Shown piece after piece: positions 1 to 64,000 of a stretch of DNA of 64,000 nt. The stretch is from positions 1-64,000 of the forward strand of contig CASDZV010000041.1 of the NCBI GenBank assembly GCA_949285905.1, in the 5' to 3' direction. Under the pieces are notes generated by a model. That model saw nothing but the letters and a program-made list of their open reading frames with translations. It did not search any database and was not told the origin of the DNA. Position 1 is the stretch's first letter. Each line of letters opens with the position of its first letter. A program made the translations under genes and the position numbers. This DNA is from an uncultured Spirochaetales bacterium (GTDB taxonomy: Bacteria > Spirochaetota > Spirochaetia > Sphaerochaetales > Sphaerochaetaceae).

Positions 1-130
1 CCCTACCCAGGGTCGCTGGGGAAGTAAAGCCTGCTGAGAGGCCGACTGTGGACGACAAGGAGCAATCCCCTAAGAAGCAGTGCCCCGAGCTGAAAGAAGC
101 AGGAAAAGTTTCAGCACTCGATGCTGGAAG

Positions 131-171
131 CTCCATCTTCAAGACGGACGATACGTCCGGATAAGATGGAG
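131..171. repeat. Nested inverted repeat at broken gene end
   Basis: A 9-bp arm CTCCATCTT (131-139) is matched by AAGATGGAG (163-171). A second perfect 6-bp stem, CGGACG (145-150) with CGTCCG (154-159) and a 3-nt loop, lies inside it. The whole element can fold into one two-part hairpin. It lies just before the point (about 176) where recognisable DUF4143 protein similarity begins, so it may mark an insertion or recombination junction, or the end of a structured RNA. No transposase is visible. Confidence 0.5.
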
Positions 172-175
172 AGCG

Positions 176-472
176 TTCACCTACGCCTCTTCTATCGGAG
201 GGACATTATTTCATTATCAGGATTATGGAAACAGAGAAATCGATGCTGTACTTGAACTTGACGACGGACGCTGGGGAGATTTCGAAATCAAACTGGGAGT
301 GTCTCAGATTGACGCTGCAGCTGATACTTTGATTAAAACTGACAGGAAAATAAGGAATGACAATGCTGAGAATGCACCAGCTTTCCTTGCAGTAGTATCT
401 GGGATGGTGAACGCTGCCTATAGAAGAAAAGACGGGGTATATGTCATGCCAATCACAGCGCTCAGACCTTAA
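176..472 (+). pseudogene. C-terminal remnant of DUF4143 AAA ATPase
   Basis: The reading frame ends with the typical C-terminal segment of the large ATP-binding proteins that carry DUF4143: TYASSIGG, then NREIDAVLELDDGRWGDFEIKLG, then the MPITALRP end. Family members are about 400 residues long; only the last 98 or so residues are recognisable here. The frame is open back to a GTG at 80, with an in-frame TAA at 71-73, but the translation before residue 33 does not look like the family (no Walker box, no FGFLFE-type segment). I read this as a truncated, probably dead, copy. The tail overlaps the stop of the convergent oxidoreductase gene by 11 bp. An alternative is a short functional protein started at the GTG, which I consider unlikely. 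Confidence 0.6.
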
Positions 473-1529
473 TCTCCTCTGATTTTCCTGTTTCTGCAGA
501 TTTATAGATAGCATCGATTATCTTCATAAGCACCCACCCGTCATATGCAGTTGCTTTGCATTCTGTCCCAGAAAGAAGGCAGTCCGCGAAATGAGATATC
601 TCAGCATCAATTGATCCCTGATAATCAAAACCCGGAACTTCACTTTCCATATTGATATCCGAAAGACGGTGATCCTTCACGCCATTCATTTCAAAAACCG
701 GATCAATTGACAAGCCTGCTTTATCACCAAGAAACTGTATCGTCTTTGAATTCTCTCGCACGTGAGCAGCATTCGAGAGGAACAAAGATACAGTTATATC
801 GTCTTCAAATTTCACGATTGCGATAGCCATATCCTCAACATCAGGGATGCAATCAACATCTGACTGAGGCATCCATTTTGGGGGACCGCCTACTATATCG
901 TGCAGATTCTGGACACATGGAAAACAGACGGCATATGCAGACAATGGCTTTTTCCCTCCCAGAAGGAACCTCACAAGATCCAGAGAATGCGAGCCGAAAT
1001 CGATGACAGGACCACCCCCTGAAAACTTCCTGCTGACAAACCAGCTACCGGGCACACCAGCTCTTCTTATCGTCATAAGACGCACAAGAAGAATCTTTCC
1101 CAGCTCTCCACTGTCTATTATTCTCTTTGCTTCCTCATACCGTTTTGAGAAACGGGAAAGGAATCCATACATCAGAAGGATATCTTTTTCATTTGCCGCA
1201 TTCATCATCTCCAAGGCTTCTGCAGAATCCATTGCAGGAGGTTTCTCACAGAACACATTGATTCCATGGCGTATAGCGGAAAGTACTACATCCTTATGTG
1301 AAGATGGAGGAGTGCTTACAACAACAGCATCGAGAGGAACTGTATCAAACAATTCCTCATAATCCGTAAACCCTGGTGCATTCCACTCTTCAGACCGCTT
1401 CTCAAGCTTGTTTCTGGTACGGCAGCATATGCCAGCTATCTCAAATCTGCCATCTTCCGCAATGCCATGATAAAGATGCTCCGCCATGGCACCAAGCCCT
1501 ACAAAAGCGATTCTGAGTCTTTTTCCCAT
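462..1529 (-). CDS. Gfo/Idh/MocA family oxidoreductase
   Basis: A 355-residue NAD(P)-dependent sugar dehydrogenase-like protein. The N-terminal Rossmann motif reads RIAFVGLGAMAEH, followed by the family EKP-type catalytic segment (VFCEKPPAMD, about residues 95-105) and the C-terminal alpha/beta substrate domain. The ATG at 1529 is preceded by AGGAG nine bases upstream; a TTG one codon earlier is possible. It is the last gene of the operon with the GH42 enzyme, 12 bp after that gene's stop. Family members oxidise sugars, inositols or sugar acids; the exact substrate cannot be read from the sequence. Given its neighbours, the likely role is oxidising a sugar released by the GH42 enzyme (inference). 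Confidence 0.85.
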   Translation of the reverse strand: MGKRLRIAFVGLGAMAEHLYHGIAEDGRFEIAGICCRTRNKLEKRSEEWNAPGFTDYEELFDTVPLDAVVVSTPPSSHKDVVLSAIRHGINVFCEKPPAMDSAEALEMMNAANEKDILLMYGFLSRFSKRYEEAKRIIDSGELGKILLVRLMTIRRAGVPGSWFVSRKFSGGGPVIDFGSHSLDLVRFLLGGKKPLSAYAVCFPCVQNLHDIVGGPPKWMPQSDVDCIPDVEDMAIAIVKFEDDITVSLFLSNAAHVRENSKTIQFLGDKAGLSIDPVFEMNGVKDHRLSDINMESEVPGFDYQGSIDAEISHFADCLLSGTECKATAYDGWVLMKIIDAIYKSAETGKSEEIKV

Positions 1530-1541
1530 CAATCAGTACTC

Positions 1542-3611
1542 CTAACAAGATTCAATTTCCTGAACTGTACCATCATATCCTTTGAGATCAAAGCTTCTAG
1601 TCTTGCCTTTTCCCGGGATAATCTCAATATGTACCGGTTCTTTACCATGATTAACAGCAACAGCAATATAGCTCTCACCATTCTTCAGAAGCCTGACTAC
1701 AGGAGATGATGGCAACTTGCTGTAAGGCTGGCTTCCTGTGATCTTTATCTGAGAAAGCTCATGATAGCCTGATGCAACTGCAAAGCTGGAAATGAAATCA
1801 ACATTAGCAGGATTAATGCCATCGTGATAACCGATATACGAACCGATAAGGATGCTCCTGCCTTTCCCTTTCCTGAACTCTGTTATAGCATTTTCCCCAT
1901 CCCTGAAGCGGCCAATAACAGAGACACTGTCAGAAACGATATCTGTAAGCTCTCTGTAGAACCATGCTGTGAGAACAAGATTTTCCGAGATAACGATATC
2001 AGTCTTTCCCCAGTCCTCGATACCCTGAACTTCCCGGTGGCGGACGCCGAAAAGCGCTTCAAGCTTCTTCTGGTCCTGCCGTAACAGCCCGTCTGTATGA
2101 TAAAGCCCCGGGCAAGCCTCAGAAACAAGCGTTCCTCCCTGTTCGACAAAAACAGAAAGCATATCGATCTCTTCATCAGAAAGAACAATCGGCATTGGCA
2201 GATACAATACAGCAACATCACTATCAGCAAGCATTCTCACATCATCCTGATGGAAGAAACGCACAGGAATCGATGTTCTGTAAAGCATTTCATATGTACC
2301 GGCGATACTTCCTGAATACATCCACTCCCTTCTCTCTGAAGAAAACGCTAAAAGATCAGTGTCGCGCGAGACATAGATCGCATTAACAGATGGGACTATA
2401 CCTGCGCTGTCAAGATCTGACCTGTTGAGTTCTCTGGCACAGCGCCCTGCCTCCAGACTCCGGGGAGTATTCTCACCTTCAAATCCTGTAAGACCGAATC
2501 CTGGAGACTCAACGCCGGCCGGTTCCGGAGCGTACTGCCAGTAAACAGATCCTTTTCCACCGGCTGCAACGGTATTGTAATTCCACACTCTCACATCATC
2601 CGGTGTCGGGACACAGCCACCGAGAAGCCCTGGTTTTCCTCCGCCTCCCTGCAGCTCAACCTGATAGAAAGGCTTCCCTTTCGAAGCAGCAGCAACCATC
2701 TCATTCGATATGAAATGATTGAACATATGCTCTTTACCCATCAGCCAGCGAGGGAAGCTTGAAAGTCCGAACATATCCACAACCGAAGACAGAAGGAATT
2801 CATCGCCAAGCTCATTTGCCAGTCCTCCTTCCATCTTGTTCCCAAGTATCCCGCTATAAGCCACATGTGTCTGGACAGGAATATCAGGGTTGCCTCTATG
2901 AACAGCGTCAACACGTATTCTCAGCCACCTCTGAAGTTCCTCAAGCCAGAATCTGCGCCAGTCAATCATATCTGCCCAGGTTCCGAACCTTCTCGGAGGA
3001 TTCACTTCTTCCCAGGAGGAGTACTTCCTGTACCATGATTTCCCAAGCGCATCCAGTGTGACGTATTTCTTCCTGAGCCATTCACGGAATGCCACCACAG
3101 AGTGCTTGCAGTAACAAAGCATGTTGCTTCTGTAATCATACATTGGTTCAAGATGCGGCTCATTCCAGACATCGATTGCTATTATCTGAGGGAATGAACT
3201 GAAATGACGCGCGGCTGCTTCCAGAAACGTCTCCACATAAGTACAGAATTCCGGATCATGCATACACCGTCCAGGCCATCCGGCACTCGGGATATTCGCA
3301 GGCCCTCCATACTGTATGCGCTCTCCATCAGCAGTAGTATATAAACCTTCTTCATCCGTATCGGTCCAGAAAGGCGCACCTTCCGGAATGAGATTAAGAA
3401 CAACGGAAAGCCCTCGTTTGCCAGACTCTGTTACAAGCTCATCCAGTTCTGAGAAATCAAAATGACCTTTCTCTGGCTCCACCCAGTTCCATACAACCCA
3501 CAGCTTAATATAATTGAAGCCGAGCGATTGCATATTATCAAGATCACGCTGCCAGCAATCCCTTGAAGGAAAAGGCGGCCTGAAATACTGTGCTCCGTAA
3601 TACATACTCAC
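1542..3611 (-). CDS. GH42 beta-galactosidase
   Basis: A 689-residue glycoside hydrolase family 42 protein of normal family length. The TIM barrel begins YYGAQYFRPPFP. The acid/base Glu is in IDVWNEPH (E151) and the likely nucleophile is in YQVELQGG (E319). A trimerisation-type domain and a small C-terminal beta domain follow. There is no signal peptide, so it acts in the cytoplasm on an imported oligosaccharide. The GTG start overlaps the stop of the upstream permease by four bases (GTGA); an ATG lies two codons further in. GH42 enzymes usually cleave beta-galactosides or, in some members, alpha-L-arabinosides. Being in one operon with a CUT1-type importer fits hydrolysis of a plant or host galactoside. 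Confidence 0.88.
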   Translation of the reverse strand: MSMYYGAQYFRPPFPSRDCWQRDLDNMQSLGFNYIKLWVVWNWVEPEKGHFDFSELDELVTESGKRGLSVVLNLIPEGAPFWTDTDEEGLYTTADGERIQYGGPANIPSAGWPGRCMHDPEFCTYVETFLEAAARHFSSFPQIIAIDVWNEPHLEPMYDYRSNMLCYCKHSVVAFREWLRKKYVTLDALGKSWYRKYSSWEEVNPPRRFGTWADMIDWRRFWLEELQRWLRIRVDAVHRGNPDIPVQTHVAYSGILGNKMEGGLANELGDEFLLSSVVDMFGLSSFPRWLMGKEHMFNHFISNEMVAAASKGKPFYQVELQGGGGKPGLLGGCVPTPDDVRVWNYNTVAAGGKGSVYWQYAPEPAGVESPGFGLTGFEGENTPRSLEAGRCARELNRSDLDSAGIVPSVNAIYVSRDTDLLAFSSERREWMYSGSIAGTYEMLYRTSIPVRFFHQDDVRMLADSDVAVLYLPMPIVLSDEEIDMLSVFVEQGGTLVSEACPGLYHTDGLLRQDQKKLEALFGVRHREVQGIEDWGKTDIVISENLVLTAWFYRELTDIVSDSVSVIGRFRDGENAITEFRKGKGRSILIGSYIGYHDGINPANVDFISSFAVASGYHELSQIKITGSQPYSKLPSSPVVRLLKNGESYIAVAVNHGKEPVHIEIIPGKGKTRSFDLKGYDGTVQEIESC

Positions 3612-4453
3612 CCCTTTACTGCGCCAGCTGTCATTCCGCTGACAAGATATTTCTGAAGGAAGAATCCTATGATGATAATCGGCGCCATTGTTATAGTTGC
3701 AGCAGCACTGGATTTACCCCAGTCAACGGAAACAGCTCCTACATACCTTGCAATACCTACAGTAAGCGGGTACGTATTGAGGTTTGTCAGCTGTAAAGCA
3801 AACATAAGCTCATTCCAGGAACTCTGCATAACAAGAATCACAGCAGACGCTATTGCCGGTTTCAGCAACGGGAATATTATCTTCCCGAATATCGCGATTC
3901 TCGAACATCCGCTGAGACTTGCAGATTCTATCAGCTCATTTGGTATGTCACGCATGAAACCAACCATAAGCCAGGTCACAAAAGGAAGATTCAGACAGCA
4001 GTTTGTCAGTATCGGTGCGACATAAGTTCCTGTCAGATGAATCCTGTTCATCATGATGAAAAGAGGTATGAGAATCGCAATAGACGGAACCATCTTGCCA
4101 AGCAGCATCACATTTGAAATCCTCTGCCCTATTTTTGACTTGAAAAGCTTAAGCCCGTAAGCTGCAAGAGCACCAAGCATTATACAGAAGAATGTTGAGA
4201 AACATGAGATGATGATTGAATTCCTGAAGAATACTCCGAACCGGTCCAGCGTGAGAATCTTCTCATAATGCGTGAAGGTAGGATCGAAGATGAACTTCGG
4301 CGGCATCACTTTCATCTCAATTGTTTTCCGGAAGGAATTGCTGACAATAATGTAAATAGGAGTCACTGTCCATAAAACAAAGACAGCGAGCAGAAGAAAG
4401 AGAAAAATCCTGAAAGCAATCCTGCGTATCATGTATTTAGCACGAATAGTCAC
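3608..4453 (-). CDS. Sugar ABC transporter permease (MalG type)
   Basis: A 281-residue inner-membrane permease of the CUT1 sugar family with six predicted membrane segments. The EAA loop for ATPase contact is ELIESASLSGCSRIAIFGKIIFPLLKPA (the family EAAxxDGA...P pattern). The frame is open to 4492, but a GTG at 4453 has AAGGAG seven bases upstream and follows the stop of the partner permease by four bases, so I place the start there. It pairs with the next gene to form the translocation channel. No ATP-binding subunit is encoded nearby, so a shared MsmX/UgpC-like ATPase elsewhere is expected. Confidence 0.87.
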   Translation of the reverse strand: MTIRAKYMIRRIAFRIFLFLLLAVFVLWTVTPIYIIVSNSFRKTIEMKVMPPKFIFDPTFTHYEKILTLDRFGVFFRNSIIISCFSTFFCIMLGALAAYGLKLFKSKIGQRISNVMLLGKMVPSIAILIPLFIMMNRIHLTGTYVAPILTNCCLNLPFVTWLMVGFMRDIPNELIESASLSGCSRIAIFGKIIFPLLKPAIASAVILVMQSSWNELMFALQLTNLNTYPLTVGIARYVGAVSVDWGKSSAAATITMAPIIIIGFFLQKYLVSGMTAGAVKG

Positions 4454-4457
4454 TGTC

Positions 4458-5363
4458 TCACTCCTTATTTCCTGCAATATTGTTGCGGACAAACGGTATT
4501 CCGAAGATCAGGAAGGAAAGAACCATTGTCATTATCGAAATGACCATTGCATAGTTCAGATTAGACTGTACAAAGGCCTGATTATATCCATATATGCTCA
4601 GCGATATTGTCGAATTACTCGGCCCACCGCCGGTAAGGGCATAGATGATATCAAAGATCTTGATAGTATCCACACCACTGATGACAAGAATTGTCATATA
4701 TACATTTCTGAGCTGTGGAAGCGTAATGCGGAAAAACACATTAAACGCTCCTGCTCCATCTATTCTTGCGGCTTCATAATACTCGTCAGGTATTGATAAC
4801 AAGCCAGCAGTAAGAACAATCACGACAAAGGGTGTCACCTGCCACCAGTGCGCGATAATAGTCGAAAGCAAAGCTGTTGATGGCATAGTGACCCCTGGAA
4901 AATTCTCAATCGAGAGTCCGAAAAGGCCCAGAAACCAATACAGGATGCCTCGAGGGTCATAGATGTATCTCCATATGAGGCCGACGATAACAGGGGAAAC
5001 AAGGAGAGGCATCGTGACAACCGGACGGAAAATCGAGGAGAACAGGTGCGGAAGCTTCACAAGCAGAAGCGCGCATATTGTTCCAAGAAGAAGATCCCCT
5101 GCAGTTGCACCAAGTGCGAAACACACTGTATTGACAACTGCTTTCCGGCTTGTACCATCCTGGAAAAACCTTTTCCAGTTCTCAAATCCTGCAAAAGCTG
5201 TGGAACCGGTCATGCCGACTCCTGCTTCATAAAACGTCAGGATGAAACCGTAGACAAGAGGAACTATCATGATGAAAAGGATGATTACAAGAGTCGGTAG
5301 CATCAGAAGAAGAGGTAGTAAATCACCTTTTTCAAGAGACAATTCAAATGTTCTGTTTTTCAT
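4458..5363 (-). CDS. Sugar ABC transporter permease (MalF type)
   Basis: A 301-residue membrane protein with six predicted helices; the first is PLLLMLPTLVIILFIMIVPLV. The EAA loop reads EYYEAARIDGAGAFNVFFRITLPQL. This is the larger CUT1-type partner of the downstream permease. The start at 5363 has a clear AGGAGG. It lies 31 bp after the substrate-binding protein gene, in the same operon. The substrate is inferred to be a galactoside or related oligosaccharide from the adjacent GH42 gene. Confidence 0.88.
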   Translation of the reverse strand: MKNRTFELSLEKGDLLPLLLMLPTLVIILFIMIVPLVYGFILTFYEAGVGMTGSTAFAGFENWKRFFQDGTSRKAVVNTVCFALGATAGDLLLGTICALLLVKLPHLFSSIFRPVVTMPLLVSPVIVGLIWRYIYDPRGILYWFLGLFGLSIENFPGVTMPSTALLSTIIAHWWQVTPFVVIVLTAGLLSIPDEYYEAARIDGAGAFNVFFRITLPQLRNVYMTILVISGVDTIKIFDIIYALTGGGPSNSTISLSIYGYNQAFVQSNLNYAMVISIMTMVLSFLIFGIPFVRNNIAGNKE

Positions 5364-5394
5364 AATAGCCCTCCTGCCTGGTCTAAATCATATT

Positions 5395-6642
5395 TCAGTA
5401 GCTGAAATCCATAGTCTCGAGCTTAGCCTGGAGTTCCTGCATGATTTCTGCCGGATCCCTGTCTGTTGTCGCAATCTCTGAAAGTGCTGTCTGGAGCTCT
5501 GTCTTGTATGCTGCGAATGTTACAAGAGATGGCTCAGTCTTTCCGTTTGCAAGCTGTTCCATTGCAACAGGAATAAACGGTGCTTTCTCAAGAACTTCTG
5601 GATCATTGCTTATTGATTCGATTGCGCTGATCTGCTGGTCTGCGATTGTCTGTCTCTTCTCTACTTCCGGGCTTGCAAGCCATGCGGCGAGATCATAAGC
5701 AGCCTGAGGGTCTTTTGCATTGCTTGCGACACTCCATACCCAGAATGTATTTGTAGCTGCAGCAAGTCCGCTTGTTCCCGGCATCGGTGCATATCCCACA
5801 GTATCAACAATAAGAGATTTCTCAGGATCGTGATTCTGGTTGCAGAGTGCAGACATGACGATTGCAATCGGGGCATCCTTCATTCTGACGGCCTCACCGC
5901 ATTCATCGTGGTGCCATGCAAGAGTTCCTTCGACAGCATATTTTCCAAGTTCATCGATGATTGTTGCCGCTCTGATAGCTTCCGGGCTATCCATAGCTGG
6001 CCTGCCGTTCTCATCGAAATAATCACCGCCTTCAGAGAAAAGAAGCTGTGAGAAGAGAGTGTCTCCACTGCCCTGCTTTTCAGGGAATGCGATTCCTGTT
6101 CCCTTTTCGTGGAAATGCTTAGCGACCGCAATAAGTTCATCTGCTGTTTCAGGAACTTCAAGTCCCTCTGCTTCGAATGCCGCTTTGTCATATACAAGAA
6201 TCATTGTCTGGGCATATGTCGGGAAGCCATAGACATGTCCGTCAAATGTACATCCATCAAGAAGACCCTTGGAATAGATGGACATATCGAGTCCTGCCGC
6301 CTCAATATACTCATCAAGAGGAAGAATATAGCCAGCATCGACATATTCCTTCATCCAGAGACTGTTAACCCATACAACATCATAGTTTCCAGAGCCTGGT
6401 GTTGCCTGAAAAGACGTGAGCTGCTTTGCCTTAAGGTTGCCATAATCAACATCATCAATCGTAACATTAGCGTTTGGATAATCTGCAACAACCTGCTTCT
6501 GCAAATCTGCGTGAGGTCCTGCCCAGACTGACATGAGAAGGTTGCCCTTTCCATCAGCTGCTGCTGTCTCACCGGAGCCTCCAGCAAAAACCATGGAAAC
6601 TGCCAGCATCATGACCATTGCGATAGTGATGAATCTTTTCAT
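5395..6642 (-). CDS. Sugar ABC transporter substrate-binding protein
   Basis: A 415-residue extracellular solute-binding protein of family 1. The signal peptide (MKRFITIAMVMMLAVSMVFA) is followed by GGSGE, a cleavage-site style common in spirochaete binding proteins; there is no lipobox cysteine. The body shows the usual features NPNANVTIDDVDYG, DVVWVNSLWMKEY and the C-terminal AAYDLAAWLASPEV segment. It delivers sugar to the two permeases downstream. It lies 29 bp after the activase gene, with a good AGGAGG site, so the importer and the glycyl radical enzyme pair appear co-transcribed. Confidence 0.9.
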   Translation of the reverse strand: MKRFITIAMVMMLAVSMVFAGGSGETAAADGKGNLLMSVWAGPHADLQKQVVADYPNANVTIDDVDYGNLKAKQLTSFQATPGSGNYDVVWVNSLWMKEYVDAGYILPLDEYIEAAGLDMSIYSKGLLDGCTFDGHVYGFPTYAQTMILVYDKAAFEAEGLEVPETADELIAVAKHFHEKGTGIAFPEKQGSGDTLFSQLLFSEGGDYFDENGRPAMDSPEAIRAATIIDELGKYAVEGTLAWHHDECGEAVRMKDAPIAIVMSALCNQNHDPEKSLIVDTVGYAPMPGTSGLAAATNTFWVWSVASNAKDPQAAYDLAAWLASPEVEKRQTIADQQISAIESISNDPEVLEKAPFIPVAMEQLANGKTEPSLVTFAAYKTELQTALSEIATTDRDPAEIMQELQAKLETMDFSY

Positions 6643-6671
6643 CTTTTTCCTCCTTTTATTCTGAAATCCGT

Positions 6672-7619
6672 TCAGGATCTGCAGACATTCTCAACTCCCC
6701 TCTTATGGAGTTCTTCCAGCCAGATACTGACATCCTCATTCGTGGCGCCAGTTACCGGCATGTTCTCATCAGGACTCTTTCCCAGCTCCTCTGTCTTTCC
6801 AATACCGAATGTATGGTATGGCATAATCTCAGCCTTCAGGATTCTGGGATGAGACTTCATTATCTCAGCTATTCCATCGAAATGATCCGGGGTGTCATTA
6901 ACACCGGGAATCAGAGGCAACCTGAGAATTATATCTTTTCCTTTTGAGTAAACGTATTCAAAATTCTTCAGAATTGTTGAATTATTTACTCCGCAGAGAG
7001 CTTTATGTTTGTCAGGATCAGTCACCTTATAATCAAAAAGGAAAAGATCCATCAGCTCAGCTGCTTTTGCAATTGCCTCTTCTGACGCATATCCAGATGT
7101 CTCTATAGCTGTATGGACACCGGGAATCTGTTTCTTGAACTCTTCGATGAACTTTATATACAGCAGCGGTTCTCCTCCAGAGAATGTCACGCCTCCTGTT
7201 CTGCCTTCCCCTGTGCTTATGTCAAAATAGCGCAGATCATGGCTGACACGGCTGACAAGTTTCTCCACAGTGTATTCATCCCCTACAAGGGAAAGTGCAT
7301 CATAACAGCATACGCGAAGGCACTCACCGCATCCGACACAGCGTTCCGGATGAACAACATGCACATACATGCCATCCTGTAGAACTGTCTCATGGACGCC
7401 GAAATGACAGACCTTGACACATTCCATACATCCCACACAGAGCCTTTTATGGAACATCAGTTCCCTCTGTCCTGTATGAGACTCCGGGTTATGGCACCAC
7501 CGGCAGGAAAGAGGACAGCCTTTGAAGAAGATGACCGTCCTGATTCCCGGCCCGTCATTAAGGGAGAAAGACTGCACATCAAAGATAGGAGCTGTCATAT
7601 CAGTAGCTTGTCCTGTCAT
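6672..7619 (-). CDS. Glycyl radical enzyme activase (radical SAM)
   Basis: About 315 residues. The radical SAM cluster is in GCPLSCRWCHNPE (CxxxCxxC), followed by two ferredoxin-type 4Fe-4S motifs (CVGCMECVKVC and CVGCGECLRVC) and the GGVTFSGGEPLL segment. The insert with two extra clusters is typical of activases for non-PFL glycyl radical enzymes. It generates the glycyl radical on the adjacent enzyme. Three in-frame starts exist: 7637 and 7619 (inside the upstream gene's end), and 7598 just past its stop. The ATG at 7619 has AGGA five bases upstream and is preferred. Confidence 0.9.
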   Translation of the reverse strand: MTGQATDMTAPIFDVQSFSLNDGPGIRTVIFFKGCPLSCRWCHNPESHTGQRELMFHKRLCVGCMECVKVCHFGVHETVLQDGMYVHVVHPERCVGCGECLRVCCYDALSLVGDEYTVEKLVSRVSHDLRYFDISTGEGRTGGVTFSGGEPLLYIKFIEEFKKQIPGVHTAIETSGYASEEAIAKAAELMDLFLFDYKVTDPDKHKALCGVNNSTILKNFEYVYSKGKDIILRLPLIPGVNDTPDHFDGIAEIMKSHPRILKAEIMPYHTFGIGKTEELGKSPDENMPVTGATNEDVSIWLEELHKRGVENVCRS

Positions 7620-9861
7620 AGATTTCCTGCTGTACATCCTTCTTGAGTTCTACAAAGCGCGCACTGAGACCTCCGATGCGGACAATAAGATCCTTATAAT
7701 CCTCCGGATGCTGCATCGCGTTATACAGATCATCTTTGCCGACAACAGTGATCATCGACTGTGCGCCACCGCGGTTGAAATAATCCAGAAGAAGATACTG
7801 GACCTTGCCATCTGCATCATTCCAGGTTTCCTTTGTAAACCTCATGTTCTGGACCATTCCTGCCATATTCGCATGGGACGGTTTCACAATTGAATTAAGC
7901 ATTGCTGTCAATCCGTTCTTGTCTGTACCTGATGACGGATTATTCGCATTAGCCATCGGGGTACCGGACTTGCGGCCATCAGGAGACGCGCCTACCCAGC
8001 GTGCAAGTGTCGTATTCTGCGCATTGTTGATATTCACGCACAGATAACTCTTGAGTCCGACCTTAGGAGCCTGCTCACGGACTTTCTGACAGAGATAGTT
8101 ATGAAGATTGACAAGTATGGAATCCACATATGGAAGATCATTTCCATATTTCGGGGCATCCATCATCATTTTCCGTTCTTTCTCATACCCGAAGAAATTG
8201 GCATCGAGTGCAGCAATCATCGTCGAAGCAGACATGCTCTTCTCTTCAAACACAAGCTTCTTTATAGCTGCAAGGCTGTTCGCGACATTGACGTTGCCAT
8301 AAAGCTCAAGCGTTCCTGCAAGATACTCGCAACCACCATTGAAAATACCCTTTCCGCGCTCAATACAGCCATCATAGAGCATCGTGACCATCATAAACGG
8401 ATGCATGCTTCCGATTGAATCATAGATATATCTTTCATACTTAGCCTGTGTCTCGATGAAGCGATCAAGGTGTTTTTTGTAATTATCTACGAACTCATCA
8501 TACGAAGAGCACTCATCCAGCCTCTTGGATCTGAACGAGAGATATGTATCGGAAACAGGATCGTATCCACCATGAATCGCAAGCTCCAGAATTTTGAGTG
8601 TTCCAAGCGATCCGTTAGGAGATCCGAAACTGTAATGATCGAATTCAATCTCTCCGCATCCAAGCGGCATATATGTCTCTGCCCGTTCCCTATCAACGCC
8701 GAACGCATTCATGACGGAAGGCACCAGGACATCGTCATTGTAAAGCAGCGGGAATGTCCTTCCTTCTCCGATACATCGCATAGCGGCATCCCAGACATTC
8801 TTCGGCGTATCCTTGTTGAATCTGAGAGTGAACTGCGGAAGAATCTCCTTGACTGTACGGCATGCCTCGCAGGCAACGAGACAGAAGCGGTCAGCATTTT
8901 CGGGATTCCTTCTGCCATAACCTCCGACAATCACGCGGCCATCAGTCTCGTCATCAAGACTGTCGATGAGATAGAAATATGTCTGGACCATCTTCAGAGC
9001 TTCCTGCTCTGTTATGATTCCATTATCGATGTCATGGACATAAAGATCCCCGATATAGACATCCATGCGGCCAAACTCAACGAGAGGGCACATAAGCCCA
9101 TAGAGCCAGCAGAGCTGCAATCCCTCAAGCATGCTTTCAGGTGCATGCTCCTGGATTCCTGCAAGTGCCGCAGCAAGGGAGAGCATCTCCTTCTTTCTCT
9201 CAGGAGATGCTGCGCTCTCAGCTTTCTCTGATGCTTCTTTCTGGTAAAATGCGCAGCAGTCACGGAGAACCTGCAAAGCACCGAGCATGCATTCATAGAT
9301 GACAGGATCCTTTCCTCTTTCGGTGGCCGTGCTGAGCGCATTGCGCACTTCATCTTCCAGTCCTCCGATACCTATATGAACAAGCTTGTCGAAATCAATG
9401 TAAGCACCAGCCATGCGGATAATAGGGGATGCTGCAACCGCTTGAGTTTCCCATCTGTCTTCAGGAATGACTTCAGATATTTCCTTCGGTGTGTTCCTGA
9501 ACACGCGGCCATAAGTGTTACGGGACTTCCAGAATGTGAGAAGATCGTGAAGATCCTCCCTGTATTTTGCATTGCCTTCCCCTCTTTCAAGCGCAACTGT
9601 CACTCTTGGCTCATCAATGTAATACCCTGTACCACCTGTCTGCCCCTGGATACCATATCCGACCAGACCGAACTGGATGCGTCCTGCCAGAACATCATTG
9701 TCCTCAATCGGCATCAGGACTGCTGGATACTGTGCCTTCAGACATGCCAGCTCTATCTGGGCAGGATGCGAGAATTTCCTGACAGCCTTGCGGTATGCGG
9801 CTGTGAATGCTATCTCAAAACTGAGATCCGGACGCGGATTCTTTACTTTCCAGTTATTCAT
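7600..9861 (-). CDS. Glycyl radical enzyme, PFL family, substrate unknown
   Basis: A 753-residue member of the pyruvate formate-lyase-like superfamily. The active-site cysteine is in PLGCGEIEFDHYSFG (C402, with E404 two residues on). The C-terminal glycyl radical motif is VRIGGLSARFVEL, with the radical glycine probably G731. True PFL has two adjacent cysteines (CC); the single C-x-E arrangement is the pattern of dehydratase and lyase members such as diol dehydratase and CutC. The C-G-E form and the following DHYSFGSPNG do not match any characterised class I can name. It is the first gene of the operon with its activase, the ABC importer, GH42 and oxidoreductase; the ATG is preceded by AAGGAGAGG. 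The divergent AraC gene is its likely regulator. Requires anaerobic conditions. Confidence 0.88.
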   Translation of the reverse strand: MNNWKVKNPRPDLSFEIAFTAAYRKAVRKFSHPAQIELACLKAQYPAVLMPIEDNDVLAGRIQFGLVGYGIQGQTGGTGYYIDEPRVTVALERGEGNAKYREDLHDLLTFWKSRNTYGRVFRNTPKEISEVIPEDRWETQAVAASPIIRMAGAYIDFDKLVHIGIGGLEDEVRNALSTATERGKDPVIYECMLGALQVLRDCCAFYQKEASEKAESAASPERKKEMLSLAAALAGIQEHAPESMLEGLQLCWLYGLMCPLVEFGRMDVYIGDLYVHDIDNGIITEQEALKMVQTYFYLIDSLDDETDGRVIVGGYGRRNPENADRFCLVACEACRTVKEILPQFTLRFNKDTPKNVWDAAMRCIGEGRTFPLLYNDDVLVPSVMNAFGVDRERAETYMPLGCGEIEFDHYSFGSPNGSLGTLKILELAIHGGYDPVSDTYLSFRSKRLDECSSYDEFVDNYKKHLDRFIETQAKYERYIYDSIGSMHPFMMVTMLYDGCIERGKGIFNGGCEYLAGTLELYGNVNVANSLAAIKKLVFEEKSMSASTMIAALDANFFGYEKERKMMMDAPKYGNDLPYVDSILVNLHNYLCQKVREQAPKVGLKSYLCVNINNAQNTTLARWVGASPDGRKSGTPMANANNPSSGTDKNGLTAMLNSIVKPSHANMAGMVQNMRFTKETWNDADGKVQYLLLDYFNRGGAQSMITVVGKDDLYNAMQHPEDYKDLIVRIGGLSARFVELKKDVQQEIYDRTSY

Positions 9862-9907
9862 ATCGACCCTCTCCTTACCGGGTATCAGCCACAGTATAAG
9901 AGCCGAA

Positions 9908-9936
9908 ATTATAGCCTTCTTGTCCTTTATTATCAG
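9908..9936 (-). promoter_or_regulatory. Promoter of glycyl radical enzyme operon
   Basis: On the minus strand there is a -35 of CTGATA (9931-9936), a 17-bp spacer and a -10 of TATAAT (9908-9913). This gives a leader of about 40 nt before the ATG at 9861. TGATAA-type repeats upstream (9973-9984 is the perfect palindrome TTATCATGATAA) lie between this promoter and the divergent AraC gene and are candidate operator sites. Confidence 0.5.
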
Positions 9937-9993
9937 AATTATTGCAATATTTTGATATTTTGCCTTATCAAATTATCATGATAAAATAATAGC

Positions 9994-10932
9994 ATGAACA
10001 TCGTTAAGTTATATGCAATGCCATTTATGGAAGCCGGAAACTCTTATGCAACGTATATATCTGACAAAGAACAGCTGAAAGTCTGCCACAACCATGACTA
10101 CTATGAGATATTCCTTGTCGACCAGGGATACGCGACACACCACGTCAATGGAAAGGAAGAGGATATCTCAACCGGGATGCTGTTTTTCGTGAGGCCGGAT
10201 GACGTTCATTACTATGATAATGCATCAGACAATTTCAGGATTATCAACATGCTTGTTCCAGAGGATAATATCGATGCCCTGATGAATTATTTTGATGATG
10301 AGAGCCTCTGGAATAAACTGCTCAAACCGGAAACTCCTTTCTCCATCAGCCTCGACTATGCGGATCTGACTGCACTGATCAGGGACCTTCAACAGCTGGT
10401 ATTATCCAAGAGAATAATGAAAAACAAATCAAATGCTGGATACAAGAGGATTCTTTTCAGGATAATAACCGATTATTTCGGGAACACAGGACTGCATGAA
10501 GCATCTGCCACCATACCTCAATGGCTGAGCTGGCTTCTCCTGGAGATGGCGAAGAAGGAAAACTTCTCCCGTGGACTAAGTGTCATGTACAAGCTTTCAG
10601 GAAAAACTCCGGAGCATCTGTCCAGGGCCTGCAGGAAATACCTTGGAAAGACTCCTACAGAGATAATCAACGGGCTCAGACTTGAAGCAGCTGCACGCGA
10701 GCTGATAACCACCAACAACAGCATGATGGACATCGCGGCTGATTGCGGATTCGAATCAATCAGCTATTTCTGCAGAAGATTCAAGGAATATTATGGAAAA
10801 ACGCCAAAAGAATACAGGAAGACAGAAACAGCCGATTCATCATCATTCTATTTCCTGGGATCGCTGGCACTGAAGACAGAACTCCCGGATTCAATTCCGC
10901 TGGACATAGGGAAGAAGAAGCTTATTCACTGA
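9994..10932 (+). CDS. AraC family transcriptional regulator
   Basis: A 312-residue activator-type regulator. The N-terminal cupin-like sensor has HNHDYYEIFLVDQG and a GMLFFVRPDDVHYY segment. The C-terminal double helix-turn-helix ends in IAADCGFESISYFCRRFKEYYGKTPKEYRK. It is divergent from the glycyl radical enzyme operon, so it most likely controls that operon in response to its sugar (inference). No ribosome binding site precedes the ATG. Instead TAAAAT ends six bases before it, suggesting a leaderless message. The 3' end overlaps the convergent LacI gene by seven bases. Confidence 0.9.
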   Translation: MNIVKLYAMPFMEAGNSYATYISDKEQLKVCHNHDYYEIFLVDQGYATHHVNGKEEDISTGMLFFVRPDDVHYYDNASDNFRIINMLVPEDNIDALMNYFDDESLWNKLLKPETPFSISLDYADLTALIRDLQQLVLSKRIMKNKSNAGYKRILFRIITDYFGNTGLHEASATIPQWLSWLLLEMAKKENFSRGLSVMYKLSGKTPEHLSRACRKYLGKTPTEIINGLRLEAAARELITTNNSMMDIAADCGFESISYFCRRFKEYYGKTPKEYRKTETADSSSFYFLGSLALKTELPDSIPLDIGKKKLIH

Positions 10933-11912
10933 CTTGTTGTCTCCCGCAGAACAAGTGCAGGTGCAATTACCGCATTCTCTGTGTATCCTGGATTCAGCAG
11001 GGTTTTCTCAAGTATTGACGAGCATGCTTCGGAAAGCTCGAAAAGTTTTGTATCGATGCTTGACAGACGAGGGTTTGCAAGTGTTGAGAAAGGAGAATTA
11101 TCAGTCCCGATTATCGCAATATCCTCAGGGATTTTCTTACCATCATCCAGAATTCTCCTTGAAGCACCGACTGCAAGCAAGTCTGTTGCATAAATTATGG
11201 CATCGGCTTCTGGATGCTCTGCAAGTGCCATTTCTGTGACATCTGCACTGTTCTTCGCAGTACCATCTGTATTATAAAGTATTTCATCAAGCTGCAGTTC
11301 TGCTGCCGCATTGCTGTACCCTGCAGCTTTTTTCCTGTTCGATGGAGTGTCTGCACCATTGATATATACAATATGCTTCCGGCCCGTACTATAAAGATAC
11401 TTAACAGCCTCTGCAGTCCCTTCATCCTCTGCAGAAACAACAGAAGAGACATTAGGCAGATTGAAAATGCCATTCTGGAAGATAATTGGCGTAGAAGGCA
11501 TATAATCTGTGATCGCGTTCATAACACAGCGGTTCTGGAACACGGATCCGATAAGCACAACAGCATCAACCCGGCGCGAGGATAAGATACGTACACACTC
11601 TGCCATACTCTCATCACTATCGCCCGCATTGAGTATGAGCGAGCAGTATCCCTTCTTCATGAAATGCCGCTCAATCATGTATGCCCCTTCTGTATGGTGC
11701 TGATTCCTGATATCAGAAACCAGGATACCGATCATGCGGTTTGTCTGGTTAACAAGACCCCTCGCAGCTTCACTGACAGAGAAATTATATACTTTCAGGA
11801 TACTCTCAATCTTCTCACGTGTAGACTTTTTGATACCAGGTCGGTTGTTTATCACACGGCTTACAGTACTGGCCGAGACTCCAGCCTCTTTTGCGATATC
11901 ATAGATGGTCAT
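10926..11912 (-). CDS. LacI family transcriptional regulator
   Basis: A 328-residue repressor. The helix-turn-helix is at the N-terminus (TIYDIAKEAGVSASTVSRVIN), with the hinge helix up to SEAARGLV and a periplasmic-binding-protein-like sensor domain (IGILVSDIRNQHHTEGAY, DAIIYATDLLAVGASR). The frame runs open to 11960, but the ATG at 11912 has GGAAGG at good spacing and starts exactly at the conserved MTIYDIAKEAGVS. The start lies inside the end of the PanE-like gene (14-bp overlap), so the two are translationally coupled. A LacI-type operator in front of the cyclase gene (13787-13800) is a candidate target. Confidence 0.92.
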   Translation of the reverse strand: MTIYDIAKEAGVSASTVSRVINNRPGIKKSTREKIESILKVYNFSVSEAARGLVNQTNRMIGILVSDIRNQHHTEGAYMIERHFMKKGYCSLILNAGDSDESMAECVRILSSRRVDAVVLIGSVFQNRCVMNAITDYMPSTPIIFQNGIFNLPNVSSVVSAEDEGTAEAVKYLYSTGRKHIVYINGADTPSNRKKAAGYSNAAAELQLDEILYNTDGTAKNSADVTEMALAEHPEADAIIYATDLLAVGASRRILDDGKKIPEDIAIIGTDNSPFSTLANPRLSSIDTKLFELSEACSSILEKTLLNPGYTENAVIAPALVLRETTSQ

Positions 11913-12825
11913 CCGGCTTCCTTCCCTCCAGTGCGTGAACAAGAGACACTGCCATCTCATGATAAGGAACAGGTATTCCTATCTCATGTGCCTTGCTTAC
12001 AACTGCACCGCTTATTGTATCGACTTCCGTCTTTCTTCCATTCTTTATATCCATCATAATGGATGTATAGCCACCCTTATTAGCAGCACTTGTCGTTCTG
12101 ACTTTCTCTGCAACATTCTCTTCCTGAAACGAGAGCCCCATCGCATTGGCAACCCGTACAGCTTCGCTTATGAGCTTCCGGCAGACTGAGAAAGCATGTT
12201 CATCTTCTGAGACATAGGACATATCACACTGCAGAATCGCTGTAAGAACAGAAAGGGATGTATTTGTCATGAGCTTGTCCCAGACAAGGCTCTGTATGTT
12301 TTTATGAATCCTCACATCAAAACCGGAGGCATCAAAGGTTTCCTTAATCAGGTCAAGCATCGGAATATGAGAGCCGTCAAGCATCCCTATATTCGTTTTT
12401 CCATTGCCTCCATGATGGACTTTTCCCATTTCCAGAACAGCACCGTTGTCCTCGGTCGTCCCTATGATAATATGCCTATCATCGGCAAATTGTGAGAGAA
12501 TCTTCTCATGCCCTGCGCCATTTTGCAGTGTCATGAGATAAGTATTATTGCCTATTGCCTGTTTTACATTTGAAAGAGCAGCTGTTGAGTACATAGCCTT
12601 AGTGAAGAGAATTACAAGATCAGCTTCTCTTGTGGCATCAGCCTTCAGTGCAGCAGATGGATGGAATATCCGCTCTGTTCCATTCTCCTCAAGTGTGATA
12701 CCACAGCTGTTGATCCTATCAACAAGAGAACTATTGGTATCTACAAGCAGCACATTGTTATGCTGGCTCAGGCGGGCGCCATAGATGGACCCCATCGCTC
12801 CCGCACCGACAACGATTATGTTCAT
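11899..12825 (-). CDS. panE: Ketopantoate reductase family protein
   Basis: A 308-residue ApbA/PanE family protein. The N-terminal NADP-binding motif is MNIIVVGAGAMGSIYGARLS; the catalytic lysine/asparagine region is in KLMTNTSLSVLTAILQCDMS. The C-terminal helical domain ends KAHEIGIPVPYHEMAVSLVHALEG. PanE reduces 2-dehydropantoate for pantothenate synthesis, but members next to catabolic regulators often reduce other 2-keto acids. No other pantothenate genes lie nearby and a LacI gene is coupled to it, so a catabolic role is equally possible. AGAGG lies five bases before the ATG. Confidence 0.8.
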   Translation of the reverse strand: MNIIVVGAGAMGSIYGARLSQHNNVLLVDTNSSLVDRINSCGITLEENGTERIFHPSAALKADATREADLVILFTKAMYSTAALSNVKQAIGNNTYLMTLQNGAGHEKILSQFADDRHIIIGTTEDNGAVLEMGKVHHGGNGKTNIGMLDGSHIPMLDLIKETFDASGFDVRIHKNIQSLVWDKLMTNTSLSVLTAILQCDMSYVSEDEHAFSVCRKLISEAVRVANAMGLSFQEENVAEKVRTTSAANKGGYTSIMMDIKNGRKTEVDTISGAVVSKAHEIGIPVPYHEMAVSLVHALEGRKPDDHL

Positions 12826-13005
12826 ATAAGCCTCTGGAACCGGCCATCCGCTGTTTACAGTGTCAGAAAAAACAATAAGTCATACAAAGTACAGAGCAAG
12901 ACTCAGTTTTTCGTTTGTGTGTGTTCTGACTATCCGGGATATTTCATCAGTGAAACACCATAAACAGCGAAAGCCGAAAGCTGGCATCCCAAACCAGATT
13001 GTCAA

Positions 13006-13695
13006 TTACTTGTCAAAACCTGGAAGCCCCTCAATTGCATATGCTCTGACAGGACACGAATCAAGTCCGTATATCGGGAGCGGAGCATAGCTCATGAAGA
13101 AGACATCCTTCTCAAGCTTATCGAGATTCTTCAGAACTTCAAGGAAAACAATATTCTCCGCAAGAAGGATATCATGGAACGGCTTAACATCCTCATTGCA
13201 ATTCTCAATTGAGACACCATCGCCGAATCCGATGCACTTTGCCTTATGTTCCTTGAACCACTCTGCTGTCTCGCCGTTGACGAAAAGCCTCTTATCCTCT
13301 GCAGTGTTTGTCTTCTCTGTAAACGGAGGAAGCTTATACGGACTGTCGATAATCACAATAGTGTCATCCTGCATCAGCGGCAGGCAGTACTTATCAAGCA
13401 TCTCCTTCGTTATATGCTCATTCGGTTTCGCATCTGGAATGGTCACATAGATGGCACGGCCAAAGAAAGCAGTAAGAGGGAGATCGGCAACACTTGGCCA
13501 GTTGTCATCATGATGATAAGGACACTCACAATGTGTTCCAAGGTGGCTTGTAAGATCCATTATCGTGTGAAAATCTGGAATTGGTCCACCGGTATTGAAG
13601 CGATAAAGATGGCATCTTCTTGTCTCTGTCTTCGGATCAAGAGGCTTTGTCAGATCAACGACCCTGAGATTTCCCATTTTGTAAACACAGTCCAT
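13006..13695 (-). CDS. Cyclase family metal-dependent hydrolase
   Basis: A 229-residue member of the cyclase / kynurenine formamidase superfamily. The metal-binding motif is SHLGTHCECPYHH, close to the family HxGTHxDxPxH pattern with a cysteine where Asp is usual. The second conserved segment is KCIGFGDGVSIEN (family GxDxxSI). Members hydrolyse amides or lactones of small acids. No tryptophan-degradation genes are near, so kynurenine formamidase is unlikely; the substrate is unknown. AAGGAG lies six bases before the ATG. It is separated from the panE-lacI pair by 180 bp. Confidence 0.75.
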   Translation of the reverse strand: MDCVYKMGNLRVVDLTKPLDPKTETRRCHLYRFNTGGPIPDFHTIMDLTSHLGTHCECPYHHDDNWPSVADLPLTAFFGRAIYVTIPDAKPNEHITKEMLDKYCLPLMQDDTIVIIDSPYKLPPFTEKTNTAEDKRLFVNGETAEWFKEHKAKCIGFGDGVSIENCNEDVKPFHDILLAENIVFLEVLKNLDKLEKDVFFMSYAPLPIYGLDSCPVRAYAIEGLPGFDK

Positions 13696-13786
13696 GTTCT
13701 TCTCCTTATTTTATCCGTATCTGGGTATATTCTTCTGTTTCCTGTCACATGTTATAACGGCCGTTGTGAATTGTAAAGAATTTTTT

Positions 13787-13800
13787 CGAAATCGATTGCA
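13787..13800. promoter_or_regulatory. LacI-type operator before cyclase gene
   Basis: CGAAATCGATTGCA, read on the minus strand as TGCAATCGATTTCG, matches the LacI/GalR-family pattern TGNAANCGNTTNCA at all but the last base. It lies about 90 bp upstream of the cyclase start, just above a possible promoter with TTTACA (13770-13775) and TAACAT 17 bp later. The LacI protein encoded at 10926-11912 is the obvious candidate to bind it. Confidence 0.4.
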
Positions 13801-13834
13801 AAATTCATTATCCGTCGATTTCTGTGGTTTCAGG

Positions 13835-14482
13835 CTATCGTTTAGAGACTACAGTGCCATCTGCTTTGCAAATACAGGATGCAGGCACAAAGCCCCTGAC
13901 AGACGAAAGAGGATAGACAGATGCATCGGGGAATATGACACTCCCGGGATTTAGAACAGTGTTGCATCCTATCTCCGCTCTGTCGCCGATGAATGCGCCG
14001 ACTTTCATGCGTCCCGTGAAGACATCCCCCTCAGGAAGATGCATGACAACAGCCTTCCTGTCAGAGCGTACATTCGATGTAATGGCGCCTGCTCCCATGT
14101 GGGCTTTATAACCAAGTATGCTGTCTCCGACATAGTTGAAATGAGGGACCTCCGCCTCATCAGAGATAATTGCATTTTTAACTTCAACAGAGTTTCCTAT
14201 CACTGCATACTTCCCGATCACTGCGTTTCCTCTGATGAATGCGCCATGACGGATTTCTGTCCCCTCCCCGATAATACACGGAGCATTAATCAGCGCTGTG
14301 GGGGCGATGACGGCATCATCCCCTACCCAGATATTCTCCGCAATCTCTCTAAGCCCATCCTTCGGACAGGAGAGGATGAAACTATGAATACTGGAAAGCG
14401 CATCAAAGAGATGTGGATACTGAGACAGGAAAGACCATGCAATAGAATGGCCAGGAGAGAAAAGAGATTCAAATAGAGACAC
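13835..14482 (-). CDS. Hexapeptide-repeat (left-handed beta-helix) transferase-like
   Basis: A 215-residue protein with about a 45-residue helical N-terminus, then isoleucine-rich hexapeptide turns (VIAPTALINAPCIIGEGTEIRHG...VIGKYAVIG...AIISDEAEV). It resembles the acetyltransferase half of GlmU-like UDP-GlcNAc pyrophosphorylases without the uridyltransferase domain. Substrate and reaction cannot be assigned. The GTG start, with GGTGGA five bases upstream, overlaps the stop of the acetylesterase gene by 14 bp, so the two are co-translated. Confidence 0.7.
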   Translation of the reverse strand: MSLFESLFSPGHSIAWSFLSQYPHLFDALSSIHSFILSCPKDGLREIAENIWVGDDAVIAPTALINAPCIIGEGTEIRHGAFIRGNAVIGKYAVIGNSVEVKNAIISDEAEVPHFNYVGDSILGYKAHMGAGAITSNVRSDRKAVVMHLPEGDVFTGRMKVGAFIGDRAEIGCNTVLNPGSVIFPDASVYPLSSVRGFVPASCICKADGTVVSKR

Positions 14483-15134
14483 AGCAATCCACCAGGCTCT
14501 GAAGCTTTTCAGCTATCATTCTTGCGACCATCTCAGCGCCCTCCGGCCTGAGATGAGTGTTATCATCATCACCGTTCGGGTAATTATCATAGAGATTTCT
14601 GTCGAAATTCATGAAGAAAACCCGTGAAGCCTCTTCTCCGGCTGAGGCTATCATGACCATTGTTGGGATTGTCATGTCGATACATGGAACGCCCGCAGTC
14701 TCTGCAGCTGCTTTCATTGCTGCTGGCCAGTCTCCATGAGTATCTGTCAGAATGCTGTTCTGGAAGTTCCTTCTGGCAATGGATGTGATGAAAACAGGAT
14801 GTGCTCCCATCTCCTTCAAACGGCCGGACATATAGACAAGATTGACAATATACTCATGCCAGGCTCTTGCGCCTCGTTCTTTGTCATCAAGCTTCTCATC
14901 GTTATGCCCGAACTGGATGAGAACGATATCACCAGACTCAACGCACCCCAGCACATCGTCGAAATGGCCTTTTGAAATATAATCCTTTGTAGAGCGTCCA
15001 TTGATAGCACGGTTATCCAGCTTCCAGCCTGGTTTCAGATACTTACCGAAAGCTTCACCCCATCCCGTCTCAGGGCGTGCAGAATCTTCTTTCATGGCTG
15101 CTGTTGAATCGCCAAGGATATAAACTGTATTCAT
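14469..15134 (-). CDS. Rhamnogalacturonan acetylesterase-like SGNH hydrolase
   Basis: A 221-residue SGNH/GDSL esterase. Block I is YILGDSTAA (catalytic Ser), block II contains AINGRSTKD, block III is LIQFGHNDEK, and the C-terminal DDDNTHLRPEGAE supplies the Asp-His pair. This arrangement is that of rhamnogalacturonan acetylesterases, which remove acetyl groups from pectin backbones. There is no signal peptide, so it would act on imported oligosaccharides. It fits the polygalacturonase and uronate genes elsewhere in the window. It follows the purine permease gene but is separated from it by a hairpin terminator. Confidence 0.82.
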   Translation of the reverse strand: MNTVYILGDSTAAMKEDSARPETGWGEAFGKYLKPGWKLDNRAINGRSTKDYISKGHFDDVLGCVESGDIVLIQFGHNDEKLDDKERGARAWHEYIVNLVYMSGRLKEMGAHPVFITSIARRNFQNSILTDTHGDWPAAMKAAAETAGVPCIDMTIPTMVMIASAGEEASRVFFMNFDRNLYDNYPNGDDDNTHLRPEGAEMVARMIAEKLQSLVDCCVSI

Positions 15135-15148
15135 CCCACTCTCCCATC

Positions 15149-15189
15149 AAAAAACCCGGAACCAGAAGGCAATGCCTCAAAGCTCCGGG
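15149..15189 (-). terminator. Terminator after NCS2 permease gene
   Basis: On the minus strand CCCGGA (15184-15189) pairs with TCCGGG and is followed by six T residues. A smaller AGGCA/TGCCT hairpin sits inside the loop. It is 20 bp past the permease stop and immediately before the esterase gene, so it separates the two or attenuates read-through. Confidence 0.7.
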
Positions 15190-15209
15190 ATAATGAATCA
15201 GTTTTGCGC

Positions 15210-16577
15210 TCAGGCCGTTGCCTTGAGAATGAAATCTATCACAAACAGAACAGATGCCACAGCGATAATAGGATGGATTTCCTTCGCTTCCTTTGTGAAG
15301 ATCTTTGTAAGACAGTACATGATAAAGCCTGCTGCAATACCGTTTGTAATACCATATGTGAAGCTCATCACAGCAACTGTGAAGAATGCAGGTACTGCAT
15401 CTTTGAGGCTTCTCCAGTTGATTTCCGCAAATGGCTCAACCATCAGGATACCGACAACGATGAGTGCTGGAGATGTTGCTGCAGATGGAACCATTCCGAT
15501 AAGCCCGGAGAATGGCAGACAGATAAGGAACATAATTGCAGTCACAAGGCTGGTAAGACCTGTACGGCCGCCTGCTGCGATACCTGCAGAACTCTCGACA
15601 AATGTCGTCGCATTACTTGTTCCGAAGAGAGCTCCAACACTGGTTGCGAAGCTGTCTGCGACAAGAGCCTTGTCGAGGCGGCTCTTGAAACCAGACCCTT
15701 CCAGAGCTTTCTCATCTTCTTCATCAAAGATATGGCTCTTGCGGCCTGTACCAATGAACGTTCCGATGGAATCAAAGGTATCAGAAAGACACATTGAGAA
15801 GATTGTAACGATTACAAATGGAATCTTGGAAGCATCAGCAAAGAGGGATCCGAAACCAGGATTGCCGAAGAAGCTGAAAGCTACTTCCCTGAAACCCTGC
15901 ATCGTCTCACTTCCAGAGAAGATTGTCTCTGGCAGCTGAGTGACACCAAGAGGAATTCCGATGATTGTCGTTGCGATAATACCGATAAGCATTGCACCCT
16001 TGACCTGCATCACCATCAGGATAACGATGATAAGAAGACCAATTACTGCAAGAACAAGGTGTGGTGCATTGAATGGCTGCATACCTGGGGTAACACTTGG
16101 ATAAGCACCTGTGAAGGAGATAAGGCCAGCATTATTCATTCCAAGGTACGCGATAAAAAGACCTATACCTCCACCAATTGCATTCTGAAGGCCTTCCGGA
16201 ATGGATTTGACAATGGACTTTCTGAGCTTTGTGACTGTGATGACGATATTTATCAAACCACAGATGAAGACCATTGCAAGAGCTTCCTGCCATACAAAAC
16301 CGCCTGCAAGACAGATTGTGTACGTGAAAAGAGCATTAAGACCCATACCAGGGGCTACTGCATACGGAACATTAGCGACCAGTGCCATGATAAGCGTTCC
16401 GACAGCTGCTGCAAGACAAGTTGCTACAAATACACCGTGCCAGCTCATGCCGGTCTCGGCCAACATATTCGGATTGACGAAAATTATGTAGGCCATTGTA
16501 AAGAACGTGGTAAGACCAGCTACGATTTCGGTCTTCACATTAGAGTTCTTTTCAGCGAGACAAAAGAAATCCTTCAT
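15210..16577 (-). CDS. NCS2 family purine permease (guanine/hypoxanthine)
   Basis: A 455-residue multi-pass membrane protein of the AzgA/PbuG branch of the nucleobase-cation symporters. Hallmarks are EIVAGLTTFFTMAYIIFVNPNML at the N-terminus, APGMGLNALFTYT in the third segment, the GGIGLFIAYLGMNNAGL segment and SATTFVESSAGIAAGGRTGLTS in the substrate region. The ATG at 16577 has AAGGAGGAG upstream and begins at the conserved N-terminus; the open frame to 16634 is not used. No purine riboswitch is visible in the leader. Imports guanine, hypoxanthine or adenine with protons. Confidence 0.9.
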   Translation of the reverse strand: MKDFFCLAEKNSNVKTEIVAGLTTFFTMAYIIFVNPNMLAETGMSWHGVFVATCLAAAVGTLIMALVANVPYAVAPGMGLNALFTYTICLAGGFVWQEALAMVFICGLINIVITVTKLRKSIVKSIPEGLQNAIGGGIGLFIAYLGMNNAGLISFTGAYPSVTPGMQPFNAPHLVLAVIGLLIIVILMVMQVKGAMLIGIIATTIIGIPLGVTQLPETIFSGSETMQGFREVAFSFFGNPGFGSLFADASKIPFVIVTIFSMCLSDTFDSIGTFIGTGRKSHIFDEEDEKALEGSGFKSRLDKALVADSFATSVGALFGTSNATTFVESSAGIAAGGRTGLTSLVTAIMFLICLPFSGLIGMVPSAATSPALIVVGILMVEPFAEINWRSLKDAVPAFFTVAVMSFTYGITNGIAAGFIMYCLTKIFTKEAKEIHPIIAVASVLFVIDFILKATA

Positions 16578-16651
16578 ATCTCCTCCTTTAATAGAAGTAA
16601 AGACGTGGACAGGCCCTGAAGTAAACATCCGCATCCACAGTAACCACTTTC

Positions 16652-16680
16652 AGTATAAATGTAGATTTTTTTGTATGCAA
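16652..16680 (-). promoter_or_regulatory. Promoter of NCS2 permease gene
   Basis: Minus strand: -35 TTGCAT (16675-16680), exactly 17 bp, -10 TATACT (16652-16657). The leader is about 70 nt. The remaining gene-free stretch from 16681 to 16866 is A+T-rich and I see nothing else in it. Confidence 0.65.
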
Positions 16681-16866
16681 ATCTTTTTGATACTGCAGTC
16701 ATTATTTAACGAAAACAATTTACAGATTCAAAAGATTTAACATTAAAAACTGAAGAATAACTAAAAATAATCCAAACAAATAAAGGCAATCACAATTCAG
16801 GGCATAAAACAAAACCGAAGACATCGTGCTTTTTCAAAATCAAATACACATGTGCCGCATAATTAA

Positions 16867-16892
16867 ACACAAAGCAGGACCGGAGTCCTGCT
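16867..16892 (-). terminator. Terminator of first lipoprotein gene
   Basis: A perfect 8-bp stem AGCAGGAC/GTCCTGCT with loop TCCG, followed on the minus strand by TTGTGTTT. It lies about 26 bp past the lipoprotein stop codon. Confidence 0.7.
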
Positions 16893-16918
16893 CTGCATGA
16901 TAGGCGATGAAATACAAC

Positions 16919-17755
16919 TCATTCAATGCCCTGTTTCACAATTTCTGCAAGGAATTCCCTGAAGCTGACAGAAACAGATTCATCGTCCTGTGTGAAGATG
17001 AGAGTTCCTGTGGTTGTATCAGCCTTACTAGCAGCTTCTATGTCAATCACATCGCCAGAAGGCAAGGTTGCTGTATAAGAAAGACCATTATTACCAAGAG
17101 CCCAAACAATAGTAATTATATCTTCCAGCTTAAGACTTATTCCGTCTTCCTCTGTCGCAATTTTAATCGAAGAAACCGTGCCATCTGCATCAGTAAGAGT
17201 TGCTATGAGGTCAGAAATCTCCAATTTGATGGACGAGACTTTGAAAGTGACAGGGAACAAAGCACCACCTTGTGTCTCTGGTGGCTCCTCACATATTCCT
17301 CGGAACGTTGCATTTCCAGAGTATCTGACAGAGCCAGCATAATTACTTCCAGCTGAATTGATCTTGTATTCATCGAATTCTATTGGGAATGAAACATCAG
17401 CTTCCATAGACACTGGAGGTATTTCTGTTTTAGATATCTTCAGCTCCAGTTCGACATCCGTTGCATTAAGGTTTTTAAATGCCTCTTCCAGCTTCTCAAA
17501 GAAATAATCATCGGAAAATCCTGCGACAAAAGGCTTAGCAAGATTCACAGCCTTCTCCGCTACTGTTTCTGGTACAGGTTCTGGTTCCGGGTCTGGTTCA
17601 GGCTCTGGATCCGGGTCCGGTTTGGGATCTGGTATTTCCGGTGATCCCTGGTCTGGGCTGACAGCACCCGATGGGGGCAACTGAACAGGAGTCTGGTTCG
17701 TGCAGGAAGTAATTACAAGGAGTATAGACAGAGCTAACAAAAATATCTTCTTCAT
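16919..17755 (-). CDS. Lipoprotein with proline-acid linker, poly-G promoter
   Basis: A 278-residue predicted lipoprotein: MKKIFLLALSILLVITSC, with the lipobox ending at Cys18. A spacer rich in P-D-P-E repeats (about residues 40-62) looks like a stalk away from the membrane. The remaining 215 residues alternate charged and hydrophobic beta-like stretches and match no family I recognise. The ATG at 17755 has GGAGG five bases upstream; the open frame further upstream is not used. Its promoter carries a nine-G tract against the -10 box, so expression is probably phase-variable. It is likely surface or periplasmic and has its own terminator. Function unknown. Confidence 0.8.
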   Translation of the reverse strand: MKKIFLLALSILLVITSCTNQTPVQLPPSGAVSPDQGSPEIPDPKPDPDPEPEPDPEPEPVPETVAEKAVNLAKPFVAGFSDDYFFEKLEEAFKNLNATDVELELKISKTEIPPVSMEADVSFPIEFDEYKINSAGSNYAGSVRYSGNATFRGICEEPPETQGGALFPVTFKVSSIKLEISDLIATLTDADGTVSSIKIATEEDGISLKLEDIITIVWALGNNGLSYTATLPSGDVIDIEAASKADTTTGTLIFTQDDESVSVSFREFLAEIVKQGIE

Positions 17756-17782
17756 TTCAACCTCCGAAGAATAGTCAGCTTC

Positions 17783-17809
17783 AGTATACCCCCCCCCAGC
17801 AATTGTCAA
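17783..17809 (-). promoter_or_regulatory. Promoter with poly-G spacer (9 G), lipoprotein 1
   Basis: Minus strand: perfect -35 TTGACA (17804-17809), spacer ATTGCT plus nine G (the C run at 17789-17797), then -10 TATACT (17783-17788). The spacer is 15 bp in this sequence, two short of optimum; eleven G would give 17 bp. The tract directly abuts the -10 box. This is the layout of promoters whose strength changes by slippage in a homopolymer. Confidence 0.75.
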
Positions 17810-17830
17810 GGATTTTCTTATTATTTGACG

Positions 17831-17859
17831 AAAAAGGGCTGCCCAACGACAGCCCTTTG
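17831..17859 (-). terminator. Terminator of kdgK
   Basis: Minus strand stem AAGGGCTG with CAGCCCTT, followed by five T. It lies 20 bp past the kdgK stop and isolates kdgK from the lipoprotein promoter downstream. Confidence 0.8.
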
Positions 17860-17878
17860 CATTAATAATTGTGTATTC

Positions 17879-18913
17879 TCAGCGCTGTACACGCCCGGAT
17901 CCATCACCTTCAGCAAGTGCCTTGACCTCGGAAAGACGAGTAAGGTTGAAGTCTCCGCTGATTGAATGCTTGAGGCAGGATGAAGCAACTGCGAAGTTGA
18001 TTGCATACTGCTCATCTTCGAAGTGTGAAAGTGCATAGATGATACCAGCTGCGAAGGAATCTCCACCACCGACTCTGTCAACGATATCTGTGATCTCATA
18101 GTGCCTTGAGAGGTAGAATCCTGTCTTGCCGGAGAGAGCTGCTGACCATCCATTGTGATCTGCGCTCTTTGACTCACGCAGAGTGATAGCAACAACAGAT
18201 ACGTTAGGGAACTGCTCCTTGACCTTTGCTGCAAGCTCTTCATATACCTTTGTATCAAGCTCGCCCTTTGTAACATCGCTGTCTGCTTCGATGCCGAGAC
18301 ACTTCTGGATATCTTCCTCATTTGCGATAACGACATCTGCATACTTAACAAGCTCTCTCATAACTTCTGGTGCCTTCTTGCCATAGTTCCAGAGCTTCTT
18401 GCGGTAGTTGAGGTCGATGGAAACTGTTGCACCAGCATTCTTTGCAGCCTTCATTGCTTCGAGAGCACAGTCTGCAGCACCCTGGCTGATAGCCGGAGTG
18501 ATACCTGTTGTATGGAACCAGTCTGCGCCCTTCATGATTGTTTCAAAGTCAAAATCTGCCGGCTTTGCTTCTGCTACAGCAGAACCGCTGCGGTCATAAA
18601 CAACGAGAGAAGGTCTCTGATTTGCGCCTGTCTCAAGGAAATAAATTCCAAGTCTGCCGCCCTTTACCTTGTTGATAGCTGAAGTATCTACACCATACTT
18701 CATCAGTTCGCGCTCTGCAGCTTCACCAACAGCATTGTCTGGAAGTGCTGTGACAAACTGTGCCTTCTCTCCGAAAATAGAAAGAGAAACAGCAACATTA
18801 GCCTCTCCGCCACCAAATGTGGCCTCAAGGGATGGTGTCTGGAAAAGACGATACAGCTCCTGGCTTCTAAGGCGGAGCATGATTTCACCGAAAGTAACAT
18901 ATTTCTTGGACAT
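17879..18913 (-). CDS. kdgK: 2-keto-3-deoxygluconate kinase (PfkB family)
   Basis: A 344-residue PfkB-type sugar kinase. It has the N-terminal FGEIMLRL and [13 protein letters not shown] (substrate-binding Gly-rich segment), [15 protein letters not shown], and the C-terminal ATP/anion-hole motif [17 protein letters not shown] with the catalytic Asp. The YxxRSGSA-like [13 protein letters not shown] segment is typical of KDG kinases. It phosphorylates 2-keto-3-deoxygluconate to KDPG, which the divergent aldolase gene product then cleaves. The ATG at 18913 has AGGAGG six bases upstream; ten extra upstream codons are open but lack a site. Confidence 0.9.
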
Positions 18914-18968
18914 CAGAAACCTCCTATCCGATAATGTTCTCATAGGTTATTATTAATTGGATGTTGTC

Positions 18969-18997
18969 ATTCTATATTTAGATTAAAGAGCGGTCAA
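18969..18997 (-). promoter_or_regulatory. Promoter of kdgK
   Basis: Minus strand: -35 TTGACC (18992-18997), 17-bp spacer, -10 TAGAAT (18969-18974). The KdgR-like palindrome ends seven bases above the -35 box. Confidence 0.7.
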
Positions 18998-19004
18998 GTT
19001 TGAC

Positions 19005-19023
19005 AATGAAACAATGTTCCATT
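19005..19023. promoter_or_regulatory. KdgR-like operator between kdgK and eda
   Basis: AATGAAACAATGTTCCATT is a near-perfect 19-bp palindrome that differs little from the enterobacterial KdgR box (about AATGAAACATTGTTTCATT). It lies just above the kdgK -35 box, and it overlaps the expected -35 position of the eda promoter, whose extended -10 (TGATACAAT) ends at 19045. A second copy is at 39565-39583 before kduD. No IclR-type regulator gene is in the window. Confidence 0.6.
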
Positions 19024-19039
19024 TCAAACAGCTGTGTGA

Positions 19040-19045
19040 TACAAT
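19040..19045 (+). promoter_or_regulatory. -10 box of eda promoter
   Basis: TACAAT preceded by TG and one base (extended -10 form). The 17-bp-distant -35 is weak (TTCCAT) and is buried in the KdgR-like palindrome. This fits a promoter controlled at that site. Confidence 0.45.
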
Positions 19046-19083
19046 CTCACAGCAGATAGGCTGACTGGAAAAGGAGAGCAAAA

Positions 19084-20046
19084 ATGACAAAAGAAGAGAT
19101 TTTTACCGCGTTTCATGATATCGGTCTTGTGCCGGTAGTCAAAATTGATGATGCCGAGAAGGCAGTACCTCTCGCAAAGGCCCTTATCGATGGCGGTATT
19201 CCATGTGCAGAAATCACATTCCGCACAGATGCTGCAGAAGAGGCAATCAAGAAGGTTACAAAAGCATATCCAGAGATGCTTGTTGGCGCAGGAACTGTCA
19301 TCAATCCGAAGCTTGCTGAGAAAGCAGTTGCAGCTGGTGCAAAGTTCATCGTTTCTGCTGGTTTCAACAGAGAGACTGTTGAGTGGTGTCTGTCACATAA
19401 TATCCCGGTAGTACCTGGTGTCTGCACTCCTTCCGAAATCGAACTGGGACTTTCAATGGGACTGGATGTTCTCAAGTTCTTCCCTGCTGAAGCTTCTGGC
19501 GGCGTTGGCATGCTTAAGAATTTCGCAGGTCCGTTTGCACAGGTGAAGTTCATGACAACAGGTGGCATCAACATCAACAACCTCCAGGACTATGCAAAGA
19601 CATCCAATGTTCTCGCAATCGGTGGATCCTGGATGGTCAATGCAGACCTCATCAATAACGAGAAGTGGGATGAGATTACAGCCCTCTGTGAAGATGCAAG
19701 ACTTAAGCTTCAGGGCTTCAAGCTCGTGCATGTTGGTATCAACCTTGCTGATGAAGCAGCAGCCGCAGGGGCAGCTGAGGAGTTCGCAAAGTTCGGAATG
19801 GCTATCAACAATGGCAACTCATCCATCTTCATGGACAAGGAAATCGAGCTGATGAAGAAGCCAGGTCTTGGAAAGAATGGCCATCTCGCTGTCAGATGCA
19901 ACGATATCGAGAGAGCAATCTACTTCCTCAAGGACAAGGGATTCACAGTCAACGAGGAGACAGTAAAGCGCGATGCAAAAGGCAAGATCAAGGTCTGCTA
20001 TCTCAACGAAGAGGTAGGTGGCTTTGCAGTTCATCTTGTGAAATAA
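19084..20046 (+). CDS. eda: KDPG/KHG aldolase fused to VOC-like domain
   Basis: A 320-residue protein. Residues 1 to about 212 are a class I KDPG aldolase. Its Schiff-base lysine is in GLDVLKFFPAEASGGVGMLK and its other motifs are GIPCAEITFRTDAAEEAI and LVGAGTVIN. It splits 2-keto-3-deoxy-6-phosphogluconate to pyruvate and glyceraldehyde 3-phosphate. From about residue 215 (KLVHVGINLADE) a second domain of about 105 residues follows; its HVGIN start and C-terminal GGFAVHLVK resemble the glyoxalase/VOC fold. Classic Eda is about 210 residues long, so this is a true fusion. The start has AAGGAGAG upstream. It is divergent from kdgK. Confidence 0.9.
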   Translation: MTKEEIFTAFHDIGLVPVVKIDDAEKAVPLAKALIDGGIPCAEITFRTDAAEEAIKKVTKAYPEMLVGAGTVINPKLAEKAVAAGAKFIVSAGFNRETVEWCLSHNIPVVPGVCTPSEIELGLSMGLDVLKFFPAEASGGVGMLKNFAGPFAQVKFMTTGGININNLQDYAKTSNVLAIGGSWMVNADLINNEKWDEITALCEDARLKLQGFKLVHVGINLADEAAAAGAAEEFAKFGMAINNGNSSIFMDKEIELMKKPGLGKNGHLAVRCNDIERAIYFLKDKGFTVNEETVKRDAKGKIKVCYLNEEVGGFAVHLVK

Positions 20047-20065
20047 GCTTTACATTGTGATAAGG

Positions 20066-20105
20066 AGGGCTGTAAATGAGGAGAACTCTTGCACAGCCCT
20101 TTTTC
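20066..20105 (+). terminator. Terminator of eda
   Basis: Stem AGGGCTGT (20066-20073) with ACAGCCCT (20093-20100), followed by five T. It separates eda from the second poly-G promoter. Confidence 0.85.
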
Positions 20106-20128
20106 ATTTGATAGCAAAAGGATTTCTC

Positions 20129-20158
20129 TTGATTATTTGATACCGGGGGGGGTAGAAT
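20129..20158 (+). promoter_or_regulatory. Promoter with poly-G spacer (8 G), lipoprotein 2
   Basis: -35 TTGATT (20129-20134), an 18-bp spacer ending in eight G (20145-20152), then -10 TAGAAT (20153-20158). Loss of one G gives the optimal 17-bp spacer. The G run touches the -10 box exactly as in the other lipoprotein promoter at 17783-17809. Confidence 0.7.
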
Positions 20159-20177
20159 AAACACAAAGGAGCCCCGG

Positions 20178-21719
20178 ATGAGAAAATTATTTTTACTTCT
20201 TCTTTCAATCGTTGTATGTTTCTTCCTGTCTTCTTGCAGGAATGTTATAGTCAGTGATTTGCCAGCTATTGATAAACCTGTAGTACCAGAGAAACCTTCT
20301 GTGTCGGTATGGGATGGATCTCTTGCAGATACTGAAGAGCTAGTAGCAAAAATACAGAATTCAGACACTATTTCAATTAACAGCGCAGCAGAATTAGCGG
20401 CTCTTGCTGATATTGTTAATGGGACAGCTCAGAACTTGCCAGAAGGATTCAGTACGAAGTTAACAGGGAAAACAATTATTCTGGAAACCGATATTGACCT
20501 CGCAGAACTTCCTTGGACGACTATTGGACGTAATACGAAATCGATGATGGGGCAGAAAAATGGCAATCCGTTCGAAGGGGTTTTTGATGGAAATCATCAT
20601 ACGATAAAGGGACTTAACGTCACAGCAGAAAAGCATGCAGGTCTTTTCGGATATGTTCATAATGCTTCGTTCAGAAATATTACAGTGGAAGGAACATCAA
20701 CAGGAACTTCCAGCACAGCGAATGGCCTTCTTATCGGTACTGCATACTATGATATGGTGGCAGGAGAATATGCAATTGAGAACATCATGGTCAATGGCAA
20801 GGTCTCAGGAGAGGCTGCAGGTGGTGCTATCGGACTGCTATATGTAAATCCTCCGAATAGCGGAGCAATTACAGTTAATATTTCTGAAATTACTATTGAT
20901 GGTGAAATTTCTTCCCCAATAAGAGCCGGTGGCCTCGTTGAACGCATTGATATTAATAAAGAATCCGGAACCGTAAATATATCCGACATTGAATCCAATG
21001 CAACTATTACCGTAACTGGAGGATCTTACGGGAATACTGTTTCTGCTGGTGGTATTATCTGCCGAATAAACAGCTCTGGTACCATCAATATTGGAAACGA
21101 TAGTGAAAATGGCACCGCCAATATAGTGAATGGCGGAGATGTTTCCATTACATCAACAGATAAAGAAGCATTTGTTGGTGGAATTATTGGTGATATACAA
21201 ACTGAAAAGAATACAATAATTACCAATGTCGAAAACAATGGTGTTATTTCCTCATCATGCCAGGCTATTGCTGGAGGTATTGTTGGAAGAGTAGCAGAAG
21301 GAATCCTTGTCATTTCGAAAGCAATTAACGCAGGTGCCGTAACAGCTCTTGATAATTACATTGGGGGGATAGCAGGTGGAGCTTTCGATATAAATCTTAC
21401 TATTTCTGATTCAGAAAACAACGCTGCTATAAAAGGAATTCTTTCTGCAGACGCTTCTCGCTCCATGTATGTAGGAGGTATTCTTGGATTCGGGTTTGAA
21501 GTCAATTCTGAGACAATCCTTACAATGGCTGATGTAGTAAATACAGGAAAAATTTCATCAGACAATCAGTCAGATACACAAGATGCTTATGTTGGTGGTA
21601 TTGCAGGAGGAATCCTCAATGTTTCCGGTTCTCTTTCGGATTGGGAATCAATCAATGCGGAGAAACCGATTGGCAGCAATAGTAATTCAGAGGACTTTAC
21701 TATCTCTCCAATTCCGTAA
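20178..21719 (+). CDS. GLUG-repeat beta-helix lipoprotein, poly-G promoter
   Basis: A 513-residue predicted lipoprotein. The signal peptide ends LSSC at Cys20, followed by a proline-rich spacer. Residues from about 120 on are repeats of the GLUG/ZmpA type: FEGVFDGNHHTIKGLNV and AGLFGYV first, then many turns with AGG(I/L)(V/I/C) such as AGGIVGRV, VGGIIGDI and VGGIAGGI. This is expected to form a right-handed parallel beta-helix, as in surface adhesins. It is rich in N, S, T and I. AAGGAG lies six bases before the ATG. Neighbouring genes use pectin sugars, so binding of a glycan is one possibility; adhesion is another. Expression is probably phase-variable. Confidence 0.82.
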   Translation: MRKLFLLLLSIVVCFFLSSCRNVIVSDLPAIDKPVVPEKPSVSVWDGSLADTEELVAKIQNSDTISINSAAELAALADIVNGTAQNLPEGFSTKLTGKTIILETDIDLAELPWTTIGRNTKSMMGQKNGNPFEGVFDGNHHTIKGLNVTAEKHAGLFGYVHNASFRNITVEGTSTGTSSTANGLLIGTAYYDMVAGEYAIENIMVNGKVSGEAAGGAIGLLYVNPPNSGAITVNISEITIDGEISSPIRAGGLVERIDINKESGTVNISDIESNATITVTGGSYGNTVSAGGIICRINSSGTINIGNDSENGTANIVNGGDVSITSTDKEAFVGGIIGDIQTEKNTIITNVENNGVISSSCQAIAGGIVGRVAEGILVISKAINAGAVTALDNYIGGIAGGAFDINLTISDSENNAAIKGILSADASRSMYVGGILGFGFEVNSETILTMADVVNTGKISSDNQSDTQDAYVGGIAGGILNVSGSLSDWESINAEKPIGSNSNSEDFTISPIP

Positions 21720-21743
21720 ACAAGAGATTTTGTACTAATACAA

Positions 21744-21780
21744 AGGGGTTGTCAAAAAGTCCTGCTTTGAAACAACCCCT
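21744..21780. terminator. Hairpin between lipoprotein 2 and GH28 gene
   Basis: AGGGGTTGT and ACAACCCCT form a 9-bp stem between two convergent genes. Only a short T run follows on either strand, so it is a plausible but weak bidirectional terminator. Confidence 0.5.
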
Positions 21781-21803
21781 CCACAAAATGGTTTAACTAA
21801 GAA

Positions 21804-21875
21804 GGTTTTACACCATTCCTAGATTATCAGAAGAAAGATTCTACACCTTTCCTAGATTTTCTCGAGTTTTACACC
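21804..21875 (-). repeat. Degenerate tandem copies of the GH28 gene end
   Basis: On the minus strand the unit GGTGTAAAA...AATCTAGGAA at the gene's last codons is repeated just past its stop. GGTGTA occurs at 21870-21875, 21842-21847 and 21809-21814, and AATCTAGGAA occurs twice. Spacing is 28 and 33 bp. It looks like a small duplication of the 3' end. Confidence 0.5.
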
Positions 21876-23198
21876 GTCTTCGATAATAATTGCAGGTTCA
21901 TCTGATACAACTTTAAGGCTATCAATGGTCACTTCTGCATTGCGGATTCTGAAGCCACGGGAAGGTGGATCAGGGAGACCAAGGTACATATCGCTTTCGC
22001 TGATTGGTTTATCTGCATTATCACTGACAGCAAATGTGGAATTTCTTATGACAAGATTTCCTATAGGACTCTCGGGAAGACCGACAGCCATTCCAGCTGA
22101 GGCTCTGGATCCTTCTGCATGGCAGTTATCAATTGTGATATTGAAAAGTTCAGGAGTTCCATCATTCACATCCTGTGCATCCAGAGAGAAAAGAGACATA
22201 TCTGTGGTTCCGCATCTGTAATACATATTGATGACAAAAGGACAGAGATTGTCTTTCATTCTTATATTCCTGAACGACACATCGTGAATCAGACCACCTC
22301 TTGTACGCCGCGATTTGATTCTTATGCCGCGATCAGTTCCGTCGAAAAAGCAGTCCTCTGCCAGCAGATCTGCAATTTCTGCCGCTGTCTCAGAGCCGAT
22401 GACAGCGCCCCCATGTGCAGAGCGCACTGTGCATCCTTTGATATGAACATGCTTTGTAGGAACATTATCCTTGATACCATCAGGCCCCGAACCGGACTTG
22501 AGAGCAATGCCATCATCCCCTACGTCGACGACAGAATCATAGACATTCACAAATGATGATGATTCGATATCAATACCATCTGTGTTCGGTGCAAGGTATG
22601 GATTCTTGATATAAATACCCTTGATAGTAATATGTTCTGAAAAAAGCGGATGAATCGTCCAGAATGGTGAATTTGTCAGTGTAACACCTTCAATTGTGAT
22701 ATTCCGGCTGCTCCGTATCTGGAGAAGAGGTGGCCTCATGAACTGGTAATCCCTTCCTCCGCCCCCTCCTGGCTGGTCTCTGTAATCAGGATTAAGAGAC
22801 GCAAAGTACTTCTCCAGCTCTGTCTGGGGTTCCTTTATGCCCTTCGCTCTGCGGTCATTGACCACATTCCACCACGGCTCCCCGCTCCCATCAATTGTAC
22901 CTTCGCCCTCAATTGTCACATCCTCTGCCTCATTAATGAACAAGCATGGATGCATCGCCCAGCATTTCACACCTTCCCAGCGTGTATAGACAGGTTTGTA
23001 AATCGTGAAATCAGGGATAAAACGGAGGACTGCACCTTTTTCCAGGACAAGGGTGGAATGAGAAGGCATCTCAACAGGACCTGATAAATAAACACCCTCG
23101 GTAAGTACTACCCTCTTCTCTTCGCCAAGTGCCTTCATAAGCGCACAGCTTATGTCTCTTCCATCAGGTACTATTCCATAAGAAACGAGAATATCCAT
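21852..23198 (-). CDS. GH28 polygalacturonase family hydrolase
   Basis: A 448-residue pectinase-fold protein. The family motifs are all present: NTDGIDIE, VGDDGIALKSGSG (catalytic Asp pair), SAHGGAVIGSE (the conserved His segment) and RGIRIKSRRTRGG. The N-terminal part has the usual GAVLRFIPDFTIYKP and WWNVVNDR segments. There is no signal peptide, so it most likely removes galacturonate from imported oligogalacturonides in the cytoplasm. Start choice: the two ATG codons at 23201 and 23198 follow AGGAGG; the second has the better 5-base spacing. The frame open to 23270 would overlap the divergent isomerase gene and is not used. Confidence 0.9.
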   Translation of the reverse strand: MDILVSYGIVPDGRDISCALMKALGEEKRVVLTEGVYLSGPVEMPSHSTLVLEKGAVLRFIPDFTIYKPVYTRWEGVKCWAMHPCLFINEAEDVTIEGEGTIDGSGEPWWNVVNDRRAKGIKEPQTELEKYFASLNPDYRDQPGGGGGRDYQFMRPPLLQIRSSRNITIEGVTLTNSPFWTIHPLFSEHITIKGIYIKNPYLAPNTDGIDIESSSFVNVYDSVVDVGDDGIALKSGSGPDGIKDNVPTKHVHIKGCTVRSAHGGAVIGSETAAEIADLLAEDCFFDGTDRGIRIKSRRTRGGLIHDVSFRNIRMKDNLCPFVINMYYRCGTTDMSLFSLDAQDVNDGTPELFNITIDNCHAEGSRASAGMAVGLPESPIGNLVIRNSTFAVSDNADKPISESDMYLGLPDPPSRGFRIRNAEVTIDSLKVVSDEPAIIIEDGVKLEKI

Positions 23199-23243
23199 CA
23201 TCTCCTCCTTTACTTCATTCCATTCACCGCATATTCTTTCAAT

Positions 23244-24125
23244 ATGCCAAGAATAGGATACAGAGCCCATGATTTCGGCTCATTTGATTCAGCCTCCGCA
23301 CTAGGCGAGAGGATAGAAAGCATCAGGCCATCCTTCATTCAGCTCGCGCTGAATAAAGTCATCCCTTCTGCACGCCCCTGGCAGGAATGGGATGAAGAGT
23401 ATATCTCTTCCATCTCTTCCGATCTCAGGAAGCATGGTGTGACTGTAGCCATCATCGGCTGCTACATCAACCCGATCAATCCCGATAAAGAAGCCAGGAA
23501 GAAAGAGATTGAACGCTTTGAGAAGTCGCTGTCTCTCGCTTCAGCCTTTGGCTGCCCTTATGTGGGAACTGAAACAGGATCAGTTGCACCAGGTGGTGGT
23601 GGCTACTCCATCGACACATCGGCAAGAGAGAATCTTGCTATTTTCCGGGACAGTCTTTCAAGGATGCTGGAAGCTGCAGAGAAGCACGATGCGTATGTAG
23701 CAATCGAGGCTGTCGCTCGCAACCATACGATATCTACTATCGAGCGCATGGCGGACATCATTGCCTCTTTCCCTACCAGGAGACTGAAAACCATCTTCGA
23801 TCCTGTAAATCTCATCCCTTATCTGGGTATTCCAGAGAGCGATGGTGTCCCTCTTCGCATTCCTTCTGAAGAAGCTGAGCATCGTTTCATTTCCGATGTC
23901 CTTGATCTTTACAAGGACCGCCTTGTAGCTATCCATTGCAAGGATTACATCCTTTCAGAGGCGGATGGAACCAAAATCGGTGACATACCGGCTCTTACAG
24001 GCCTCTTCCGCTGGAAAGCGTTCGCAGAAGAACTGAGAAAGAGAAATATAGATGTTCCATGGCTTCTGGAGAACCACAACCCGGCAACCGTCAAGGAAAC
24101 AGCAGAAACCCTAGAAAAATTCTAA
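23244..24125 (+). CDS. Sugar phosphate isomerase/epimerase (AP endonuclease 2 fold)
   Basis: A 293-residue TIM-barrel protein of the xylose isomerase-like family. Metal-binding segments include YVGTETGSV, YVAIEAVARNHTI, TIFDPVNLIPYLG, VAIHCKDYIL and PWLLENHNP, with Glu/Asp/His in the usual strand ends. Members isomerise or epimerise keto sugars and uronates. Divergence from the polygalacturonase gene suggests work on a uronate or its product (inference). No ribosome binding site is present; TATTCT ends six bases before the ATG, so the message may be leaderless. Confidence 0.8.
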   Translation: MPRIGYRAHDFGSFDSASALGERIESIRPSFIQLALNKVIPSARPWQEWDEEYISSISSDLRKHGVTVAIIGCYINPINPDKEARKKEIERFEKSLSLASAFGCPYVGTETGSVAPGGGGYSIDTSARENLAIFRDSLSRMLEAAEKHDAYVAIEAVARNHTISTIERMADIIASFPTRRLKTIFDPVNLIPYLGIPESDGVPLRIPSEEAEHRFISDVLDLYKDRLVAIHCKDYILSEADGTKIGDIPALTGLFRWKAFAEELRKRNIDVPWLLENHNPATVKETAETLEKF

Positions 24126-24170
24126 GCTCAGGGTTTCTGCAATAAACGAGGTTTTTTTGGACAAAAAAGA

Positions 24171-25313
24171 TTATAGGAGGTATGGCTGAGAGAAAGACAC
24201 AGGATGTCTGTTTTCAGCCAGAACCTTCTCGAGATATGCTGTATCAAGCCCCAGATCAGTCACCAGCTTGACCAGAAGAGACTCTCCCAGAAGATTCTGC
24301 TCGCAGAAAAGATACGAGAGCGCTTTCTCTGCAATATGCCCAGGCTTCATCGCATTCAGGTAAATCTCACCATCAGGAGAATCTCCATAACGCTTTAAGA
24401 GGTTGTCATACAGCAGAGACTTCTCAGGAGAGTCGGAGAGTGCCGCCATCTCTTTTCTCAGCGGTTCGATATTTCCTCTTCCAGCCTCTTCTCCAAGTGG
24501 TTTGAGCGTGAAGAAGGTATACTCCTTGCCTGGCAGGAAGTGATGGTTCTCACAACGGGCCGCATAATTCGGCTCTGACTCGCTGTTCTTGACTTTATCG
24601 CCACCAACGACAATCAGCGGGTCGAAATACAGGGCTGGACACTCATCATCTCCAATCTGGTAATACCTGTATGTATAGAACGCAGATGCCATGCAATCAG
24701 CATGCTCGCAATACGCTGTAAGTGGTATCACGTCAGTTGCTATATCCAGCATCAAGCGTGCTGTGGAATTGAAGAACTCCCTGCGGAAATTGAGGATGAG
24801 CGTCGGGAAAACAAACATGCAGCCATTTTCTATTGAGTAGTTTCTGGCAACATACGCGAGCCTTTCATCGAAGAAGGAGGCCTCATCGATAATATATGTA
24901 CCGACTTCCGGGTTATCCCTGATGACTTCCTCAAAACCGAAAGAGTCATTGATGTGAGCAATGTTCTCACCGCAACGTATATACCCTGACCGGTACGGCA
25001 TCGCATCTTCCGGATACTCAGAGAAACGTCCGCTATCAATACCAGAACGGATGAAGAAGATATTCCTTCTGTCCAGGATACCTGTAGAAGTCATTGCCCT
25101 GACATGTTCGCTCTTTTTGCGCGCAACGGCAGCATCTCGCCAGATACGTGCAGCGAACTCGGTCTTCCCGGATCCCATTGGCCCGATGACAAGAACGCGT
25201 CTTCCCGGCGTGGTGAAATCGAAATGAGTGAACGATTCATGAACATCCAATGTGGGGAAGCCGAGGGATTTGAGGAAATCTGCCCCCGGCGTTGTATTTT
25301 CAATGCTGGGCAT
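24171..25313 (-). CDS. tdk: Thymidine kinase, extended form
   Basis: A 380-residue protein containing a type II thymidine kinase. Walker A is GPMGSGKT (about residues 44-51), Walker B/catalytic is YIIDEASFF, and the zinc/lasso region contains [15 protein letters not shown]. The substrate loop is [23 protein letters not shown]. Normal enzymes have about 200 residues. This one has 35 extra at the front, insertions between motifs, and about 110 residues after the core with no domain I recognise. It phosphorylates thymidine for salvage. It overlaps the end of deoC by 14 bp, so the two nucleoside-salvage genes are coupled. Confidence 0.82.
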
Positions 25314-25956
25314 TCTCTTCCTTTACAATAGCAATTCCTGCACTCGCACCGATGCGTGTCGCACCAGCTTCTATCATCGCCTTTGCTGTTTCGTAATCCC
25401 TGACACCGCCAGAGGCCTTGACCCCGAGCCTGTCTCCGACAACGGAACGCATAAGAGAGACATCGTGGACAGTTGCGCCTCCTTTAGAGAAACCCGTGCT
25501 TGTCTTGACGAAATCAGCACCTGCCTTCATGGAGAGCTCGCATGCTATACGCTTTTCGTCATCTGATAGAAGACATGTCTCGATGATAACCTTCAGGATT
25601 TTTCCCTCAGTTGCCTTACGCACAGCAATAATATCCTCAAGAACCTTATCGGTCATGCCAGACTTGAGATATCCGATATTAATCACCATATCCACTTCAT
25701 CTGCGCCATTTTTCACAGCGCATTCAGCTTCATAGGCTTTTGCTTCTGTTTCCATCGCACCAAGAGGGAAGCCGACTACTGTACAGACATGCACACAGGA
25801 AGAGGAAAGACACTCGGAAGAGAGCTTTACCCAGCATGAATTGACGCAGACAGATGCGAACTGATGCTCCGCAGCCTCAGCGCAGAGCTTTTCAACAGCT
25901 TCTCTGGTGGCATCAGCGGCAAGTAACGTATGATCGATATACTTAGCTATGGACAT
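25300..25956 (-). CDS. deoC: Deoxyribose-phosphate aldolase
   Basis: A 218-residue class I aldolase of normal length. Key segments are [48 protein letters not shown] (Schiff-base lysine) and [13 protein letters not shown]. It splits 2-deoxyribose 5-phosphate to glyceraldehyde 3-phosphate and acetaldehyde. AGGAGG precedes the ATG. An extended -10 promoter (TGCTATAAT; TATAAT at 25977-25982) overlaps the stop of the upstream oxidoreductase gene. Confidence 0.95.
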
Positions 25957-25977
25957 TCTGTCCTCCTTTTAACTTTA

Positions 25978-26949
25978 TTATAGCAATCTTCCGATTCTGG
26001 CATCCTCTATTCCTGACTGAATTGTCGGATACGTTTCACCAGAAGAAATCCTGCGGAGAATCTCTGCAATAGCAATCTCATCATCATTCAGATTCGCAGG
26101 ATAGAACGGATTACGGAAAACCACCTGAGTGCCAAGTGTAACATGAGAAAGCGTAAGACTTCCATTACCTGTCGAAACATCACGGTGGAATGCGAAAGGA
26201 AGAACACATACAAAGCCTTTCTCATTGACATATCTCACTTCACGTTCATTGACGACACCCCGGTCCCCCCTGATTTCAAAACTCCTGCCATAAAGATATG
26301 AATGATACTGATTCGATGAGAAATCGTTTATAAAGAGCCTATCACCTGCTTGAAGAATCCTCAGTTTCCTTGTATAGGGTTCCATTTTGCTTTCGACAAC
26401 CATCCCTTCCCGGCTTCCTGTCCTGACAATTGAAGAAGGAAAATCACAAGAGGAGACAATTCTGATACTTTCTGAATCAATATGAAGGACGTCCCGTGCG
26501 AAGGCTGCTGCATGATGATTATGCAACCCTGAGAGATAAAGCTGACTGACATCTCCTATAAGCTTACAGGCAGCCATGGATGAAGCGAAAAGCGGTGTAT
26601 ATCTATACTGTTCCGCCACAGCTCCCTTCAGGGTTGAAAGGTCTTTCAGTTCCTCCTCAGTGAGAGAAAGAAATGTTGTCTCTGAAAGCACGAACTCCTC
26701 TCGTTCTCCCAACGTCCTCATCAGAGGATAGAATCCTTCCTTTCCAGAAGCGACGATTACGATATCATGAGGAAAAGAAAGTGCTTCAGAGAGGTCTGTG
26801 CATGCATTATAGCCTTTTTCTTTGAATATTATCCGACGTTCTTCTGAGCGTGTGAAAATCGCTTCAATACTGAGAAGAGATGGAAATGCCTCTGCTATTC
26901 TCAGATAAAATGCTGCCCGCCAGCCCGTTCCGCAAAGTATAGCTTTCAT
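25978..26949 (-). CDS. Gfo/Idh/MocA-like oxidoreductase
   Basis: A 323-residue protein with an N-terminal nucleotide-binding segment (MKAILCGTGWRAAFYLRIAEAF) and a DIVIVASGKEGFYPLM strand. The C-terminal domain is divergent and lacks a clear EKP motif (the equivalent segment reads VLSETTFLSLTEEE). Related proteins are annotated as Gfo/Idh/MocA or thiazolinyl-imide-reductase-like; the substrate is not known. There is no ribosome binding site: TATAAT (26956-26961) ends six bases before the ATG, so the transcript should start at the initiation codon. Confidence 0.65.
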   Translation of the reverse strand: MKAILCGTGWRAAFYLRIAEAFPSLLSIEAIFTRSEERRIIFKEKGYNACTDLSEALSFPHDIVIVASGKEGFYPLMRTLGEREEFVLSETTFLSLTEEELKDLSTLKGAVAEQYRYTPLFASSMAACKLIGDVSQLYLSGLHNHHAAAFARDVLHIDSESIRIVSSCDFPSSIVRTGSREGMVVESKMEPYTRKLRILQAGDRLFINDFSSNQYHSYLYGRSFEIRGDRGVVNEREVRYVNEKGFVCVLPFAFHRDVSTGNGSLTLSHVTLGTQVVFRNPFYPANLNDDEIAIAEILRRISSGETYPTIQSGIEDARIGRLL

Positions 26950-27013
26950 AGTTCTATTATATGGTGCTCCTGAAAAGATTGCATATTATTCCCCCTCCTG
27001 CTACTCTCAAAGA

Positions 27014-27952
27014 ATGCTGTTGAATATCTTCGAAGAGCTTTTCACATGGATGATGCTCTTCATCATTCTGCTTAACATCTCGCAGAGGAAGTTCCCTCAC
27101 ACCGATAAGAAACGTAAAGCGACAATTCTCATTGCTGTGGATTTCCTCGTCGTATACACATTCGTCGCACTCACTTCAATCTGGTCACTGCCAGCATGGC
27201 TTGGATGGGTTTTCCCCGTTTTGGGCATCGCTGCGATCATCATCTTCCGCAGGCAGTTCTGGCCATTCAGGCTGCACTGCACGAAATGCGGCAAACGCCT
27301 CGATTATAACAGGGTCATCGGATACGATGAGAACCTCTGCCAGGACTGCTACTGGGAAGCTCATCCGGAAGAGAAAGCGCTGGAAGATGCAAAGAAGAAG
27401 ACTCCGGAAGAAGTCATAGAAGAGAAATTCGTCAATGCCGATAAAGTCGATGATATCCCCTGGGATATGTGGGAGCCGACTGAAACCTGTGTCCTTACAT
27501 ACGTCATGGATCCGGAAAACAGCAAGGTCCTGATGATACTTAAAAAGACAGGTCTCGGAGCTGGATACATCAACGCACCGGGAGGACACATAGAGCTGGA
27601 GGAGACTAAAACCGAAGCTGCGATCAGGGAAACAAAGGAAGAAACAGGTCTTGATGTGACGGATCTCGAAGAACGCGGCGTCCTCCGTTTCCAGTTCAAA
27701 GACGGATTGAGAATGCTGGGCTATGTATTCTTCACATCATCATGGTCAGGAACGCTTATTGATGAATGCGAAGAGACGAGGCCGTTCTGGTGTGACATCT
27801 CAGCCCTTGACTATTCCGCGATGTGGGAGGATGACAGACTGTGGCTTCCTCTTGCAATGGAAGGAAAGAAATTCTCAGGCTATTTCATCTTCTCTGACAA
27901 AATAATGCTGGATTCAAAGGTCGTAGAAGAAGATGAGGACGACGCTGAGTAA
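27014..27952 (+). CDS. Membrane-anchored NUDIX hydrolase with zinc ribbon
   Basis: A 312-residue protein of unusual build. Residues 1-85 hold two or three hydrophobic helices (FEELFTWMMLFIILLNI; ILIAVDFLVVYTFVAL; LGWVFPVLGIAAIIIF). Then comes a four-cysteine ribbon (CTKCGKRL...CQDC, about residues 94-118). The C-terminal half (about residues 155-300) is a NUDIX domain with the box GHIELEETKTEAAIRETKEETGL; it resembles MutT-type 8-oxo-dGTP hydrolases. It would hydrolyse a nucleoside diphosphate linked to another group while held at the membrane. No Shine-Dalgarno is seen; TACTCT ends six bases before ATG. It overlaps the next gene by 20 bp. Confidence 0.8.
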   Translation: MLLNIFEELFTWMMLFIILLNISQRKFPHTDKKRKATILIAVDFLVVYTFVALTSIWSLPAWLGWVFPVLGIAAIIIFRRQFWPFRLHCTKCGKRLDYNRVIGYDENLCQDCYWEAHPEEKALEDAKKKTPEEVIEEKFVNADKVDDIPWDMWEPTETCVLTYVMDPENSKVLMILKKTGLGAGYINAPGGHIELEETKTEAAIRETKEETGLDVTDLEERGVLRFQFKDGLRMLGYVFFTSSWSGTLIDECEETRPFWCDISALDYSAMWEDDRLWLPLAMEGKKFSGYFIFSDKIMLDSKVVEEDEDDAE

Positions 27953-28778
27953 GAGCGCGATGGGGCTGTGGAACCTCTCTGCCTCACCATTCCATAAAAG
28001 CCTCTCCGCAAAAGAAGGCAAGGATCTGATCAAAGCTGCTTACAGAAGAGGCATACGCATCTTCGACACTGCCTATTCATACGGCGATGCTTCTTCTGTT
28101 CTGGCTGCAGCGCTGAAAGAACTGAAAGCCGAGGATGCGCTCATCATCTCAAAAGTGATGCCTGTGCCTACTATCAGGAGAAAGACAGAAGCTGAGCTTA
28201 AGCGCCTGAACCGCCCTCCTGACATTCTGCTCCTGCATTGGCCAGCCGAGGAAAAGCAGCTGACTGCAGGCCTTGAGGATCTCACAAGAGTGAAAGAAGA
28301 AGGCAAAGCAAAAGCGATAGGAGTATCAAATGTTCCGCTTCCTCTGCTGAGATGGATAACAGAGCGCTTCCCTGTCGAATACCATGAAAGGCCGCTGTCC
28401 CTGATCTGGACAAAGGACTGGCAAGAAGAAAAGAGCATGAATCTCAAGACAATCGCATACTCCCCGCTTGGTATGGGAATACTCTCGGGGAAATACAGAG
28501 CTGTATCTGAAATTACAGACAGACGAAGCTCTTTGCCAGTATTCTCGTCACCTTTTCTGCAAGACATTCTGGATGCTGTTCACAACAAGCCTGAACTTGC
28601 TCTTTCATGGGTCTACTCAGAACAGCCATGGTGTGTTGCTTCCGGCTTCAGCTGTCAAGAACAGCTGTCCATTCTCAATATGATATCCCCAGTTTATGAC
28701 TCTTCTCTTACAATCCTTGCAGAGAAGCTTTCAAAGAGCATTCCTGCAGATAATATCTTCGGCCACAACTGGCATTGA
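27933..28778 (+). CDS. Aldo/keto reductase
   Basis: A 281-residue TIM-barrel reductase. Family motifs: FDTAYSYGDASSVLAAAL (catalytic Asp and Tyr), ALIISKVMP (Lys), ILLLHWPAE (His), KAIGVSNVPLPLL and AYSPLGMGILSGKYR. It uses NADPH to reduce aldehydes or ketones; the substrate is unknown. The ATG at 27933 lies inside the end of the NUDIX gene. An ATG at 27960 would also work but would trim the first strand. Neither has a convincing ribosome binding site, so coupling to the upstream gene is likely. Confidence 0.85.
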   Translation: MRTTLSKSAMGLWNLSASPFHKSLSAKEGKDLIKAAYRRGIRIFDTAYSYGDASSVLAAALKELKAEDALIISKVMPVPTIRRKTEAELKRLNRPPDILLLHWPAEEKQLTAGLEDLTRVKEEGKAKAIGVSNVPLPLLRWITERFPVEYHERPLSLIWTKDWQEEKSMNLKTIAYSPLGMGILSGKYRAVSEITDRRSSLPVFSSPFLQDILDAVHNKPELALSWVYSEQPWCVASGFSCQEQLSILNMISPVYDSSLTILAEKLSKSIPADNIFGHNWH

Positions 28779-28804
28779 TCGGAAATTTGCCTTAGAATTC
28801 CAGC

Positions 28805-29395
28805 ATGCTTATACCAATTGAGAGAGCGGAAGCGGAGATTGAGGTAAAGAAATCAAGATTCATTGCCATAGCTATCCCCACGGAAACGATGGAGGACGTG
28901 AAAAGCGCAGTGCTTTCTGTCCGCTCAGAGCATCCGGGTGCAACACATGTTGTTCATGCAGCAGTAATCGGAAAAGCTGGCACGATGTACTCTTCATCGG
29001 ATGACAGAGAACCGAAAAACACAGCAGGACGCCCTGCCCTGGAAGTCGTGAAAGGTTCCGGCATTACAAATATCACTGTTGCAATTGTGCGTTATTTCGG
29101 GGGAACGCTACTTGGAACCGGAGGACTTGTAAAAGCTTATGGAGACAGTGCGAAAGAAGTCCTGAAAATTGTGCCGACTGAAGAGCTTATTGAGAAAAGC
29201 AGCTTCAGAATGATTCTTCCATATTCCTCATATACTCAGATAAAAAGGCTTTTCGAATCTCTTTCTGTTGTTATCTCAAATGAAGTATTTGATACAAACA
29301 TAACTGTGGAAGGTGTTTTGCCCTCTGAAAATATTAAAGCCCTGAGAGATGGTACTTCTGATATCGGACAGGGCAGAATACTTCTCAATATCTAG
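28805..29395 (+). CDS. YigZ/IMPACT family protein
   Basis: A 196-residue member of the YigZ/IMPACT family. The signature segment is SSSDDREPKNTAGRPALEVVKGSGITNITVAIVRYFGGTLLGTGGLVKAYGDSAKEVL. An RNA-binding-like C-terminal domain follows. Bacterial members are widespread; a role linked to translation is assumed from the eukaryotic homologue. There is no ribosome binding site: TAGAAT (28793-28798) ends six bases before ATG, another leaderless candidate. The end overlaps the convergent peptidase gene by 11 bp. Confidence 0.9.
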   Translation: MLIPIERAEAEIEVKKSRFIAIAIPTETMEDVKSAVLSVRSEHPGATHVVHAAVIGKAGTMYSSSDDREPKNTAGRPALEVVKGSGITNITVAIVRYFGGTLLGTGGLVKAYGDSAKEVLKIVPTEELIEKSSFRMILPYSSYTQIKRLFESLSVVISNEVFDTNITVEGVLPSENIKALRDGTSDIGQGRILLNI

Positions 29396-30758
29396 AAAGC
29401 CTGTATTTGCGGCCGCTGTCCAGAATACTGGGAGCTACCTCCTCTTCCTCGTCTTTGCTGTCGATTTCATTAATCAGTTTTATTGCTACAGACATAGCCA
29501 TCGAAAGCGCTTCCTGAGAAACTTTATCAGGAGTGTCCTCTTCTGTATGAGCAGGTGTCTCTCTGTTTTTTGCCATGGAAGTCAGCGTTGTAGCGTCTAT
29601 ACCTGCCGCTGCTGCTGATGCGGCATCTGTTGATCCGCCAAGCAATCCAAGCTTGCCCGTCTGTATGCCATACCCCATCTCTATCGAGAGAAGGGAACAG
29701 CGGGATGCCAGGGACGCTGAGAGCGGGACAAATCCATTGCCGTCAGATGAAAGGAATGCGAGATCCTCCTCATTGTATAACCCATCAAAATTAATATTCA
29801 CCGGATTGATCAGGATATGCGAGTTGTCATGATACCATACTGCACTTCCTGCAGCACCGCACTCTTCTCCATCAAAAGAGACAAATACCAGCCGTGTCGT
29901 AGAGAGTCCTTTCCCTTCTTTCCTTCTGGCAGAAAAATAACGGCATAGCGTTGCAATGACTGCAACTCCGGAGAGATTGTCCCCTGCGCCTCTTGTATGA
30001 GCGCCTTCGGAGGCGATAACCGCATAGATTGATACGAGGATGAACGCAAGAGCCAGAAGGAGAAGCAGTACCATACTCCAATGAGGAAGCCCAAGACCGG
30101 GAATCTTACCGCTTACAGTTTCAACAACAAGTTCGATAACAGAAAGAATGACAATGAATACAAAGCCTGCCGCTCCTGTCTGTATCGATAATTTTGAAAG
30201 CAATCCCTCTTTCTCTGTCTTGCTCTCAGCTGCGGTATCATGGTGTGCAGATAGCACTACAGTGTGTTCGACAGGGCCTTCGGGATCAATGACACCATGG
30301 ACATTTGCTGCCTCTCCTGTAGGAAAAAACCGTCTGAGAGGATTCGTTTTCATCTGCAGCTCGCTTATCACAGAGAGGATGCATAACAGAGCCACGGCGA
30401 TGGAAATTATCGGTAGTCCGACAACTGTGAATATGAAGATGAGGAAGGATGAGAACATGACAGAAAAAAGCATATATCTGTAAAGATGAGGAATTATTCT
30501 CCCTGACGTGATTGTGACCTCATCTGCAAAAGCGCCGAAAATCTCTCCGATACGGCGTGCCGCACTTCTGGACTCCGGTGTCGCAGCAGCTCTTGGTCCT
30601 AGTTCCTCATAGAGCTTCTGCAACAGACTATAGGCCTCTTCGGAAAGTTTTGGAGCTTTAACGCTTTCAGCAGGTTCAACAGGTGGCTGTTTTTCCTTTT
30701 TCAGCTTCTTCAGGCTGCTATGCAGCTTCTCTCCTATGTTCTTCAACGACAGACCCAT
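29385..30758 (-). CDS. M28-family zinc peptidase with membrane segments
   Basis: A 457-residue protein. After a charged N-terminal region, hydrophobic helices lie at about residues 95-135, 195-215 and 225-250, interrupting an M28 aminopeptidase domain. Zinc and catalytic motifs are LSAHHDTAAE, GAGDNLSGVA and FVSFDGEECGAAGS, with a GGSTDAASAAAAG segment near the end. It probably cleaves peptides at the membrane face. There is no ribosome binding site: TATATT (30765-30770) ends six bases before the ATG, with CTGACG 17 bp upstream, so a leaderless message is predicted. Confidence 0.82.
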   Translation of the reverse strand: MGLSLKNIGEKLHSSLKKLKKEKQPPVEPAESVKAPKLSEEAYSLLQKLYEELGPRAAATPESRSAARRIGEIFGAFADEVTITSGRIIPHLYRYMLFSVMFSSFLIFIFTVVGLPIISIAVALLCILSVISELQMKTNPLRRFFPTGEAANVHGVIDPEGPVEHTVVLSAHHDTAAESKTEKEGLLSKLSIQTGAAGFVFIVILSVIELVVETVSGKIPGLGLPHWSMVLLLLLALAFILVSIYAVIASEGAHTRGAGDNLSGVAVIATLCRYFSARRKEGKGLSTTRLVFVSFDGEECGAAGSAVWYHDNSHILINPVNINFDGLYNEEDLAFLSSDGNGFVPLSASLASRCSLLSIEMGYGIQTGKLGLLGGSTDAASAAAAGIDATTLTSMAKNRETPAHTEEDTPDKVSQEALSMAMSVAIKLINEIDSKDEEEEVAPSILDSGRKYRLSRY

Positions 30759-30880
30759 AGTCTGAATATAGCAAAAGTGAGAGATGGCGTCAGCTTGTTA
30801 TCGTTCTTTCTTTTTACAATCCCCAGGGAGGATCAGAACTGTGCATAGCTGATATCAGAGAAAACTTATCTGCTGCCACA

Positions 30881-30909
30881 TTGACAATAATCATCTCTAT
30901 CGGTATCAT
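30881..30909 (+). promoter_or_regulatory. Promoter of tRNA cluster
   Basis: Perfect -35 TTGACA (30881-30886), 17-bp spacer, -10 TATCAT (30904-30909). Transcription would begin about 25 bp before the first tRNA. Confidence 0.8.
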
Positions 30910-30938
30910 TCTGTCCTTGATTGGTATTTTCCAGAATT

Positions 30939-31023
30939 GGAGAGATGTCCGAGTGGTCGATGGTGGCAGTCTTGAAAACTGCTGTGGCGCAAGTCACCGG
31001 GGGTTCGAATCCCTCTCTCTCCG
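30939..31023 (+). tRNA. tRNA-Ser(TGA)
   Basis: An 85-nt gene with a long variable arm. Anticodon stem GCAGT/ACTGC with loop CTTGAAA gives anticodon TGA. The acceptor GGAGAGA pairs with TCTCTCC and the discriminator is G. Confidence 0.95.
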
Positions 31024-31031
31024 AATTTTAA

Positions 31032-31121
31032 GGAGAGGTGCGAGAGAGGCCGAATCGGGCTCCCTGCTAAGGAGTTGACCTGGCAAACCCGGGTCCGGGG
31101 GTTCGAATCCCCCCCTCTCCG
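31032..31121 (+). tRNA. tRNA-Ser(GCT)
   Basis: A 90-nt gene. The anticodon loop CTGCTAA between CTCC and GGAG gives anticodon GCT. The long variable arm and the acceptor pair GGAGAGG/CCTCTCC are present. Confidence 0.95.
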
Positions 31122-31127
31122 ATAATT

Positions 31128-31201
31128 GAGACTATAGCTCAGCTGGATAGAGCATCAGTTTGCGGAACTGAGGGTCGGAGGTTCGAATCCTCTTAGTCTC
31201 G
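31128..31201 (+). tRNA. tRNA-Arg(GCG)
   Basis: A 74-nt gene with acceptor GAGACTA/TAGTCTC, discriminator G and D-loop with A20 (AGCTGGATA), an arginine identity element. The anticodon loop TTGCGGA between TCAGT and ACTGA gives GCG, reading CGC. Most bacteria use ACG (modified to inosine) for CGN codons, so this decoding is less usual. Confidence 0.92.
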
Positions 31202-31208
31202 TACCAAT

Positions 31209-31296
31209 GGAGAGATGTCCGAGTGGTCGAAGGAGCCGGACTCGAAATCCGGTGTAGTGCTATGCATTACCGAGGGTTCGAATCCCTCTCTCTCCG
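31209..31296 (+). tRNA. tRNA-Ser(CGA)
   Basis: An 88-nt gene. The anticodon loop CTCGAAA between CCGGA and TCCGG gives CGA. Long variable arm; acceptor GGAGAGA/TCTCTCC. Confidence 0.95.
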
Positions 31297-31325
31297 AAGA
31301 GAGGACAGATCTCTTATAAACCTCT

Positions 31326-31411
31326 GGAGAGGTGTCCGAGTGGTCGAAGGTGCACGATTGGAAGTCGTGTATGGTCGAAAGCCATCGGGGGTTCGAATCC
31401 CCCCCTCTCCG
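31326..31411 (+). tRNA. tRNA-Ser(GGA)
   Basis: An 86-nt gene. The anticodon loop TTGGAAG between CACGA and TCGTG gives GGA. With the other three, all serine codon families are served from one cluster. Confidence 0.95.
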
Positions 31412-31415
31412 TTTT

Positions 31416-31516
31416 CAGCAGCAGATACTTGGCTATGTACGCCGCCCAACCCCGTCAGGGCAGGGATGCAGCAGCGGTAAGCGGAATGTACATGAGACCA
31501 GGACCATTTGCTGCTG
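31416..31516 (+). ncRNA. ffs: Signal recognition particle RNA (small bacterial type)
   Basis: The ends CAGCAGCA and TGCTGCTG pair. The conserved core reads CAACCCCGTCAGG, then the GCA-GGGA-TGC hairpin (a GNRA tetraloop), then AGCAGCGGTAAGC, the Ffh-binding helix 8. About 101 nt. It lies directly upstream of dnaX, a common position for this gene. A T-rich run (TTTCTTTCTTCTCT) follows. Confidence 0.9.
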
Positions 31517-31539
31517 TTTCTTTCTTCTCTCTACCATGA

Positions 31540-31545
31540 TATAAT
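31540..31545 (+). promoter_or_regulatory. Extended -10 promoter of dnaX
   Basis: TGATATAAT fits the TGnTATAAT extended -10; no good -35 is present. The dnaX ATG follows 18 nt later with CGGAGG upstream. Confidence 0.5.
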
Positions 31546-31562
31546 CAGCCACCGGAGGAAGA

Positions 31563-33308
31563 ATGGCAGCATCCTATGAAGTAACAGCAACGAGAAAAAG
31601 ACCGCAGGATTTCGAGAATCTTGTCGGCCAGGATTTCGTTGTCTCTACACTTGAAAATGCAATCAAGGAAAACCGCATCGCCCATGCATACCTCTTCTCA
31701 GGCCCCAGAGGCGTCGGCAAGACAAGCTCTGCAAGACTTCTTGCAAAGGCTCTGAACTGCGAACATGGCCCGACTCCGCATCCTTGCGGTGAATGCGATT
31801 CCTGCAAAGCCATCACCCAGGGAAAAGCTGTCGACGTAATTGAAATAGATGGTGCCTCAAACACCAGCGTCAACGATATCAGGGCCATTAAAGAGGAAGT
31901 TCTATATCCTCCACAGTCTTCAAGATATAAGATTTATATCATAGATGAGGTCCATATGCTCTCAACATCTGCTTTCAATGCACTGTTGAAGACTATCGAG
32001 GAACCTCCTGAGTACATCATCTTCATCTTCGCGACAACAGAGCTTCAGAAAGTCCCTGCAACAATACGCTCTCGCTGTCAGCAGTTCCGCTTTCATCTCA
32101 TAGGGCAGGAGCTCATTACAAAATGCCTGAGGAGCGCTGCTGAGGATCTGAATATCGAAGCAGATGATGATGCCCTGTTCTGGATCGCCAGAGAGTCCAC
32201 CGGATCGATGCGCGATGCTTATACGCTTTTCGATCAGGTCGCAGCTTTTTCCGGGACACACATAACGCTGCAGAAAATCAGGGAAAAGCTGTCTATTGCA
32301 GGATTCGCTGCTGTCTCAGACATTATCCGCAAAGCTCTGACAAACAATTCAAAAGAAGCTATTGAAGCTGTCTCAGAGCTCTTTGAAAGCGGAGTTTCTG
32401 CTGATCAGATCATAAAAGACACCGCAGATTTCTTCCGTACCCTGATGCTGTACAAAGCAGGAATCAGACGGCAGGATCTTCTTGGTGCGCCTCTCTCAGA
32501 TATTCCTTCGGACATCATATCGATGCTATCCGGAGAACAGATTGAAGCTGCCCTGAAAGCGTTCATGACACTTTACAGAGATGTGCGCTATTCCCTCTCT
32601 CCCCGCTTTGAAATCGAGCTTATGATCATGCGTCTTTCCGCACTTCCTTTCCTTGTATCCCCAGATGCTCTCGTAAAGAAACTGGAGGATATGAAGAAAG
32701 GAATCGCAGATGGCAGCATTGTAGTGAAAGCGCCGAAGAAGATTGTCACGATTGAAGCGGAAACTGTCAGATCAGAAAATCAGCAGAAACCTCCAGCAGA
32801 GGCAGAATCCGACAAGGAAAAAGCAGAAGAGCCTTGCGAAGCCGAAGAGGAGGAAATGCCACCTTCGGAAGAACCCTTCCGTCTGACACTCAATGACCTT
32901 GGTGCTGTTGCAGAAGCTCTCAGGAAGATGGGGAAAACATCTGCAGCAAGATACATAACCTCTGTTGAGAAGATTGATGAAGATAACGGTGTCTTTACAT
33001 TAACAACATCTAAAGCGCTGGCATATAACACATTGAAAAATGATGAGAGAAACCTCAGTTCAGCTATTGCTTCAGCATTTGGGGAAAATCCTGTAATAAA
33101 ACTCCGGCTTGAGAGAAGAGAAAGCGAGGATTCCTCATTTTCACCGCAAATGAAGGAACTGAAAGCTATCTTCGGCGGGAATTTAATCAGAACAAATGCC
33201 GCAGAAGAAAAAGAAGAAGGAGAAGTAGAGAGCTATGCCATTAAACATGAACCCGTTCGAACTGATGAAGACAATGGGCTCTATACAGAGCCAGATGAAG
33301 ACAATTAA
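31563..33308 (+). CDS. dnaX: DNA polymerase III gamma/tau subunit
   Basis: A 581-residue clamp-loader subunit. Walker A is GPRGVGKTSSARLLAKALNC, followed by the zinc module (CEHGPTPHPCGECDSC), Walker B IYIIDEVHML and the SRC arginine-finger segment (TIRSRCQQFRF). An acidic linker (about residues 400-440) precedes the C-terminal tau-like part. It loads the beta clamp (DnaN, also in this window). The ATG has a strong CGGAGGAAG site. The last 74 bp overlap the ybaB gene in another frame. I saw no clear slippery site for a short gamma form. Confidence 0.95.
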   Translation: MAASYEVTATRKRPQDFENLVGQDFVVSTLENAIKENRIAHAYLFSGPRGVGKTSSARLLAKALNCEHGPTPHPCGECDSCKAITQGKAVDVIEIDGASNTSVNDIRAIKEEVLYPPQSSRYKIYIIDEVHMLSTSAFNALLKTIEEPPEYIIFIFATTELQKVPATIRSRCQQFRFHLIGQELITKCLRSAAEDLNIEADDDALFWIARESTGSMRDAYTLFDQVAAFSGTHITLQKIREKLSIAGFAAVSDIIRKALTNNSKEAIEAVSELFESGVSADQIIKDTADFFRTLMLYKAGIRRQDLLGAPLSDIPSDIISMLSGEQIEAALKAFMTLYRDVRYSLSPRFEIELMIMRLSALPFLVSPDALVKKLEDMKKGIADGSIVVKAPKKIVTIEAETVRSENQQKPPAEAESDKEKAEEPCEAEEEEMPPSEEPFRLTLNDLGAVAEALRKMGKTSAARYITSVEKIDEDNGVFTLTTSKALAYNTLKNDERNLSSAIASAFGENPVIKLRLERRESEDSSFSPQMKELKAIFGGNLIRTNAAEEKEEGEVESYAIKHEPVRTDEDNGLYTEPDEDN

Positions 33309-33546
33309 GGACGAACTCGCAAAACTAACTGTTACTGGCACATCTGGAGCGGGGCTCGTCGAGGCGACTGTGAATGGTGAATTCACATTGCAGAAGCTGA
33401 CAATCTCTGACGCAGCTCTTGCCATGAATGATAAAAACACACTTGAAGTGCTCATAACCTCTGCTGTAAATGATGCTGTAAGCAAAGCAAAAGAGGCAAC
33501 TGAAGCAAAATCCAGAGAGATTCTGCAGAATATCGAGAGACACTGA
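33235..33546 (+). CDS. YbaB/EbfC nucleoid-associated protein
   Basis: A 103-residue protein of the YbaB/EbfC family: MNPFELMKTMGSIQSQMKTIKDELAKLTVTGTSGAGLVEATVNGEF is the family pattern (gaG-V-v-vnG). It binds DNA as a dimer. It lies between dnaX and recR as in many bacteria. The start at 33235 is preceded by AAGGAGAAG at a long distance; an ATG four codons later lacks any site. Its 74-bp overlap with dnaX is unusually long. Confidence 0.9.
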   Translation: MPLNMNPFELMKTMGSIQSQMKTIKDELAKLTVTGTSGAGLVEATVNGEFTLQKLTISDAALAMNDKNTLEVLITSAVNDAVSKAKEATEAKSREILQNIERH

Positions 33547-34133
33547 TGGAAGCGCTGGACGAATTACAGGCACTGATAAAAAAACTGCCAGGGATGGGGG
33601 AGAAATCAGCACTCAGGCTCTCCTACCATCTGATAAAAACCGATGAGAGCTACAACAAGGCGCTCGGCAATGCTATTGCTTCAATCAAAGAGAAAATACA
33701 TCCCTGCCCTATATGCGGATGCTACACAGAGCACGAAACATGTATTTACTGCTCTGATCCATCGAGAGACAGATCGCTTCTTTGCATCGTCGAGGAGCCG
33801 CAGGATGTCCTGTCAATCGCCTCGTCAGGTGCTTATAACGGGCTTTTCCACGTACTTGGCGGAGCTATCAATCCACTGGGAGGTGTCGGCCCGGACAGTC
33901 TGTCATTCCCACAGCTTGTCAAACGTATCGATGAAGGAGACTTCAAAGAAATCATCATAGCTACAAACCCGACAGAGGAAGGCGACACTACAGCTCTATA
34001 CATAAGACACATTCTGCAGGATAGGAACCTCCAGCTTTCACGCCTTGCTTCGGGTCTTCCAATAGGAGGAGATCTCGGCTATGCAGACAAACTCACCCTG
34101 CTACGCTCACTAAGAGGACGTGTGCGATTCTGA
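33546..34133 (+). CDS. recR: Recombination protein RecR
   Basis: A 195-residue RecR of standard length. The helix-hairpin-helix (KLPGMGEKSALRLSYHL) is followed by the four-cysteine zinc finger CPICGCYTEHETCIYC and the Toprim domain (LCIVEEPQDVLSIASSGAYNGLFHVLGG). It acts with RecF and RecO in gap repair. The start codon shares its A with the TGA of ybaB. The end overlaps the convergent permease gene by 24 bp. Confidence 0.96.
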   Translation: MEALDELQALIKKLPGMGEKSALRLSYHLIKTDESYNKALGNAIASIKEKIHPCPICGCYTEHETCIYCSDPSRDRSLLCIVEEPQDVLSIASSGAYNGLFHVLGGAINPLGGVGPDSLSFPQLVKRIDEGDFKEIIIATNPTEEGDTTALYIRHILQDRNLQLSRLASGLPIGGDLGYADKLTLLRSLRGRVRF

Positions 34134-34877
34134 GAAAGAAAGCGCGATAAGCTCCAAAGCTGTGCCGATGAGCAGCAATGCACCGCCTGGGAAGATTATC
34201 ATCCAGGGAGCGCTCAGCAGTACCGGCCGGGCCTCTGCGAGTATGGATCCAAGAGAAGGAAGAGAAACAGGAAGGCCGCAGCCGAGATAAGAAAGCGTCG
34301 ACTCAGCAATCACTGAAGAAAGGAAGACGGATACACACTGCAATGCAAGATACGGTATGACATGCGGAAGCACTGCCGAGAAGAAGATTCTGCTGTGACG
34401 GGCTCCGATAGCACGTTCGGATTCAATAAAGGCCTCTCCTATTATGCTCGCTGTCCTGGAATATGCTGTACGTGATATATCTGCAATATGCCCCAGAGAA
34501 ATCGCGATTGCAAGTTTCATCACCCCAGGCCCTGATAGCGAAGCAAGAAAAAGCGCCATCACAATAGAAGGAACTGCTTTCAGGGAATCAGAAACAGATA
34601 GCAATATCTCTCGCGGGAAATGCTGCAATGTATAAAGGTATGAAAGAACAACACCTGCGGTAAAAGAGAAGGCGACAGAGACAGCAGCCACAGCGACAGA
34701 CATGCCGACACCGCCTGCAACACGCGCGAAAAGATCTCTCCCCAGTGTATCTGTACCAAAGAAGGCTTCCGACGAAGGCGCTTCAAGTCTGTGTGATGTG
34801 TCAACATTTCCCCCTCCTCCGAAGAGGATGGCGAATGCGATCAGTAAAGCGATAATAGCAAAACCTGCCTGTTTCAT
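34110..34877 (-). CDS. Oligopeptide-type ABC permease (DppC-like)
   Basis: A 255-residue membrane protein with five to six helices. It has the DppC hallmark GTDTLGRDLFARVAGG near the N-terminus and an EAA loop (ESERAIGARHSRIFFSAVLPHV). It is co-translated with the DppB-like gene (ATGA overlap). No DppD/DppF ATPase gene follows; the next gene, recR, is convergent. With a pectin-type GH4 gene at the head of the operon, an oligosaccharide rather than a peptide may be carried. Confidence 0.88.
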   Translation of the reverse strand: MKQAGFAIIALLIAFAILFGGGGNVDTSHRLEAPSSEAFFGTDTLGRDLFARVAGGVGMSVAVAAVSVAFSFTAGVVLSYLYTLQHFPREILLSVSDSLKAVPSIVMALFLASLSGPGVMKLAIAISLGHIADISRTAYSRTASIIGEAFIESERAIGARHSRIFFSAVLPHVIPYLALQCVSVFLSSVIAESTLSYLGCGLPVSLPSLGSILAEARPVLLSAPWMIIFPGGALLLIGTALELIALSFSESHTSS

Positions 34878-35812
34878 CTTCTATACCTTATCCTTGGATC
34901 CAGCAGAAGAGACAACAGCTCTGCGGCAACAGAAAAAAGCGAAATAACAAGTGCTATGAGCATCAGGAGGATACCAGAGAGCATCACATCACGACTCAGA
35001 GATGCACTTACAAGCAGAGAGCCAAGACCAGGGAGAGCAAAGACGGACTCCACAGCGGCAGACCCTCCTATAAAAGCAGCTGCTGATTCACCTGTCATCA
35101 TAAAAAGAACAGGAAGAGATGGCTTTGTGGCACTCTTCACCGCCACCTGCCACTCTTTCATCCCAAGATCCACAGGAACCCTTGAAAATGCTTTCTTCAT
35201 ATTTTCCCTGAGAGAACTCCTGAAGACTATCAGCAGAAGAGTGGAGTGAAGCAGAGCCAATGCAAGAGAAGGCAGGAAAACGGAACCAAGATGCAGAAAG
35301 AGCCCTTTACTTAATGGCACATACCCTGCAACAGGAAAAAGATTGAGAACAACGGAGAAAATGATGACAAGAAACAGCGATGTAAGAAACACAGGAGATG
35401 ACATTACCAGTACCGCATAAACAGTAGCGACAGAACTTCTCAGCGTGTGTTCTTTAAGCGTTATATATGACAGAGGAAGCGCAATTGACAGCGACAGAAC
35501 GAGTGCGAGAACAGAAACAGACAGCGTTACAGGAAACCGTGACGCGATAACAGTGAATATATCCTGCCCGCCAGCTGTAAGCCCCCAGTTCCCTGAAAAG
35601 AAAGACAAAAGAAATCTGATGTAGCGTGTTATCCAGGCATCATTGATTCCCATGGCTTCCCTGTAAGCCTCAATCTCCTCTGCAGCAGCATCTTCGGAGA
35701 GAATATAAGCAGAGCTGTCCCCCTGAGAAAACGAGATGGATATGAAGACAAGGAGAGAGACGATAAGCATCGTCAGCGGTATTGTGATAATCCTTCTCCA
35801 GATCTGTTTCAT
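34874..35812 (-). CDS. Oligopeptide-type ABC permease (DppB-like)
   Basis: A 312-residue membrane protein that begins MKQIWRRIITIPLTMLIVSLLVFISISFSQGD and carries the GLTAGG and PVFLTSLFLVIIFSVVLNLFPVAGY segments of DppB-type permeases. Its EAA-like loop is RVPVDLGMKEWQVAVKSATKPSLPVL. The frame is open upstream to 35965 but that part overlaps the binding-protein gene; the ATG at 35812, six bases past the upstream stop, is the likely start. It forms the channel with the DppC-like protein. Confidence 0.87.
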   Translation of the reverse strand: MKQIWRRIITIPLTMLIVSLLVFISISFSQGDSSAYILSEDAAAEEIEAYREAMGINDAWITRYIRFLLSFFSGNWGLTAGGQDIFTVIASRFPVTLSVSVLALVLSLSIALPLSYITLKEHTLRSSVATVYAVLVMSSPVFLTSLFLVIIFSVVLNLFPVAGYVPLSKGLFLHLGSVFLPSLALALLHSTLLLIVFRSSLRENMKKAFSRVPVDLGMKEWQVAVKSATKPSLPVLFMMTGESAAAFIGGSAAVESVFALPGLGSLLVSASLSRDVMLSGILLMLIALVISLFSVAAELLSLLLDPRIRYRR

Positions 35813-35817
35813 CTCAA

Positions 35818-37305
35818 TTAATAATACTTCGTTGCGAAGCGGAAATGATAGCCATCTGTGAAATCTATTCCTTGAAGAGACGTAGAAGCTGCATAGACTG
35901 TGGAATAATGGCCTGGAACAATGACAGGAATATAATTCCAGAGCATTATCTGCACCTCTTCCCATCGTTCAGCAGCCTCATCAAGAGTCTTACAAGAGGC
36001 AAGGCCAGCAAGCAAGGCAGAAGATGCGGTGTCATCAAAGCCCCCGGGGGAAGACGAATGAAGATAATTCTTCTCTAAAGGCAATGCGACTTTTGATGTT
36101 GCAGAGATGTAGATATCCCATTCTTCAGGATCCTTCCTTTTCTCAATGAATGCAGCCCAGTCAAGAATGACCAGTTCTGTCTTCACACCTTCTTCCTCGA
36201 GCTCAGAAGATAAAGCAATAGCGATTTTATCTAAATTGGAAAGATTTGAAGAAAGGATACGCACAGTACTCCCATCATAAGACGATGAGAGATATTCCCT
36301 TCCTTTCTCCTTGTTGATTTTTCCATAGGGATCCAGGGAAGAATCAACACTCCATACACCAGGCGAGTCCATGTAATCTGAATGCAGAGAATAGCCATAG
36401 TCACCATAACAGGCTTTCATGAGCGCATCGCGATCTGCGATGAGAGAGACCGCCTTACGGAAATCCTGATTCCGCGATATGCCTGCCTTCTTGTTCATCA
36501 CAAGAACAATTGATCCGGTCTCCTCCCCTTGATAGAGTTTCACATTTTCATTCTGGCTGAGCGAGGGGATATCATCGGAGGAGACAGTGTCAATGAAATC
36601 GTAAAGCCCGCTTTCAAGACCTAGACGGCGCGTGACGGAATCGGACACAAAATTATAGCGGATTTCTTTTATTGAAGGCTTTTCACGCCAGTAATCATCA
36701 AAAAGCTCAAGCAAGATGTAAGAACCTGAGAAATACTCGCTGATACGATAAGGTCCCGTTCCAGGTGCATCAAGAAGCAGTCCATTCGGTGAAAGATTGC
36801 CTAGAGATGATTCAGGGAATATTATCGCAGGATTCGGCGACGTTGCCATCATTACAGGCAGAAGCGCCAGAGACGATGTGCTGTTTATAACGACATTGCC
36901 ATCCTCTTCACAGAAACGGGCCTCTTTTGTTATCTCACGGGCATTGCCATAGAGAGAAAGCCATCTGTTGAGCGATGCGACGACGTCACCTGCCTCAAGA
37001 AGTGTTCCATCATGGAAAACAACGCCTTCCTTCAAAGAGATAATCAGTGTTGTGCCTTCATCTCTCAGCTCATAACTTTCCGCAAGGGATGGAACAATCT
37101 CCCCATCACTATTCTGCTCAAACAGACGTTCATAGACATTTCCGACAAGAATATTACGCCCCGAAAGAGATGGATTGACCATTACATCGAGAACAGGAGG
37201 TTCCTGTGCCACTGCAATATTCAGAGCACCCCCCTCTTCCTCTTTGCAGGATGGGATTATAATCAGAAGAAGTGAGAGAAAGAGAAGAGCGTGTTTTTTC
37301 AGCAT
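35818..37305 (-). CDS. ABC substrate-binding lipoprotein, family 5
   Basis: A 495-residue binding protein of the oligopeptide/nickel type. The lipoprotein signal is MLKKHALLFLSLLLIIIPSC (Cys20). Family motifs follow: EPPVLDVMVNPSLSGRNILVGNVYERLFEQNSDGEIVPSLAESYE, and later SLKEGVVFHDGTLLEAGDVVASL. Its ATG overlaps the TGA of the GH4 gene by one base, so the hydrolase and the importer are translated together. Some family 5 proteins bind oligosaccharides, which would suit this setting. Confidence 0.9.
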   Translation of the reverse strand: MLKKHALLFLSLLLIIIPSCKEEEGGALNIAVAQEPPVLDVMVNPSLSGRNILVGNVYERLFEQNSDGEIVPSLAESYELRDEGTTLIISLKEGVVFHDGTLLEAGDVVASLNRWLSLYGNAREITKEARFCEEDGNVVINSTSSLALLPVMMATSPNPAIIFPESSLGNLSPNGLLLDAPGTGPYRISEYFSGSYILLELFDDYWREKPSIKEIRYNFVSDSVTRRLGLESGLYDFIDTVSSDDIPSLSQNENVKLYQGEETGSIVLVMNKKAGISRNQDFRKAVSLIADRDALMKACYGDYGYSLHSDYMDSPGVWSVDSSLDPYGKINKEKGREYLSSSYDGSTVRILSSNLSNLDKIAIALSSELEEEGVKTELVILDWAAFIEKRKDPEEWDIYISATSKVALPLEKNYLHSSSPGGFDDTASSALLAGLASCKTLDEAAERWEEVQIMLWNYIPVIVPGHYSTVYAASTSLQGIDFTDGYHFRFATKYY

Positions 37306-38648
37306 CAGTACCTCAATGTGCAGTATTCGAGCATTTCGCTGAAAAGTTTATGTGCGTCATCGATAGAAATATTAACCAGCGGATCCGAGACAAATGCCTC
37401 AAAAAGAAGCTCTGTATCACCTTCACAGACGGCAGAGAGTATCATGTCCTGCTCTTTTTCCACTCTTTGGATCATTGTCTGGATTGAAACAGAAGGAGGT
37501 GTTGAAACCAGAGGAACAATGGAGTTCTCAGTAATATAACCATTGCTTTCCACGATATGCCCATTACCGATATACCCCACCTGTCCGGAATTCGGTATAT
37601 TCACATTTGTCTTCAGAGTACGCTCTCCGGCAAGGGAGAGAAGGATATCCACTCCTTCTTCATCAGAGGATCTGGCTATAAGCTCCTCATCGCTGTATAT
37701 CTTCGCTTTCTTCCTTCTGTCCTCTTCTTCCCTGTATGAATAAGGCGTTCGTACAAAGCCATAGCGCCAGGCGCTTTGATCGCTGTTGAGAAAGAAAGGA
37801 ACAAACTCAGCAAGATGCCTGTCTCCGGCTGCTCCTAAAGTGCCGAAATCCTTCAGAAAACGAAGCGCAACAAGATGATCAGAATCAAACCATTTGCCCT
37901 CTTCTACTCTTTTCTTCGCTGTTTCTGTAAGATCCGGGAAAGCATCATCGCCAGCAGCAAGTGTTTTCAGATATGGTATCTGGTCCTCTCCTTTATAGAG
38001 AGCGCTGGTGATGAATGTAAAATGGTTCAGACCTGTGACATCCACTTCAATCTCTCTTCTGTCAGGCGTTGCGATACCAAGTCTTTGAGCCACTTTCCCA
38101 GCAATGAATGTCTCAAGGTGGAAAACTTCATGGCAGCAGCCGATTGCCTTTATTCCCGGAAATGCTTTGTAAAGTGCGGCTGTGCAGAGAGTCAGCGGAT
38201 TTGTATAGTTGATTACCCAAGCATCCGGACAGCAGGATTCTATCTTTCTGGCAAAGTCAAGGAAAAGAGGGATTGCGCGGCGCGCTCTCATGATACCGCC
38301 AGGTCCTGTAGTATCTCCTACAGACTGATGAATACCATACTTCTCAGGAAGCTCAAGATCATATTTCCTGATGCCAATAACACCAGGTTCAATAGCAATG
38401 ACAACGAAATCTGCCCCCTTGAGTCCCGCATCAATAGTGGGTGCAACAGAAGCAGAGAGCACATCGCTCTTTCCATTGATTGCAAAGATTCTGTCAGCAA
38501 CAGCTTTATTTCTCAGCGCTGCTTCTATGTCTATATCATAGAGAGCGACATCCGCTCCGATTTTATTCTGCAATGCAAGATCCTTGATGAACTGAATCGC
38601 CCAGAGTCTTGAGCCTCCTCCGATGATACAGATCCTGACACTCTTCAT
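37305..38648 (-). CDS. GH4 glycosidase, probable alpha-galacturonidase
   Basis: A 447-residue NAD- and metal-dependent family 4 glycosidase. The NAD site is ICIIGGGSRLWAIQFIKDL. The family INYTNPLTL segment and the metal-binding motif GCCHEVFH are present, followed by GLNHFTFI. The four-residue metal motif correlates with substrate: CHEV has been linked to alpha-galacturonidases, CHSV to alpha-glucosidases and galactosidases. This suits the polygalacturonase, KduD and KdgK genes. It is the first gene of the importer operon and has a strong AAGGGGAG site. Cytoplasmic. The substrate assignment is inference from the motif and neighbours. Confidence 0.82.
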   Translation of the reverse strand: MKSVRICIIGGGSRLWAIQFIKDLALQNKIGADVALYDIDIEAALRNKAVADRIFAINGKSDVLSASVAPTIDAGLKGADFVVIAIEPGVIGIRKYDLELPEKYGIHQSVGDTTGPGGIMRARRAIPLFLDFARKIESCCPDAWVINYTNPLTLCTAALYKAFPGIKAIGCCHEVFHLETFIAGKVAQRLGIATPDRREIEVDVTGLNHFTFITSALYKGEDQIPYLKTLAAGDDAFPDLTETAKKRVEEGKWFDSDHLVALRFLKDFGTLGAAGDRHLAEFVPFFLNSDQSAWRYGFVRTPYSYREEEDRRKKAKIYSDEELIARSSDEEGVDILLSLAGERTLKTNVNIPNSGQVGYIGNGHIVESNGYITENSIVPLVSTPPSVSIQTMIQRVEKEQDMILSAVCEGDTELLFEAFVSDPLVNISIDDAHKLFSEMLEYCTLRY

Positions 38649-38660
38649 ATACTCCCCTTT

Positions 38661-38686
38661 AAGAAAAGCCAGGTGTTACCCTGGCT
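38661..38686 (-). terminator. Terminator after kduD
   Basis: Minus strand stem AGCCAGG/CCTGGCT (38680-38686 with 38667-38673) followed by TTTCTT. It lies between kduD and the GH4 operon, so GH4 is either read through or has a promoter inside kduD. Confidence 0.7.
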
Positions 38687-38711
38687 CTTTTCTGCGTAAT
38701 TCTGATGACAA

Positions 38712-39497
38712 TTACTGTGGCTGCTTTCCGATGTAAGCAAGAATACCGCCATCGACATAAAGCACGTGTCCATTGACAAAGTTGGATGCATCTGATGCGA
38801 GGAATACTGCCGGTCCCTGAAGGTCCGATGTCTTTCCCCATCTGTGTGCAGGTGTCTTTGCAAGAATGAACTCGTTGAACGGATTTCCTGGCACTCTGAG
38901 AGGTGCTGTCTGTGGTGTCTCGATATAACCAGGTCCGATACCATTGCACTGGATATTATATTCGCCATACTCGGAAGCAATGTTTCTTGTAAGCATCTTG
39001 AGACCACCTTTTGCTGCAGCATATGCGCTGACTGTCTCTCTTCCGAGTTCTGACATCATTGAGCAGATGTTGATGATCTTGCCGTGTCCCTGCTTGATCA
39101 TGCCAGGAATAACAGCCTTTGATACGATAAATGGTCCGTTGAGATCGATATCAATAACCTTGCGGAAATCTGCAGCACTCATCTCAACCATCGGGATTCT
39201 CTTGATGATACCTGCATTGTTGACAAGGATATCAATTTTGCCCAGATCCTTGATGATCTGCTCTGTCGTTGCCTGTACCTGTTCCTCATTGGTAACATCG
39301 CAGACATATCCCTTGGCGTCGATGCCGCTTTCCTTGTAGGAAGCCAGACCTTTGTCGACCAGTTCCTGATTGATATCATTAAATGCAATTGCCGCACCAG
39401 CCTTGTGGAATGCTGTTGCAATAGCAAATCCGATTCCATAGGATGCACCGGTTACCCATGCAACTTTTCCTTCAAGGGAGAAATCCTTCATTTCCAT
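38712..39497 (-). CDS. kduD: 2-dehydro-3-deoxygluconate dehydrogenase (KduD-like SDR)
   Basis: A 261-residue short-chain dehydrogenase. The NAD site is VAWVTGASYGIGFAIA, with NNAG in ILVNNAGIIKR, the catalytic Ser in ICSMMSELGRETVSAYAAAKGG with Tyr-x-x-x-Lys, and the C-terminal HVLYVDGGILAYIGKQPQ. Close relatives are annotated as gluconate 5-dehydrogenase or KduD. With KDG kinase in the same genome and a shared operator, reduction of a 2,5-diketo acid to 2-keto-3-deoxygluconate in pectin use is the better guess. AGGAGG precedes the ATG. Confidence 0.85.
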   Translation of the reverse strand: MEMKDFSLEGKVAWVTGASYGIGFAIATAFHKAGAAIAFNDINQELVDKGLASYKESGIDAKGYVCDVTNEEQVQATTEQIIKDLGKIDILVNNAGIIKRIPMVEMSAADFRKVIDIDLNGPFIVSKAVIPGMIKQGHGKIINICSMMSELGRETVSAYAAAKGGLKMLTRNIASEYGEYNIQCNGIGPGYIETPQTAPLRVPGNPFNEFILAKTPAHRWGKTSDLQGPAVFLASDASNFVNGHVLYVDGGILAYIGKQPQ

Positions 39498-39530
39498 ACT
39501 ATGCCTCCTGTTTATATTGCAGACAAGGAA

Positions 39531-39559
39531 AGTCTACATCTCAATTTCCTGTCTTTCAA
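39531..39559 (-). promoter_or_regulatory. Promoter of kduD
   Basis: Minus strand: -35 TTGAAA (39554-39559), 17-bp spacer, -10 TAGACT (39531-39536). The KdgR-like palindrome begins five bases above the -35 box, as it does seven bases above that of kdgK. Confidence 0.6.
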
Positions 39560-39564
39560 GAAAA

Positions 39565-39583
39565 AACGGAACATTGTTCCATT
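39565..39583. promoter_or_regulatory. KdgR-like operator before kduD
   Basis: AACGGAACATTGTTCCATT contains the perfect odd palindrome GGAACA-T-TGTTCC. It matches the site between kdgK and eda in 15 of 19 positions when aligned directly, and better on the reverse strand. The same regulator probably acts on both. Confidence 0.6.
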
Positions 39584-39592
39584 TTCCCTATT

Positions 39593-41020
39593 TTATAGTT
39601 TATCGATAAGCATCGAACACTTGCCGGATGGTATCGGAAGCGTTTTCTTCTTATCATCCTCGAGAATATGAATCGTGAAGTAATAAAGCTTCTCCGACTC
39701 AAGCCTGATTTCCCAGCCTCTTGTATTCTTGTTCGAGAGAATTGTGATACTGTTCTTCTTCAGGGAAAGATCCTCTATTCCCATCTCTTCAAGCGACTGC
39801 ATTGTCCAGTTGACAGTCTTACGCGGCAGAGAAATCTCCAGACCGATGATATTCTCAACCATCAGTGCAATTACAACCAGGCCAAGAGACGGAAGATACC
39901 GTTTTCTGTTCTCCATGCCTTCAGGAACAGAAGCGGCCCCTTCCTGCCCTGGTTTATATATTTCCCAGGTATCACCCTGCTGCTCTGCATCCGGATGGAG
40001 AGTATCAAGGATGAAGTACATGTGTCTTATCGTACACTCACGGGCAAATACGAAAGCACCATAATTCATCAGTCCCTTGACGACAAAATAGATGAAGAAC
40101 GATGAGACACCACCGTTATAACCATTACCATCTGCAGAGAAATACTTTGAAGAAGCAGGGACGGACGGGAATGGATTCTCTGTTCCGAACTCATTCTCAT
40201 CTTTGAGCTTATCAATGAGGAACGATGCATATTCATCATTAGGAATCTCGGCAAGCAATGTCATATAACAGCCAATATGCTTGTTCTTGATACGCTGTTC
40301 GTCTGCATCAAGATCATAATAGAAATGATCATCCCCGTCCCACATCATGCCATTGATTCTGGTCTTTACAGAGAAATAGACTCTCTTATAGCGGAATGAA
40401 AGCTCCTTATCATTGAGGATGTCTCCGATGTAAGACATATAAAGAGCGAAGACAGCAACGGCTGCATTGTAGTCAACTGTATACACAGCTCCTTCGCGAG
40501 GAAGATTCCCCATGTGTGTCGCGCTATCGGGAACACTGTAAAGTCCATTCGGCTTCATGCAATTCGCCTGAATCCACTGGAAATATTTCTCCAGCATCGG
40601 AACGACATCCTTAAGCCTTTTCTTGTTTCCTATTTTGTGGAAGAAAACAAACTCGACATAGGAAAGCATCGGAAGAGATATTCCAAGAGGATTATCTTCC
40701 GTAAATACCGGACTTTTGGTCGTTATGTCATAATTCTCCGCAATCTGACCATCTTCTTTCTGCATTGAATAGAAGAAATCAATCATGGAGTATGGGCTAT
40801 ATCTCTGATTGCTATAAACCAGGAAAAGGGATGACAGACATGCATCGAAGAGGTTTATAACGGAGGAATCGCCATGGGTATAATACCCTTCCGGGAATGT
40901 TCCGTCCTTCTCACCCTGATGCCAGACTTCGTCCAGCCATACCCAGGTCCTGTCATACATATCAACAAAATCCTGATCGTAGAAATGAATTCGAGGGACT
41001 AAATCTTTTATCAATTCCAA
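39593..41020 (-). CDS. (alpha/alpha)6-barrel glycoside hydrolase-like protein
   Basis: A 475-residue protein resembling clan GH-G / trehalase-like (GH37/GH63) enzymes. Features are WVWLDEVWHQG near the N-terminus, MMWDGDDHFYYDLDADEQ, the GYNGGVSSFFIYFVVKGLMNYGAF segment and GDTWEIYKP before the last helices; a small beta domain ends the protein. Assignment to a family is tentative and the substrate is unknown. No signal peptide. The only in-frame starts here are TTG (41020, or 41014 with GGAG at better spacing). It precedes kduD on the same strand and has its own promoter. Confidence 0.6.
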   Translation of the reverse strand: MELIKDLVPRIHFYDQDFVDMYDRTWVWLDEVWHQGEKDGTFPEGYYTHGDSSVINLFDACLSSLFLVYSNQRYSPYSMIDFFYSMQKEDGQIAENYDITTKSPVFTEDNPLGISLPMLSYVEFVFFHKIGNKKRLKDVVPMLEKYFQWIQANCMKPNGLYSVPDSATHMGNLPREGAVYTVDYNAAVAVFALYMSYIGDILNDKELSFRYKRVYFSVKTRINGMMWDGDDHFYYDLDADEQRIKNKHIGCYMTLLAEIPNDEYASFLIDKLKDENEFGTENPFPSVPASSKYFSADGNGYNGGVSSFFIYFVVKGLMNYGAFVFARECTIRHMYFILDTLHPDAEQQGDTWEIYKPGQEGAASVPEGMENRKRYLPSLGLVVIALMVENIIGLEISLPRKTVNWTMQSLEEMGIEDLSLKKNSITILSNKNTRGWEIRLESEKLYYFTIHILEDDKKKTLPIPSGKCSMLIDKL

Positions 41021-41074
41021 AACTCCGCAAACTAAGGGAAAAACCCTGATTATTGTCCTTAATTCGCATTCTAC

Positions 41075-41103
41075 ATATTATCGCAAGGACCTTGAGAAGT
41101 CAA
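41075..41103 (-). promoter_or_regulatory. Promoter of alpha/alpha-barrel hydrolase gene
   Basis: Minus strand: -35 TTGACT (41098-41103), 17-bp spacer, -10 TAATAT (41075-41080); leader of about 48 nt. Confidence 0.6.
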
Positions 41104-41183
41104 ATTGTTTTTTTGTTATATTTTCTATTGCTATTAAAGGAATTAGCTGAGAATTATATTTCCAGGACCTCTTGACTTGCGAG

Positions 41184-42131
41184 CTATCTGACTTCCTTGC
41201 CACGCGCTTTGCCATAAACAAGAAGAAGCGAAGATGGCCTTATCTCGAGATGAAAATCCATGCCTTTGTGGGAAAAGAGCTCTCCATCACAATGTGCTTC
41301 AAGTTCCTTGTCTCTGACGTTTATATCTACGCTCTTAGCTCTTGTGTAGGAAAATGTGCTGCCATCAGAAACGTGACCGCCTCTCATAAACAGCATCACA
41401 GCACGCACGATTCCTTTTCTGTCCAGAGGAACTTTTGTGTACATCACATCAAACAGGCTATCATCGATCTCTGCTAATGGGGCTATCATGAAGGAAGAAC
41501 CCATTCTCCTGCCATTTGCAACGGAAATCTGCTGAGTCTGAATGTCCTCTGTTTCTCCATCTATAGTAAGAGAAACAGCGGAGACAACAGGTGGATGCTT
41601 GAGAATATAGAGGAACGCAACCGCATAGCTAAGCATCCCGTTGATATGCTTGTACTCCATCGCACGGAAATTAACCATAGGCTCAAAACCAAAACCGGCA
41701 CCGTTGACAAAGTACATTCCATCTGGGTGTCCTGTACCGGAGCAAAACCCGACATCTATTGCCCTGGCCTTTTCCTGGACTATCAGCTTCACGGCCTTCT
41801 TCTGATTCCTCGGGATCCCGGCCATCCAGGAAAAATCGTTACCTCTTCCTATCGGAATGATTCCCATCCTCACACCAGACGCCCCTGATTTCATAATCCC
41901 GTTGACAGTCTCATTCACTGTACCATCCCCACCAGCGGCGACTATTGTGTCATAACCATATAGAGCACCTCGTTTCGCAAGACTTTCAGCGTGTCCCGGT
42001 GCTCTGGTATAAGCCACAGTGCATTCCCTGCCATAGGAACGGAAAAGAGCCTGTATCTCTTTTGCTTTTTTCCTGCCACGGCCTTTGGATGCATTCGGAT
42101 TTATGATCAGAAGAATATCCTTTCTGAGCAT
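41184..42131 (-). CDS. Diacylglycerol kinase-family lipid kinase
   Basis: A 315-residue protein of the YegS/BmrU/DgkB family. Motifs: LLIINPNASKGRGRK, IVAAGGDGTVNETVNG (nucleotide site), GIIPIGRGNDFSW, and the C-terminal beta-sandwich ending with a FHLEIRPSSLLLVYG strand. It phosphorylates diacylglycerol or a related lipid at the membrane, recycling lipids into phosphatidic acid. It is divergent from nagA. Confidence 0.88.
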   Translation of the reverse strand: MLRKDILLIINPNASKGRGRKKAKEIQALFRSYGRECTVAYTRAPGHAESLAKRGALYGYDTIVAAGGDGTVNETVNGIMKSGASGVRMGIIPIGRGNDFSWMAGIPRNQKKAVKLIVQEKARAIDVGFCSGTGHPDGMYFVNGAGFGFEPMVNFRAMEYKHINGMLSYAVAFLYILKHPPVVSAVSLTIDGETEDIQTQQISVANGRRMGSSFMIAPLAEIDDSLFDVMYTKVPLDRKGIVRAVMLFMRGGHVSDGSTFSYTRAKSVDINVRDKELEAHCDGELFSHKGMDFHLEIRPSSLLLVYGKARGKEVR

Positions 42132-42243
42132 GATAAACCAATTTTAGTGAATGTACGGGAAACCGACAACAGAAAAAACATACTCACTTCCCTGATAGCT
42201 CAGAAATCTGTGCGGTTTTCCATCGTGATGCTATAATTGAGCC

Positions 42244-43383
42244 ATGAAAACGATGATAAGGAATGTCAGAGCTGTCATCTCTGGCAGATTGATAAGAACA
42301 GATATTTCCATCGCAGACGGCTTATTCGGCCCATTCGAGGGAAAGGCAGAAAGGGAAATCGACGGAACCGGGCTTCTGGCTGTCCCCGGATTTATCGATA
42401 CACATATCCATGGTATTGGCGGTTGCGGCACAGAAGATGGCTGCCAAGAGGCAATTCTCAAGATGTCAGAGACACTTGCAGAAGCTGGCGTCACATCCTT
42501 CTTCCCGACTATCTACACAGATACAATGGAGCGTATAACCAGCGATGAAGCAGCGATAGTCTCTGCCTGCGGAAAAGAGAAAGGTGCATCAATAGCAGGT
42601 ATTCATATTGAAGGACCCTTCATCTCCCCTAATAAAATAGGAGCACAGAACCCTGCTGGCCGTCTCGATCCGGACGAAAAGGCATTCATGACAATGCTCA
42701 ATGCAGGATCTGGAAAGATAAAAGCAATGACAATGGCTCCAGAGCGTACCGGAATTGAGAAGATTGTGAGCCTATGCCAGGAAAACGGTATCGTGCCTCT
42801 GATGGGACACACAGACGCAAACTATGAGGAAGCTGTTCATGGAATGAATATAGGTATCCGCCATGTCACACACCTTTTCAATGCCATGACTGGACTGCAG
42901 CACAGAAATCCAGGTGTCGTAGGCTGTGCTCTTCTCAACGACGCGATGAGTGTGGAAATCATTGCGGACGGGAAGCATGTGAATCCGGAAATCATTCCTT
43001 TCATCATCAAGACGAAAGGAGCGGAGAACGTAGTCGTCATCACTGATTCACTCAGACCTACGATGCAGAAAGATGGTATAAAGACCGCTAATGGCGTTGA
43101 AGTAGAGATGGGAGATGGCCTCTGGGTCACAAAAGGCAAACCTGAGCTTATCCAGGGATCCTCGCTCACAATGCATAAAGCTTTTGTAAACCTTGTCACC
43201 TGGGGTCTGCCTGTGACGACAGCTTCTGCTGTCACATCAACAACACCTGCCTCTATCTATTCTCTTTCAGACCGTGGAGAGATTATGGATGGAAAACGTG
43301 CCGATCTCGTTGTTATGGACAAGGACCTGAATATAAAATTCACGATGATCAAAGGAGAAATCATATGTGGTACAGCAAACTGA
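42244..43383 (+). CDS. nagA: N-acetylglucosamine-6-phosphate deacetylase
   Basis: A 379-residue amidohydrolase of normal length. The metal site is GFIDTHIHGIGGCGTEDG; the other motifs are GIHIEGPFISPNKIGAQNP, PLMGHTDANYEEAV, RHVTHLFNAMTG and VVVITDSLRP (catalytic Asp). It converts GlcNAc-6-phosphate to glucosamine-6-phosphate for amino-sugar use or wall recycling. No nagB is near. It has no ribosome binding site; an extended -10 (TGCTATAAT) ends six bases before the ATG, a leaderless candidate. It overlaps pepD by 19 bp. Confidence 0.93.
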   Translation: MKTMIRNVRAVISGRLIRTDISIADGLFGPFEGKAEREIDGTGLLAVPGFIDTHIHGIGGCGTEDGCQEAILKMSETLAEAGVTSFFPTIYTDTMERITSDEAAIVSACGKEKGASIAGIHIEGPFISPNKIGAQNPAGRLDPDEKAFMTMLNAGSGKIKAMTMAPERTGIEKIVSLCQENGIVPLMGHTDANYEEAVHGMNIGIRHVTHLFNAMTGLQHRNPGVVGCALLNDAMSVEIIADGKHVNPEIIPFIIKTKGAENVVVITDSLRPTMQKDGIKTANGVEVEMGDGLWVTKGKPELIQGSSLTMHKAFVNLVTWGLPVTTASAVTSTTPASIYSLSDRGEIMDGKRADLVVMDKDLNIKFTMIKGEIICGTAN

Positions 43384-44792
43384 ACAATACAAGACTCTGG
43401 AAGATCTTTTCAGATATATCCTCAATACCTCGCGAAAGCGGAAATGAAGAAGGAATCCGCGAGTATCTGCTTTCATGGGCGGAGAAAAATGGCATAGAGG
43501 CATCTTCTGATGAAAAAGGCAATGTCTATATGCACAAGGAAGGAACGAAAGGCCTGGAGAAACTGCCTCCGATTGCCCTTCAGGCACATGTGGACATGGT
43601 CTGCGTGAAAAAGGAAGGCTCTTCTCATGACTTCAGAAATGATCCGATAAAAATAAAGACTGATGGCGAGTATATCCATGCAAGCGATACTTCACTGGGG
43701 GCAGATGATGGTATTGGTGTTGCCATTATCCTCGACATCCTCTCAGATCCGGAAGCAAAGCATGGTCCTATAGAAGGAATCTTCACAGTAGAAGAGGAAA
43801 CAGGACTTGGCGGTGCATATGCCATCAAAGAAGAGAAAGTCAAAGCAAGAAGACTTATCAATATAGACAGTGAGGAAGAAGGCATTCTGTATATTGGCTG
43901 CGCAGGCGGTATCGATATCGATGCCACGATGAAGCTAAAATATGAGAAGGCAGCAGGGACTGCACTTTCTGTAAAAGTCTCCGGGCTGCTTGGTGGTCAC
44001 AGCGGTGGAGAGATTCACAAAGGCAGAGCAAATGCTATCAAAGTCCTTGCACGCTACCTCGACCGTCTTCCATCATTCCAGATTGCCTCAATCTCCGGCG
44101 GAACAAGGAGAAATGTCATACCATTCAGCGCTGAAGCCGTCATAACAGTACCGGACAAAGATACGGCACTGTCACAGGCCAGAACTCTGCAGAAAGAGCT
44201 TGAGGAAGAATACAAGACAACGGATCCGGATATTAAGCTCACTGTCAAGGAAACTGAAATGCCGGAAACTGCCATCAAGGCAAAAAGGAGCCAGAAGATT
44301 GCTAATCTTCTCTTCTGCTCTCCGCATGGCGTGAGAAACATGAGCGCCGAAATCGAAGGAATTGTGGAGACTTCCGATAATCTTGCCATCGTCTCAATGG
44401 AGAATGACAAGCTTCTTGTCGTATATACAGTCAGAAGCAATATCGACTCAAAGAAGATGGAACTGATGTCAGAACTTCTTTCTCTTACGGCAGCGTTCGG
44501 TTTCAAGGCAAAAGCCTCAGGTGGCTATCCATCCTGGGCTCCAGATACAAACTCCAAGCTCGCCAGAGAAGTTGCCGCAGCGTATAAGAAGATAACGGGC
44601 AAGAAGATTCAGGTCACAGCAATTCATGCAGGTCTTGAATGTGGCATCATCAATTCGATAATCCCCGGCATGGAATCTGTATCTCTCGGACCGAATCTGT
44701 GGAACGTTCACTCAGTAAATGAAAAAGCTGATGTAGCGTCCTGTGAGCGTACAGCCGCATTTGTAAAAGAAATGCTTCCGATGCTGAAATAG
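43365..44792 (+). CDS. pepD: Aminoacyl-histidine dipeptidase
   Basis: A 475-residue M20C zinc dipeptidase. Motifs: LQAHVDMVCVKKEG (metal His and Asp), SLGADDGIGVAIIL, TVEEETGLGGA (catalytic Glu and metal), NIDSEEEGILYIGCAGG, and the C-terminal HAGLECG and GPNLWNVHSVNE. It hydrolyses Xaa-His and other dipeptides in the cytoplasm. AAAGGAG precedes the ATG, which lies inside the end of nagA, so the two form an operon. Confidence 0.93.
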   Translation: MWYSKLNNTRLWKIFSDISSIPRESGNEEGIREYLLSWAEKNGIEASSDEKGNVYMHKEGTKGLEKLPPIALQAHVDMVCVKKEGSSHDFRNDPIKIKTDGEYIHASDTSLGADDGIGVAIILDILSDPEAKHGPIEGIFTVEEETGLGGAYAIKEEKVKARRLINIDSEEEGILYIGCAGGIDIDATMKLKYEKAAGTALSVKVSGLLGGHSGGEIHKGRANAIKVLARYLDRLPSFQIASISGGTRRNVIPFSAEAVITVPDKDTALSQARTLQKELEEEYKTTDPDIKLTVKETEMPETAIKAKRSQKIANLLFCSPHGVRNMSAEIEGIVETSDNLAIVSMENDKLLVVYTVRSNIDSKKMELMSELLSLTAAFGFKAKASGGYPSWAPDTNSKLAREVAAAYKKITGKKIQVTAIHAGLECGIINSIIPGMESVSLGPNLWNVHSVNEKADVASCERTAAFVKEMLPMLK

Positions 44793-44797
44793 GACCT

Positions 44798-45229
44798 ATG
44801 CAAAGAGCAATACGTCTTCATCTGATTGATCCGCTTTACTATCAATCATCACTATTCACGCTTTCTTCGCTTGTCAGAAAAGCGGAGAAAGCTGTCATAG
44901 GCTACGATGCAGCAATCAGGTACAGCTATTCCTTCCAAGATGAAAAACTGGAGCTGAAGCAACAGGAATCAGGGGAGCGGAAAGGATATACAGAAGCGGA
45001 GAAGGCTGTCATAGAGAGTGGCGGAAAACTTGATAGAAAAGAGAATGAGGATATGGAGATTCCTGCATCTTCTTATCTTTTCGAGCAACTTCCATTCATT
45101 CCAGAGGAAGCTGACCTGCCACGAATCATTTTGCCGTATCTTGAAAAAAGGAGTGGCACATTCTTCCTGCGCCTTTACAAGGAAAACATACTGGAATGTG
45201 TTGTGCAGCTTCTCTTCCCCTCTCCCTGA
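44798..45229 (+). CDS. Hypothetical protein
   Basis: 143 residues, no family recognised. It begins MQRAIRLHLIDPLYYQSSLF, has a charged middle (about residues 48-85) and a C-terminal part with alternating hydrophobic residues (SGTFFLRLYKENILECVVQLLFP). No signal peptide or membrane helix. It starts five bases after the pepD stop with AGG nearby, so it is probably the third gene of the nagA-pepD operon. Confidence 0.6.
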   Translation: MQRAIRLHLIDPLYYQSSLFTLSSLVRKAEKAVIGYDAAIRYSYSFQDEKLELKQQESGERKGYTEAEKAVIESGGKLDRKENEDMEIPASSYLFEQLPFIPEEADLPRIILPYLEKRSGTFFLRLYKENILECVVQLLFPSP

Positions 45230-45252
45230 AGCTTCATTATACTCTAGATAAT

Positions 45253-46443
45253 ATGCAAGTTGAGAAAATTAGCGACACATACCACCACATAACCTTTGCT
45301 GATGGATCAGAAGTTTTCCTCATCGGAACTGCTCACGTCTCTCAGCACAGCGTCGAGGAAGTCGCAGAGACAATAGACAGAGAACATCCAGACAGAATCT
45401 GTGTGGAGCTTGATGCTTCAAGACTCTCCAGCAAGACAAAAAAGCAGAGCTGGGAAAACACAGATATAAGAAAAGTATTCAAGGAAGGGAAAGGTTTCCT
45501 CCTTCTTGCCAACACAGCGTTAGCTTCATTCCAGAAGAAACTCGGAGCACAGACTGGAACAGCGCCTGGTGAAGAGCTGCTCGGTGCTGTCAAGCTGGCA
45601 GAGGAGAGAAGTATACCTCTGTCTCTCTGTGATCGCGATATCCAGGTAACATTCAAACGTGCATGGGCAAAATCCACACTGTGGAACAAATGCAAACTGC
45701 TTGCAACACTTATCTCAGCAGCATTCTCCAATGAGGAAATCTCAAAAGAAGAACTGGAAGAACTGAAGAACCAGGAAACCCTTGAAGGAATGCTTAATGA
45801 AGTTGCAAAGGAACTGCCATCAATCAAAGAAGTACTCATTGATGAACGTGATATTTTCCTCGCGACAAAAATATATAATTCTCCCGGAACAAAAAAAGTT
45901 GCTGTCATAGGTGCCGGACACACAAAAGGTGTTCTCTCCGCATTCAGCAAACTTGAAAGCAATGGGGATATCAAATCACCAGAGGAACTGGAATCCATCC
46001 CGAAAAGCAAAGGATTCGGCAAAGCTGCCGGATATATCATCCCCCTTCTTATCGTTCTCCTTCTTGTAATCGGCATCGTGATGAATGGATGGGATCAGGG
46101 ACTGAGAACATTCCTTTACTGGATTCTTGTCAATGCAGGCGGGACATTGATCGCAACAGCGATAGCAGCGGCACATCCGTTGAACATACTCTGCTGTGCA
46201 ATAACATCTCCATTCTTTGCACTTAATCCTGTTCTCGGCGTGGGAATGCTTGGAGGCATACTGGAAGCCACTTTCCGCAAGCCAAAAGTGAAAGATTTCG
46301 AGTCACTGAATGACGATTCAATGAAATTATCAGGATGGTATAAAAATCGTATCCTGCATTGTCTGCTTGTATTCTTCCTGAGTTCAGTCGGAAGCATGCT
46401 CGGAACATTCATTGCATTCCCGATACTTATCTCAAGAATATAA
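45253..46443 (+). CDS. TraB family protein
   Basis: A 396-residue TraB/PrgY-family protein. The conserved N-terminal GTAHVS motif (FLIGTAHVSQHSVEEV) comes first, then PDRICVELDASRL, and the second histidine motif AVIGAGHTKGV about 200 residues later. Four hydrophobic helices form the C-terminal membrane domain (about residues 270-396). These proteins are proposed metal-dependent proteases; PrgY lowers pheromone levels in Enterococcus. The ATG at 45253 starts the conserved part; TATACT ends nine bases before it and there is no ribosome site. Confidence 0.87.
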   Translation: MQVEKISDTYHHITFADGSEVFLIGTAHVSQHSVEEVAETIDREHPDRICVELDASRLSSKTKKQSWENTDIRKVFKEGKGFLLLANTALASFQKKLGAQTGTAPGEELLGAVKLAEERSIPLSLCDRDIQVTFKRAWAKSTLWNKCKLLATLISAAFSNEEISKEELEELKNQETLEGMLNEVAKELPSIKEVLIDERDIFLATKIYNSPGTKKVAVIGAGHTKGVLSAFSKLESNGDIKSPEELESIPKSKGFGKAAGYIIPLLIVLLLVIGIVMNGWDQGLRTFLYWILVNAGGTLIATAIAAAHPLNILCCAITSPFFALNPVLGVGMLGGILEATFRKPKVKDFESLNDDSMKLSGWYKNRILHCLLVFFLSSVGSMLGTFIAFPILISRI

Positions 46444-46463
46444 TAAGCAATACTTACTAAAAA

Positions 46464-47822
46464 CTATTTCCTTGCACTGAAAGCTGCTATCAAAGCAGCT
46501 TTTATATTGTCCACTCTTTTTATATTCATTGATAAGCCGTACTTATTTTCGGCAGTCAGGACTTCGGAGAATCCCATATCTGCCAGATTCTTAAGTCTTC
46601 GCTCAGCAAAAGAGACAGGCCTGACTTCTCCAGCAAGTGATAATTCCCCGAATGCAGCAACAGATGAACGGAGAGGGATATCTTCCTTAGAGCTATACAA
46701 GGCAAGAGCAAGAGCGAGCTCTATAGATACTTCAGAAAGCTTCATTCCTCCTGCAACATTGACATAAATATCCTGATCGGAAAGATTCAGACCCGCATGC
46801 TTCTGGAGAATCGCAGCAACGCGGCTGACTCTTGCGTTATCAATACGGTCAGAATAAATCCTCTGATAACCAGAACGTGCAGGCACGACAAGAGCCTGAA
46901 TCTCGACAGAGAATGTCCTGCTTCCCTCCACTACAGAAGTGAATGCTATTCCCGAAGGCAATGCATTTCCACCTCTGGAGGAAAGAAACAATGAGGAAGG
47001 ATCCTTAACACCATGAAGCCCTTTCGCATCCATAGTGAACAGACCAATTTCATCAACAGATCCGAATCTGTTCTTACTTGCTCTGAGAAGCCGCATACCA
47101 GTCTCTGCGCTTTCAAAATAGAGAACAGTATCTACGATATGCTCAACAATCTTCGGACCTGCTATAAGTCCGTCTTTTGTGACATGCGCGATAAAGAAGA
47201 CAGAAGCTCCAAATTTCTTGGCAAGCAATGAAAGTTCCATGCAGCACACTTTAATCTGATTCGGAGATCCTGCTGAGGACGCAACAGAAGCGCTGTAAAG
47301 CGTTTGCAGTGAATCGATGACAATATACCCAGGAGAATGTTTTTCGATCGTTTCTGACAACGTCTCGAGCCTCGTATCACAGAATATCGAGAGGTTTTTG
47401 GTATCCAGGCCAAGCCGTTCTGCTCTAAGTCTTACCTGTGATGGCGATTCCTCTCCTGAGACATATAGAACAGGTGCTGATGAAGAAAGAAAACTGAGCA
47501 TCTGCATCATGATTGTGCTTTTACCGATACCAGGCTCACCTCCGACAAGGACAGACGAAGGGCGCATGACACCGCCACCTAGTACCCTGTCCAGTTCTTC
47601 GATACCTGATGAAACACGCATTGTAGATTCATAAGGGATATCAGAAAGACGCTGCACTGTGTCAGCTATAACAGTCTGAGGCTCTGTCCTCCCCTTCTGA
47701 ACAGGAACTGTTTTCTCTTCATCAAAGCTGTTCCAGCTACCACAAACAGGACATCGTCCGTTCCATTTATTTTCTATGTGCCCGCATTCCCTGCAGACGT
47801 AATGAACACTGTTATCTTTCAT
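46464..47822 (-). CDS. radA: DNA repair protein RadA
   Basis: A 452-residue RadA/Sms. The N-terminal zinc finger is CRECGHIENKWNGRCPVCGSW, Walker A is GGEPGIGKST, the KNRFGS motif is present, and a Lon-like C-terminal domain follows (VNVAGGMKLSEVSIELALALALYSS). It promotes branch migration in recombination. TGAGG lies before the ATG. Its last codons contain a hairpin that can end the convergent traB transcript. Confidence 0.95.
   Translation of the reverse strand: MKDNSVHYVCRECGHIENKWNGRCPVCGSWNSFDEEKTVPVQKGRTEPQTVIADTVQRLSDIPYESTMRVSSGIEELDRVLGGGVMRPSSVLVGGEPGIGKSTIMMQMLSFLSSSAPVLYVSGEESPSQVRLRAERLGLDTKNLSIFCDTRLETLSETIEKHSPGYIVIDSLQTLYSASVASSAGSPNQIKVCCMELSLLAKKFGASVFFIAHVTKDGLIAGPKIVEHIVDTVLYFESAETGMRLLRASKNRFGSVDEIGLFTMDAKGLHGVKDPSSLFLSSRGGNALPSGIAFTSVVEGSRTFSVEIQALVVPARSGYQRIYSDRIDNARVSRVAAILQKHAGLNLSDQDIYVNVAGGMKLSEVSIELALALALYSSKEDIPLRSSVAAFGELSLAGEVRPVSFAERRLKNLADMGFSEVLTAENKYGLSMNIKRVDNIKAALIAAFSARK
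46480..46503 (+). terminator. Terminator of traB inside radA 3' end
   Basis: AAAGCTGC (46480-46487), a 7-nt loop, then GCAGCTTT (46495-46502) and a short T run on the plus strand. It lies within the last codons of the opposite-strand radA gene. Confidence 0.5.
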
Positions 47823-47864
47823 ATCTGCCTCAGAATACTATACACAACAGCCTGTGTTTTTGGC

Positions 47865-47892
47865 AAAAAAAGATGCATGTTTCCATGCATCC
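47865..47892 (-). terminator. Terminator after immunophilin gene
   Basis: Minus strand stem GATGCATG/CATGCATC with loop GAAA and seven T. It ends the parA-parB-immunophilin operon. Confidence 0.88.
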
Positions 47893-47897
47893 TCAGA

Positions 47898-48848
47898 TTA
47901 GAAATCAAGAAGTTCGACATCAAATATCAGGTATGAATCAGGAGGAATCACACCAGGATACCCATACTCGCCATACCCAAGCTCCGGTGGAATAATAAGG
48001 GTACGTTTTTCCCCTTTCTTCATTGTCTGCAATGCCTCGTTCCACCCCTCAATAACCTGTCCGATGCGGAAGGTTGCTGGCTGATTACGTATCAGAGAGG
48101 AGTCGAAAATCTTACCATTAAGAAGAGAGCCCTGATAATGAACAGTAACAGCCTGACCATATTTTGGAGATGCGACACCAGAACCCTGTTTTGTAACAAT
48201 ATACCTAAGCCCGGTATGGGTTTTAATTGTGTTTGGATATCTGTTGTCAATCTCTGCTTCAATCTTTTTGCGGACCTCAGCAAGCTCAGCATCATGCTTT
48301 GCTGTTGCCTCATCACACAATTCTGCAAATTTCGAACCAGAAACCTCAAAATTCTCAGCATCCGATCCCTTTCGAATAATCTTTACAGACTTAATAGAGT
48401 CATTCTGTTCAATCTTATTGACAACATCCTGTCCCTCAATGACATGTCCGAATACAGTGTGTTTACCATCAAGCCAAGGAGTTGCAACATGTGTGATAAA
48501 GAATTGGCTTCCATTTGTTCCTGGACCAGCATTTGCCATAGAAAGAATTCCAGGACCAGTATGCTTGAGATCTGGATGGAACTCATCAGGAAATCTGTAA
48601 CCAGGACCGCCTGTTCCATCGCCTTTTGGGCACCCACCTTGAATCATAAAATCCTTAATTACTCTATGAAATTTCAGTCCATCGTAAAATGGAACACCAG
48701 GATTATTCACATTCAGCGACCCATCAGCAAGTCCGACGAAGTTACAAACCGTCATAGGACACTTTTTATATTCAAGCTCAAGAAGGATATCTCCTTTTTC
48801 AGTTGAAATCAAAGCATAAATACCATCTTTAAGATTATCTAAATCCAT
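47898..48848 (-). CDS. Cyclophilin-FKBP fusion peptidyl-prolyl isomerase
   Basis: A 316-residue dual immunophilin. Residues 1 to about 155 are a cyclophilin ([26 protein letters not shown], then [24 protein letters not shown]). A charged linker helix (about 165-205) follows. The C-terminal 100 residues are an FKBP domain ([58 protein letters not shown]). Both catalyse proline isomerisation. Cyclophilin-then-FKBP order is the form reported from Treponema. It starts 12 bp after parB with a GAGGTGA site. No signal peptide: cytoplasmic. Confidence 0.92.
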
Positions 48849-48859
48849 AATTCACCTCT

Positions 48860-49873
48860 TTACTTTGTAAATAGCTCATCACCGCCGCTGATGAGATTGT
48901 AAATGCGCTCAAGGTCCTGCTGAGATCTGAATTTGATTGTGATTTTACCTTTGGAAAGAGATCCTTTGATATCACATCTCGCACCAACAGCAGATACAAA
49001 CTTCTCAACCACCTCTGAAATCTCCGGATCTTCTTCCTTGTTCCCTTTTTTCGGAATGAACTTGTGTCCTTTGTTGTATTCTTCAGCAAGTCTTTCAGCT
49101 TCTCGGACTGAAAGATCTCCGTTAATGATTTTATCGCGAAGAAGAAGCTGATCAGAAGGATTGACAAGCGAAAGGATAGCACGCGCATGTCCAGCACTGA
49201 TGTTTCCTGAAATAACATCATCCTTGATAGAATCATTAAGAGATAAAAGACGCACAGAATTAGCAATTGCGGAACGGGATTTGCCGACTTTATCTGCAAC
49301 CTCTTCCTGTGTCATACCGGAACGCTTCATCAGATACTGATATGCAGTAGCTTCTTCAATGGGATTCAGATTTTCTCTCTGGATGTTCTCAATCAGAGAA
49401 ATCTGAATTCTATCCATTTCAGACATTGTCCTGATAATAACAGGAATTTCCTTAAGTCCAACTTCTTTAGCTGCCCTGAAGCGACGTTCTCCAGCAATGA
49501 TAGAGTATTTTCCAGGAACTATCTGCTCAACTATGAGTGGTTGAATGATACCTTGTGACTTAATTGATTCAGCCAATTCTGAAATAGCCTCTGGCGCAAA
49601 AGCCTTCCTAGGCTGATTCGGATTAGGAGATACTGAAGACAAAGGAACATAAACAGCCTTAATACGAGAAGTGTCATCTGATACATTGTCCTCTTTAACA
49701 ATATGAGAGGCTGCTGTCGTCTTCTTCTCCTTTTTCGCATTATTTTCAGGAATAGCAGGCGTATCACCAGTTGTTTTATTAATTATATTATCGACTTGTT
49801 CATCAAGAGAGAAATCCCCACCAAAAAGAGAGCTGATTCCTCTGCCAAGTCCATGCTTTTTATCATTCGACAC
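48860..49873 (-). CDS. parB: Chromosome partitioning protein ParB
   Basis: A 337-residue ParB/Spo0J. It begins with KHGLGRGISSLFGG, has the NPNQPRKAF and GERRFRAAKEVGL CTPase motifs, a helix-turn-helix (MTQEEVADKVGKSRSAIANSVRLL) and the C-terminal dimer domain. It binds parS and slides on DNA to segregate origins. The GTG start (49873) has AGGAGG nine bases upstream and overlaps the parA stop by 11 bp. Two perfect parS sites lie at 51058 and 51175. Confidence 0.95.
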   Translation of the reverse strand: MSNDKKHGLGRGISSLFGGDFSLDEQVDNIINKTTGDTPAIPENNAKKEKKTTAASHIVKEDNVSDDTSRIKAVYVPLSSVSPNPNQPRKAFAPEAISELAESIKSQGIIQPLIVEQIVPGKYSIIAGERRFRAAKEVGLKEIPVIIRTMSEMDRIQISLIENIQRENLNPIEEATAYQYLMKRSGMTQEEVADKVGKSRSAIANSVRLLSLNDSIKDDVISGNISAGHARAILSLVNPSDQLLLRDKIINGDLSVREAERLAEEYNKGHKFIPKKGNKEEDPEISEVVEKFVSAVGARCDIKGSLSKGKITIKFRSQQDLERIYNLISGGDELFTK

Positions 49874-50624
49874 GATCTACAACCTCCTTTGCAAGCTCTG
49901 CAAATGCTTTAGATCCAGCATTTGACTTATCATAATAATTAATAGGCAAACCATGAGAAGGAGCCTCTGAAATCCGCACTGATCTTGGGATTATAGTCTT
50001 GAAAACAAGATCAGGGAAAAACTGAGATATATCCTCTACAACCTGCTGACTAAGTAAAGACCTCTTTGAGAACATTGTAAACAAAATACCAAGTACTTTA
50101 AGCTTAGTATTAAGTCCTTTCTTTACATTATTGATTGTTCGCATAATCAGATTAAGTCCTTCCATAGCCAAATATTCACACTGCAACGGGATAAGAACAT
50201 AATCAGCCCACGCAAGCGCATTCATTGTCTCCAAGCCTAAAGATGGAGGACAATCAAGCAGTATAAAATCAAAATCAGAATCCAATGATTCAAGTACAGT
50301 CTTCAGATAGTATTCACGATTATTTTCATTCACAAGTTCAATAGACAAACTCGCCACATCCAAAGAACCAGGAATCAAATAGAGATTTTTGAAAATTGTA
50401 GTTTGAATTGCAGAAGCTGCAGGGATATCCCCAACAACAACATTATAAATATTAGGTTTTCTCAGATTTCCAGATACTGCACCTGTAAGATTACACTGCG
50501 CATCAAAATCAATAAGCAAAACCTTATAATTCAAATCAGCTAAAGCAGCACCAAGATTAACTGCAGAAGTAGTTTTTCCAACACCACCTTTCTGATTATA
50601 GAAAATAACCTTTTTAGCTTTCAT
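49863..50624 (-). CDS. parA: Chromosome partitioning ATPase ParA
   Basis: A 253-residue ParA/Soj. The deviant Walker A is NQKGGVGKTTSAVNLG; DFDAQCNLTG, DFILLDCPPSLGLETMNAL and LIPLQCEYLAMEGL follow. It moves ParB-bound origins along the nucleoid. The frame is open to 50681, but the family start is the ATG at 50624. It has no ribosome binding site; a -10 TATTGT ends seven bases before it, so a near-leaderless message is likely. Confidence 0.95.
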   Translation of the reverse strand: MKAKKVIFYNQKGGVGKTTSAVNLGAALADLNYKVLLIDFDAQCNLTGAVSGNLRKPNIYNVVVGDIPAASAIQTTIFKNLYLIPGSLDVASLSIELVNENNREYYLKTVLESLDSDFDFILLDCPPSLGLETMNALAWADYVLIPLQCEYLAMEGLNLIMRTINNVKKGLNTKLKVLGILFTMFSKRSLLSQQVVEDISQFFPDLVFKTIIPRSVRISEAPSHGLPINYYDKSNAGSKAFAELAKEVVDRVE

Positions 50625-50631
50625 AGTTTCA

Positions 50632-50660
50632 ACAATACACTGATAACTGTTTCTTGTCAT
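50632..50660 (-). promoter_or_regulatory. Promoter of parA-parB operon
   Basis: Minus strand: -35 ATGACA (50655-50660), 17-bp spacer, -10 TATTGT (50632-50637), seven bases before the parA ATG. Confidence 0.6.
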
Positions 50661-50690
50661 TAATTTTGAACAGCAAAACAAGTTAAAGGA

Positions 50691-50720
50691 TTGACCTCAA
50701 AAGGGCTTTGTCAGTATCTT
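50691..50720 (+). promoter_or_regulatory. Promoter of NifU-like gene
   Basis: -35 TTGACC (50691-50696), 18-bp spacer, -10 TATCTT (50715-50720), upstream of the AAAGGAG ribosome site. Confidence 0.5.
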
Positions 50721-50743
50721 TACAAAAGAAAGGAGATTGTAAA

Positions 50744-51007
50744 ATGAGCGACAAAGAAACACTCGAAAAATCAATCATAGATGCAATTAATCAGATCCGT
50801 CCAGCTCTCCAGAACGACGGAGGGGATATCGAATTTGTAAAATTTGATGAAGAAACAAAAAACGTGCATGTAAAACTTAAAGGAGCTTGTGCAGGCTGTC
50901 CAATGAGCCAGCTTACACTAACCAATGGAGTTCAGAGATATATCCGCGAAACAGTAGATAAAGATATCACCGTTATTAACGACGATCAGATTTCAAGCTA
51001 TTTCTAA
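50744..51007 (+). CDS. NifU C-terminal domain iron-sulfur scaffold protein
   Basis: An 87-residue single NifU C-terminal domain: IRPALQNDGGDIEFVKFDEE and the cluster-binding LKGACAGCPMSQLTLTNGVQRYI (CxxC). It carries or transfers Fe-S clusters to targets; the glycyl radical activase in this window is one protein type that needs such clusters. The ATG at 50744 has AAAGGAG eight bases upstream; the 12 codons open before it are not used. It has its own terminator. Confidence 0.92.
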   Translation: MSDKETLEKSIIDAINQIRPALQNDGGDIEFVKFDEETKNVHVKLKGACAGCPMSQLTLTNGVQRYIRETVDKDITVINDDQISSYF

Positions 51008-51024
51008 TAGGATTTAAAATCCAC

Positions 51025-51055
51025 AGGCAGCAAAAACAATGCTGCCTATTTTTTT
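51025..51055 (+). terminator. Terminator of NifU-like gene
   Basis: Stem AGGCAGC/GCTGCCT followed by ATTTTTTT, 18 bp past the stop. Confidence 0.9.
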
Positions 51056-51057
51056 AC

Positions 51058-51073
51058 TGTTTCACGTGAAACA
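51058..51073. promoter_or_regulatory. parS site
   Basis: TGTTTCACGTGAAACA, a perfect palindrome matching the bacterial parS consensus, close to parAB and oriC. Confidence 0.93.
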
Positions 51074-51174
51074 TTACAAAACAGTTGAAAACCACCAATA
51101 AAATCCAATAACAACCTTTCCTTAAAATCTTTCAACGATTTGCTTGATTGTATTTTGGTTACCACATTGCATAT

Positions 51175-51190
51175 TGTTTCACGTGAAACA
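51175..51190. promoter_or_regulatory. parS site
   Basis: A second perfect TGTTTCACGTGAAACA, 117 bp from the first. Confidence 0.93.
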
Positions 51191-51858
51191 CAGCGCTTAG
51201 TAATCATGATCTTTTCTTTGTTCTCTTTTTCAGCTGATTTTACATACCATATGGCAAGTAAAATATCATCTCTGGACAGCAACAAAGGTTGAATATTCAA
51301 TTTTTATTAATGACAATTTTCTCTATATTGATATCATCATAATCAGGAAAGTTTAGTGTTTTTTGATTACCCTGTGTTTTCTTTGATTCAAAAAGAAAAC
51401 GGACGATATCAGGGTAATAAAACATCAAATAGAAGCTTGATTTGGGGATTTCTATAATACTAATACTATTTATAGAAACAGATTAATTTGCAGAATCTGA
51501 ATGTAATACCCTATTTGATATGGTGATATATTTTGATTTTTCAATTCTGATAGCGTATTTATGTTTCTATCTCATTATAACAACTATAGTAATTACCGAC
51601 ATATACAGAATCTTTACAAGATTGCCGTTTGTTTGAAATGAACTCTATTTTGAGTATTGGAACAAGAAGTTACCTTTGATGTTTGTTATTCTTTGCTTAG
51701 GCTATGATCTTTCGAAACTATTTCATCAATTTCCTAAACAACTATTATCATTGTCAAAATCCGGGCGGGCTGCTGTTAATCAACCTTGTTATAGAATGCC
51801 ATTGGTAGGCCGGAAACTATAAGCTTCATTGCCGACTGTTAATATATTATATCTTTTG
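51191..51858. other. Gene-free A+T-rich stretch beside parS
   Basis: No convincing gene. A TTG-started 84-codon frame on the minus strand (51046-51300) crosses both parS sites and is probably chance. The stretch contains a nested inverted repeat at 51366-51418 and a second one (TTTCTATA/TATAGAAA) at 51449-51478. A more G+C-rich patch at about 51765-51835 has no match I recognise. Small RNA genes are possible. Confidence 0.6.
51366..51418. repeat. Nested inverted repeat near parS
   Basis: Outer arms ATTACCCTG (51366-51374) and CAGGGTAAT (51410-51418); inner arms GTTTTCTTT (51376-51384) and AAAGAAAAC (51392-51400). All bases in both arms pair. It could be a small RNA, a cruciform or the binding site of a dimer. 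Confidence 0.55.
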
Positions 51859-51896
51859 AAAAAAGGCTGTTGAAAGCTCTCACTAACAACAGCCCT
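51859..51896 (-). terminator. Terminator of gyrA
   Basis: Minus strand stem GGCTGTTG/CAACAGCC followed by six T, just past the gyrA stop. Confidence 0.9.
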
Positions 51897-51901
51897 GTAG
51901 A

Positions 51902-54421
51902 TTATTCCTGATCAGAAGGTTCGGTCTCAGGCGTATTTTCTTCTGTTACGGCTTCTGGTATCTGAATCTCTTCGTCTTCTTCACTTTCCTCCTGATAACC
52001 TGTTACCGCGATTGCATTAACAGAATCATCCTTTTTCTTGAATGAAGCTACACGAACACCCATTGCTGCTCTGCCTTGAATCGAGATGTCTTTTGCATGA
52101 ACTCTGATTGTCTGTCCCTTCAGTGTCACAAATACGACATCGTCATCATCTCCAACAGAGACAGCGCCAACAAGACAGGATTCTTCAACAGTGTAAATCT
52201 TCTGTCCCATTGTACCTCTGCCATGAGCCATGAACTGGTCAAACCTTACCTGTTTGCCCTTTCCTTTTTCCGTAACCATAAGAATACGGCGTGCATCATC
52301 AACAGCTACAACTCCTACAACTTCATTATCTCCCAGAAGTCTTATACCTCTGACGCCATGAGTTGCTCTGCCCATCGTTCTGACATCTTCAGAATGGATT
52401 CTGAGTCCCTTGCCATTCTTTGTCACAATCATAGCATCTTCACCATCCTTGATGAAAATGGACTGTACAAGCTCATCTCCCTCATCAAGAATTATGGCTT
52501 TTACTCCTCGTGCTTTTGCATTGATGAAGTCATTAAGTCTTACCTTCTTAGCAACACCGAGGCGAGTGACCATCAGAAGATATGTATCGTCCTGGAAAGA
52601 GGGGAATGTGACAATAGATGTAACCTTCTCATTATTCTCAATCTGCAGGAAGTTCTTGATATTAGAACCCTTTGTTGTCTTTGCTCCCTCTGGTATCTCA
52701 AAAGCCTTGCTGTAATAAGCCTTGCCGAAGTTCGTTACGAACATGATGATATCATGAGAAGAACAGACAAAGAGATGATCGACAAAATCTCCATCTACAA
52801 GCTTAGCTCCGATGGTACCCTTGCCGCCACGTCCCTGAGCCTTATATTCAGTGGTGCTGAGTCTCTTTGCGAAGCCTTTTCTGGAAATGCTGATGACTAC
52901 ATCTTCTTTCTTAATGAAATCTTCAGGGGAGGAATCATTAAGCTCCTGCTCGACAATCTCTGTTCTGCGCCTGTCACCATATGAAGTGCCAATTGCCCTT
53001 ATCTCATCTTTCACTACACCAAGAATCTTATTTCTATCAGAGAGCAGATCCTTGTAATATGCGATCTTAGCTTCAAGATCTGACAGTTCATCAAGAATCT
53101 TTTCAGTCTCAAGATGAGAAAGCCTTCCAAGTTTCATATCAATGATGGCATCTGCCTGGATTTTATCCAGTCCGAACGCTTTCTGAAGCTCAAGAGAAGC
53201 CACGCTATTATCCTGGCTTTCCTTGATAATCCTTATAACTTCATCGATATTCTCAAGACCTATCTTCAATCCAAGAAGAATATGAGCTCTTTCCTCAGCT
53301 TTCTTAAGATCATACCTGGTGCGTCTCTCAATGACCTCTTCACGGTGATCAACATAGATCTGCACCATGTCTTTCAAGGTCATAAGCTTTGGCCTGCCCT
53401 GGTAAATTGCAAGGTTATAGGCATTGAAATTACTCTGCAATGCGGTGCGGCTGAAAAGCATATTAAGTACAATCTTAGGCACTGCACCCTGCTTGAGTTC
53501 AATTACAACCCTTATACCATCACGGCCAGATTCATCACGTACAGATGCGATGTTTGGAATCACACCATCCTTTCTGAGATCATCGATTTTCTTTACAAGC
53601 TCTGCCTTATTCACCTGATAGGGAAGTTCTGTGAAGATTATCGCATCGTGACCCTTATCATTTTCCTCAATCTCGTAGCGTGAACGGATGACTATCTTGC
53701 CTTTACCTGTTGTATAGGCATCCATAATCCCTTTCTTTCCGCATATGATGCCGTATGAAGGAAAATCAGGTCCCTTTATGTAATTCATCAGCTCTGCAAT
53801 TGTAATATCCGGGTTATCGATATAAGCGCAGATACCATCAACAACTTCCATAAGATTGTGCGGTGCAAGATTTGTCGCCATACCGACAGCGATACCTGAA
53901 GATCCATTTGTAAGAAGGAAGGGAAAAGCTGCAGGAAGTACAGATGGTTCCTCTGTCGATCCATCATAGTTTGGAGTGAAATCGACAGTATCCTTCTGTA
54001 TATCAGTGAGCATTTCCTCACCGATTTTACTCATCCTGGCCTCTGTGTATCTCATAGCAGCAGGAGGATCACCATCAATTGAACCAAAGTTACCCTGAGG
54101 TGCTACTACAGGATATCTAAGGGAGAAATCCTGTCCGAGGCGGACAAGTGCGTCATAAACAGATGCATCTCCGTGCGGATGATACTTACCGAGAACATCT
54201 CCTACAATACGGGCACACTTCTTATTAGGGGAATTGTATCTGATTCCCAATTCCCACATGTCATAAAGAATTCTTCTATGTACAGGTTTCAGACCATCCC
54301 TGGCATCTGGAAGGGCACGGCTGATGATTACTGACATTGCATAATTTATATAGCTGGTTTTCATCTCCTCGGAGATGTCAGCCTGCACAATACGTGGATT
54401 AAGTTCCTGATTATCTTCCAT
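51902..54421 (-). CDS. gyrA: DNA gyrase subunit A
   Basis: An 839-residue type II topoisomerase subunit. The breakage-reunion domain has [26 protein letters not shown] and the catalytic tyrosine in AMRYTEARM. The C-terminal wrapping domain includes the GyrA-box-like [13 protein letters not shown], and the tail is acidic ([29 protein letters not shown]). In the quinolone-resistance region the sequence reads [17 protein letters not shown], that is, Ala and Tyr/Asp around the usual Ser83/Asp87 positions. It starts eight bases after the gyrB stop with GAGGTG. Confidence 0.96.
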
Positions 54422-54429
54422 ACCACACC

Positions 54430-56475
54430 TCAGATATCAAGCGTCCTGACAAACGTCGCATTCTGTTCGATGAATTCTCTTCTCGGCTCAACATCTTCGC
54501 CCATAAGCATAGAGAATACCCTGTCTGCCTGCTCTGCATCCGCAAGATGAACCTTTCCGATCATTCTCGTTTCAGGATTCATCGTCGTCTCCCAAAGCTG
54601 TTCAGGATTCATCTCACCAAGACCTTTATAACGCTGAATAGCAATCTTGGATTCGTCAATTCCTGGTGCATACTCATCAAGAATCTTCTTCTTATCTACC
54701 TCGTCATATGCATAGAAGTCCTTTTTATTGATAGTGATCTTATAAAGAGGAGGCATGGCAAAATAGATATATCCAGCTTCAATAAGAGGTCTCATATAAC
54801 GGAAGAAGAAGGTAAGGAGCAGCGTCCTGATATGTGAACCATCAACATCAGCATCTGCCATGATTATGATCTTATGATATCGTGCTTTTGTGATATCAAA
54901 AGTCTTTTCCTCATTCTTCTTGCCGCTCTCATCATCTTCATCATCGAAATCACGGCCTGTATCGTTGTATCGTGTGATTCCAGCACCGATTGTCTGGATG
55001 ACAGGTTCAAGCTTATCGTTATTGAGGACCTTTGCTTCCTGCGCTTTTTCTACATTGAGCATCTTGCCCCAGAGAGGAAGAATAGCCTGAAAACGGCTGT
55101 CTCTTCCCTGTTTTGCCGAACCGCCAGCACTATCGCCCTCGACTATGAAAACCTCGCAGCGGGCAGGATCGCGTTCGGTGCAATCAGCAAGTTTTCCAGG
55201 AAGGCCGCCTCCTTCTGATTTCTTTCTGATATTCTCTCTAGCTTTTCTTGCAGCAACACGCCCAAGAGCAGCGCTTGTAACTTTATCAAGAAGACGATCG
55301 ATTGAATCAGGGAATTCATCAAAATAATTAGTCAGATTCTCATAAACAAGAGAATCAACAATACCTTTGACATTTGAGTTTCCCAGCTTCATCTTTGTCT
55401 GACCCTCAAACTGAGGATTAGGTATCTTTACGGAAATAACAGCTGTCAGACCTTCGGAAATATCTGAAGATTCAAGACTGTCAGGATACTTCTTCATATA
55501 CTTCACGCTCTTCTTGAGCTGGTTATTAAGGCATCGTGACAAAGCTGCTCTGAAACCAGAGAGATGAGTACCTCCCTCGCGAGTGTTGATATTATTTACA
55601 AAAGTATATATCTTCTCATCGTATTTATCGTTGTACTGTAGAGATACTTCAACAGAAACATCATCTTTCTGACATTCGAATGAGATAGGATCAAAGAGTA
55701 CTGTCTTATATTCGTTAAGGTACTTAACAAATGATGAAAGACCTCCTTCCGCATGGAATTTCTCACTCTTCTCTGGATCTGTACGTCTATCAGTAATTGT
55801 GATTGTAATTCCCTTATTGAGATATGAAAGCTCTTTGAAACGAGCTGAGAGTGTATCATAATTGAATGAATTAGGCTCCATAATCTCAAAATCTGGGGTA
55901 AATCTTACGATAGTACCTGTTCTATCAGTATCTCCGATAATAGCAACATCACTTTCCGGAATACCCTGATGATAAACCTGTCTGTAAATGTGTGGTGCGC
56001 GATGTACAGTCACTTCCATCCAGGAAGAAAGTGCATTTACACATGATACACCTACACCATGAAGACCACCTGACACTTTATATGCATTGTGATCGAATTT
56101 ACCACCTGCATGAAGCTGAGTGAGAACAACTTCAAGAGAGCTCTTTCCTTCCTCAGGATGAATATCTACAGGGATACCTCTTCCATTATCCTCGACTGTA
56201 CATATCTCACCATTCTCACCATCTTCAAGATACACTTTGATATCATTGCAGTATCCAGCCATTGCCTCATCTATAGAGTTATCAACAACTTCATAGACAA
56301 GGTGATGCAGACCATCAATACCTGTTGATCCAATATACATACCAGGTCTCAGACGAACTGCTTCAAGACCTTTCAGGACTGTTATACCGCTTGAATTGTA
56401 ATCTTCACTGGCCTTGATTTCTGCTTCAAGTTCAGCTTGGTCGTGACCTGCTATCTTTAGTTCTTCGTTGTCCAT
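54430..56475 (-). CDS. gyrB: DNA gyrase subunit B
   Basis: A 681-residue ATPase subunit. The GHKL ATP site is in [33 protein letters not shown] and [15 protein letters not shown]; the Toprim domain has [17 protein letters not shown] and [20 protein letters not shown]. It supercoils DNA with GyrA. The ATG at 56475 has AAGGA five bases upstream; 22 more codons are open but lack a site. It is divergent from dnaA. Confidence 0.96.
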
Positions 56476-56570
56476 TGTAATCCTTCCAGTCTGATTCAGA
56501 TATCCGTGGCTGAGACCGTATCGAGCAGGTTGGATAGTCATAGCCGTGTTCGGATTTTCAGTACTGATTG

Positions 56571-56599
56571 AGTATACAGCTTTAAGGTTTTAGATTCAA
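56571..56599 (-). promoter_or_regulatory. Promoter of gyrB-gyrA
   Basis: Minus strand: -35 TTGAAT (56594-56599), 17-bp spacer, -10 TATACT (56571-56576). Confidence 0.6.
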
Positions 56600-56675
56600 G
56601 TAGACTAATACATATATATTTCTTTATAATTAATTAAGTTAAATACCCAATATCCATATCTGTTCCTATTTCTTC

Positions 56676-56704
56676 TTTACGGGTGCAAAACCCTTTGATA
56701 TAAT
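56676..56704 (+). promoter_or_regulatory. Promoter of dnaA
   Basis: -35 TTTACG (56676-56681), 17-bp spacer, -10 TATAAT (56699-56704), ending nine bases before the ATG. This predicts a leader of only two or three bases. No DnaA box is seen here. Confidence 0.6.
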
Positions 56705-56713
56705 CACCGCGAT

Positions 56714-58060
56714 ATGGAAAATCTTAACGTTATATGGCAGCAAGCATCGGAACATCTTGAAGAAACACTGCCCGAATCAAAAAAGCAATGGATAAAGAGA
56801 ATATGCTTCGAAAGAGAGGAAGAAGGAAAGATGATTCTTTCCCTTTCATCTAACTTCTACAAGGAAACTACTGAAAAGAACTGCAAAGCAGATATAGAGA
56901 ATATTGTTGCCGAAATAGCAGGACATGATGTACCTATAGTATTTGTTGTCAATACTTCAAGAAAAACAGCCCAGAAGACAGTTCATAAAGAGATAAAGAA
57001 AGAAAAAACAGAGCCTGTTTCACGTAATACAACACTTAACAAACAATACTCTTTTGATAACTTCATCTCAGGAGACAACAGCAGTTTTGCTTTCAATGCA
57101 TGCAAAGTCATTGCACAGAATCCAGGAACATCATTCAATCCATGTCTGATATATGGTGGAGTGGGTCTTGGAAAGACACATCTGCTCGAATCAATAGGAA
57201 ACTACATTGACGAGCATAATCCGAAGATGAAAATCATATACACAACAGCTGAAAGTTTTACAAATGAATTCATAGATTCTCTTTTATCAAAGGAAAAAAT
57301 ATCATCATTCAAGTCAAAATACAGAAATGTTGATGTCCTACTTATTGATGATATCCATTTTCTTCAGAAAAAGGATTCAACACAGGAGGAACTCTTCCAT
57401 ACATTCAATGAACTTTATGACAATCATAAGCAGATAGTCCTTACCTGTGACCGCCCGATTACAGAACTGACAGATATCACAGATAGACTTAAAACAAGAT
57501 TCAGAAAAGGATTGAATGTAGATCTTCAGCCACCTGCATATGAGACAAGAATGGCTATTGCAATGCAGAAATGCAGAGATAAAGGTTATCAGATAGATCA
57601 GAAAGTGCTGGAATATATCTGCCAGAATGTAAATACGAATGTCAGGGATCTTGAAGGCGCACTCACAACGCTCAGCTCTTTTGCAACACTTGTTGGAAAG
57701 CCTGTCACTCTTGACATAGCAAAAGAGCAGCTTAAGAACTTCATTGTAACACCTGCTATCAAAAACAGCGATATCACAATTGATATGATCATTCACAGTA
57801 CAGCTTCATATTTCAATGTGAAAGAATATGATATAAGAGGAAAAAGCAGAAATAAGAACATTACACTGGCAAGACATATATCAATATACCTTGCTTCTGA
57901 ACTTACATCATACTCCCTTTCAGAAATAGGCAAGATGATGAATGGAAAAGATCATACTACAATCATGTATTCAGTCGAGAAAATCAAATCAATATATGAC
58001 ACAGATGACTCAGTAAGACAGGCTATTAACTCGATAAAGGAAGAGCTTCTCAATACATGA
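56714..58060 (+). CDS. dnaA: Replication initiator DnaA
   Basis: A 448-residue initiator. Domain I is MENLNVIWQQASEHLEETLPESKKQWI. The AAA+ domain has GGVGLGKTHLLESIGNY and VDVLLIDDIHFLQ. The C-terminal DNA-binding domain has LARHISIYLASELTSYSLSEIGKMMNGKDHTTIMYSVEKI (the GxxDHTT signature). It melts oriC, which lies immediately downstream. A 14/16 match to parS occurs inside the gene at 57016-57031. Confidence 0.97.
   Translation: MENLNVIWQQASEHLEETLPESKKQWIKRICFEREEEGKMILSLSSNFYKETTEKNCKADIENIVAEIAGHDVPIVFVVNTSRKTAQKTVHKEIKKEKTEPVSRNTTLNKQYSFDNFISGDNSSFAFNACKVIAQNPGTSFNPCLIYGGVGLGKTHLLESIGNYIDEHNPKMKIIYTTAESFTNEFIDSLLSKEKISSFKSKYRNVDVLLIDDIHFLQKKDSTQEELFHTFNELYDNHKQIVLTCDRPITELTDITDRLKTRFRKGLNVDLQPPAYETRMAIAMQKCRDKGYQIDQKVLEYICQNVNTNVRDLEGALTTLSSFATLVGKPVTLDIAKEQLKNFIVTPAIKNSDITIDMIIHSTASYFNVKEYDIRGKSRNKNITLARHISIYLASELTSYSLSEIGKMMNGKDHTTIMYSVEKIKSIYDTDDSVRQAINSIKEELLNT
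57016..57031. promoter_or_regulatory. Degenerate parS-like site in dnaA
   Basis: TGTTTCACGTAATACA differs from the two perfect parS sites at two positions. It lies inside dnaA coding sequence, so it may be a weak ParB site or chance. Confidence 0.3.
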
Positions 58061-58139
58061 GTTTTCCACAATCGGTGGAAAAACCCTGTGGAAAAGGTGT
58101 GGATAAGATGTTGAAATCATCTGGAAAAGATGTGAAATA

Positions 58140-58172
58140 AAAACGGGTTTTCCACAGCCCGTTTTGTTTTTT
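58140..58172 (+). terminator. dnaA terminator with a DnaA box as its loop
   Basis: Stem AAAACGGG (58140-58147) and CCCGTTTT (58158-58165), then GTTTTTT. The ten loop bases TTTTCCACAG contain a whole DnaA box. Confidence 0.85.
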
Positions 58173-58286
58173 CTATCACCATGTGGAAAACTGTGGATAA
58201 CAAAAGATGTTTTCCACATATTTATCCACAGTTTAATTATTTTAAATATAATTAGATAAATATAGTTTTCCACAATTTCACAGCTC

Positions 58287-58301
58287 TTACTATTATTACT
58301 A
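58287..58301 (+). promoter_or_regulatory. DnaA-trio unwinding element
   Basis: TTA CTA TTA TTA CTA, that is 3'-AAT GAT AAT AAT GAT-5' on the lower strand, begins 12 bases after the last DnaA box (58266-58274). Tandem 3'-(G/A)AT-5' units next to a box are the known site where DnaA loads onto single-stranded DNA. Confidence 0.7.
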
Positions 58302-58346
58302 CATTCATTTTATGATATATTAATAAACAATAAAGGAGTCACTTTT

Positions 58347-59462
58347 ATGAAATTCACATGCAATTCAGGCGTGCTGCGCTCAGAAATAGAAATAGCGAAC
58401 AATTTTGCTAATTCTAAGAACTCCCTATCAATATCAAGCAATGTTCTTCTGGAAGCAAATAACGATGCACTTACAATTAAGGCAACAGACCAGAAAATGG
58501 GATTCACATCAATTATTCCAGTATCTGTGACTGTACCAGGAGTAACTACTGTATACTGTGATAAACTTTCACAGCTTCTGAAAAATATTCCAGACACAGA
58601 CATTGAAGTATCAGAAGAAGAGAACAATCTTATAATAAGACCTTCAAATGAAAGTGAGAAAGATTCTTTTCTTATCAATATAAAGACAATTGAAGCATCT
58701 AAATTCCCTGAAATGATGGAAATTGATGAATCTCTTTATTTCTCACTAACACAGCGTGATTACTTTGATATGATTGATAAAACATCATTTGCTGTAGGGG
58801 ACGAAGAGACAAGGCATTTTCTTACAGGTGTATATATGGAGAAGAAGGATGATGACCTTGTAATGGTAGCTACAGATGGAAAGAGACTTGCATATGTATG
58901 CCGCCACTTCGAACAGACACTTCCGGAATTCATGTCTGCTATTATTCCTACCAGATTTTTATCTCTTATAAAGACTATAGGAACAGGAGAAGGTCTTTTC
59001 TCTATAGGAATAAAAGAAGGATTTATATTCTCTGAGATAGGTAACAGGACTATTTATTCAAGCCTGATCCAGGGACCATATCCTTCATATGAGAAAGTCA
59101 TTCCAAAGGGACTTAATAATGTCTGCATAATAAAAAAGGAAGATGCCGAAAAAGCATTATCGCTTATATCAATACTTGTAGAAAGCAAATCAAAGCGTAT
59201 TTATATAGACTTATCAGATAATCTTATCACGTTCTCAAGTGAGAATAATGATTTCGGTGACTGTAAACAATCAATTCCTGCTTCATATTCAGGAGAGAGT
59301 GTCAGAATGTCATTCAATTCTCAGCTTATTGTCACACCAATAAAGAAGATAGACTCTGAATATATGAAAATTATGTTCAATAAGCCATCTTCAGCTATGA
59401 TATTCACATCAGAACCTGAAAAGGATTATCTCTTTGTTCTGATGCCTATGCAGATTCAATGA
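58347..59462 (+). CDS. dnaN: DNA polymerase III beta clamp
   Basis: A 371-residue sliding clamp of standard size, starting MKFTCNSGVLRSEIEIANNF and ending FVLMPMQIQ (family MP(M/V)R end). Three repeated clamp domains are evident (for example FLTGVYMEKKDDDLVMVATDGKRLAYV). AAAGGAG precedes the ATG. Its stop overlaps the recF start (ATGA). Confidence 0.96.
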   Translation: MKFTCNSGVLRSEIEIANNFANSKNSLSISSNVLLEANNDALTIKATDQKMGFTSIIPVSVTVPGVTTVYCDKLSQLLKNIPDTDIEVSEEENNLIIRPSNESEKDSFLINIKTIEASKFPEMMEIDESLYFSLTQRDYFDMIDKTSFAVGDEETRHFLTGVYMEKKDDDLVMVATDGKRLAYVCRHFEQTLPEFMSAIIPTRFLSLIKTIGTGEGLFSIGIKEGFIFSEIGNRTIYSSLIQGPYPSYEKVIPKGLNNVCIIKKEDAEKALSLISILVESKSKRIYIDLSDNLITFSSENNDFGDCKQSIPASYSGESVRMSFNSQLIVTPIKKIDSEYMKIMFNKPSSAMIFTSEPEKDYLFVLMPMQIQ

Positions 59463-60553
59463 GATTCAGATCTGTATCTATAAATAATTTCAGGAATATA
59501 TCCTCTGCAGTGATAAATACAGATGCAGAGGATATTGTTCTAACAGGTATAAATGGTCAGGGAAAGACTAACTTTCTGGAAGCTGTATACACTTTGTGTT
59601 ATGGATCATCATTCAGGACATCTCATCTGAAAGAAGCTATAAAACATGGAAATGAAAGTTTTTCTCTTTCAGCTATTACTGAAAATGATAGAGGACTTAG
59701 AGAAAATATAAAAATTATCTTCGCGGAAGGTAAACGCAGGATAATGATTGATGATAAGGAAATCAATGACAGAAGAAGTCTTATATATAATTTTCCATGT
59801 ATAGTGTTTTCACATGATGATATTCTGTTTGTGAAAGGAGAACCTGAACACCGGCGAAGATTTTTCGATCAGATGATGAGTCTTTATTCACCATTCTTTT
59901 TTGATTCTCTTCGCTCTTATAGAAGTATACTCATTCAGCGTAATGCTGCTGTAAAACAGAAAGATAAATCACTTATAGGGCTATATAACGAACGTCTAGC
60001 ATCATTTGGTCTTGAAATGATGAATGAGCGTGCTGAAGCAGTTTATGGTTTTAACAAGATATTCCCTGAACTTTTTAGGAAGATATCATCAACTGATATG
60101 AATATAAATGTGAAATATCAGCCATCATGGGGAGCGCTGGAAGATAAGAATGAGATAATCTCTTATCTTGAAGACAATGTTGAAAGAGATATTGTACTGT
60201 CAACAACAACAAGCGGGCCTCATAGGGATAGATTTACTGTTATGTGTGATGGTATGCCTTTCTCTTCCATTGGATCGACTGGGCAGGTAAGACTGGCTTC
60301 AATACTATTCCGTATTGCTGAATCAGAATACTTCTCGATGAAGACAGGAATAAGACCAATATTGCTGATTGATGATGTTCTTCTTGAACTTGACAGCGCT
60401 AAACGTGGTATTGTACTTGAATTGCTTCCTGCATATACACAGGCTTTTTATACATTTCTTCCTAATGAAAGCTATTTCTCAGCAAAGAGAGATAATGCAT
60501 TATCATATGAAGTTAAAGAAGGAGACTTCATTGATAGAAGTAAAGGAAATTAA
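59459..60553 (+). CDS. recF: DNA recombination and repair protein RecF
   Basis: A 364-residue SMC-like ATPase. Walker A is TGINGQGKTNFLEAVYTLCYGSSFR; the signature segment is SSIGSTGQVRLASILFRIAE; Walker B is PILLIDDVLLELD. It works with RecO and RecR at gaps. Start overlaps the dnaN stop by four bases. Confidence 0.95.
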   Translation: MRFRSVSINNFRNISSAVINTDAEDIVLTGINGQGKTNFLEAVYTLCYGSSFRTSHLKEAIKHGNESFSLSAITENDRGLRENIKIIFAEGKRRIMIDDKEINDRRSLIYNFPCIVFSHDDILFVKGEPEHRRRFFDQMMSLYSPFFFDSLRSYRSILIQRNAAVKQKDKSLIGLYNERLASFGLEMMNERAEAVYGFNKIFPELFRKISSTDMNINVKYQPSWGALEDKNEIISYLEDNVERDIVLSTTTSGPHRDRFTVMCDGMPFSSIGSTGQVRLASILFRIAESEYFSMKTGIRPILLIDDVLLELDSAKRGIVLELLPAYTQAFYTFLPNESYFSAKRDNALSYEVKEGDFIDRSKGN

Positions 60554-60812
60554 AGATCTGGTCAGGGAATATGTTGATAGGACAATCTCACCTGATATCA
60601 GATATCATAGGGAATGGCCTATTATAGCAGGGCCTAATCTCAGGCGTGTGACATCATTTGCAAAAATGGATGGAAGTACAATATGCATCTATGCTAAAGG
60701 TTCATCAGCAAGAAGCAGAGTGATGCTTGAAAAGAGAAGAATAATATCCGATTTCAATCATCGTTTTCCTGATGCCGCAGCAGATGATATCAGAATTCTG
60801 AGAGCAATATAG
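60531..60812 (+). CDS. DciA-like protein (DUF721)
   Basis: About 93 residues of the DUF721 family: IKDLVREYVDRTISPDIRYHREWPIIAGPNLRRVTSFAKMDGSTICIYAKGSSARSRVMLEKRRIISDFN, with the typical W...GP..........L.v...s..wa.eL pattern. DciA is the ancestral loader of the replicative helicase DnaB. The TTG at 60531 has AAGGAG six bases upstream and overlaps the recF end by 23 bp; an ATG at 60507 without a site is the alternative. The recF-DUF721 order suits a replication role. Confidence 0.8.
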   Translation: MIEVKEIKDLVREYVDRTISPDIRYHREWPIIAGPNLRRVTSFAKMDGSTICIYAKGSSARSRVMLEKRRIISDFNHRFPDAAADDIRILRAI

Positions 60813-60824
60813 GAATAATATGGG

Positions 60825-60853
60825 TTGACCTGTGATGCTGTGTTTGCTAGAAT
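60825..60853 (+). promoter_or_regulatory. Promoter of rpmH-rnpA
   Basis: -35 TTGACC (60825-60830), 17-bp spacer, extended -10 TGCTAGAAT (TAGAAT at 60848-60853). The leader is about 67 nt and contains a small CGCT/AGCG hairpin before the rpmH start. Confidence 0.75.
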
Positions 60854-60926
60854 CCAATAATTGGGCGTAAAAGCAGCCATAATTTGATATTAACCGCTTT
60901 TTAGCGATGGATTTGGAGAATATTAA

Positions 60927-61094
60927 ATGAGTAACAAAGGCAAGAGAACCTATCATCCAAGCAAGATGAAGAGAACAAGAAAGTTCGGTTTCCGTGCAAG
61001 AATGGCCACAAAGGGTGGTCGCCTCGTACTTGCTCGCCGCAGAGCTAAGGGCAGACACAGCCTTACAGCAAGCGATGAGAAGAAGCCTTACTAA
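60927..61094 (+). CDS. rpmH: Ribosomal protein L34
   Basis: 55 residues. Typical L34: [41 protein letters not shown], with a short extra tail [13 protein letters not shown] lies eight bases before the ATG. The last 20 bases overlap the rnpA start. Confidence 0.96.
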
Positions 61095-61437
61095 GACAGA
61101 GATCATCAGAAAGAAAGAAGAAATCAATCGCATTTTCAGGCAGGGTAAGTCATTTTCTTGCAGGGGAATGCGATTAATCAGTTTTAGCAACAATCTGGGT
61201 TTTGATCGTATTATCGTTATTCCTGCAAAACACTTTGGCAATGCTGTCGAAAGAAATAAAGCAAGGCGTAGAGCTAAGGAGATTTTCAGAAATTATGATA
61301 AGCGTATAAGTTCAGAAGATCCTATGGAAGATAAAGGGCATGATTATGCTCTTGTTCTGTATCCTGGTAAGGTTTCCACCTTTTCCTTGCTTGAGTCCGG
61401 TTTCTTAGAGCTTCTGGACAGGTCTGGGCGGAAATAG
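61075..61437 (+). CDS. rnpA: Ribonuclease P protein component
   Basis: 120 residues. Family start [26 protein letters not shown], and the RNR-type motif [17 protein letters not shown]. It assists the RNase P RNA in tRNA 5' processing. The ATG at 61075 lies inside the end of rpmH without its own ribosome site, so it depends on rpmH translation. The same frame is open upstream through rpmH to a GTG at 60994, which would give a 147-residue form. Confidence 0.93.
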
Positions 61438-61515
61438 TTCCTATTCATTCTCATCAGCAGAGATTCCTATTCCAGCTTCCGGATACAATATCTTTCCATC
61501 ATTCAAGGAGAAGAG

Positions 61516-63306
61516 ATGGATAGGAATACCATCATTGCAATTGTTCTGTCAGTTATAGTCATAACAGTGGGTATGACTGTTCAGGCAGTGTTTTTTCCAC
61601 CGGAAATACCTTCTTATGCAGAAGAAAGCACAGTTGTGGAAACAATCGATGCAACGCTCCAGGCTGCATCGGGAAGTCATATAGAAGCTATCGGTGATGA
61701 ACCTGACTCAACACCATTTACGGTTACATCGGGTGCTTATACAATTACATTCGATCCTAAAGGTGCTTCTGTTTCGTCTATAAAGCTTAATGAACATCTC
61801 GATAACGGTGAACCGGTAGAGCTTATTTTCCGCGATGAGAGCGATGAAAATGCGTTCATGCTTTATGTCGGTGATAGTAAAACAGATCCGATAGATGATA
61901 TTTTCAATCATAGCGAAAGCGTTAATTCAAATGGTCTTACCATTGTTTCATTCACTCGGGATTTTATCACGGAAGATGGAGATGAATTCACAATCAACAA
62001 GCAATTTGCTATTCCTGATAACGGGGAATACATGATTCAGCTTGCTGTTGGTATAAGCACACCGGATGGATCTGCAATACCTCTTAATGTTTCCTCTGAT
62101 ATGTACACAATGTCCGTAGGACCACAGATAGGACCTTCGTTTGAATCTATCTCAAATAATTATGATTATCGCCGTGTATCCGTGCGTTATGAAGGAAAGA
62201 CCAGGAGCGAAGCAAGGTTTGACGATGGAATCTTCATTTCAGATGATGAGAAAGTTGTTGACTGGATGTCGCTTGCAGGAAAGTACTTTGCTTTCATACT
62301 TATTCCATCCGATACATCAACGATAGCCTCAGCTGAAGCAATTCAGACTTCCAGCGATACAGGAGTATCTCAGAAGGATGTCATTTACATGTCTCGCAGT
62401 GCTTCTGGAGAATCATCTGTCCGCGATATGTATTCATTCTATGCTGGTCCTAAAGTAAAGAGTAATCTTTCAATCTATGATAACGCAGATGATAATATCT
62501 TCCGCATTGAAGGGAATGAGCTGACAGAAATTATTGATGGAAGCTGGCTGAGCTGGCTGGAATCTATTCTTAACTGGATTCTTCAGCTGTTTTACAGATT
62601 CATTCCTAATTACGGTGTTGCTATTATCCTGCTTACTATTCTTATCAAGCTTCTTCTGCAGCCTATTGCAAAGAAAGGTCTTGACTCAACAGCAAAGATG
62701 AGTGCTCTTACACCGAAGATCAATGAAATCAAAGAGCGTTATCCAGATGATCCTGAGGCACAGAATGCGGCAATGGCAAAGCTCTACAAGGAAGAGAAAA
62801 TCAATCCGATGGGTTCATGTCTGCCAATGCTTATCCAGTTCCCTATCTTCATTGCTCTCTATGGACTTCTCAACACTAATTTTGATCTCAGAGGATCGAT
62901 GTTTATTCCAGGATGGATACCTGATCTTTCCATTCCTGATACTATCTTCATTCTTCCATTCTCGATTCCTCTTCTTGGTGCTCAGATTCATCTTCTGCCG
63001 ATTCTCTATACTATCTCTATGATCTTCTCAATGAAGATTACACAGATGGGATCACAGGCAGGAGCAGGTTCACAGGCTGGAATGATGAAGTTCATGACAT
63101 ATGGTATGCCTATTATCTTCTTCTTTGTCATGTATAATGCGCCTTCCGGACTTCTTCTTTACTGGTCAACGGTAAACGTTATTTCCATTGGTCAGCAGGT
63201 CTTCGTAAATAAAAAGAAAAAGGGTGTCTATGCTGAGGAAATAGCAGAGCGCGATGCTGAGAAACTTGCAAAGAAAGAAGCAAAAAGAAAGAACAGGAGA
63301 AAGTAA
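61516..63306 (+). CDS. yidC: Membrane protein insertase YidC
   Basis: A 596-residue insertase. An N-terminal membrane anchor (TIIAIVLSVIVITVGMTVQAVFF), a large periplasmic beta domain (about residues 60-340), then five membrane segments. These include NYGVAIILLTILIKLLLQPIAKKGLDSTAKM with the conserved basic region, and MGSCLPMLIQFPIFIALYGLL. The C-terminus is basic (KKEAKRKNRRK). It inserts membrane proteins with or without Sec. AAGGAG precedes the ATG. No yidD lies between rnpA and yidC. Confidence 0.96.
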   Translation: MDRNTIIAIVLSVIVITVGMTVQAVFFPPEIPSYAEESTVVETIDATLQAASGSHIEAIGDEPDSTPFTVTSGAYTITFDPKGASVSSIKLNEHLDNGEPVELIFRDESDENAFMLYVGDSKTDPIDDIFNHSESVNSNGLTIVSFTRDFITEDGDEFTINKQFAIPDNGEYMIQLAVGISTPDGSAIPLNVSSDMYTMSVGPQIGPSFESISNNYDYRRVSVRYEGKTRSEARFDDGIFISDDEKVVDWMSLAGKYFAFILIPSDTSTIASAEAIQTSSDTGVSQKDVIYMSRSASGESSVRDMYSFYAGPKVKSNLSIYDNADDNIFRIEGNELTEIIDGSWLSWLESILNWILQLFYRFIPNYGVAIILLTILIKLLLQPIAKKGLDSTAKMSALTPKINEIKERYPDDPEAQNAAMAKLYKEEKINPMGSCLPMLIQFPIFIALYGLLNTNFDLRGSMFIPGWIPDLSIPDTIFILPFSIPLLGAQIHLLPILYTISMIFSMKITQMGSQAGAGSQAGMMKFMTYGMPIIFFFVMYNAPSGLLLYWSTVNVISIGQQVFVNKKKKGVYAEEIAERDAEKLAKKEAKRKNRRK

Positions 63307-63995
63307 TGCAGAAAGAATATGAAGGCAGAACTGAACAGGAAGCGATAGACAAGGCTATAAGAGAGCTTGGACTTGATCGCGATCAGTTCGATGTTGAGGT
63401 AATTGAAAAAGAGAAGAAGGGACTTTTCAGAAAAGGAAATGTGAGAATCCGTGTGTATTATGGTGATGATTCCTCTTCTGATGAGAATGTAGAAGAGGAA
63501 GAGAGTGTAGCAGAAAACACGGAGAATAATGATCCAGAGCCTCAGAACGACAATGAGCGCAGGATTCTCGAGTTCCTGGATACTCTCATTATTAAAATGG
63601 GATACAGTGGTAAGTCTACTATCTCTTTCCGCCGGGATTCGAAGATTGGAATCAATATTGAGAGTGATGATTCTTCAATAATCATCGGGCGCAAAGGAAA
63701 GAATCTGGATGCAATCCAGCTTATTACCAATGTCTATGCTGGTAATCTTGATCCGGATATCAAAGTGGTTATTGATAGCGAGAATTATCGTATGAGACAT
63801 GAAGAGCAGATCATCAGGTCTGCTTACCGTACTGCTGCTGATGTACGTCGCACAGGACGCTCGCGTCTTCTTGATCCTATGAACCCATTCGAACGCCGTC
63901 TTGTGCATACCGCACTCAATGATTTCGATGGTGTAGAGACTAAGAGCGAAGGTGATGGACTTTATAAGCAGGTTCGTATTCTTCCTAAGAAATGA
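63306..63995 (+). CDS. jag: RNA-binding protein Jag/KhpB
   Basis: 229 residues with three parts: an N-terminal Jag domain (EYEGRTEQEAIDKAIRELGLDRDQFDVEVIEKEKKGLFRKG), an acidic linker (about residues 54-82), a KH domain (DDSSIIIGRKGKNLDAIQLITN) and a C-terminal R3H domain (MNPFERRLVHTALNDFDGVETKSEGDGLYKQVRI). It binds RNA and is usually linked to yidC. The ATG shares its A with the yidC stop. Confidence 0.95.
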   Translation: MQKEYEGRTEQEAIDKAIRELGLDRDQFDVEVIEKEKKGLFRKGNVRIRVYYGDDSSSDENVEEEESVAENTENNDPEPQNDNERRILEFLDTLIIKMGYSGKSTISFRRDSKIGINIESDDSSIIIGRKGKNLDAIQLITNVYAGNLDPDIKVVIDSENYRMRHEEQIIRSAYRTAADVRRTGRSRLLDPMNPFERRLVHTALNDFDGVETKSEGDGLYKQVRILPKK

Positions 63996-64000
63996 ACGAA

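Follow-up and report, generated by a model that had tools for sequence, protein, structure and literature searches.

A poly-G tract in a lipoprotein promoter of an uncultured gut spirochaete is very probably one of a genome-wide set of slippage-prone contingency elements

Results

A poly-G promoter upstream of a lipoprotein gene

The window, that is, the whole 64-kb stretch of DNA that was analysed, contains a kdgK-like sugar kinase gene and an aldolase gene, eda, with a lipoprotein gene and a poly-G promoter on either side (Table 1). A search with eda places the genome near Candidatus Ornithospirochaeta (Sphaerochaetaceae). Upstream of the 513-aa lipoprotein gene the original prediction had described TTGATT, an 18-bp spacer ending in eight G, and TAGAAT, and these are present exactly as stated; the layout, TTGATT-10 nt-G8-TAGAAT, puts the poly-G between recognisable -35 and -10 boxes, and the ATG of the lipoprotein lies 19 nt beyond TAGAAT. 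The promoter can also be aligned with others of the form TTGACAAATCGATACC-Gn-TAGGCT at further places in the genome. Since the intrinsic terminator of eda lies upstream and separates eda from the poly-G promoter, the promoter is the lipoprotein gene's own. The matching layout that had been claimed for the sister promoter is likewise there, with TTGACA, a 15-bp spacer ending in G9 and TATACT. The distances of 18 and 15 bp between the boxes of the two promoters both fall within the range of 15-20 bp.

Table 1. Features of the kdgK/eda region, in window coordinates
Feature	Coordinates	Strand	Basis or remark
278-aa lipoprotein behind the sister promoter	16919..17755	-	signal-peptide rule
Sister promoter, TTGACA-15 bp (ending in G9)-TATACT	17783..17809	-	tract at 17789-17797
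PfkB-family sugar kinase, kdgK-like	17879..18943	-	conserved neighbour, outside the switch
KDPG/KHG aldolase (eda)	19084..20046	+	conserved neighbour, outside the switch
Intrinsic terminator of eda	20067..20104	+	stem 20067-20073/20093-20099, T-run from 20100
-35 hexamer TTGATT	20129..20134	+	direct reading; 4/6 match to TTGACA
18-bp spacer, ATTTGATACC + G8	20135..20152	+	final 8 bp are G8
Poly-G tract of 8 G, putative slippage site	20145..20152	+	direct reading
-10 hexamer TAGAAT	20153..20158	+	abuts G8
Ribosome-binding site AAAGGAG	20165..20171 (about)	+	direct reading
513-aa lipoprotein, probably GLUG-type right-handed beta-helix, lipobox LSSC	20178..21719	+	signal-peptide rule; AlphaFold; Foldseek

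The downstream gene probably encodes a beta-helix lipoprotein

No Pfam family was found for the 513-aa lipoprotein at an E value of 0.01, and a structure model was therefore used. The AlphaFold model, built on a 10-sequence alignment, is an extended run of beta-strands with a mean pLDDT of 83. When it was compared with the PDB by Foldseek, the sole strong match was 3n6z (E 8.7e-6), a protein from Bacteroides whose annotation is putative IgA1 protease. This match is partial, with a TM score of about 0.34-0.47 (about 0.34 over the query), and the matches that follow it are the beta-helix parts of IgA1 proteases. Neither the model nor the matches indicate a protease domain, or such an activity, in the lipoprotein. 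The fold is probably a right-handed beta-helix of the GLUG type; together, the signal peptide, the model and the match to 3n6z uphold the earlier description of a beta-helix lipoprotein, and the signal peptide and modelled helix predict a surface or envelope protein.

Among 48 genomes of the genus there is no close orthologue of this protein or of the 278-aa lipoprotein. The 513-aa protein does have homologues, at about 30-40% identity, several of which are tract-bearing themselves: the tract lies in the promoter in genomes G040 and G045 and at the start of the coding sequence in G041 (twice), G044 and G064, as it does, with G7, on contig C64 of the window's own genome.

The two tracts of the window are not a dedicated pair

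As had been noted, the 64 kb contain no runs of at least eight G or C other than the tracts at 17789-17797 and 20145-20152, and both fall within lipoprotein promoters; of the three lipoprotein genes that a simple signal-peptide rule recognises in the window, two carry the runs. Composition models lead one to expect 0.1-0.4 such runs per window, so that a count of two is only mildly surprising; the same cannot be said of their placement.

From this arrangement it had been proposed that the two loci form a small contingency system dedicated to the sugar-acid pathway of kdgK and eda. The tracts do flank kdgK/eda on both sides and have no counterpart in the window, as such a system would suggest. 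However, the genome holds 28 tracts, most of them at other lipoprotein genes, and the terminator and promoter set the 513-aa gene apart from eda. Further, the order of kdgK, eda, a permease-type gene, a glycosidase family 28 gene and the gene at 23244 is kept in several related genomes, with about 62-96% protein identity among relatives, and in the related genomes examined both lipoprotein genes are absent from this site, where some relatives carry unrelated insertions instead. The tie to sugar-acid metabolism is therefore positional only. A two-locus system was rejected on the tract count and on this synteny, and we regard it as highly improbable.

Two minor features of the neighbourhood were seen. 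The gaps beside kdgK/eda contain other, unrelated inserted ORFs in some relatives (L059, L061), so that insertions appear to be frequent at this site. The eda product (19084-20046) has a C-terminal extension, conserved across the genus, that is weakly glyoxalase-like at a level below the Pfam cut-off.

Poly-G tracts lie mostly at lipoprotein genes

The search of the whole genome for G runs that the original prediction had proposed bore out the non-random placement at lipoprotein genes but not the number of loci, which is 28 distinct G/C runs of at least eight instead of two. When the context of each was read manually, about 23 of the 28 were found at lipoprotein genes. About ten lie in -35/-10 spacers of the TTGA(C/T)-Gn-TAnnn type: seven of these precede a verified lipoprotein, two are cut by contig ends but keep much of the same leader, and one is cut just after the tract. 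About twelve are intragenic, within or a little beyond the signal-peptide part of a lipoprotein gene, where one base more or less moves the frame; nine are G and three C on the coding strand, and as assembled only one of the nine G-strand tracts is in frame, the other eight being out. One further run is found 84 nt before a lipoprotein. The remaining five are associated with a membrane-anchored protein with a proline/glutamate-rich linker, a polysaccharide pyruvyl transferase, a type I restriction specificity subunit, the leader of a PapD-like chaperone and a 176-aa ORF, which the run directly precedes.

The same association is seen among relatives. Automatic classification of the tracts in seven genomes of the genus put 99 of 162 at lipoproteins, compared to 5 of 126 control G5-6 runs from the same DNA. 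Lipoproteins make up 60 of the 76 genes adjoining a tract and 17 of 231 other genes (p 4e-33), where the background genes come from DNA around the tracts and the lipoprotein calls from our own simple signal-peptide rule, which is sometimes wrong (we struck out one antisense case manually). The tracts are many and are enriched at one functional class of gene, as in a genome-wide repertoire of contingency loci. The promoter form is also widespread: across 139 genomes of the family the pattern TTGACA-N4-14-G6-TAnnnT has more than 150 sites, compared to 2 for the reversed pattern, with the matches falling chiefly in the window's genus (34 of 48 genomes by our count) and one sister genus, and in a sample of the phylum the poly-G promoter pattern occurs in 84 of 393 genomes and 34 of 168 genera.

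Two of the tracts outside lipoprotein genes have features of their own. The G8 at G000:C72:37517 (L053) is inside the type I restriction specificity (HsdS) gene, whose frame runs on into a further domain of the specificity type only at a different tract length, like known phase-variable HsdS systems. The G11 at G000:C63:82780 (L050), directly before the ATG of the 176-aa ORF, occupies the position of a ribosome site and has a palindrome-like TTAGCATTTGCTAA upstream.

A TA dinucleotide follows most tracts

TA stands directly after 93% of the promoter tracts, as a -10 box requires. It also follows 61 of the 83 tracts outside such promoters (73%, an upper estimate since this group may hold undetected promoters), compared to 7% of G4 and 4% of G5 runs. 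These figures bear upon whether the window tracts could simply be chance G runs in a genome of 44% GC, or artefacts of assembly. As a count, 28 runs is not extreme, Markov models built on the window predicting 3-16 per genome from composition, but the placement is strongly non-random and the pattern recurs in dozens of independent assemblies. A chance origin was rejected on the TA signature together with the lipoprotein association in the seven genomes, and we regard it as highly improbable.

That TA might simply supply a stop codon to the OFF frame was considered but does not fit: at non-promoter tracts TA is followed equally often by T and by A, and the coding tracts have their ON frame in all three phases relative to TA, so that the protein does not explain it. 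GGGGGGGGTA is more frequent than its reversed control in this genus and across many family-f3 genomes; this is not so in f8, another spirochaete family. It is conceivable, if rather unlikely, that the poly-G tracts of the lineage are one DNA-level module, Gn then TA, that a dedicated process creates or maintains whether the site is a promoter, signal-peptide codons, a leader or a restriction specificity gene. If real, the signature would suggest a mechanism particular to the lineage by which tracts are made or kept.

Otherwise identical promoters differ in tract length

Tract lengths, taken as one assembled length per locus from one assembly per species, differ between paralogous promoters that are otherwise identical. 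In genome G040 two promoters that are the same over 45 upstream and 92 downstream bases carry G8 and G9, and three that share at least 99 identical downstream bases carry G8, G9 and G11; in the window's genome two promoter copies with 41 identical downstream bases carry G8 and G11. The promoters have more in common than the tract, which is preceded by (T/A)ACC and followed by TAGnnT, and their spacers cluster at 19 bp (g1) or 16 bp (g2).

The shared motifs, and a clustering that could mean one preferred geometry, are what would be expected if the poly-G were a fixed protein-binding site, or a structural spacer, of a regulated class of promoter (served, for example, by a lineage-specific activator) in which no switching by slippage takes place. 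Against such a fixed element stand the different tract lengths within identical flanks, the occurrence of the same tracts inside coding sequences (with the single in-frame case among nine), and the fact that relatives of the same protein bear tracts at different positions. We consider a fixed element improbable. The tract at 20145-20152 is instead, very probably, a slippage-prone contingency element, one of the genome-wide poly-G set that lies mostly on lipoprotein genes and has two devices, one in promoter spacers and the other a frame switch close to the signal peptide. Contingency-type switching, as first proposed, is thus supported by the architecture and the non-random placement, though not as a system of two genes.

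For the promoter device, slippage during replication would add or remove G's between the -35 and -10 boxes; the change in spacing would alter the binding of RNA polymerase, and transcription of the lipoprotein would in turn be switched or graded between sister cells. Such slippage in living populations, and its effect on transcription, are what we infer from the architecture. Against a switch at 20145 is the weakness of the -35 box, which matches TTGACA at four of six positions. Slippage rates are usually modest at short tracts, and G8 is at the short end.

Discussion

A poly-G tract in a promoter spacer is a known mechanism, to which the element at 20129 adds another case. In Treponema pallidum the promoter of tp0126, which encodes an OmpW homologue, has a poly-G between -35 and -10 with a transcription optimum at 17 bp (PMC7864442). 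Both are spirochaete promoters with the same arrangement, upstream of a gene for a surface protein or, in the present case, a predicted one, and control by spacer length has been shown for tp0126. The two differ in that the product of tp0126 is an outer-membrane OmpW homologue and not a beta-helix lipoprotein, and in that T. pallidum is a pathogen of another family in which function was tested, while here it is read from sequence. The tprE/G/J/L promoters of T. pallidum have poly-G of varying length (PMC7864442) and are similar as spirochaete surface-gene promoters. The classical precedent is porA of Neisseria meningitidis, where poly-G in the -35/-10 spacer alters the spacing (PMC7864442); that is a single porin locus in an unrelated phylum, in contrast to the lipoprotein-wide set described here.

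It had been predicted that loss of a single G would bring the promoter to its optimum. The arithmetic, from 18 to 17 bp, agrees with the optimum of tp0126 (PMC7864442), by which the 18-bp state would be one base too long and the 15-bp state of the sister promoter two too short. However, the commonest assembled spacer in the genus is 19 bp (25 of 52 lipoprotein promoters); set against a 17-bp rule, this means either that most of the promoters would be weak in the majority of cells or that the optimum differs.

The nearest likeness to the set as a whole is Campylobacter, with its genome-wide G/C-tract contingency loci, both intragenic and intergenic (PMC8355987). Here, in contrast, most targets are lipoproteins, frame switching is placed mostly within or beside the signal peptide, and tracts in promoter spacers are as common as those in coding sequence. 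No report of phase variation in Sphaerochaeta or this family was found in the open-access literature that was searched. It is the scale and the host that matter: an uncultured lineage of gut spirochaetes appears to hold many lipoproteins under stochastic poly-G control. If these are exposed at the surface, their variation may have a role in escape from immunity or phage.

Other tracts were noted in this genome and its relatives. One lies 72-84 nt before a PapD-like chaperone gene (G000:C72:12460, which is L052, and L110, L140, L172, L176 and L234), at the orthologous place in six species and with 9, 9, 9, 8, 10 and 11 G; in some of the species the leader has complementary TAAGCGCTG/CAGCGTTTA and CATGTC/GACATG segments, which could form a structure around the tract and the ribosome site. 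Four tracts near contig ends in two species (L123, L136, L148, L202) share a module ending in CTACCTTCAGGGGGTT(A/G)GTTCA(A/G)(T/C), then G9-TA, of which one copy is just before a lipoprotein. No Rfam match to a known RNA element was found at these repeated contig-end tracts; the module is possibly a repeated or recombining cassette. Finally, in a sister species, two neighbouring genes of phage baseplate/tail type (L245 and L246, at G040:C59:24611 and 25290) each have a G9 near the N-terminus, and in the assembly neither is in frame; the one that was tested matches Pfam Gp10_C, and the arrangement suggests phase-variable phage tail proteins.
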